Below, one piece after another: positions 1-28,691 of a stretch of DNA of 28,691 bases. The notes under the pieces are model-generated. The model had not been told where the DNA came from. It was given only the letters and a program-made list of their open reading frames with translations, and searched no databases. Origin of the DNA: a virus; IMG/VR virus record IMGVR_UViG_3300025131_004669, positions 1-28,691 of that record. One strand, 5' to 3'. A program made the translations under genes and the position numbers. Each line of letters starts with the position of its first letter. The first letter of the stretch is position 1.

Positions 1-396
1 ATTCACATGCTCTTGTGTCAATCCATCTACTGTATTAACTCGTGGCACCCAATATAAATCTATTGTTGGATTTGATTCTAATATAGGTTTTATATTTGTT
101 ATCAATTGTTTATGTGGCATTTCATCAGCATCTATATTAATAATATAATCATTTTTACACATACGCGTCAAGTAATTTTTTTGTCCAGCGTAATCTTTTA
201 ACAAATGTCGTTGTTCAAATTTAATATCATGTATTGAACACATTGTGTCAAGTATTTCTTTTGTCTTTTCATTGTCTGAATAATCATCAAGAATTACTAT
301 CTCGTCTTCTTCGTCTTTGTGTTTAACAAGAAATTGTAATAGGTTTAACAAAGTGTCAGTTTCATTATGTGTTAATATACTATAACTAATCTTCAT
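1..396 (-). CDS. Family 2 glycosyltransferase, N-terminal part (cut by window edge)
   Basis: This is the first 132 codons of a gene that runs off the left edge. The N-terminus MKISYSILTHNET leads into a Rossmann-like strand ending in the double Asp of VILDDYSDN (residues 34-42). A second acidic motif, IDADE (88-92), follows; it is the DxD-type nucleotide-sugar and metal site of GT-A family 2 enzymes. Such enzymes transfer a sugar from a nucleotide-sugar donor to an acceptor that cannot be read from this fragment. The ATG at 396 lies inside the last codons of the upstream gene (11-nt overlap), so the two are probably translationally coupled. It is the last of three glycosyltransferases between 1 and 4228, which suggests a glycan or glycosylated-virion pathway. 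The fold call is fairly secure; the substrate is unknown. Confidence 0.8.
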   Translation of the reverse strand, partial: MKISYSILTHNETDTLLNLLQFLVKHKDEEDEIVILDDYSDNEKTKEILDTMCSIHDIKFEQRHLLKDYAGQKNYLTRMCKNDYIINIDADEMPHKQLITNIKPILESNPTIDLYWVPRVNTVDGLTQEHVN

Positions 397-883
397 CTAT
401 TCTATTCTCCTTTAAAACATCAAAATTATAATAACAAACATATAAATTTTTCATTTTTAGTTCTGAGTAAGTTCTGTAAGCATCATCACTTGATAAAACT
501 CTAGGAGCTAAGATTTTTTTAAATACATTTTTAGCAGAATTTTTTCCTTTACCATATGCACTCATATTAAACCTTGTAAAATTATTCTTCATTTCCTTGT
601 TGAAAGAATCTTTTGTCTCATCAAGTGTAACTTGTTTATTTATTAATTTTGCTACAAATTGAATACGACTTTCATACATGTAATTTAGATTTAAACAATG
701 CATTAAACCACTAGCCCCACCCCTCACAAATTCTCTCATCAACACTAAAACTAATGGTTTTTTATCGTATGCTGTACTGGATTTATAATCAAATTGAAGA
801 ATCATACCTGGTAGTACTCCAGGGAAAGTTAGTTTTTGCTTACTTATAATTCTATTATTATGTCGTATTAATCTTCTAGGCAT
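386..883 (-). CDS. Conserved phage protein of unknown function, 165 aa
   Basis: A basic N-terminus (MPRRLIRHNNR) is followed by FPGVLPGMILQFDY, then a YDKKPLVLVL segment and GLMHCLNLNYM. From memory, the pattern PGM..F.Y, then YDxxPLVxxL, then LNLxYL resembles an uncharacterised family shared by T4-like marine phages, but this is recollection and not a search. No catalytic motif, signal peptide or membrane segment is visible. The start follows directly on the TAG stop of the upstream zinc-binding gene, with no clear Shine-Dalgarno sequence, so translation probably depends on coupling. The neighbours are a zinc-ribbon protein upstream and a glycosyltransferase downstream. A structural (tail or baseplate) role is possible but cannot be supported from the sequence alone. 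Confidence 0.7.
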   Translation of the reverse strand: MPRRLIRHNNRIISKQKLTFPGVLPGMILQFDYKSSTAYDKKPLVLVLMREFVRGGASGLMHCLNLNYMYESRIQFVAKLINKQVTLDETKDSFNKEMKNNFTRFNMSAYGKGKNSAKNVFKKILAPRVLSSDDAYRTYSELKMKNLYVCYYNFDVLKENRIDED

Positions 884-1462
884 CTATTTTTTTTTCAACT
901 TTGGTAAGTTTAATTTTGACATTTTGCTTGGACCTACTGTTTCTCTATTTTTTGCTTTATCTATTTCTTGCTGTGCAATATTCTCTGTTGCTTGCATGAC
1001 TCCTAAAAATGTATCAAATTGTATTGCATTTTCAATATCATATCTTTTTGTATAAAATCCAGAACCATCTTCTATAGGATATTCTTTTTGTTCTTCTTTT
1101 GATATACTCTTCATTTCCGCCAATGCCCATTTCATTTCTGTTTTATGATTCACCATATTATCTACATTCAATGGATAAACCATACCAAAAGGTAGAGTTA
1201 ACATAGCAGGAATCCAAATCCTACCATCTTGTTCTATTGCCCAATCTTGCATTTCAGTAGTCAATTTACTATATTCTTCATTATCACTCTTACTACCTGC
1301 AAACTTATCTGAACTTGCGTATCCACAATTTAAGCATTGTAAATTTTTAAAAGTATTTACATTTTCAGCAATTTCAGAATCTTGTTGAATACTTTTTTCT
1401 TGTTCCATTATACTTAATGACCTTTGTTCGCATAAAGGACAATTTGTTGTTATTTCTTTCAT
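884..1462 (-). CDS. Zinc-ribbon protein with Lys-rich C-terminal tail
   Basis: A 192-residue protein with two CxxC knuckles, C8PLC11 near the N-terminus and C43LNC46 about 35 residues later. Together they form a probable four-Cys zinc ribbon. The middle is acidic and helical (EEYSKLTTEMQDW, then a KSISKEEQKEYP segment). The extreme C-terminus is KLNLPKLKKK, which closely matches the end of the neighbouring upstream glycosyltransferase (IPKLKKLK). The ATG is preceded by AAGGAT at good spacing. No enzymatic motif is visible and the function is unknown. The zinc knuckles suggest nucleic-acid or protein binding, and its place between glycosyltransferase genes suggests co-expression with them. Confidence 0.75.
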   Translation of the reverse strand: MKEITTNCPLCEQRSLSIMEQEKSIQQDSEIAENVNTFKNLQCLNCGYASSDKFAGSKSDNEEYSKLTTEMQDWAIEQDGRIWIPAMLTLPFGMVYPLNVDNMVNHKTEMKWALAEMKSISKEEQKEYPIEDGSGFYTKRYDIENAIQFDTFLGVMQATENIAQQEIDKAKNRETVGPSKMSKLNLPKLKKK

Positions 1463-1475
1463 GTTTATATCCTTG

Positions 1476-2852
1476 TTATTTAAGTTTTTTTAATTTAGGT
1501 ATTTTTATTTTTGGCAGCTCTGGTTGTTCTTCTTTCCGGTTAAGTTTAGGTAATTTAACAGTTGTTAGAGTTGGCATGTCACCAGTTACATTATCTAATA
1601 TTTCATGTAATTTATCAGTCATAATCTGCAATGAAAATTCATTTCTATTCATTTCCATTAATTTTTTAGCTTTTTCTCTAAACTCCTGAGAATTATCAAA
1701 TGTATATGCAAAACTTTTACAGACATCTTGTTGATTAACATAAAACCAGCTGCTTTCCGGTAAGATAATATCTTGCCAATGAGCAGATTTTGGTACTTTT
1801 TCAATATCCCCACCTAATAATATACTACAACCATCTTTTAAAAAATCTATTTGGCCGCTCCAATTTGGTGCTATCACAGGAAGCCCAACCATAGTAGCTT
1901 CAAGTAATGGTCTACCAAATCCTTCACCATGTGTCAAAGATACCATTGCTTTTATTTTAGGGTGATTATATAAATAATTCATCTCAGTCTCTGTCAATGA
2001 ACCATGTAAAAGATATACATTGGGTAATTTTGTGTCTGAAGGAAATAGTCTTTTCACACTTCTTACTTTCCTTTTTATCTCTTCCCCACCTAATAATGAG
2101 AAACCAGCTCCACTTGTCTTTAGTATCAAAGATGGTTGTTTCTTTTTATTTGCAAATGTTTCATAAAAGTTTTTTATTAGAGTAAAAATATCTTTTCTAT
2201 CCTCACCAAATGTTCCGGTACCCCAAAGTCCCGTGAACAAAAATGCATGCTCCTCTGGAGCTATTTCATCTATCCAATCTAAAAATTCCTTTGGTATATC
2301 TTTAGTATCTAATGGTTTAAAAACATCAGTATCGACACCTTCAAAAAGAACTTCCATAGGTTTTTCAAGTTTTAATTCACCGACCTTTTGTTGTGAGCCA
2401 TCTGGCATTTGTTGTACTGCATCATACACACTTTTTACAAACATGTCTTTAGAATGGTTTGATGGAACAATACAAAGGTCCATTTTATTACAATGTTCTA
2501 TCCACTTACCAGAAACCATGTTAGTTTCTATACCAGCCGTAACTCCTATATTAAAAGCTCCTATTTGTTGGAACTCATTTGGAATTCTGATGTCAACATA
2601 TATATCTGGCTTACGACCTGGATAGTTTTTATCCATTTGTTCTGGAAGTGTTATATTATTCAGTATTCCTATATCTCTAGGGTTATTAGCATCTAATGCA
2701 TTTCGTGGACAATCACCCCAACGAACATCAAATATTTTAACATCATATTTATCACCATACATAAAAGCTCTAGCTAAATCTCTAGCATGGTCACCATATC
2801 CACTTCTCGATGTTACTGGTGCTGTTATTAATAATAATTTTTTTGTACTCAT
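1476..2852 (-). CDS. GT-B glycosyltransferase (GT4-like)
   Basis: A 458-residue enzyme with two Rossmann halves. The N-terminal half starts KKLLLITAPVTSRSGYGDHARDLARAF, a start typical of GT4 acceptor-side domains with a Gly-rich loop at about residues 15-21. The C-terminal half carries the donor-site motif EGFGRPLLEA (310-319) followed by GLPVIAPNWSG; its first Glu is the conserved EX7E element that holds the nucleotide-sugar. The last 30 residues are repetitive and basic (LPKLN, LPKIK, IPKLKK), an unusual tail for this family and similar to that of the next protein. An ideal GGAGG ribosome site precedes the ATG, which overlaps the upstream stop as TAATG. Donor and acceptor are unknown. Confidence 0.88.
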   Translation of the reverse strand: MSTKKLLLITAPVTSRSGYGDHARDLARAFMYGDKYDVKIFDVRWGDCPRNALDANNPRDIGILNNITLPEQMDKNYPGRKPDIYVDIRIPNEFQQIGAFNIGVTAGIETNMVSGKWIEHCNKMDLCIVPSNHSKDMFVKSVYDAVQQMPDGSQQKVGELKLEKPMEVLFEGVDTDVFKPLDTKDIPKEFLDWIDEIAPEEHAFLFTGLWGTGTFGEDRKDIFTLIKNFYETFANKKKQPSLILKTSGAGFSLLGGEEIKRKVRSVKRLFPSDTKLPNVYLLHGSLTETEMNYLYNHPKIKAMVSLTHGEGFGRPLLEATMVGLPVIAPNWSGQIDFLKDGCSILLGGDIEKVPKSAHWQDIILPESSWFYVNQQDVCKSFAYTFDNSQEFREKAKKLMEMNRNEFSLQIMTDKLHEILDNVTGDMPTLTTVKLPKLNRKEEQPELPKIKIPKLKKLK

Positions 2853-4228
2853 TAAATAACCTCCAATGTATATCGTTTTTTAGGTTTCCACTTTTTAAAT
2901 GTAGTGTTCATAGATTCTTTGAATCTGTTTGCCATCTCTTCTGCATCCATTCCTATGTCTTGACTTTTGACAAATTCCATACCCAAATCACCACATTTTT
3001 CTCTCTCATCTGACCCCATATCATACCAATATCTTAATGCATCTCCTGCATCTTCATATGAACATCTGTCATCAAAGATATATGGTGTCATAGGTGAACC
3101 AGATAATGATATGTTACTTGGAAATACAGGTTTTACCCATTCTCCGTGTTCTTTGTAAATCCCTCTATGATTAGTTTTTAACTCAACATAATCTTCAGCT
3201 GTAAGATATGTACCATCTTCTTTTTTAAATCCACATTGGTCTTGTAGACCACCAGTTACATTTACTATGATTGGTGTTCCAACTGTAAGTGCTTCACAAC
3301 TACCTAAACCAAAACCCTCGTTTGATGCTAAATTAATATAGACATCTGCTGAATTAAAAATAAAATTCATTTGTTCATCACTAAAAGGTTCTCCGCCATT
3401 CATTTCATATGTAAAAATAATAGGATATTCAGGACACATTGCTTGATGTACAGCTTTTATATCAGTTCCGTTATCATCTATTGGAGCTGAGTGCCAAATA
3501 AATACACATCCTTTTCTTTGTTCTGGTGTTAAACCATCCATAAAATGTTTATACGCCATCATACAATCACCTGGTGACTTTCTTCTTATATTTCTGTTTG
3601 AATATAATATTTTAAATGAATAATTATTAAGAGTCATTTGCTGTTCAAACTTTTTGAAATTATTATTTTTTTCATGTACTTTAAAAAATCTTCTGTCTGA
3701 AATACCATGAGGTACATAAGTTATTTGCCAATCTTCATAGTTATGTTTTTTTAATAATCTTTTATTTATACCGTATGTTTGTTTTGATATAGCCATTAAT
3801 AAATCAGAGCTTCTATAATAATCTGTATTATAGTGTGGGTCTGGAATATCGTCCCAAATATTATAATAAAAAATTGGTATTTTAGTTCTTATTTCATGCT
3901 CCATTTGATACAGCCAAATCCAAAATCTTGGGTCTGTATAGTGAAGTATCGCATCTGGCTTTTCTCTGGCTATAACTTCTCGTAATAAATCAGGACTACC
4001 GTATCCAGATACAGGATAAAGAATTAAATTAGCATCTCGTACCTTAGTTTCATTTCTTGCTGCGTCACTTAAATCTATTATTTTACCTTCATCTGGATGT
4101 TTAACTGCTCCTCCTATTTGAACCCAATCATATTCTGAGAAAGTGCCAAAAACAATGTCCTTAGAAACAGTTGCTATACCGGAATGCATTCGTAAATCAT
4201 CTGAAAGTAATAATATCTTTTTCTTCAT
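2852..4228 (-). CDS. GT-B glycosyltransferase (GT4-like)
   Basis: This is a second GT-B enzyme, by coincidence also 458 residues, but clearly divergent from its neighbour. The N-terminal half begins KKKILLLSDDLRMHSGIATVSKDI, with a Gly-containing loop. In the C-terminal domain, SNRNIRRKSP (210-219) supplies the basic residues expected to grip the donor phosphates, and SNEGFGLGSCEAL (302-314) is the EX7E donor motif, followed by GTPIIVNVTGG. The protein ends in a basic stretch (KKWKPKKRY) without the LPKLKK repeats. The start has an AAGGAAAAGG ribosome site. Two adjacent non-identical GT-B enzymes plus a GT-A enzyme suggest sequential sugar additions, perhaps to a virion protein, a host glycan or modified DNA. 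The acceptor cannot be told from sequence. Confidence 0.87.
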   Translation of the reverse strand: MKKKILLLSDDLRMHSGIATVSKDIVFGTFSEYDWVQIGGAVKHPDEGKIIDLSDAARNETKVRDANLILYPVSGYGSPDLLREVIAREKPDAILHYTDPRFWIWLYQMEHEIRTKIPIFYYNIWDDIPDPHYNTDYYRSSDLLMAISKQTYGINKRLLKKHNYEDWQITYVPHGISDRRFFKVHEKNNNFKKFEQQMTLNNYSFKILYSNRNIRRKSPGDCMMAYKHFMDGLTPEQRKGCVFIWHSAPIDDNGTDIKAVHQAMCPEYPIIFTYEMNGGEPFSDEQMNFIFNSADVYINLASNEGFGLGSCEALTVGTPIIVNVTGGLQDQCGFKKEDGTYLTAEDYVELKTNHRGIYKEHGEWVKPVFPSNISLSGSPMTPYIFDDRCSYEDAGDALRYWYDMGSDEREKCGDLGMEFVKSQDIGMDAEEMANRFKESMNTTFKKWKPKKRYTLEVI

Positions 4229-4249
4229 ATAACCTTTTCCTTTATTTAT

Positions 4250-4453
4250 TTAAAAATTACTTCCACTTTGTGTCAGTAATTTGTCGTTTGTATCTATTTT
4301 TTTTCTAAATTCTGAGTCATTGAGGTACAAATGTATTGCACGATTAGTCAATCTTTGTAAAGACATGTCAGTATTACTAACATTAATAATTTTAAAATTA
4401 TCATAAAGATTTTTTAATACTTTTACTGAAGTTAATTTAGTTTTATCAGTCAT
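4250..4453 (-). CDS. Ribbon-helix-helix-type DNA-binding protein, 67 aa
   Basis: The short basic beta-strand segment KLTSVKVLKNLYDNFKI is followed by two predicted helices ending in MSLQRLTNRAIHLYLND. This order (strand with alternating residues, helix, helix with a Leu/Asn-rich core) is the Arc/MetJ ribbon-helix-helix pattern. Such proteins dimerise and insert the paired strands into the major groove, often repressing their own promoter. Its gene opens the glycosyltransferase block and lies directly behind a 72-base alternating AT stretch, the only sizeable gap nearby, which makes autoregulation an attractive inference. A strong AGGGAG ribosome site precedes the ATG. Fold confidence is moderate and the target is unknown. 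Confidence 0.72.
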   Translation of the reverse strand: MTDKTKLTSVKVLKNLYDNFKIINVSNTDMSLQRLTNRAIHLYLNDSEFRKKIDTNDKLLTQSGSNF

Positions 4454-4525
4454 AACTATCTCCCTAATAATGGTTAAAATATATATTATATATATCTATA
4501 TATACATATATAAAAATATAAAAAA
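4454..4525 (-). promoter_or_regulatory. Alternating A/T intergenic region, candidate promoter
   Basis: This 72-base gap upstream of the ribbon-helix-helix gene is almost pure A/T. It holds long alternating TA runs (about 4474-4510), including TATAAT-like hexamers when read on the minus strand. A perfect 12-base palindrome, AATCAGCTGATT, lies at 4524-4535 and overlaps the stop codon of the upstream SLOG gene; on the minus strand a short T run follows it. The palindrome could be an operator half-pair or a weak terminator stem with a very tight loop. Nothing here matches the TTCGTATATT promoter element found at two other places in the window. Confidence 0.4.
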
Positions 4526-4930
4526 TCAGCTGATTATTATATATTTTTTTTTAAATTTTTTGGCATAATTTATAGTTGACATTGTGCCATTTGATTCAAT
4601 GTTTTCAGGAATAAATGCAACAACAAAATCACTTTTTTCAGCTATTTGTTTATTTCTGACAAAGAAATATTTAACATTATACGGTTTACTATAACAATTT
4701 TCTGGTAAAGCACAATACAAATTATGAACCTCGTGAAATGGTGGATACTCTTCATATTGTAATCCAAGTTCTAATGCATATTTCTTTGCATATTTATCGG
4801 CACCATCTTTACAACCACCACTTATTATTTTTGTATCTTTACCATATTCATTTTTAAGTTTAAATACAAAATCTTTAATCTTCTTTTTGTTTTCGTATCT
4901 ACGACTACCAACTATAGCTACTTTCATCAT
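4526..4930 (-). CDS. SLOG-fold (YspA/YpsA-related) nucleotide-binding protein
   Basis: A 134-residue protein with the Rossmann-like SLOG pattern. Strand 1 ends in KVAIVGSRRY (3-12). The central Gly-rich loop is IISGGCKDGADKYA (35-48). A late FFVRNKQIAEKSDFVVAF segment precedes a GTMSTINYA helix. These correspond to the conserved GSR, SGGxxGAD and RNxxI...D..VAF elements of the YspA/DUF2493-type branch, thought to bind nucleotides or nucleotide-derived ligands. It overlaps the upstream Cas4-like gene by 4 bases (ATGA), and a GGGGAT sequence supplies a ribosome site. Two adjacent Met codons leave the start uncertain by one residue. Its biochemical role in phage is unknown. Confidence 0.78.
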   Translation of the reverse strand: MMKVAIVGSRRYENKKKIKDFVFKLKNEYGKDTKIISGGCKDGADKYAKKYALELGLQYEEYPPFHEVHNLYCALPENCYSKPYNVKYFFVRNKQIAEKSDFVVAFIPENIESNGTMSTINYAKKFKKKYIIIS

Positions 4931-5802
4931 ATCCCCACACTACAATATTCTGTTTTTCTAAATTCACACCATTTACAAGATTTCTTACTTGGTGTAGCTT
5001 TCATATCGTTTTTATGCTCTCCTTGTTCAGTAAAAGCATTATCTATAAAATTAAGTAATCTAGTATTAACTTTATTCATACTTGGTTTACCACTTGCTGG
5101 TGAGAACTTCTGAACTCTCTTTTGTGGAAACATAGCTTCTTCCCATAGTTTTCTTTTAACAATAAAGTATTCTACTTCTATCTTATCTATAGGATGATTG
5201 TATTGTTTAGAATAAAATTGTTTATATAATAATAATTGTTGAGTTTTATTCTCATCTTTCTTCTGCCACTTGTTCCAACCACGAGTTGATGTTTTAATAT
5301 CATAAATTTTTATAGTGTTAGTTATTTCATCTAAGATAACTATATCAAGATAACCAACTATCTTTATATTATTTTTTAGATTAAAATCAATTGGTACTTC
5401 ACAGCCCATGAGTTTATAACTTCTTTTACTAAAATAATCTGCTCGTTTTTTTCTAAAAAAGTCAAGTATATCTACACCATCTTGAAAGAACTCTTGTAAA
5501 TCTTCTTTAGTACAGGGTGCTTTACCATCATCTTCTTCAGCTATCTTAAATTGTTCTATAAGTTTGTCTCTTAACATCTCTTCAAGAGGTAATAAATCAG
5601 CATTCTTTACACTATCGTGATACATTACTTCAAGATATGTTTGTAAGACTTCGTGCATTGCAGTTCCAAATATTAAATATATATTTGATTCAAATACTCT
5701 CAACTTATCTACATAATTTAATTTCCACCTGTATGGGCACTCATTATACATTGATATCTGACTATAACTTATTCTACCCACACTATTTTCCCCATTTACC
5801 AT
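4927..5802 (-). CDS. Cas4/RecB-like PD-(D/E)XK nuclease with Fe-S cysteines
   Basis: A 291-residue protein with Cas4/AddB-type features. The N-terminal SYSQISMYNECPYRWKL carries a first Cys (C22) and is followed by FGTAMHEVLQTYLE. The nuclease core has GYLDIVILDE, then IKIYDIKTS (the D-x-K catalytic pair), then a QLLLYKQFY helix. Three C-terminal cysteines, C276, C279 and C287, complete a likely [4Fe-4S] cluster with C22. Such enzymes are DNA exonucleases or end-processing nucleases; in a phage it probably acts in recombination or degradation of host DNA. The ATG at 5802 lies inside the upstream gene without a ribosome site. A GTG at 5781, just after the upstream TAG and behind GGGGAAAA, is an alternative start. 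No cas1 or cas2 is present, so there is no CRISPR link. Confidence 0.85.
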   Translation of the reverse strand: MVNGENSVGRISYSQISMYNECPYRWKLNYVDKLRVFESNIYLIFGTAMHEVLQTYLEVMYHDSVKNADLLPLEEMLRDKLIEQFKIAEEDDGKAPCTKEDLQEFFQDGVDILDFFRKKRADYFSKRSYKLMGCEVPIDFNLKNNIKIVGYLDIVILDEITNTIKIYDIKTSTRGWNKWQKKDENKTQQLLLYKQFYSKQYNHPIDKIEVEYFIVKRKLWEEAMFPQKRVQKFSPASGKPSMNKVNTRLLNFIDNAFTEQGEHKNDMKATPSKKSCKWCEFRKTEYCSVGI

Positions 5803-6166
5803 TCTGAACTATTTGTGCTATGATACCATAACACGCCAAGTCTTTGAATGCATCGATTGTTGGTTCGTTTTGAGCCTCTCTATTATTCTTAACCATAAGA
5901 TTTAGTAATCTCTGAACCTTATCATTTATTCTAACAATAAGCCCAACCAAACTTAATCTTTTTTCGTCATCTGTCACTAAAGATGTACCCATTGAAATGT
6001 TAGATGGCCCATAATCCATTTGCTTCTTACAGAATAAAGCCCATTGCTCAAATTGTAATCTTTGAAACTCTTTTGCTGTATCTGGATAATTTTTTTCTAT
6101 ATACTCTATTGCGTCATCTTCACATTTATTTGTTGAATTAACTATACTTTCTTTTATTCTACTCAT
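5783..6166 (-). CDS. DUF1599 / nucleotide-modification-associated domain 1 (Nmad1)-like protein
   Basis: The 127-residue protein carries the signature of DUF1599, also called Nmad1. KKQMDYGPSNISMGTS (49-64) is followed by LVGLIVRINDKVQRLLNL and TIDAFKDLACYGIIAQ. The family is helical, related to the MazG-type nucleotide pyrophosphohydrolase fold, and recurs in phage genomes next to nucleotide or DNA modification enzymes; its exact reaction is not established to my knowledge. It overlaps the upstream gp62-like gene as ATGA, and its end overlaps the Cas4-like ATG. Its presence in the same transcription unit as a 7-deazaguanine module fits a role in nucleotide pool control. Confidence 0.8.
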   Translation of the reverse strand: MSRIKESIVNSTNKCEDDAIEYIEKNYPDTAKEFQRLQFEQWALFCKKQMDYGPSNISMGTSLVTDDEKRLSLVGLIVRINDKVQRLLNLMVKNNREAQNEPTIDAFKDLACYGIIAQIVQNGKWGK

Positions 6167-6582
6167 TTACATAACCTCTTTATTTTTTTAGAATCTACAC
6201 CATATTTTTCTAATATATTCTGTATGTTATCTTTATTTAAAAATTCTAAATATTCTTCTACTTGTAATTTACTGCATTCAAAATATTTTATCAAAATACT
6301 TATTAATTCTTTATCATATTTTTTTGATTTTTTACCTTTGATATATCTATTAAATCTCTTACCTCGAGGTAAAACATCACAATACCACTTATAGACTTCT
6401 CTAGATTTTAAAGTTCCAACAGCATATTTTTGAAACATATTAACTATCTCAATAAAATCTTTATCCATAGACAACCAACGATTGATTATGAATGGACTGA
6501 ATTTCTTTTGTTCGTCTTCTGTGAAATCATTCCAATGTTTCTTATGAACCAACAACTGGTTCATCCAATCTATAATCGTCAT
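6163..6582 (-). CDS. 62: Clamp-loader small subunit, gp62-like
   Basis: A 139-residue protein resembling the divergent gp62 of T4-like marine phages. The diagnostic segment is FSPFIINRWLSMDKD (28-42), followed by a VNMFQKY helix and PRGKRFNRYIKG, with a helical C-terminus (LIKYFECSKLQVEEYLEFL). In T4, gp62 pairs with the gp44 ATPase to load the gp45 clamp on primed DNA; it has no ATPase motif itself, and none is seen here. The protein is shorter than T4 gp62 (187 residues), as also recalled for marine relatives. Its position just downstream of gp44, gp45 and gp43 genes is the strongest support. AAGGAC precedes the ATG, and both ends overlap neighbours as ATGA. Confidence 0.78.
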   Translation of the reverse strand: MTIIDWMNQLLVHKKHWNDFTEDEQKKFSPFIINRWLSMDKDFIEIVNMFQKYAVGTLKSREVYKWYCDVLPRGKRFNRYIKGKKSKKYDKELISILIKYFECSKLQVEEYLEFLNKDNIQNILEKYGVDSKKIKRLCK

Positions 6583-6794
6583 GGTTTGTCCTTTTTCTTG
6601 TAATCCGTTTCGTAGAAACCACTACCTTTAAATTGTGGTTTAGCTGTTTCACCAAAAACTCTTTCCATTTCAGGTATATGCATACCACAACTAGCTTCAA
6701 CGCATCTTTTACATACAGGTTTAGGTGCTTTCATAGTTTGTAAAATTTCTTCTTCTTTATTACAAGAAGGACATTTGAAAGTGTAGAAAGGCAT
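6579..6794 (-). CDS. FmdB-type zinc-ribbon protein, 71 aa
   Basis: The N-terminus MPFYTFKCPSCNKEEE and the second knuckle CKRC give a four-Cys zinc ribbon (C8, C11, C28, C31) of the FmdB family. The C-terminal FKGSGFYETDYKKK is also typical of this family. FmdB-type proteins are named after a putative regulator of formamidase; no firm activity is known and they occur widely in phages. It lies between the two clamp-loader subunits in a tightly overlapping run (TAATG at its start, ATGA at its end), and a GGAG lies 7 bases before the ATG. A role as a small accessory of replication or late transcription is conceivable but unsupported. Confidence 0.82.
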   Translation of the reverse strand: MPFYTFKCPSCNKEEEILQTMKAPKPVCKRCVEASCGMHIPEMERVFGETAKPQFKGSGFYETDYKKKDKP

Positions 6795-7039
6795 TACTTT
6801 GCTCCAGATATCTCTGCATTAACAAATTCTTTATTAACATGCCCACAAGAATCACATGCGAATGCTCCTACTGGAATTATAGCTTCCTGCCCTGTTGGTG
6901 AAACAAGTGCTGAAAGTTTCTTTAGCATCATTGTCTGTCTAAAACCCATTCCCTCACATTTTTCACATTTAATATCTTTTGCATGTGTTAAATCTACATT
7001 ATTCATAGATATACCATCATTCCCTTTAACCATTGTCAT
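6794..7039 (-). CDS. CxxC zinc-binding phage protein, 81 aa
   Basis: Two CxxC knuckles, C25EKC28 and C62DSC65 (positions approximate), frame a conserved stretch reading GMGFRQTMMLKKLSALVSPTGQ. The first knuckle followed by GxGF recalls a DnaJ-type cysteine repeat, but the Cys pairs are too far apart for DnaJ. From memory, this arrangement recurs beside clamp-loader genes in other T4-like marine phages. It is coupled to the gp44 gene by TAATG, with an AGGAG ribosome site inside the gp44 end. No enzymatic motif or membrane segment is visible. It may be a structural zinc protein acting with the replisome; the function is unknown. Confidence 0.75.
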   Translation of the reverse strand: MTMVKGNDGISMNNVDLTHAKDIKCEKCEGMGFRQTMMLKKLSALVSPTGQEAIIPVGAFACDSCGHVNKEFVNAEISGAK

Positions 7040-7953
7040 TATTTTTCTCCTAATTTAATTAATAAATTTACTATCATTGCCATAAAGTTTATTTCTTTAT
7101 CGACTACTTGAACATCTTGATATTGTGCTTTAGCTATAATTAATATACATTCAGCAACTTTATTTCCTGCATAATCATCTACCTTATCATACAAAAGTTT
7201 ATACAATTCAGAATAATCGGAAACTGAATTATCTGCAATAAGTTGTCTAATTTCTGATAATTTAGCTCTTGTAGTTATTTTTTCTATTAATTGTATTTTA
7301 TAATCACTTTGAATTACTGAACCAGCATCTATTTTCAAAACTCCATCAACTACCTGTCTTTGAGCTGAATTAATAACTCTACGAATATCAGGATATCCAG
7401 CATCTGTAACTAATCTAATATCATCTAAATCATAAGTTGCACCTTCATCATCTAATATGTGAACTAAATGTCTAGCCACATCAACTCGTTTTGGTGGTAC
7501 GACTTTAAATGATTGACATCTTGATTGTATTGGGTCGATTATTCTTTCCACATAATTACAAGTGAGAATGAATCGACAATGTTTTGAAAATGTTTCCATA
7601 AGATTACGAAGAGCTGCTTGTGCATTCGGTGTAAGGAAATCAGCCTCATCTAAAATAACCACTTTTAAATCTCTAAAACCTACAGATGATGCAAAGTTTT
7701 TTATTTTAGTTCTTACATTCTCAACATTATTCTCGTCAGATGCATTTATATACAGATAATCACAATCTATATTTTTTGTAACAATTTTGGCCAAAGTTGT
7801 TTTACCAGTTCCGGCTTGACCATATAGCAACAAGTGTGGCACATCACCAGTTTCTAAATAGACCCTCACTTTATCTTTTAAATGTTCATTACCAATATAA
7901 GTTGATAAATCTTTTGGTCTATATTTCTCTACCCATAAACTATGTTCTGACAT
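7039..7953 (-). CDS. 44: Clamp-loader large subunit (gp44-like AAA+ ATPase)
   Basis: This is an RFC/gp44-type AAA+ ATPase of about 304 residues. It opens with SLWVEKYRPKDLSTYIG, followed by Walker A GQAGTGKTT, Walker B VVILDEAD, the sensor segment FILTCNY and the SRC arginine-finger motif (IQSRCQSF). With gp62 it opens the gp45 clamp and loads it for the gp43 polymerase. An ATG at 7965 would add four residues but sits only 3 bases after GGAGG. The ATG at 7953 overlaps the stop of the preceding small gene as TAATG and puts WVEKYRP near the N-terminus as in relatives, so it is preferred. It lies in order clamp, small gene, large subunit, two zinc proteins, small subunit. Confidence 0.93.
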   Translation of the reverse strand: MSEHSLWVEKYRPKDLSTYIGNEHLKDKVRVYLETGDVPHLLLYGQAGTGKTTLAKIVTKNIDCDYLYINASDENNVENVRTKIKNFASSVGFRDLKVVILDEADFLTPNAQAALRNLMETFSKHCRFILTCNYVERIIDPIQSRCQSFKVVPPKRVDVARHLVHILDDEGATYDLDDIRLVTDAGYPDIRRVINSAQRQVVDGVLKIDAGSVIQSDYKIQLIEKITTRAKLSEIRQLIADNSVSDYSELYKLLYDKVDDYAGNKVAECILIIAKAQYQDVQVVDKEINFMAMIVNLLIKLGEK

Positions 7954-8081
7954 TAATCCATCCACCTCCTATGTTTCCATAAGTGCCATAATCTATGTTT
8001 AACTACTTCCCACATAAGAACAAAAATATTATTTGAATAATATGTTCCAGCAGGCACTTTTAATTTATAATAAGTTTTCAT
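7953..8081 (-). CDS. Small basic Trp/Tyr-rich protein, 42 aa
   Basis: This is a complete short frame between the clamp and clamp-loader genes. The ATG at 8081 overlaps the clamp stop (TAATG) and its own TAA overlaps the gp44 ATG (TAATG), so it fills the gap exactly. The peptide starts MKTYYKLKVPAGTYYSNN, continues through a hydrophobic IFVLMWEVV stretch and ends in His/Arg/Lys/Trp-rich residues. It carries five tryptophans or more basic residues than expected for random AT-rich DNA. The gp44 GGAGG ribosome site lies within its last codons. No known domain is recognised. Precise double coupling supports a real gene, but conservation in relatives would be the proper test. Confidence 0.68.
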   Translation of the reverse strand: MKTYYKLKVPAGTYYSNNIFVLMWEVVKHRLWHLWKHRRWMD

Positions 8082-8803
8082 TAATCTACACTCTTAATTG
8101 CAACCATGTAATAAGTTGAATCATAGTCATCTACTTTAAAGTTTATAGTAGCCAAACCTTCATTTGAAACCTCTAAAGTAGCAGTTTCACACTCTTTATT
8201 AGCTATCAATATTTCTTTAAATAACTCAGCATTAAATGAAATAGGTTCTACTAAATCGCAAGACTCTGTATTCACAGGTATATTTACTCTATTAGTATTT
8301 GTTGATGAATAACCTATAATTACATTAACATTGTTATTTCTATCTTGTAATATAGTAAAACTATCTGTTTCTGATAACGCACTTTTACCCTTAACAAAAT
8401 TACTGATAAAATGAGAATCGATTTTTATCTTTGTACCGAAGTTAGGTATATGTTTCATTTTAGGAGCTTCAGGAATAACTGATAAATCTGATAAATTAAA
8501 ATCAACTGATACTGCTTCATTTTTTATTTTTAATGAAATAGCTCTATCACCCATTTTTAAAGTATCTAATGTAATTTTATCACCTAATACACCTAAAAGA
8601 CTTTTTAACTGTGCTGTATCATAAATACCTAATTCAGTTTCTTCAAAATCAAAATTATCTAAAGTCACTTTACCTAACAAACTTTTATCTTGAGTTATAA
8701 AAGATGTTGATAATTTTTTATCTTTTGATTTCCACTTGACTTGTTCTGCCTGTCCATTCAAATTATATTTCTGGACAAATCTATCTAACTTTACTTTTTG
8801 CAT
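8081..8803 (-). CDS. 45: DNA polymerase sliding clamp (gp45-like)
   Basis: A 240-residue protein with the length and pattern of T4-type sliding clamps (T4 gp45 is 228 residues). It has repeated beta-alpha-beta units, for example LSTSFITQDKSLLGKVTLD and NFDFEETELGIYD with AQLKSLLGVLG, a central IPEAPKMKHIPNF linker, and a late ISFNAELFKEIL helix. The C-terminus YYMVAIKSVD fits the terminal strand of the fold. The clamp forms a trimeric ring that tethers gp43 and, in T4, also activates late transcription. A strong AAGGAG site lies between it and the upstream polymerase gene. The location between polymerase and clamp loader is classic for T4-like phages. Confidence 0.9.
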   Translation of the reverse strand: MQKVKLDRFVQKYNLNGQAEQVKWKSKDKKLSTSFITQDKSLLGKVTLDNFDFEETELGIYDTAQLKSLLGVLGDKITLDTLKMGDRAISLKIKNEAVSVDFNLSDLSVIPEAPKMKHIPNFGTKIKIDSHFISNFVKGKSALSETDSFTILQDRNNNVNVIIGYSSTNTNRVNIPVNTESCDLVEPISFNAELFKEILIANKECETATLEVSNEGLATINFKVDDYDSTYYMVAIKSVD

Positions 8804-8818
8804 TTTTATCTCCTTGGT

Positions 8819-11320
8819 TTAAAAAAATTTCTCTAATGTTAATTCTTTATCTAATGGCATTTCCCATTTTAAAGCATCATAAAAAACTCTTACTTTTTTT
8901 TCTAAAGCACTCTTAAAAAGTTTTTCATAATTAATATTTTCTTTTATAAAATTTATTATTTCTGGTGGGTCTTCATAACCTTTAAATGCTATACTTTTTA
9001 CCCTCAGTGGATTTTCTTTTAGGTATACCCATTTAATTTTCTCACCACTCGAAATAGGACCGTACTGACCTGCTACCTTAAAATATTTTAACAAATCATT
9101 ATATATAAGAGCAGATTTTACATGTACTGGTGTACCTTTGAATACATTTGTAAATATACCACTTTTACCAAGATGTTTTGCTGTATATTTTTTTAGTTGT
9201 TTAACACCAGTAGGTAATGCTACATCAACTATGGGCATCTCTCTCATATCCTTTTTAAAATTTAATATATTTTCATCAATTACGGATTTATCTTTATTTG
9301 ATAATATATCTCTTAAAACACCTGTCATCAATTGTCGCATAGCAACTGGAAAATTACTTCTTACAATATCTAATCCCTTAACATCTAACTTGTCACATTC
9401 TACACCACCGTCATTGATAATCCATTGCCCATATCTCTTCTTGGTAACCCAAAAAGCAGCTTTAGCAATACATTCTTGTTTGATATCAAATCTATGACCA
9501 TTTTTTACATTCAATATTCTGTTAGCAAATACATCGTAAGATTTATTAATATAATCTTGTATTTCTTTTGCAACTAATAATATTTGTTCTGTCATAAATT
9601 TTTCATCACTTATATTTGCATCTGCAAATCTTTTTTTAACTAATGGTAGAGCAGGATAAAATACTGAATCTGTATCTGTGTAAATACAATAATCTTCTTT
9701 GTCACCAAGTTCTGCATTATAATAGTGATTTGTAATTTTCTCTGTAAATTTTATCAATTCTTGGCCAGTTAGTGTAGTAGCTTCTGCATTATCCACATCA
9801 TAGAATCTAAATATAGGAGAACCTAAAACACCATACATAGAATTTAAAAGAATTTTAGTTACTAACTGTCTTTTATGAAAGTATTGATATTTTTCTTGAT
9901 TATCCTCATTACCATACTTTTTCATTAACCTTTTAAATTCAAGTCTTTCATCAAACCATTTAGAAAGTATTGAAGGAATCAAACCTTTTTTGTCATTTCT
10001 GTATAACACTCCATTCGATGAAATTGATATTTTATTATTATCTAATATTTCTTTTAATTCAGTATTACTTAGCATATCCTTTTTATTTTTTCTATGAAAA
10101 GAATATGTTTTTTCTGTATTTTTTATAAATTCTTCAGCATTCCAACCATCTAATTTACCAATTTTCATCTCAGGTGAAATGTTCAAAGTCATAATCGTTG
10201 AAGGATACATTGAAGTTAAATCTAAATCATATACCCATTCATATCTACCAGCCTTAGGTTCTTTAACATATGCCCCACTAAATCGTTCATCATCAGTCCT
10301 TTCATATGACCTAACAGTTTTATTAGGAGCAACTACATTTATGTTCTTTAAATAAACTAATATTGCTCCCTCTAAATATCTACTTGAATGATATACTTGT
10401 TCATATCCTATTCTACCTTTATGTGCTATACTCCTTGCTAAATCAATAAACTTCAATTTATCATCAAGTTTTTTTACAATCTTAACATCATTTAAATTAT
10501 ATTCAACATACTTGTTAATATCATTCTCATATAAGTCTTGTAGAGTTCCGTCATACTCAATCTTACCAAGATTTACTTCATCTTTACCTATTACATCTAA
10601 TCTATATGATGATTTTTCTGAATAATTAAATAATCGATATAAACCTAAATAGTCAAGAGATGAAACACCAGCTATTTTAAATCTACTTTTTGATTCTATC
10701 CAACTAACTTGTCCTATAGGTGAAAGAGTGTTAGCAATTTCAGGCCCCATAATCCTACTTGTTCTATTATATAAATAAGGTATATCAAAAAAGTCTGTAT
10801 TCCAACCTGTAATGATTGTTGGATTGATTTCAAGATATTTTTGATAAAATCTTTGTAATAATTCTTCCTCAGTTTGGAATGATTCTACAACATCTGTATT
10901 TGGTACATTACCCAAAATAAAACAAGAGTATTTATCCATCACTCTGTCATACAAAGCAATAGCAGTTATCTTATTCTCAGCTATACTCACATCAGGGAAT
11001 CCTGCTGTAACTTCTACTTCAATATCAATTATCAATTCTCTATGACCAACTGATGGTTCTTCTGAATCTGGATATTGGTCTACTAATACTTTTGTATCAA
11101 TAGGAATATCTGATTCAAACATTATACCATCTTTTACATCTTCTTCTGTCCAGTAATTAACTTTTTTAAGTTTATCCCCATACAAAGAACGATAAGTACC
11201 AGTAGGTGTTTTCATGTATGCATATGATTTATAATCAAAAGTTTGATAACCAGATTTATCGTCCCATAGATGTACTATGAATTTATTATTTTTTCTCGAT
11301 ATGTGTATATTTTGATACAT
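8819..11320 (-). CDS. 43: Family B DNA polymerase (gp43-like)
   Basis: This 833-residue replicative polymerase has all the landmarks of family B. The proofreading exonuclease has Exo I LIIDIEVEV (about 94-102), Exo II GWNTDFFDIPYLYNR and Exo III YNLNDVKIVKKL. The polymerase domain has motif A DLTSMYPSTI, motif B KILLNSMYGVLGS and motif C YTDTDS, with the metal-binding aspartates in A and C intact. A KxY-like KKRYGQW segment follows. It is slightly shorter than T4 gp43 (898 residues). The ATG overlaps the dpdA stop as TAATG without a strong ribosome site, so it depends on coupling to the modification operon. Whether the polymerase tolerates 7-deazaguanine templates is relevant because DpdA acts after synthesis. 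Confidence 0.97.
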   Translation of the reverse strand: MYQNIHISRKNNKFIVHLWDDKSGYQTFDYKSYAYMKTPTGTYRSLYGDKLKKVNYWTEEDVKDGIMFESDIPIDTKVLVDQYPDSEEPSVGHRELIIDIEVEVTAGFPDVSIAENKITAIALYDRVMDKYSCFILGNVPNTDVVESFQTEEELLQRFYQKYLEINPTIITGWNTDFFDIPYLYNRTSRIMGPEIANTLSPIGQVSWIESKSRFKIAGVSSLDYLGLYRLFNYSEKSSYRLDVIGKDEVNLGKIEYDGTLQDLYENDINKYVEYNLNDVKIVKKLDDKLKFIDLARSIAHKGRIGYEQVYHSSRYLEGAILVYLKNINVVAPNKTVRSYERTDDERFSGAYVKEPKAGRYEWVYDLDLTSMYPSTIMTLNISPEMKIGKLDGWNAEEFIKNTEKTYSFHRKNKKDMLSNTELKEILDNNKISISSNGVLYRNDKKGLIPSILSKWFDERLEFKRLMKKYGNEDNQEKYQYFHKRQLVTKILLNSMYGVLGSPIFRFYDVDNAEATTLTGQELIKFTEKITNHYYNAELGDKEDYCIYTDTDSVFYPALPLVKKRFADANISDEKFMTEQILLVAKEIQDYINKSYDVFANRILNVKNGHRFDIKQECIAKAAFWVTKKRYGQWIINDGGVECDKLDVKGLDIVRSNFPVAMRQLMTGVLRDILSNKDKSVIDENILNFKKDMREMPIVDVALPTGVKQLKKYTAKHLGKSGIFTNVFKGTPVHVKSALIYNDLLKYFKVAGQYGPISSGEKIKWVYLKENPLRVKSIAFKGYEDPPEIINFIKENINYEKLFKSALEKKVRVFYDALKWEMPLDKELTLEKFF

Positions 11321-12525
11321 TAAATACTAAAAAATTTATCAGTATCACCTACAATAGAATCTTTTTTGGTGTTACTTAATTTTGAATAAAGGTGTTTATA
11401 TTTTTCAAAAACGGCAACTGGATTATCACTTTTTACCATTTCATCAATAGACTTTAGTACTTTATAAACATCTTTATCTACAATTTGTTCCAATATATAG
11501 TCGTGACCATTTATATAATAATCTATCTGTTTAATAGCATCTTTGAATAAGTAAAAATTATGCATCCTCATACCTATTGTACAGTCTGGATTCCAATTAA
11601 CTACATCACTCCAATCAACTGTTTTTGCTATCTCATCATCAAATTCTGTTAACCTAGGCCATTGTCTGTTAGTTAATTCATTAAATTCATTTATAATATC
11701 ACCTTGATGTTTTTCATTAGGAAAATTAACTGATTCAAATGTTCCTTTTTTGATACTGAAATTAGTATAAAATGTACCGAATACAACAGCTCTATCTGGT
11801 GAAGAACTGTCTGTAGTTATGATAGCTTTACTACCAACATCTTTCAGAGATTTTGATAACTGAGTTAACATAAGAAAGTCTCTTATCTTTGATGTACCTA
11901 AAATATGAATATATTTTACATTATCTTTTAAATGTTCTTTACCACTTAAAAGTGCCACAACACCAGACATGAATCTATATAAACTTCCTCCACAACCACC
12001 TATACCCCAACCATAAAAAGGATAATCTTTAACTTGATTATACCAGTGCATGTATGTATGTTCGTCATCACCTTGTATAACATTCATAAAATTTGTTTTA
12101 CCACTTTGATTGTCTGCAAAATATTTAAAGTTATCTTTACTAATGTTTAAACATTCTTCAAATTTACCTTGATACTTTAATCTAGGTGGAATATCTAGAT
12201 TCATAGCTATATCAGTATTTGTTTCTAACCAAGTAAATATTCTATCACGATGTTTTATATCCCATTTCATTGCACCAGATGCAATTTGATAACCTCCTGA
12301 ATCTCCCATAACTAGATTTTCATCAGTAAGACCTAATGCAGCTCTATATTCGTCTGTTTTGAAATGAGCACCGGCTGTTATTAAAACTTCTGGATGACGA
12401 TACTTTTCTTCCATCTCATTGGAATAAAATCTACAACTTCTCCCATTTCTAAATCTAAAATTCTTTTTTAATTTGTCTCCATATTCTCCAGCTGAGAATG
12501 AAGGGAAATATATAAATTTACTCAT
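11320..12525 (-). CDS. dpdA: DpdA-like DNA 7-deazaguanine transglycosylase
   Basis: This 401-residue protein has a TGT-type TIM-barrel pattern. VMGDSGGYQ (72-80) matches the DSGGFQ motif of tRNA-guanine transglycosylases, with D75 as the likely general acid. IHILGTSK (206-213) and TTDSSSPDRAV (237-247) match the later barrel motifs, with D239 the likely nucleophile. Phage DpdA enzymes exchange guanine in DNA for 7-deazaguanines such as preQ0. The CxCxxC zinc site of tRNA enzymes is not evident. Its genomic partners (folE, queE, queD just upstream) support a DNA role over a tRNA role. It overlaps the glycosyltransferase end by 8 bases and feeds into the polymerase gene by TAATG. Confidence 0.87.
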   Translation of the reverse strand: MSKFIYFPSFSAGEYGDKLKKNFRFRNGRSCRFYSNEMEEKYRHPEVLITAGAHFKTDEYRAALGLTDENLVMGDSGGYQIASGAMKWDIKHRDRIFTWLETNTDIAMNLDIPPRLKYQGKFEECLNISKDNFKYFADNQSGKTNFMNVIQGDDEHTYMHWYNQVKDYPFYGWGIGGCGGSLYRFMSGVVALLSGKEHLKDNVKYIHILGTSKIRDFLMLTQLSKSLKDVGSKAIITTDSSSPDRAVVFGTFYTNFSIKKGTFESVNFPNEKHQGDIINEFNELTNRQWPRLTEFDDEIAKTVDWSDVVNWNPDCTIGMRMHNFYLFKDAIKQIDYYINGHDYILEQIVDKDVYKVLKSIDEMVKSDNPVAVFEKYKHLYSKLSNTKKDSIVGDTDKFFSI

Positions 12526-13522
12526 TGAACCATTTCTCCATTATAAATTTGTTACCATTACCTAAAACTCCTAATTGACAACCTTCTTGTGTTGGAACCC
12601 ACCCCAAATAATCATCAAGAATAGATTCTACCATTTCAACACTTTCATCAAATGTATTATAAAGATATTCTTCACTATAAAATTCAGGATAAACTAATCT
12701 ATTAGGTAGCACAGGAGCACAACCTAAATAAACAGCTTCATTTATACCGAATCCAAAGTTTTCCTGAAGAGCATAGCTAACAACAACTTTAGCTCTCCTC
12801 AATAAATCATAATATTCATCTTTTGAAAAATTATGTTCTAATGTATTGATAAATTTAGCTTTACCTTCTAATCTATTAGATAATTGTTTAAATAACCAAG
12901 GCTGCTTTTCATCAACATTCCTACCACTAAATATCACAATGTCTTCTTTATCTTCAACACTACCTCTATATTTTTCTAATCCCTTTTCGTCTAAAGGTAA
13001 CCCTGTAACCATAAACTTGTTAGGGTCTACAAGTCTCTTTTTAACAATATCATCCTTAATAAATTCTGAAGCACAATAAATTCTGTCAGATACATCAAAA
13101 AGTATATCTTCAAAATTCTTGGCCCATCTCTCCATATCTCTTACAAAATCAGTATCAGTAAATGAACCAGCGTGAATAAAACCTCTTAACTTAACATCTT
13201 TCTTGGCAAAGTAATTCATATAAGCTACACTCTCAGGTAATCCGGGATGCCATATATCAGAACTCCAAATAATATCTCCTGAAGTAATCACATCTTCACG
13301 ATATAATCTAGCTAATTCTGCAATCTGTTCAGCCTTAAATCTAATTGTAAACTCTGCATCTAAGAAACTGCCAGCTTTCATTGTCTTAGGTGCAGGAATA
13401 TCAGGATATATTTTTATAAATTCTTTTCCTGAATTTTCTAAATACTCTGTAATATCTCTATCCATATGAACCGTATATCTTGATTCAATGTGTTCTAAAG
13501 GTAAATAAATTAGTTTACTCAT
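12518..13522 (-). CDS. GT-B glycosyltransferase inside the 7-deazaguanine operon
   Basis: The 334-residue product from the ATG at 13522 (GGAG nine bases upstream) opens MSKLIYLPLEHIESRYT. An upstream ATG at 13552 would add ten residues but lies inside the previous gene without a ribosome site. The C-terminal half has a GT-B donor domain: IVIFSGRNVDEKQPWLF with phosphate-binding Arg and Lys, then SYALQENFGFGINEAVYLG, which fits the EX7E nucleotide-sugar motif. SSDIWHPGLPES and FIHAGSFTD mark the acceptor half. The gene is embedded between the conserved 115-residue gene and dpdA. An inference is that it glycosylates a 7-deazaguanine base or DNA, by analogy with T4 beta- and alpha-glucosyltransferases and with mannosyl- and galactosyl-queuosine in tRNA. 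The substrate is not provable here. Confidence 0.82.
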   Translation of the reverse strand: MSKLIYLPLEHIESRYTVHMDRDITEYLENSGKEFIKIYPDIPAPKTMKAGSFLDAEFTIRFKAEQIAELARLYREDVITSGDIIWSSDIWHPGLPESVAYMNYFAKKDVKLRGFIHAGSFTDTDFVRDMERWAKNFEDILFDVSDRIYCASEFIKDDIVKKRLVDPNKFMVTGLPLDEKGLEKYRGSVEDKEDIVIFSGRNVDEKQPWLFKQLSNRLEGKAKFINTLEHNFSKDEYYDLLRRAKVVVSYALQENFGFGINEAVYLGCAPVLPNRLVYPEFYSEEYLYNTFDESVEMVESILDDYLGWVPTQEGCQLGVLGNGNKFIMEKWFNE

Positions 13523-13862
13523 ATATTTCTGCTCCATTTTCATTATCTTCAAATACTGAACAATACTCTAAATCAAATTCTTCATATAATTCACGAGATA
13601 TCATTTCACAACTCTTTGAACCAAATAATAAACATCTCGTTATGCTATCATAATATTTATTTTCAAGATATTCTGTTATATCTCTTTTAAACATTATAAA
13701 TTCTACATCTCTGTCATCGTGATTAACTCTTTTTTTACAAGTTATATGAAATATATGTCTATGTACATCAGCTAAGAATCCTACTTCAGGAAAAACTTTT
13801 CCCGCATTTGGCCAATAATGTAACCCCTCAACTTGTAATTTTACTATAACATTTGTGTTCAT
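13515..13862 (-). CDS. Conserved 115-aa protein of the 7-deazaguanine operon
   Basis: The protein reads VKLQVEGLHYWPNAGK, then VGFLADVHRHIFHITC, then VNHDDRDVEFIMFKRDITEYL, with a C-terminal SCEMISRELYEEF and EDNENGAEIY. The His cluster followed by an acid-rich strand and a helix recalls the T-fold of PTPS/QueD (compare HGHTY and IDFKEIK in the true QueD of this window), but no zinc triad is complete and this is weak inference. From memory, similar short proteins are frequent in T4-like marine phages without assigned function. The ATG overlaps the folE stop as ATGA, and its end overlaps the glycosyltransferase start by 8 bases, so it belongs to this operon. Confidence 0.72.
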   Translation of the reverse strand: MNTNVIVKLQVEGLHYWPNAGKVFPEVGFLADVHRHIFHITCKKRVNHDDRDVEFIMFKRDITEYLENKYYDSITRCLLFGSKSCEMISRELYEEFDLEYCSVFEDNENGAEIYE

Positions 13863-14491
13863 TTTAAATCTCCAATAAAACTATAAAACTCTCCTCTTGA
13901 TTTACTGCCATCTCTCATAAACTCTCCACTCAATTTACTCGTTTTCATTGTAGCATCGTGTTTGACACCACGAACACAAGCACACATATGATTGGCTGAA
14001 ATCATTACAGCCACTCCCATATTACCTTCACACACTCTATCAATATGATTATGAATTTGCATTGTTAAATTTTCCTGAACTTGAGGTCTACGAGAATAGA
14101 ACTCAACAATTCTATTTAATTTACTCAATCCAATAATCTTACCTTCTTTACTTGGAATGTAAGCTGTATGAGCTGTACCGATAAAAGGTAAATGATGATG
14201 AGAACAAAATGAATTTACTTTTATATTTCCTTGAAATACCATTCCATCATACCCATCAATATTATCAAACGCTGTAATTTTAGGTCCTTCTGAATAACAA
14301 CCTTCAGCTAAATCTGCTACAAAGGCTTTAGCAACTCTATTAGGAGTATCTGAACTATTAGGGTCATTTCTCCAATCTATGTTAAGAGCATCCATATACT
14401 TACCATAATGTTTAGCAGCTTCTTTAATCATTTGTTGTTTTTCTTCGTCTGATAAAGGTTTGTTACCATTTGCATATTTTAATTTACTCAT
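13859..14491 (-). CDS. folE: GTP cyclohydrolase I (FolE)
   Basis: A 210-residue type I GTP cyclohydrolase, close to the usual length. It converts GTP to dihydroneopterin triphosphate, the first step of both folate and 7-deazaguanine synthesis. The zinc site is visible as C96, H99 (SFCSHHHLPFIG) and C170 (ANHMCACVRG). The conserved DTPNRVAKAF (48-57), GLSKLNRIVEFYSRRPQVQE (121-140) and RGVKHDATMKTSKL segments are all present. A clear AAGGAG site precedes the ATG. It is followed by the 115-residue gene with an ATGA overlap. With queE and queD upstream and dpdA downstream, a role in DNA base modification is far more likely than folate supply. Confidence 0.96.
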   Translation of the reverse strand: MSKLKYANGNKPLSDEEKQQMIKEAAKHYGKYMDALNIDWRNDPNSSDTPNRVAKAFVADLAEGCYSEGPKITAFDNIDGYDGMVFQGNIKVNSFCSHHHLPFIGTAHTAYIPSKEGKIIGLSKLNRIVEFYSRRPQVQENLTMQIHNHIDRVCEGNMGVAVMISANHMCACVRGVKHDATMKTSKLSGEFMRDGSKSRGEFYSFIGDLK

Positions 14492-15052
14492 TTACACTCC
14501 TTGTATATCAATTTTTCTAATTAAGTGTTTAAATCTGTCATCATTCATTCTTATGGGAATCATTCTTGCATAATCTGAATTAAAACCCGCTATATAAGAT
14601 TCTTTTTGTAACCAACTATTAGGTCTGTCCCATTCTCTATATATAAAACTTCTCATTTCATCTAAATCATAATAAACATAATTCATTGTACCTTTTTGAA
14701 AATGATAAATTCTATTAGCTCTCGAATCTTGTATCCAACCTTTTTCTAAGTTTCTGTTATGTTTATCAAATTCTTCTTTACACCACTTTTCATACTCGAT
14801 ATTAAAAATGTAACCTCTATAGAAATCATTATCTTGATAAAATAAATTTGTCTTTACATCACAAGTAATTTCTGAAGACCAATCTTTCATTTTAAAACCA
14901 AAATCAATCCCCTTAGCCTGTACATCTTTCCACATATCATAATTTGTATAATCAACTACTTCATCAAAATGTTTATTTGCCATTATTCTAAATGCATCTT
15001 CACCTTCTCTACCTTTTCTTAATTGTGTTTCAAATAATTCTTGTGTTGTCAT
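14492..15052 (-). CDS. PD-(D/E)XK-like putative nuclease in the 7-deazaguanine operon
   Basis: A 186-residue protein from the ATG at 15052 (GGAG just upstream; TGATG overlap with queE). Its N-terminal half has a restriction-endonuclease-like pattern: KGREGEDAFRIMA with E18, then KGIDFGF with D50, then ITCDVKT with D65 and K67. The D50 to D65 spacing and the D-x-K pair match PD-(D/E)XK metal sites. The C-terminal half is aromatic-rich with no recognised domain. Situated between queE and folE, it may be a nuclease that spares modified phage DNA and attacks unmodified host DNA, or a repair/packaging nuclease. Fold confidence is moderate; the role is inference. Confidence 0.68.
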   Translation of the reverse strand: MTTQELFETQLRKGREGEDAFRIMANKHFDEVVDYTNYDMWKDVQAKGIDFGFKMKDWSSEITCDVKTNLFYQDNDFYRGYIFNIEYEKWCKEEFDKHNRNLEKGWIQDSRANRIYHFQKGTMNYVYYDLDEMRSFIYREWDRPNSWLQKESYIAGFNSDYARMIPIRMNDDRFKHLIRKIDIQGV

Positions 15053-15804
15053 CACACTCCTCTCGTATCTCCATATGCAATTATATGTAATCGCTCTGTA
15101 TAGTTATATCCATAATTTTGACAAAGTTCCATTAACCACTTTCGTCTTTTACTTAATTCTTCTGGTACTAATCCTTCAGGCATCAACCAAACTTTATCAT
15201 TTGGAATATCTAATATATTTTGTAAATCTTCCACTTCATTTAAATCCTGCTCATTTGATATGACAGGTTTTAATTGATAATCAGGATGATTGTTAATCAA
15301 TTGTTTCATGGCATCATAATTACATCTCCACTTTTCGTGTTTCTTCTTGTCACTTTCTGTAACTTCACGATTAGCAAATGGCATCCAAGTCCCAGGTACT
15401 GGTGTTGAATTTGATAATTTAGGTGATAACGAAATACAATCAGCTTCTGTCTGAACAAATTCAGAACCTTCAGTCTCAATAGTAATTGTGTGATTAAACT
15501 TTTTTCCTATGACACAGAGCTCTTGCAAAAGTTTTGCGTACAATGTAGGTCCCCCACCTGTAATCATTGTATACTTAATTTGTGGGTTATCTTTATAAAC
15601 TTTTACAATATCATTTAATGTATATTTACCACCTTCAGGTTTCCAAGAAGCATAAGGTGTGTCACAAAATGAATTTGAAAATTGACATCTCAACCTACAA
15701 CCAGTAACACGAATTAATATATGAGGCATTCCCATATATTTTCCTTCACCTTGTAAACAAGTGTAAGTTTCTCCTAATGGTTGTTTCTTATTGTAATCTA
15801 TCAT
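15052..15804 (-). CDS. queE: 7-carboxy-7-deazaguanine synthase (QueE), radical SAM
   Basis: A 250-residue radical-SAM enzyme that contracts 6-carboxytetrahydropterin to 7-carboxy-7-deazaguanine. The start LGETYTCLQGEGKYMGMPHILIR is characteristic of QueE. The cluster cysteines are C36, C40 and C47 in GCRLRCQFSNSFCDTPY, spaced CX3CX6C where common bacterial forms have CX3CX2C. The usual GGEP motif reads TGGGPTLY, with the Glu replaced. ETEGS and LSPKLS motifs follow, and the end IIAYGDTRGV fits the family. The ATG lies 17 bases inside queD. Despite the altered spacing, the DTPY and SPKLS signatures and the operon context make the assignment firm; it is probably a phage subfamily. Confidence 0.92.
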   Translation of the reverse strand: MIDYNKKQPLGETYTCLQGEGKYMGMPHILIRVTGCRLRCQFSNSFCDTPYASWKPEGGKYTLNDIVKVYKDNPQIKYTMITGGGPTLYAKLLQELCVIGKKFNHTITIETEGSEFVQTEADCISLSPKLSNSTPVPGTWMPFANREVTESDKKKHEKWRCNYDAMKQLINNHPDYQLKPVISNEQDLNEVEDLQNILDIPNDKVWLMPEGLVPEELSKRRKWLMELCQNYGYNYTERLHIIAYGDTRGV

Positions 15805-16336
15805 CGTATTCTACGATACCCTTTTCATTAGCATATTCTTTTATTTCTTGATATCTTGTATTTCTAAAATTGATTCTTTCTTTTTCTGACATAGAACTAT
15901 AATTACAAATTGTATAACATTTAGGTGTTTCATTTAATTTAAGTTCGTGAATATTTAAATCCTCATAATCTTCAAATAATATTTCCATAGCTAGAAATAT
16001 CTCTCGAGCTAAATTCTCAACAGAAGGATTACAATATTGTCCTGTACCTTCTAAGGACATTTTCCATATCTTACTACCTTCAGTTTTGGCTGCTTGAATA
16101 TAAACTGTATCGTGGGGATTAGCTATAAAACCGTGGTCTAACTTATCATCAATCCATTGACAAGCAACTCTTTTAATCTCTTTAAAATCTATTTGATAAC
16201 CAATTTCTTTCATATCACCAAATGAAAATGTTAAATCAAATAAATATGTATGTCCGTGTAAATTGAAACATTTCATTCTTTCATTCATTACTCTATGGCC
16301 TGAATCAAATGTTCCTGACCTTGTTATGTATTGCAT
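15788..16336 (-). CDS. queD: 6-carboxy-5,6,7,8-tetrahydropterin synthase (QueD)
   Basis: A 182-residue member of the PTPS/QueD T-fold family that converts dihydroneopterin triphosphate to 6-carboxytetrahydropterin. The zinc ligands H14 (DSGHRV), H27 and H29 (LHGHTY) and the catalytic C23 are all present. QIDFKEIK matches the conserved DF motif, and DDKLDHGFI supplies the Asp/His pair. A longer C-terminus than bacterial QueD (about 120 residues) includes NPSVENLAREIF and ELKLNETP, with the usual terminal Glu. It is the first gene of the 7-deazaguanine operon, behind a 66-base gap with a good promoter and an AAGGG ribosome site. Confidence 0.94.
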   Translation of the reverse strand: MQYITRSGTFDSGHRVMNERMKCFNLHGHTYLFDLTFSFGDMKEIGYQIDFKEIKRVACQWIDDKLDHGFIANPHDTVYIQAAKTEGSKIWKMSLEGTGQYCNPSVENLAREIFLAMEILFEDYEDLNIHELKLNETPKCYTICNYSSMSEKERINFRNTRYQEIKEYANEKGIVEYDDRLQ

Positions 16337-16348
16337 ATTATAACCCTT

Positions 16349-16411
16349 TATTTATAACTTTAATATACGAAAAAAACTCTATATAAGTCAAGCTTTTTTT
16401 TCTATTTTTTT
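16349..16411 (-). promoter_or_regulatory. Promoter of the 7-deazaguanine operon
   Basis: Read on the minus strand, an A-rich tract (16392-16411) is followed by a -35-like TTGACT (16391-16386), an 18-base spacer and a -10-like TATATT (16367-16362) inside TTCGTATATT. A T4-late-like TATAAATA (16356-16349) comes next, then the queD ribosome site and ATG at 16336. The A-tract, AAGCTTG and TTCGTATATT parts recur in the same order upstream of the SSB gene, which argues for a genuine shared phage promoter. Part of the A-tract overlaps the end of the upstream nucleotidyltransferase gene. Whether the late-like element works is unknown. Confidence 0.65.
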
Positions 16412-16848
16412 AAAATATCTGGATTTTGTTTAATTGTTTGTTTTGTGATTAAATCTTTTAACTTTGTTGTTGACCATTCGTGAGAACGAGAGGTGTATAT
16501 AACTTTTGGTGGTAAATCAGCTCCTGTAAAATCAGTTCTTCCGATATAATCCTCACCAAGTATTCTAACATCAGGTTTCCAAAATTTTATTAACTCATAC
16601 AATTCTTCTTCTGATTGATAAATATAAACATCATCAACATATTGTATAGCCATTAAAGCTTCATACCTATCCCATAAAGGAATAACAGGTTTATATTTTG
16701 TAAACCTTGTCGCAGATGGGTCTTTCTGTAAAAATATTATAAATTTGTCACAGTGTTTTTTTGCCCACTTAAAACATTTAATATAACCAGGATGTAACAG
16801 GTCAAAATTACCCGCAGTAAATCCTATTTTATTTTGTTCATTCGACAC
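16402..16848 (-). CDS. Nucleotidyltransferase (cytidylyltransferase-like, RfaE2/TagD type)
   Basis: The 148-residue protein has the cytidylyltransferase-superfamily start IGFTAGNFDLLHPGY (8-22), with HPGY in place of the usual HxGH. A KPVIPLWDRYEALMAI helix and ILGEDYIGR follow, and SRSHEWSTTKLK near the C-terminus matches the nucleotide-binding STT motif. Relatives activate glycerol-3-phosphate, heptose-1-phosphate or FMN with CTP or ATP. The HxGH second His, which stabilises the transition state, is Tyr here, so activity is uncertain or altered. The start is GTG at 16848, overlapping the upstream TAG as TAGTG. It might supply an activated sugar or polyol to the glycosyltransferases of the window, but this is inference. 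Confidence 0.83.
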   Translation of the reverse strand: MSNEQNKIGFTAGNFDLLHPGYIKCFKWAKKHCDKFIIFLQKDPSATRFTKYKPVIPLWDRYEALMAIQYVDDVYIYQSEEELYELIKFWKPDVRILGEDYIGRTDFTGADLPPKVIYTSRSHEWSTTKLKDLITKQTIKQNPDILKK

Positions 16849-17369
16849 TATTGAAAAATATCCTTAGTTCTTTTGTGTTCTTCTAACTTCTGAATCAACT
16901 CATCAAACTCTAACCTTAATTGGTCTACTTGTTCTTGTAGAGTTTGTCTTCCCTTCTTATCATCAACTTGTATAGTATCTGTTATAGCTGTGATGTTAAG
17001 AATATTCTCTCTAAGTAGTTGTTCTTTCATACGATATTCTACTCCGAAGTATTCAAAACTCTCCTCTAATATTTTAAGTTTAGATTCCATCATACCTAAT
17101 TCGTGTTCTACATCTTCGGTAAGTTTCTTTCTAAATATTGTATTAGATAAATCAACTTCATTTCTATGAAATGTCATTGTAATACCGAATGTACCTAAAT
17201 CACCTTTTAAACCAATTATATCTGTTCTGTGATGACTTACATCTACTTCAAGTTGTTGTATTCTATCTCTAAGTCGATTGTCTGTCTGATAATTTAAGTA
17301 TAACAAACAACCTATAATCACACCGATACTAACCCATTTTACTTTAGTCCATATATATTTTTTATTCAT
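16848..17369 (-). CDS. Single-pass membrane protein with coiled coil, 173 aa
   Basis: A short basic N-terminus (MNKKYIWTKVKW) precedes one hydrophobic segment, VSIGVIIGCLLYLNY (13-27). Long heptad-rich helices follow: NRLRDRIQQLEVDVSHH, KLTEDVEHELGMMESKLKILEES and TLQEQVDQLRLEFDELIQKLEEH. This predicts an N-in membrane anchor with a coiled-coil domain on the far side, or a cleaved signal. The arrangement resembles membrane-anchored i-spanin or scaffold-like phage proteins, but there is no partner lysis gene, so the function is unassigned. A GGAG site precedes the ATG. It overlaps the kinase gene by 8 bases. Confidence 0.75.
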   Translation of the reverse strand: MNKKYIWTKVKWVSIGVIIGCLLYLNYQTDNRLRDRIQQLEVDVSHHRTDIIGLKGDLGTFGITMTFHRNEVDLSNTIFRKKLTEDVEHELGMMESKLKILEESFEYFGVEYRMKEQLLRENILNITAITDTIQVDDKKGRQTLQEQVDQLRLEFDELIQKLEEHKRTKDIFQ

Positions 17370-17901
17370 TTATATTCTCCAAAAATTCTTTTATTTTAAT
17401 TTCTCTATAGAAATCTTTTTCATCATCCAATATACTCATAGTGTGTAAATATTGATTATATTGTCTATGAATTAAATTAACTGAATTTGCTCTATTCACA
17501 CCTTCTTTTAAATCTTTAGTAATTCGTTTTTTAGATGTTTTGTCATCACAAGGAAATACAACTACATCAATAACAAATTTATGATTACACATATCCTTTA
17601 TTGATTGTAAAAAAGGTATTCTCTTTTTACTATTCACTAATGTTGCACCAAAATAAACGGTATCGTGTGTATCAAATAAATCAGATATTCGTTTGGAAGC
17701 TGATTCAAATATAAAACCTTCTTGTGTATAGTCATCAATATTACCAAGTAACTCTACTCTCAAATCATCTGTTTCAACTACTGGTGATTTATCTCTCAAC
17801 CAAGTTGTCTTTCCAGCTCCAGTTATTCCCAATGTAACCGTTAAACATTTAACCACCGAATACTTTCTTCTTCTCTCCGTGATATTCATAAGCGTGACCA
17901 T
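17362..17901 (-). CDS. P-loop kinase (polynucleotide-kinase-like)
   Basis: The protein has Walker A GITGAGKTTW (25-34), then a VETDDLR strand that resembles the acceptor-side Asp of polynucleotide and small-molecule kinases, then VIDVVVFPCDDKTSKKRI and an Arg-rich lid (KEGVNRANSVNLIHRQY). This matches AAA_33/PNK-type kinases that phosphorylate 5' ends or nucleosides. It overlaps the nuclease-fold gene upstream by 53 bases, which is unusually long here. The ATG at 17901 has no ribosome site, so an internal start such as the GTG of VVKCL (codon 16 or 17, near the upstream stop) is possible. The substrate is unknown. Confidence 0.75.
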   Translation of the reverse strand: MVTLMNITERRRKYSVVKCLTVTLGITGAGKTTWLRDKSPVVETDDLRVELLGNIDDYTQEGFIFESASKRISDLFDTHDTVYFGATLVNSKKRIPFLQSIKDMCNHKFVIDVVVFPCDDKTSKKRITKDLKEGVNRANSVNLIHRQYNQYLHTMSILDDEKDFYREIKIKEFLENINE

Positions 17902-18238
17902 TTTCTTTCAGTAGTTCATTTACTGATGTTTCATGACCTTTAACAAAAAGTTCGCCGAGGACACGCCCATATTTCCCAACACCGTAGGATTTTAATACAA
18001 ACTTGCCCTCGTCTGAATTTTCTAATAAGTCTTTTACATAAGCTTTAGCAGCTAATCCTTTTTTCTTTTCTTCAAGGTTTCGTGTTCTACTCTCCCAAGT
18101 ATCTACACCATAAAATCTTATTCTTTTTTTAACCCAAGTATTAAAACCCAAGTCAATCATAGCATCTGCTGTATCACCATCTACAACTCTAAGTACTTTT
18201 GCTGAATAATTGTGTTTATCTAATTTTTTCTTTGCCAT
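17849..18238 (-). CDS. Staphylococcal-nuclease-like (thermonuclease fold) protein
   Basis: A 129-residue SNase-fold protein with VLRVVDGDTADAMIDLG (15-31) and KRIRFYGVDTWESR, in which the Arg, Asp and Glu spacing R-x4-D-x2-E matches R35, D40 and E43 of staphylococcal nuclease. The later GKYGRVLGELF supplies the R87 equivalent. It should be a calcium-dependent nuclease acting on DNA or RNA. No signal peptide is visible, so it acts inside the cell, perhaps in host DNA breakdown or nick processing. The start has GGAG at good spacing, and its C-terminus overlaps the kinase gene. Similar small SNase proteins are common in T4-like marine phages. Confidence 0.88.
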   Translation of the reverse strand: MAKKKLDKHNYSAKVLRVVDGDTADAMIDLGFNTWVKKRIRFYGVDTWESRTRNLEEKKKGLAAKAYVKDLLENSDEGKFVLKSYGVGKYGRVLGELFVKGHETSVNELLKENGHAYEYHGEKKKVFGG

Positions 18239-18256
18239 TTTCTATCTCCATTATCC

Positions 18257-18469
18257 TTATAAAAAGCTACAACTTACTTCAGATGGTTCAATCCACCATA
18301 CTTTACCTAAAGTATCTGTTACCCTTATCTTTTTAGTTAAATCATTAAATTCATCTAATTTTACAATACTGTGTTTATATAACATTCCATTCTCTGATGG
18401 AATATCTTGTTCAATACGAACTTGTTGTCCTATTTTAAGAGTTCTACCTCTATAATCCATTAACTTCAT
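18257..18469 (-). CDS. Small SH3-like-fold protein, 70 aa
   Basis: The sequence MKLMDYRGRTLKIGQQVRI has the YRGRxLKxGQxVRI pattern of small beta-barrel (SH3/KOW-like) proteins. It continues with YKHSIVKLDEFN and KIRVTDTLGKVWWIEPSEV, where alternating hydrophobic residues predict strands. No catalytic residue is visible. Such proteins often bind nucleic acids or other proteins; no specific role can be given. A strong AAGGAG site lies just upstream of the ATG. It follows glutamine synthetase after a 124-base gap that may hold a tiny frame, and precedes the SNase-like gene. Confidence 0.7.
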   Translation of the reverse strand: MKLMDYRGRTLKIGQQVRIEQDIPSENGMLYKHSIVKLDEFNDLTKKIRVTDTLGKVWWIEPSEVSCSFL

Positions 18470-18532
18470 TTTTTTCTCCTTGTAACTATTATAAAAATTT
18501 CTAACATCTTTTCTTTCTTTTAATATTCTTAA

Positions 18533-18601
18533 CTATTCATTTGTTGGTATCTGTTCTGAAAGCCACATTTGTAAATATTGTTCTGCTGTTCCTCTACTCA
18601 T
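18533..18601 (-). CDS. Possible 22-aa micropeptide after glutamine synthetase
   Basis: A short frame, MSRGTAEQYLQMWLSEQIPTNE split over two quotations here as MSRGTAEQYLQ and MWLSEQIPTNE, starts inside the last codons of glutamine synthetase (out of frame) and ends in a TAG. A GGAG lies ten bases before the ATG, slightly far. The composition is amphipathic and not obviously random. The remaining gap down to 18470 is AT-rich and shows no hairpin strong enough to call a terminator. This is a low-confidence call that needs conservation in relatives. Confidence 0.3.
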   Translation of the reverse strand: MSRGTAEQYLQMWLSEQIPTNE

Positions 18602-19589
18602 CGCATACCGTCTCCATTAACTTATGACAAACTCGATAAGGGTCACAATTTGCAGATGGTCTTCTATCTTCTAAATATCCCTTACCTTCTTTTGCTACTT
18701 GATTCGGAACTCTAACTGAAGCTCCTCTATCTGATACTCCCCAATGAAATCTATTAATTGGACAAGTTTCATGTTGTCCTGTAAGTCTTCGTTCATTACC
18801 ATGACCATATAGTTGGATATGTTCATGATGTTTTGCTTCTAACTTTTGTATAGCCGCATGAATAACTTGGTCACCATCTTTTTTTCTCATAGCTTTAGTA
18901 GAAAAGTTTGTATGAGCACCAGCTCCGTTCCAATCACCATCGACCGGTTTAGGGTCAAGTGTAACTGTAACTTCATATTTTGCACAAACTTTTTCTAACA
19001 ACCATCTAGCTACCCATAAGTCATCTGATATTGTTAGTGGGTCATCTGCACCAACTTGATATTCCCATTGGCCTAGCATCACCTCTGAATTAATACCACA
19101 TATTTTAATACCAGCATCAATACATAAATCCATATGTTTACGGGCTAACCACTCACCTTCATTTCTTCCACAATAATAATCGCCTTGTGGTAAAGGTTCA
19201 CCTTCGAAAGGCCATCCTAACGGTCTACCATTTTTATATAAAGTATATTCTTGTTCTATACCAACCCAAACATTTTCTTTCGCATGTTTAGTTTGGATTT
19301 CATCTAAATTCCATCTGTAATTAGTTGAATGTGGACTACCATCTGCAGTCCAAACTTCACATAAAACTAAATATGAATTATTCTTGTCTAATGGATTTTC
19401 ATATAATCTAACTGGTTTTAAAACACAATCAGAATTGTCACCAGGTGCTTGATTTGTCGATGACCCATCAAATCCCCATTCTGGACAGTCACTAATTGAA
19501 TTACTAAAACTCTCTACTACTTTTGTTTTACTTCGTAGTTGAGAAGTTGGTTCAGTACCATCTATCCAAATATATTCAAGTTTTATCAT
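18594..19589 (-). CDS. Glutamine synthetase, type II (eukaryote-like GSII)
   Basis: This 331-residue enzyme carries the GSII signatures: EYIWIDGT (5-12), WGFDGSSTNQAPGDNSD, WVGIEQEYTL with metal-binding Glu residues, NGAGAHTNFST, the ATP-site region LTGQHETCPINRFHWGVSDRG and SVRVP, and the C-terminal DRRPSANCDPY. It condenses glutamate and ammonia with ATP to glutamine. GSII is the decameric form of eukaryotes and some bacteria; bacterial GSI is much longer (about 470 residues), so this is not GSI. All core residues look intact, so it should be active unless repurposed as an amide ligase. Its ATG overlaps the stop of the protease/dockerin frame (ATGA), with AAGGAG inside that frame. It is an unusual auxiliary metabolic gene for a phage. 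Confidence 0.93.
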   Translation of the reverse strand: MIKLEYIWIDGTEPTSQLRSKTKVVESFSNSISDCPEWGFDGSSTNQAPGDNSDCVLKPVRLYENPLDKNNSYLVLCEVWTADGSPHSTNYRWNLDEIQTKHAKENVWVGIEQEYTLYKNGRPLGWPFEGEPLPQGDYYCGRNEGEWLARKHMDLCIDAGIKICGINSEVMLGQWEYQVGADDPLTISDDLWVARWLLEKVCAKYEVTVTLDPKPVDGDWNGAGAHTNFSTKAMRKKDGDQVIHAAIQKLEAKHHEHIQLYGHGNERRLTGQHETCPINRFHWGVSDRGASVRVPNQVAKEGKGYLEDRRPSANCDPYRVCHKLMETVCDE

Positions 19590-19975
19590 TTTATCTCCTT
19601 AGCAAAATATTTTGATTTATCTAATTTACTTAATCTTTCCTTTGTTTCTAATTCTGGAAAGTGCTCTTCTAGCCATTGAACTGATTCTCCAAATGTTATT
19701 ACAAGTATTTCACTAACTAAAGCTATCACATCAAGAATATTTAATATACCATCTTGATTCATATCACCAGTTAAGTATTGTTCTTCTGTTGGTGTTGTTG
19801 TATTTAATACAAACCCAACTATCTCAACCACATCAAGAACATTTAACATTCCATCAAGGTTAACATCACCATATAATTCTACTTCAAATTCATCTTCTGG
19901 TTCTCCAATATATCCAAAGAACCAATCTAATCTACTATGTATCTTCGAGTACACGCCCGGGTACCCTGCATCCGC
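19586..19975 (-). CDS. C-terminal continuation of the protease: trypsin tail plus dockerin-type repeats
   Basis: This 129-codon frame directly follows the TGA of the trypsin gene and stays in the same frame. Its first residues ADAGYPGVYSKIHSRLDWF are the expected last strand and helix of a trypsin (GYPGVY is conserved), so it is not an independent gene; the GTG in PGVY should not be taken as a start. Then come two dockerin type I-like calcium repeats, GDVNLDGMLNVLDVV and GDMNQDGILNILDVI, each with Asp/Asn at loop positions 1, 3, 5 and 9 followed by a helix, and a charged 38-residue tail. Dockerins bind cohesins or otherwise anchor extracellular enzymes. Expression requires readthrough or recoding of the TGA, or internal initiation. 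Otherwise the gene is broken. Confidence 0.75.
   Translation of the reverse strand, partial: ADAGYPGVYSKIHSRLDWFFGYIGEPEDEFEVELYGDVNLDGMLNVLDVVEIVGFVLNTTTPTEEQYLTGDMNQDGILNILDVIALVSEILVITFGESVQWLEEHFPELETKERLSKLDKSKYFAKEIK
19947..19966 (-). other. Hairpin just downstream of the in-frame TGA
   Basis: On the minus strand, ten bases after the TGA, GGGTAC pairs with GTACTC (one G-U pair) around the eight-base loop CCGGGCGT. The 38 bases after the TGA are strikingly GC-rich for this window. Bacterial SECIS elements are hairpins at about this distance from a selenocysteine UGA, but the loop does not start with the expected G unless one more bulged pair forms. Alternative self-pairings (GGGTACCC, CCCGGG) also exist. 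It may simply reflect conserved Gly/Pro/Ala codons. Confidence 0.3.
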
Positions 19976-20716
19976 TCAACCATATCCCCAACTGACTATT
20001 CCGATTAACTCATATTCCCCATCATCATTTGTCATAATGAGTGGGCCTCCTGAATCTCCTTGACAGGAATCCTCACCACCATTAGCATCTCCAGCACATA
20101 CCATATTGTTTGTTGTTTCATTTCCTATGTTACCACAAGAATCATCAATAGGAACATCTACTTCCATAAGATAAGTTGAACCCCAACCACCTGATGATGT
20201 AGCACCCCAACCCATTGTTGTTGCCATTACAGGTTCTTCATCGTGTGCTGTATCTGTACATAATTGTATAGGTTCAAATGTAGTAACAGGAGATGATAAG
20301 TGTAATAGAGCATAATCATTATCCAATGACCAACTACTATATTGTGGATGAACTATAACTTGGTCTACATTTCGTGTGATAGCACCAGTAGTTCCGTTTA
20401 CATTATGTAGTCCAATCTTAACTTGTAATCCGTTATTGTTTCCTTCAACACAATGAGCGGCCGTTACAACCCAATCCTCTCTGACTAATGAACCACCACA
20501 AAAGTGTCCACCCTGTTGTAATGATACCATAAATTCATATTTACAATCTGGACAAGCTGGGTCTACTTCTTCACCACCTACTATAAATGGTTCTGGTAAT
20601 TCACCGTGATTTATTGTATTATGCTCCATTGATGTTAATGTCATTTCTTGTTCTACTGGATTATCAGTATCACAAGAAAGTAAAACTAATATCAGTATAA
20701 ATAATAATCTAAACAT
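19976..20716 (-). CDS. Trypsin-like serine protease lipoprotein, ending at a TGA in place of Cys220
   Basis: The 246-residue product starts with a lipoprotein signal, MFRLLFILILVLLSC, in which LLSC is the lipobox and C15 the lipid-carrying residue. The mature protease starts at IVGG (45-48). The triad is H88 (TAAHC), D134 (DNDYALL) and S222 (GDSGGP), with the oxyanion Gly in place. D216, six residues before the Ser, gives trypsin-type Lys/Arg specificity. Disulfide partners C73/C89 and C194/C207 are present, but C218 (Cys191) lacks its partner because the Cys220 codon is TGA. Translation stopping there would lose the last strand and helix. A GGAG lies 7 bases before the ATG, which overlaps the RNR stop. 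A surface or periplasmic protease is very unusual for a T4-like phage. Confidence 0.88.
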   Translation of the reverse strand: MFRLLFILILVLLSCDTDNPVEQEMTLTSMEHNTINHGELPEPFIVGGEEVDPACPDCKYEFMVSLQQGGHFCGGSLVREDWVVTAAHCVEGNNNGLQVKIGLHNVNGTTGAITRNVDQVIVHPQYSSWSLDNDYALLHLSSPVTTFEPIQLCTDTAHDEEPVMATTMGWGATSSGGWGSTYLMEVDVPIDDSCGNIGNETTNNMVCAGDANGGEDSCQGDSGGPLIMTNDDGEYELIGIVSWGYG

Positions 20717-22730
20717 TTTCTTTCTCCAATTCTTGTGTTTCTTTTATTTGCGAAAAATCAATTTCACAAGTATCATTATTACAGAATTTCTCAATTTCTG
20801 CTTCAGCACCCTTAACTTGTCTGAAAGATAAGAATGATAATTGTTTAACCATTTCATTATATTTTTTCTCCGTTATTTCTTCGTAAGGCATCTGTTTATA
20901 AGCACCTAATTCTAATTTAGGTAAGAATGAAATGCCTTTTAATTGGTATTGGAAATAGTCAAGAGCATTTGCTATTTGTTTACCTTCTGTTTCAGGGTCA
21001 AATGTTACCGTACAACTCACTTGATTATCAGCCCAATACCTCTGCATAAATGCAGCGAGTGCCATTTGTTCCCACATTGGAACTTCACTTACAGTTCTTA
21101 TCCCTTCACCTACATCAACAGGTACTTCAATTACAACTGTTGAGTCTTCACTTCCGAACGCAGATTCGATTTTGTATCCTGCTTTTTCTAATGGTTTAAT
21201 TAATGGACTCATACTCGATAATCTAATTCTTCTAATGTAAAATCTACTTTCAGGATAGTGAAGACCAGGAGTGGAACCCGCCAATAATGAAACAGTTCCA
21301 CTTGGTTTTACTGATGTAGTTTTTATACTACGAGGAACAGCAAACCAATCTGAATATCCTTTATCATATTTTTGTAGAGCATCATATCCTTCTTCTAACC
21401 ATTGTCTTAACTCACCTTGTCCTCTGTGAGTAATGAATTGTGCGATACCACTTACACTACATCCTATTCTTCTGTTTCTTAACATAACTCTGTTTGTTTC
21501 TGGCCAATGGGTTTTACCTAATGTTACCGTTTTTGCATACAGATATGCATATTTTAATGTTGTTATATAATCTTCTAATGAATCATGATTATCTGGAAAT
21601 GTTTCCACTAAACAACATAACTCATATGATTCTAATGATTGTTCAAGACAAGGATTACCACCTGCTACTCTATGGTCTTTATCATCTCCACCATTTTTCA
21701 TTCGTGAGTAGTGTCTCATATTATCTAACCAAGCTAATCCTGGTTCTCCGTTGTCTTTAATTCTTTCTGCTATATCTGTATAATCCATACCTAACTCAGC
21801 AAATACTGAATTGTTAGATGTCCAACCATATTGTTCTCTATGAGGATTTTCTTTATAATTTTTTAAATTGATGTATTCTTCTGAATTTGGGTCACCAAAT
21901 ACTATTTCAGCAGTTCGTCTAACATTACCTGCTACAACACACTTACCAATCAGATTCATTATATCTACGATTGTAGTTATTGTGATTGGTTCACCTATAT
22001 TTTTATCTAATGTTTTTCTAACTGCCTCATGTACTTCTTTAAGTGGTTTAGAACCACTTGATACACCGCCGAATCCTTTGATTGCTGCACCTTCTTCTCT
22101 AATTTTCGTGTAATCAAAATCTACATTTGTTATACCAAGAAAATAAGAATCAAGTAATCTTGAAACTGACTCAACCCAACCCTCTCTTGTATCAGGTATA
22201 ACATATGTTTCTGTACCTCTATCTGTTTTAGGACCTCTAATTACGAAAGACTCCGCACCTTTTGTATCAAAACCTACACCAACTCCGACCATACTTGCAT
22301 CCATTAAGAAACAAAATGGTTTAGCTAAATCTTCTTTTAGATTTGATGTTGATACAAATGCACAATTATTTAGGGCGGCGTATAAACCTCGTTCTTCCGT
22401 GATGGGAGTACCCATTGCCCACAGTCCTCGGCCTGGTGGTAAGAATTTCATATTGAATATTCTGTCGTACATCTCTTGTGCCGACCTTTGTGCCTGCCAC
22501 GCGTTCCACCCTAATTGATGTGAATCTATCCATTTCTTTTGCATGTTGTAAGTACCTTCAACAACTCGTTGAACGGTTTCCCACCACATTTCGTTTTTAC
22601 CATCTTCTTTTAATCTTGAATAGGTTCTCATATACACGAGTTCACCTAATCCATTAAAACCGAATGGTGCTCGTTTTCTTTTATAGCCGTCCATAAATTT
22701 TCCAGACAAGCGAAATTCTTTGTAATCCAT
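20709..22730 (-). CDS. nrdJ: Adenosylcobalamin-dependent ribonucleotide reductase, class II
   Basis: This 673-residue monomeric RNR resembles Lactobacillus leichmannii RTPR. The active-site thiyl Cys lies in NPCLEQ (C361), with the redox pair C123 and C372 (ELCCLVE) and the shuttle cysteines C650 and C655 in CNNDTC at the C-terminus. KPSGTVSLLAGSTPG is the substrate phosphate loop. No radical-generating small subunit gene is near, which fits class II. It reduces ribonucleoside tri- or diphosphates using adenosylcobalamin, so the host must supply B12. The leader of 60 bases contains a small hairpin, and an AGGAG site precedes the ATG. It overlaps the protease start by 8 bases. Supply of dNTPs for phage synthesis is the expected role. 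Confidence 0.95.
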   Translation of the reverse strand: MDYKEFRLSGKFMDGYKRKRAPFGFNGLGELVYMRTYSRLKEDGKNEMWWETVQRVVEGTYNMQKKWIDSHQLGWNAWQAQRSAQEMYDRIFNMKFLPPGRGLWAMGTPITEERGLYAALNNCAFVSTSNLKEDLAKPFCFLMDASMVGVGVGFDTKGAESFVIRGPKTDRGTETYVIPDTREGWVESVSRLLDSYFLGITNVDFDYTKIREEGAAIKGFGGVSSGSKPLKEVHEAVRKTLDKNIGEPITITTIVDIMNLIGKCVVAGNVRRTAEIVFGDPNSEEYINLKNYKENPHREQYGWTSNNSVFAELGMDYTDIAERIKDNGEPGLAWLDNMRHYSRMKNGGDDKDHRVAGGNPCLEQSLESYELCCLVETFPDNHDSLEDYITTLKYAYLYAKTVTLGKTHWPETNRVMLRNRRIGCSVSGIAQFITHRGQGELRQWLEEGYDALQKYDKGYSDWFAVPRSIKTTSVKPSGTVSLLAGSTPGLHYPESRFYIRRIRLSSMSPLIKPLEKAGYKIESAFGSEDSTVVIEVPVDVGEGIRTVSEVPMWEQMALAAFMQRYWADNQVSCTVTFDPETEGKQIANALDYFQYQLKGISFLPKLELGAYKQMPYEEITEKKYNEMVKQLSFLSFRQVKGAEAEIEKFCNNDTCEIDFSQIKETQELEKENV

Positions 22731-22790
22731 TTATATATATTCTCCTAAAATTTGATTAATATCAACCTTTTGGTTGGACACTAATAAATA
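22731..22790 (-). promoter_or_regulatory. RNR leader with small hairpin
   Basis: This 60-base stretch between the 41-residue gene and nrdJ holds a five-base-pair stem, CAACC pairing with GGTTG around a four-A loop on the minus strand (22763-22776). The AGGAG ribosome site of nrdJ follows. No long T run follows the stem, so it is a poor terminator. It is too short for a cobalamin riboswitch. It may modulate translation or be processed by RNase. Confidence 0.35.
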
Positions 22791-22916
22791 TTAATCTTTT
22801 TTGTTCTTATCTATAAAAAAAATAGTATAATTACCTTTTTCATCATATTTTATTTTTGATATATCATACCACATATCTAAAGTAGTTGATACATTTTTTC
22901 CTTTAGTTACTCTCAT
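22791..22916 (-). CDS. Small protein upstream of nrdJ, 41 aa
   Basis: A complete short frame lies three bases after the helicase stop. The ATG at 22916 has GGGAG seven bases upstream, an excellent site that lies within the helicase end. The protein starts MRVTKGKNVSTTLDMWYDI, continues with SKIKYDEKGNYTIFFIDK and ends NKKD. Alternating hydrophobics suggest two or three beta-strands; no domain is recognised. Good spacing, a strong ribosome site and position in a tight operon support a real gene. Its neighbours are a helicase upstream and RNR downstream. Confidence 0.7.
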   Translation of the reverse strand: MRVTKGKNVSTTLDMWYDISKIKYDEKGNYTIFFIDKNKKD

Positions 22917-22918
22917 AT

Positions 22919-24271
22919 CTAATCTCCCATTAAATCTTCAAATCTGCTTGATAACATCTGTTTTGTTAAATTTTCTCTATTATCAATCTTTGTTTGTTGT
23001 TCCTTACCACCAATAGAATTACTTTCATACACTTCCATCTTACCAGTGTTGGTGTTTACTTTTGCTGGATAAGTGATACCATCAGGACCGAATCTGTTTT
23101 TGATTACATGGAATCTACCTGTGTTACCTATCTTATCCTCTACTTTTCTCGATAACGACATCACGAAATCAGCCGTCATCACCTTCTGATATGATTCTGA
23201 AACCTTTTGAGCTTCAATCACATCTTCGTCAAGAGCACTTCTGTTAGCTTGTGATGCAGTCCATATTGGAATCTGAAACTCACCAGCCAATCCTCTTAAA
23301 TCTTCATAAATATTTCCAAGTGCGTGTCTTACTTCTTTTGCAAATTGAGTATCTTTTAATATATCAGCATAATCTACGACTACCATATCAACCTCTGTAC
23401 CGAGATTTATAATTCTTTTTAGATGAGCTGATATGGTATTTACACTAGCAGTTTTAGTTGGATAATATTTAATAACCAAATCACCTTTTAATTTATCCAT
23501 TTCACTCTGAACATCATCTTTATGATATTTAAGATTCTGATTTGCAATACCTGTTAGGATTGAGTCATATCTTAATCCAACATAAGCTTCATTCAACTCC
23601 AACGAATAATGAACTATATGTTTTCCTCTTTTCATAGCATTTGCACCAATAGCAGCCAACACCCAAGTCTTACCAACACCAGCGGGTGCTACAATTACAC
23701 CAAGTTCTCCACCACCTAATCCACCTTGAGTTAGTTCATCAATTACATCCCAACCAGTTGGAACTGTTGTTCTAGCAGTTTCTGAATATCTGTCTTCAAT
23801 ATGTTCAATGTATTCGTGTCCTATATTTCTTTCAGTACCAGCATTTAAAGCATCATCTACAATAACTTTGATTTGTTCGTAATCACCTTTTGATTCTAAT
23901 ATCTCAACTGATTGTAATATAGCACTTTTTAATGTTTGATTTTTAAAGAAGTCAAGAGTTTTATCTTGAACAAAATCCAAATCTGGTGCATCCAAGTATC
24001 TGAATATCTCTTTTAGATTTTCAACAATAGCAACTTTCAATATATCATTTTCAACTTCATTTGTTTTAACTTTAAATACATCTAAAGTTATACATTTTTT
24101 ATATTCATCAAAATATTTTTTGCATTCTTTCACAACCCATTTAAGAGAATCGCTATCATAATGTTTATCATCAAGTATGTCGTGAATCTGTTCAAGGAAT
24201 GTTTGATTATTCAATAGACAAGCTATCGACTTAACTTGAAATGTGTGTCCGAAATCTGTTAATTTATCCAT
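22919..24271 (-). CDS. 41: Replicative DNA helicase, DnaB/gp41-type
   Basis: This 450-residue helicase has an N-terminal helical domain (1-150) and a RecA-type ATPase core. Walker A is APAGVGKT (195-202), VHYSLEL is the H1a-like Glu-containing strand, Walker B is MVVVDYADIL (D300), and WTASQANR is the H3 Gln segment. TADFVMSLSRK and the end of the core fit DnaB-family motif 4. It would form a hexamer that unwinds DNA 5' to 3' ahead of the gp43 polymerase. No primase gene (gp61) is in view. GGAG precedes the ATG. It is followed by a small gene and RNR, and preceded by a methyltransferase that it nearly abuts. Confidence 0.93.
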   Translation of the reverse strand: MDKLTDFGHTFQVKSIACLLNNQTFLEQIHDILDDKHYDSDSLKWVVKECKKYFDEYKKCITLDVFKVKTNEVENDILKVAIVENLKEIFRYLDAPDLDFVQDKTLDFFKNQTLKSAILQSVEILESKGDYEQIKVIVDDALNAGTERNIGHEYIEHIEDRYSETARTTVPTGWDVIDELTQGGLGGGELGVIVAPAGVGKTWVLAAIGANAMKRGKHIVHYSLELNEAYVGLRYDSILTGIANQNLKYHKDDVQSEMDKLKGDLVIKYYPTKTASVNTISAHLKRIINLGTEVDMVVVDYADILKDTQFAKEVRHALGNIYEDLRGLAGEFQIPIWTASQANRSALDEDVIEAQKVSESYQKVMTADFVMSLSRKVEDKIGNTGRFHVIKNRFGPDGITYPAKVNTNTGKMEVYESNSIGGKEQQTKIDNRENLTKQMLSSRFEDLMGD

Positions 24272-25210
24272 TTAACTCCAAAATCCATTTTCTTGTTTAC
24301 TTGACTTTTCGTCTTCATTTAATTTCTTATCATAAAACTCTCTCAATTCAGGTTGAGTTTTTCTATTAAATACTAAACAATATTCGTGAGTATTTAACAT
24401 TCTTCTATTAACTAATGCTTGTGGATATAAAGGATGTCGTTTTCTTGGACTCATTTCCCATATCATAGTATCATATAATTTAAAGTCTGTATTCTTATGA
24501 AAGAAATTTATAGTATCAGTATGCCAAGGATAAAATACACCTTTCTGTCTGAAATCCATTAAAACAACTATTAAGAATCCATCATCTTTTAAATATTGTG
24601 AAGCTAACTCCAATCTATTATTACACCCATCTAAAAATTCACCATAAGTTTTAAATGTACTTAAATCTTTTGGATTATCTGAATACTTTTCCATATCCCA
24701 ATATGGTGGACAGGTGAATACTAAATCTGCCTCTGCTGATGGATATTCATAATTGTCTGTGTAATCATCTAATACATCTTCCATATCAGCACTATCCATA
24801 TTAAAGATTTTCATATCATCAGTATTAACAGCAGGAAAATATTTCTCAGTCAATTCAAAACCAATATATTTTCTGCCAAGATGATTTGATATGATAGCTC
24901 TTGTTCTACCTGCAAATGGGTCTAATATTGTATCACCAGCACTTGTAAAAAAATTTATAATATTTTTACAATTTTCTGAATTAAACTTTGATAATGCTCT
25001 ATCTCCACCACCAACCTTGACCCACTCTTTAATATTCTTACCTTTTTTGTAATCCTCTTTCAAACCATCAGAAGCTATTTTATCTATAATCTTTTTATCA
25101 AAGTCAGTATACTTTTTATAATCCCAAATTGACTTAGGCTCAAAATCATATAATCTATCTTCAAATAAAATCTTTGAAGCCCTCCTCATTTTTTCACTAT
25201 ATTCTGACAT
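24272..25210 (-). CDS. DNA N4/N6 methyltransferase
   Basis: A 312-residue SAM-dependent methyltransferase. Motif I, LDPFAGRTRAI (96-106), precedes the catalytic motif IV, TCPPYW (166-171), with a GFELTEKYF acidic loop between them. This order places motif I upstream of motif IV, and PPYW points to an amino-group (N6-adenine or N4-cytosine) enzyme. The variable stretch after motif IV (residues 172-300) may hold target recognition. Phages use such enzymes to evade restriction. It is preceded by a short gene that overlaps its start and followed directly by the helicase. AAGGAA is the ribosome site. Target sequence and cognate nuclease are unknown; no partner nuclease is adjacent. Confidence 0.9.
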   Translation of the reverse strand: MSEYSEKMRRASKILFEDRLYDFEPKSIWDYKKYTDFDKKIIDKIASDGLKEDYKKGKNIKEWVKVGGGDRALSKFNSENCKNIINFFTSAGDTILDPFAGRTRAIISNHLGRKYIGFELTEKYFPAVNTDDMKIFNMDSADMEDVLDDYTDNYEYPSAEADLVFTCPPYWDMEKYSDNPKDLSTFKTYGEFLDGCNNRLELASQYLKDDGFLIVVLMDFRQKGVFYPWHTDTINFFHKNTDFKLYDTMIWEMSPRKRHPLYPQALVNRRMLNTHEYCLVFNRKTQPELREFYDKKLNEDEKSSKQENGFWS

Positions 25211-25373
25211 ATTCTATTCCTTTAATTTTATGATGACTACATTGTGGACTTTCACCACACACCTCTAAGGAATTGCTGATGAACTTAATCATATTGTTTT
25301 CCTTTTCACCACTACTCTCATCTTGGAAGAACCCTAAACTATTCTTCATTCGGACTGTGAGCTCCCTCGTCAT
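25197..25373 (-). CDS. Small Cys/His-containing protein, 58 aa
   Basis: A short frame fills the gap between the 5' nuclease and the methyltransferase. Its ATG at 25373 overlaps the nuclease stop as TGATG, with AGAGG nine bases upstream, and its TAG lies 14 bases inside the methyltransferase. The product starts MTRELTVRMKNSLGFFQDE and later carries C39 and C45 with H47 and H48, a possible metal site. Its base composition is visibly less AT-rich than its neighbours. No family is recognised. The snug fit supports translation; conservation is untested. Confidence 0.55.
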   Translation of the reverse strand: MTRELTVRMKNSLGFFQDESSGEKENNMIKFISNSLEVCGESPQCSHHKIKGIEYVRI

Positions 25374-26437
25374 CAATTTAAACCTCTAAATCTATCTAAT
25401 CTCATAAATTCCATAATCCAACTATCTAAATTAAGAATTGCTGTTGACAATTTATCTTGTAAAAACATAGTTTGAAATCTATATTTTACTAGTTGTGGTA
25501 CATCTCTTTCTAATGCACCTTGTATCTTCATCTTCGTATGATTTGGTATGTCTACATTGTTCAACTGCATTAAAAGATAATTCCTCTTCAGTAATTTACT
25601 ACTATTTTTTATATTTTCCAAGAGTTTTATTTTAGAATCTGATTTTTCTGTAAATTCCAATACATCTCTAACATCAAATTTTTCATCAGATAAAATTTTA
25701 GGCAGAAATTTTTGCACAGTTTTTACACCAGCACCTTTTATCCCCCCTATATTATCCGACTTGTCACCATCTAATATTCTGTATGTTAAAAAATTATGTG
25801 CTGGAATGCCGAAATCTTCAAATACTTTATTTTTGTTATAAAGTTTCTTTTTTGTTGGAGACCAAACTTTCACTCTATCGTCTACCAATTGTAAAAAGTC
25901 TTTATCAGTAGACATTAAAAATATATCACTTTCTTTAAGGATTTGTTGAGATATATAAGCCATTGTATCATCGGCTTCAATCCCATCAACACAAACTAAA
26001 GTTAAAGGTAATTGTTCAAGATACTCAATCAATCTACCCATTTGTTGTTTCATAGATTGTTCTTCATCTTGAGGTGCAGTACCCCAATCTACATTACGAT
26101 TTAACCTGCTTCTAACTTTACGAGTAGCTTTATATTCTGGATATATCTTTTGTCTTCTACTACTACCATTTTTACCATCAAATACAATGATACATCTTGA
26201 TGGTTTTAAGATATCACAAGTATATCTTATAGATTTTAAAAATCCAACCATACCACCAATATGTAGCCCATCATCGTTGATAGCAGGATTAACTGCGAAT
26301 GACCTGATAAATGTATTCAGGCCATCCACAATTAAAACTCTATCATTTAGATGTGTTACTGCTTTGTGTTTTTCGTCTTTAACTTGGTCAAGAAATGATA
26401 TGAATTTTTCATTCAAATCTACCTTATTAAAGCTCAT
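25373..26437 (-). CDS. rnh: 5'-3' exonuclease / flap nuclease (T4 RNase H-like)
   Basis: This 354-residue nuclease is of the Pol I 5'-nuclease/T4 RNase H family. Visible motifs are VLIVDGLNTFIRSF at the N-terminus, CVDGIEADDTMAYIS with clustered metal-binding acids, MSTDKDFLQLV, and the helix-3-turn DNA-binding element DGDKSDNIGGIKGAGVKT. It removes RNA primers and flaps during lagging-strand synthesis. The ATG at 26437 has GAGG six bases upstream, preferred over a TTG one codon earlier; both lie inside the uvsX end. It ends with TGA and is coupled to the 58-residue frame. It is somewhat longer than T4 RNase H (305 residues). Confidence 0.9.
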   Translation of the reverse strand: MSFNKVDLNEKFISFLDQVKDEKHKAVTHLNDRVLIVDGLNTFIRSFAVNPAINDDGLHIGGMVGFLKSIRYTCDILKPSRCIIVFDGKNGSSRRQKIYPEYKATRKVRSRLNRNVDWGTAPQDEEQSMKQQMGRLIEYLEQLPLTLVCVDGIEADDTMAYISQQILKESDIFLMSTDKDFLQLVDDRVKVWSPTKKKLYNKNKVFEDFGIPAHNFLTYRILDGDKSDNIGGIKGAGVKTVQKFLPKILSDEKFDVRDVLEFTEKSDSKIKLLENIKNSSKLLKRNYLLMQLNNVDIPNHTKMKIQGALERDVPQLVKYRFQTMFLQDKLSTAILNLDSWIMEFMRLDRFRGLN

Positions 26438-27545
26438 CAACTACCTCATCAGTTTCTTCTACATCATCAATACCTAATTCTTTTGAATCATATTTAAGAA
26501 TACAAGCTTCACAGATTCTTGAATAACAATACTCTCTGAGTTCATCATTAGTATTCATCAGTTCTTCAAAATCTTTTGATTGAAACTTATGTTCTTCTAT
26601 AAGTTCACCAGTTTCAGTATCTACATGTTGTAAAGTATACCAAGCACCACCAACTTTTAAAAGTTTGTGTTCTTTCATTACAGTTAACCAACTACCATAA
26701 TCATCAATACCAGTATCAAAATATAATGGAAACTCTGCAGTTCTCATTGGTGGACCAAGACGATTCTTAATCACTTGTCCTTTGATTTTAATACCTATAG
26801 TATTCTTTTTAGTATCTTTGATTTGACCCATATTCTTGAAACGAACACGAGTTGATGAATGGAATGGTAATGCTTTACCACCACTTGTAGTCCACGGGTC
26901 TCCAAACATTACACCCAACTTCTGTCTTAATTGATTTGTAAAAACCAATGCGACTTTCTGTCGAGCTATCATCTGAGTTACTTTTCTCATCGCTTTTGAT
27001 ATGATGATTGCTTTGGCTGTTGCCCAACCATCTTTATCAAAGTCAGCATCCATTTCTACTTTTGTAGAAGCAGCTGCTAAACTATCAACAAGAATTGTAA
27101 CTAATCTATCTTTGTCTGATTCTCTGATTTTAGTAACGATTGTTTCAATAGTATCAAATATTTCTTCACAAGTTTCAAGATGTACATATAACATTTTAGA
27201 TGTATCCACACCAATAGCTCTCAAGAACTCTTGAGATACTGCTGATTCGGTATCTATATAAACTGCTATACCATCTTTCTGTTGTGTTGAAGCTAATAAA
27301 TGAGAACCTATCAGAGACTTACCACTACCTTCTAAACCATTCAACTCTGTGATTTTACCTACGGCAACACCACCATTTGGTTTATTTGAAATAGCTAAAT
27401 CTAACATAGTTGAACCAGTTGAAATAAAATCAGTTACATCAGTTGGATTAGAATCTTCTTCAAGAAAATAAGCAACTTTCTGATGTTTGAATTGTTTATT
27501 TAGTTCATCGGCTATTATACCAGCCAATTCGTCTTTTTTAGACAT
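26427..27545 (-). CDS. uvsX: Recombinase, UvsX/RecA-like
   Basis: A 372-residue recombinase with Walker A GLEGSGKS (70-77) and Walker B LVTILVDSLA (149-157, D154). The ATP-sensing region has VFTNQLRQK, and the ssDNA-binding loops lie around GDPWTTSGGKALPFHSS. It forms filaments on ssDNA for strand exchange and recombination-dependent replication. An acidic C-terminus (DDVEETDEVVDEL) resembles that of RecA and UvsX. The length is close to T4 UvsX (391). AAGGAG precedes the ATG. The leader upstream contains an exact direct repeat. It is followed by the 5' nuclease with an 11-base overlap. Confidence 0.92.
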   Translation of the reverse strand: MSKKDELAGIIADELNKQFKHQKVAYFLEEDSNPTDVTDFISTGSTMLDLAISNKPNGGVAVGKITELNGLEGSGKSLIGSHLLASTQQKDGIAVYIDTESAVSQEFLRAIGVDTSKMLYVHLETCEEIFDTIETIVTKIRESDKDRLVTILVDSLAAASTKVEMDADFDKDGWATAKAIIISKAMRKVTQMIARQKVALVFTNQLRQKLGVMFGDPWTTSGGKALPFHSSTRVRFKNMGQIKDTKKNTIGIKIKGQVIKNRLGPPMRTAEFPLYFDTGIDDYGSWLTVMKEHKLLKVGGAWYTLQHVDTETGELIEEHKFQSKDFEELMNTNDELREYCYSRICEACILKYDSKELGIDDVEETDEVVDEL

Positions 27546-27658
27546 ATTGTTCTCCTTATGATGTTATGAGTGAGAGAGTGATGTTATGAATACTTGTATT
27601 CAATGTGAGAAGTTTCATATGTGAATTTCATCTCACCCATTAACAATGTGATTATTTA
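27546..27658 (-). promoter_or_regulatory. uvsX leader with direct repeat
   Basis: This 113-base gap between SSB and uvsX contains an exact 11-base direct repeat, TGATGTTATGA on the plus strand, at 27559-27569 and 27579-27589. The copies start 20 bases apart, and the first sits immediately upstream of the AAGGAG ribosome site. Two copies at about two helical turns suggest a protein-binding site. No TTCGTATATT promoter and no strong terminator hairpin are seen. An 18-codon frame (27584-27640) is present without a ribosome site and is not called. Confidence 0.4.
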
Positions 27659-28453
27659 TTAACTATTGAATAATTGGTCAAAAGCGTCTTCTACATTTTC
27701 TGTTTTCTTTGTAGTGTCTGCAGTAGTTCCAGTTTTTGATGTTGGAGTTGTACTAGCAGCTACATTATTAGAAGTTGTAGTAGTTTCAGTATCACCTTCT
27801 TCACTTGGATTTAGATAATTCTGAAGAGCTTCTTTTAACTCATCATAAGTTGGTTCTGTGTAAAGTTCTGTCAAATCAGCTTGATTGTCAAAAATACTTT
27901 CAAGTAATGCAGCATCGTCAGTGATAGCTGTCTGATTAGGTTTTACACGAACAGTAGTTTTACCATATTGATTTCCAGCCTCAGCAGGAGTCTGTCTTTC
28001 AATACCGATATCTCTACCAGTTGTAGCATCTGTGATATCACCGTAATCAGGGTCAGCGATTACACCAAGAAGTTCTTGATAAACTGTCTTACCGAATCCC
28101 CAAAATTTAACACCTTCTGATTCTTGACCTCTAACAACTACAGGTGCAAAAGTACGCATTTTAGGTTCAAGTCTTTTACCTTGAATCCATTCGTCTTTGT
28201 TACCTGTTGATTTTAGTTTGTCAGCAAATTCAGCCACAGGGTCTGGACGACCAAATGACATAGGTGAAAGGTAAGTTTTATTATTACCTAGATTATAGTG
28301 AAAAAACAATTCAATGAAAGGATTGTCTTTATTGTGTTTGTAAGGTACAACACGAACAACTTGATTACCTGGTTCAGGTTTCCAAAAGTTTTTTGTTGTG
28401 GAAGTTGTTGATTGTAACTGATTTAGTTTGTTTTTGATTTGTGAAATATCCAT
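27659..28453 (-). CDS. 32: Single-stranded DNA-binding protein, gp32-like
   Basis: A 264-residue protein with the three-part layout of gp32. A basic N-terminal region (MDISQIKNKLNQLQ) serves cooperative binding. The core has WKPEPGNQVVRVVPYKHN, then FIELFFHYNLG, YLSPMSFGRPDP and VKFWGFGKTVYQELL, rich in aromatics and basic residues. A Thr/Ser-rich linker (TETTTTSNN and after) leads to an acidic tail ending DAFDQLFNS, the type that binds replication partners. It contains no cysteine, so the zinc site of T4 gp32 (three Cys, one His) is absent. It coats ssDNA during replication and recombination. It lies first in the long run, behind a promoter with an operator-like palindrome. Confidence 0.9.
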   Translation of the reverse strand: MDISQIKNKLNQLQSTTSTTKNFWKPEPGNQVVRVVPYKHNKDNPFIELFFHYNLGNNKTYLSPMSFGRPDPVAEFADKLKSTGNKDEWIQGKRLEPKMRTFAPVVVRGQESEGVKFWGFGKTVYQELLGVIADPDYGDITDATTGRDIGIERQTPAEAGNQYGKTTVRVKPNQTAITDDAALLESIFDNQADLTELYTEPTYDELKEALQNYLNPSEEGDTETTTTSNNVAASTTPTSKTGTTADTTKKTENVEDAFDQLFNS

Positions 28454-28465
28454 TGATATTCTCCT

Positions 28466-28497
28466 ATTGTTTTATTGTTTATCGTTTATTATTTATG
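28466..28497 (-). promoter_or_regulatory. A/T-rich repeated leader of the SSB gene, possible autogenous operator
   Basis: On the minus strand, the leader before the AGGAG site consists of repeated short units, ATAAAC-like, seen as AATAATAAACGATAAACA and then ATAAAACAATA. It has no stable hairpin. T4 gp32 represses its own translation by binding cooperatively to an unstructured A/U-rich leader that overlaps the ribosome site; this leader could serve the same purpose. The repeat is seen, the function is inferred by analogy. Confidence 0.45.
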
Positions 28498-28531
28498 GTT
28501 AATTAATGTAACCATATAACCTATTTTTATA

Positions 28532-28590
28532 TCGTATATAAATATACGAATTTTTTTGAAACTATACAAGCTTTTTTTTATTTTTTTTTA
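28532..28590 (-). promoter_or_regulatory. Promoter of the SSB-led run, with palindrome over the -10
   Basis: Read on the minus strand, an A-rich tract (28571-28590) is followed by a -35-like TTGTAT (28569-28564), a 17-base spacer and a -10-like TATATT (28546-28541). This matches the promoter upstream of queD in layout and in the blocks AAGCTTG and TTCGTATATT. An inverted repeat with eight-base arms, TCGTATAT and ATATACGA with two bases between, covers 28532-28549 and so overlaps the -10. This suggests a dimeric repressor or activator site. Confidence 0.6.
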
Positions 28591-28691
28591 AAAAAGTTTT
28601 GGGTTGCCTTCTGTGTGAGAGGGATTCGATTATTACCCTCAAGAGAGCTCCCAAATAATCTCTTATTTTTTTACTCTCTGTCCATCTCGAA
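28591..28691. other. Right-edge non-coding segment with hairpin
   Basis: This last 101 bases holds no gene that can be supported. A seven-base-pair stem pairs GATTATT (28628-28634) with AATAATC (28654-28660) around a 19-base loop that contains GAGCTC, and a T-rich run (28661-28672) follows on the plus strand. It therefore resembles a weak terminator for plus-strand transcription, or the end of something beyond the window. The bases 28591-28660 are less AT-rich than the neighbourhood. On the minus strand, one reading frame is open from the edge to about 28560 but runs through the promoter, so it is not called. Confidence 0.35.

Follow-up and report, generated by a model that had tools for sequence, protein, structure and literature searches.

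Trypsins carry a conserved cysteine at position 220, and in the gene examined here, from a viral record of 28.7 kb (its whole stretch of 28,691 nucleotides is referred to as the window), this very codon is a TGA, after which the frame remains open into a dockerin domain. The question raised by this locus is whether the TGA ends the protein or is read as an amino acid and, if so, as which one. The preliminary description of the window had reported this arrangement and left four options open, namely insertion of selenocysteine (Sec) or cysteine at the UGA, programmed readthrough, a recent nonsense mutation, and a sequencing error. The coordinates of the features are collected in Table 1.

Table 1. 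Features of the recoded trypsin-dockerin gene, its neighbours and the tRNA-Sec gene of a sister phage (positions are those of the window except in the last line)
Feature	Position	Strand	Basis or remark
Whole recoded trypsin-dockerin gene	19586..20716	(-)	376 residues, lipoprotein-type, one in-frame TGA
Predicted lipoprotein-type signal peptide MFRLLFILILVLLSC, lipobox-like LLSC	20672..20716	(-)	Read from sequence alone
Trypsin (S1) domain, residues 45-267, in-frame TGA inside	19916..20584	(-)	Pfam, relatives and PDB alignment
Cys218 codon, equivalent of Cys191, expected to form a bridge with residue 247	20063..20065	(-)	Alignment
In-frame TGA, codon 247, Cys220 position, most likely selenocysteine	19976..19978	(-)	Alignment and relatives
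SECIS-like hairpin	19947..19966	(-)	Loop GGGC at 19955-19958, begins 17 nt after TGA
Dockerin type I domain, two calcium-repeat-like motifs, residues 282-336	19709..19873	(-)	Pfam
Upstream neighbour, B12-type ribonucleotide reductase	20709..22730	(-)	3' end overlaps trypsin gene start
Downstream neighbour, glutamine synthetase	18594..19589	(-)	Start ATG overlapping the trypsin gene's final TGA
Sister-phage tRNA-Sec	L143:1501-1595		IMGVR_UViG_3300030099_006395, 113 kb

The gene starts with the ATG at 20716-20714 of the minus strand and, after codon 247, continues for 129 open codons until a TGA at 19588-19586, which overlaps the next ATG (ATGA). Pfam Trypsin scored 195.5 bits across the in-frame TGA (residues 58-265) and Pfam Dockerin_1 scored 29.9 bits downstream of it (residues 282-336), both over their cut-offs. 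Cys191, Cys220 and position 189 are named here by chymotrypsin numbering. Alignment with PDB trypsins placed codon 247 at the Cys of SWGYG-C (Cys220) and Cys218 at the Cys of DSCQGDSGG (Cys191). The hallmarks of the S1 family, including the His-Asp-Ser triad, GDSGG and Asp189, were all recognized from relatives and the PDB alignment, and His88, Asp134, Ser222, Asp216 (position 189) and also Cys218 are invariant in 17 sequences. The catalytic triad is intact, and proteolytic activity is inferred from the sequence. Most relatives also retain a hydrophobic N-terminal stretch with SC or GC at its end. The arrangement reported in the preliminary description, a trypsin interrupted by TGA at Cys220 with an open frame into a dockerin, held with its coordinates correct and with the gene on the minus strand (20716..19586, TGA at 19978-19976), as did its statement that the partner Cys191 is intact. 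Its view of TGA as a genuine stop in general held as well, since seven of the 31 genes of the window end in TGA, including the trypsin gene at its own final stop, and an alternative genetic code was rejected on this ground.

Some further observations were made on the gene and its surroundings. The IVGG of the mature trypsin (window 20579-20587) is preceded by Phe, and in many relatives by Met, not by Arg/Lys, and activation would therefore call for a protease of another kind than the one acting on animal trypsinogen. One relative (L019:2562-4031) harbors about 125 additional residues between the trypsin and the dockerin, which look cohesin-like by eye and for which a Pfam search named no family. 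Elsewhere in the window (13859-16336, minus strand), GTP cyclohydrolase I, QueE-like radical SAM and QueD-like PTPS proteins identified by Pfam adjoin one another, a cluster which suggests 7-deazaguanine synthesis, the pathway being inferred.

Comparison of the codon among homologues, a check that had been named beforehand, disclosed only two states. TGA was detected at exactly the position of codon 247 in 19 IMG/VR contigs, representing 17 distinct sequences (over 57 nt from the codon), and TGT (Cys) in 14 related loci, 13 of them distinct, with no other codon at the Cys220 position among the IMG/VR relatives. The UGA is aligned with the Cys of the homologues and its flanks are conserved on both sides. 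A looser TGA-trypsin pattern applied to the whole of IMG/VR returned the same 19 contigs together with five chance matches that are not trypsins, and no further TGA trypsins beyond this family. The recurrence of TGA at this exact codon is far beyond chance. On a protein tree built without codon 247 and the hairpin region, the state changed between TGA and TGT at least eight times, four of the changes being forced by well-supported branches. Recombination of the codon patch between phages may explain some of these switches and was not separated from mutation. One phage (L007) has TGT at the codon yet retains nearly the entire TGA-type patch, and looks like a recent switch to Cys. Among cultured phage records only a distant serine protease was noticed, and PHROGs gave no match to the trypsin-dockerin.

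The frame after the TGA is maintained in these genes. Downstream of the codon the median dN/dS was 0.358 in the TGA copies and 0.320 in the Cys copies, compared with 0.251 and 0.202, respectively, upstream of it. Of the 14 TGA genes that were checked, 13 have an open frame of 124-134 codons that ends in TAG, TAA or TGA, and in the remaining one the frame extends for 211 codons; the final stop is usually accompanied by a ribosome-binding site and the next ATG. The frame after the TGA is under similar purifying selection in the TGA and Cys copies and is translated. The dN/dS values and the conserved frame ends therefore indicate that the TGA does not serve as the end of a gene in decay. The claim that the downstream part is not decayed thus held, both through this selection and through the true stop at which the frame ends. 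The preliminary description would have been refuted by relatives with Cys alongside a decayed copy here; Cys relatives do exist, but the TGA copies are undecayed.

The TGA copies also have in common a GC-rich patch directly after the codon, in which synonymous sites form a hairpin that is absent from the Cys copies; in the window this patch reaches 66% GC over 32 nt against 31% GC for the sequence. The codon choices differ markedly between the two groups, with TAC for Tyr+5 in 15/16 TGA copies versus 0/12 Cys copies, CCG for Pro+6 in 13/16 versus 1/13, and GCG for Ala+1 in 11/16 versus 0/13, though these statistics are inflated by the kinship of the sequences. As single-sequence folding of the window showed nothing unusual, the structure was judged on alignments, where RNAalifold gave a hairpin for the TGA copies and no structure for the Cys copies. 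Two pairs of the stem covary among the distinct TGA rows, columns 15-30 being GC in 12 and AU in four, and columns 18-27 being CG in 14 and UA in two. Together they yield six doubly changed cells, a value reached in none of 500 shuffles, and the Cys set displayed no excess of covariation beyond chance. The evidence is limited in that the covariation rests on these two pairs, and the outermost pair of the hairpin is missing in 7/16 distinct TGA rows. In an independent-pair test of TGA against an intact hairpin, all 3-4 informative supported pairs agreed, which is too few for significance.

The published model of bacterial SECIS elements requires a stem of 4-16 bp, a loop of 3-9 nt with a G in its first two positions, a spacing of 16-37 nt and an energy of -7.5 kcal/mol or lower, and some real SECIS elements fall outside it (PMC13188914). 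The form given by RNAalifold has the 4-nt loop RGGN at a spacing of 17 nt after the UGA, so that loop size, stem length, loop G and spacing are all met. The energy criterion is not met, the hairpin reaching only -3.8 to -6.0 kcal/mol, and because of this cut-off none of the 17 TGA sequences passed a strict automated search with the model. The minimal E. coli fdhF hairpin itself has -4.2 kcal/mol by the same program, and low energy alone is therefore not disqualifying. In the SelD gene of the MED589 genome (the candidate host genome described below), GGA lies 17 nt after the UGA between the complementary arms AGTCC/GGATT, as noticed by eye, an observation that is suggestive only.

Concerning the host, a trypsin-dockerin of the Candidatus Neomarinimicrobiota MAG MED589 (L081) is much closer than any other cellular protein, and it lies on a contig that carries ordinary chromosomal genes. 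This genome possesses a tRNA-Sec with anticodon TCA and a UGA-containing SelD. SelB scored over the curated cut-off in 102 of 149 Neomarinimicrobiota genomes, and SelD did so in 108, mostly with one in-frame TGA. In the MAG that holds the closest homologue, which may be incomplete, no SelB reached the cut-off. We infer, on the indirect basis of a single homologous gene and of the Sec trait in its phylum, that a Neomarinimicrobiota (SAR406) bacterium serves as host. A trypsin of similar kind occurs in only 3/245 Neomarinimicrobiota genomes, none with an internal stop, and therefore the TGA copies are known here solely from viral contigs.

With regard to the phages themselves, none of 25 phage records encodes SelB, and the searches of the window and the TGA phages revealed neither SelB nor tRNA-Sec of their own. 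The sister phage G016 (113 kb), in which the trypsin is of the Cys form, harbors a complete gene for tRNA-Sec (69.4 bits, anticodon TCA, CCA end). No UGA selenoprotein other than the trypsin was found in the phage contigs scanned; many conserved TGA hits in other frames were shadow frames, and where a cytidylyltransferase gene is followed by a conserved TGA, this codon is taken to be its true stop.

Other observations on tRNA and tmRNA genes were recorded. Across IMG/VR, about 35 of 60 loci matched by a tRNA-Sec-like pattern (L204-L261) hold a tRNA-SeC gene by ARAGORN, several of them in phage-like tRNA arrays (e.g. L213, L223, L242, L249, L258), two with tmRNA; the loci outside such arrays could be prophages or cellular sequence. 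In G016 a tRNA-Arg(TCT) adjoins a tmRNA with the tag GNEYQYMAVA (L327:1424-1844), and this tag was rejected as host evidence, being unlike the tags of Neomarinimicrobiota genomes. A contig of 9956 bases binned in the Neomarinimicrobiota MAG (L332, G025:C9) contains phage-like genes and its own tmRNA, and a distant kinship with the phage group of the window is seen in several genes of this contig.

Taken as a whole, the phage trypsin gene very likely encodes a selenoprotein with Sec at Cys220, the residue itself and its selenium content being inferred. Insertion of Sec (or Cys), the first of the four options left open, is favoured because of the conservation of the TGA and its alternation with Cys, the constraint after the TGA, the covarying hairpin specific to TGA copies, the SelB and UGA-containing SelD of a candidate host phylum that decodes Sec, and the tRNA-Sec of a sister phage, and also because a marine Sec trypsin family was independently predicted (PMC2398784). 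In the proposed mechanism, the ribosome would reach the UGA at codon 247 during infection, and the hairpin, with its loop 17 nt downstream, would recruit host SelB with Sec-tRNA(Sec), so that Sec would be inserted, termination avoided and translation continued into the dockerin. The product would be a full-length, exported, lipoprotein-type trypsin of 376 residues with a dockerin tail, in which a Cys191-Sec220 bridge beside the S1 pocket would replace the usual disulfide. Under selenium shortage translation would stop after residue 246, so that one partner of the bridge, the last part of the trypsin fold and the dockerin would be missing. The identity of Sec, the formation of the bridge and the action of the protease outside the cytoplasm are inferences, and a role at the surface, such as cleaving host-surface proteins or the receptors of competing phages, is no more than a guess.

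Among the alternatives, programmed readthrough of the UGA without selenium survives best, yet it is unlikely. Here a near-cognate tRNA would decode the UGA with low efficiency, stimulated by the hairpin, to give mostly a short form of 246 residues and some dockerin-tagged long form. A downstream hairpin could indeed stimulate readthrough too, and the conserved downstream frame would be explained equally well. Against this, all relatives without TGA have Cys and no other residue, which is the pattern of Sec/Cys exchange and not of a residue tolerated in readthrough; the short form, without one partner of the bridge and with its trypsin fold cut short, could hardly be of use; and the Cys copies yield the long form only. 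Plain readthrough without Sec is thus much less likely than Sec insertion, though not formally excluded. A second alternative, held to be very unlikely, is that the UGA is decoded as Cys (or Ser) by a tRNA with a UCA anticodon or by an otherwise charged tRNA-Sec, with the hairpin still recruiting SelB. The presence of Cys in all relatives without TGA implies that Cys insertion would be functionally neutral, but both the sister phage and the candidate host genome have a tRNA-Sec of ordinary appearance, SelB and SelD occur as the standard set in the candidate host phylum, and no tRNA-Cys with a UCA anticodon was observed in the loci scanned.

The two remaining options of the preliminary description failed, because the same TGA is found in many independent contigs and purifying selection acts downstream of it. 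A recent nonsense mutation, leaving a pseudogene with a dead dockerin part, would need one base only (TGT to TGA) in a genome where TGA is a normal stop, but it is all but excluded by the 17 distinct TGA sequences, by the repeated state changes on the tree, by a downstream dN/dS as low as in the Cys copies and by a hairpin kept in TGA copies only. A single-base sequencing or assembly error, conceivable in that only one base differs and raw reads of the window are not in evidence, is likewise virtually ruled out by the recurrence of the codon in 19 contigs drawn from many metagenomes, with TGA-specific synonymous changes nearby.

The idea of a Sec trypsin is already known. A selenoprotein family of trypsin-like serine proteases was predicted in 2008 by Zhang and Gladyshev from nine Global Ocean Sampling reads (PMC2398784), and it still had no accession in a 2022 review (PMC9312934). 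That family resembles the present genes in being marine, with a trypsin domain, an in-frame TGA at a conserved Cys, many Cys homologues and a SECIS-like hairpin after the TGA, but in the main text of that report phages, a host, a dockerin and an assignment to Cys220 are not mentioned, and the role put forward is a redox one (PMC2398784). It is plausible that those reads came from the present phages, although their identity is not established. The cellular trypsin-dockerin of MED589 shares the domain order and 71% identity over the trypsin part, whereas its residue 220 is Cys, a lipobox-like motif was not found in it, and its setting is ordinary chromosomal. Animal trypsins have in common with the phage protein the catalytic triad, Asp189, SWGYG, GDSGG and the Cys191-Cys220 pair of positions, while the phage gene differs in having UGA for Cys220, Phe/Met before IVGG where they have Arg/Lys, a dockerin tail and an exported lipoprotein-type N-terminus. 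Basilisk-like Bacillus phages carry tRNA-Sec genes (PMC6145125) and, as lytic-type phages with tRNA-Sec, are comparable to G016, but only the tRNA gene is reported, with no phage selenoprotein gene in the relevant passages (PMC6145125). The open literature searched, with subscription papers and preprints outside its scope, yielded no selenoprotein encoded by a phage. What appears to be new is the occurrence in phages, the gene anatomy, the location at Cys220, the recurrent change between the TGA and Cys states, the covariation in the hairpin and the candidate host.

A bolder reading, which we regard as possible only, is that this phage lineage, which probably infects SAR406-type bacteria, belongs to a viral selenium economy, with Sec at the structural bridge of an exported protease, switching between Sec and Cys in both directions, phage tRNA-Sec in some members, and the host selenium supply deciding between the full dockerin-tagged protease and a truncated stub. 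If the Sec reading is true, phage gene expression would depend on the selenium pathway of the host, and an orphan prediction of a marine selenoprotein would gain a plausible genomic home. The many Sec/Cys switches at one structural disulfide would provide a natural experiment at a position, Cys220, to which the usual rationale for Sec, a redox active site, is not obviously applicable. Moreover, gene finders end the protein at the UGA, so that such genes would be hidden in viral catalogues.
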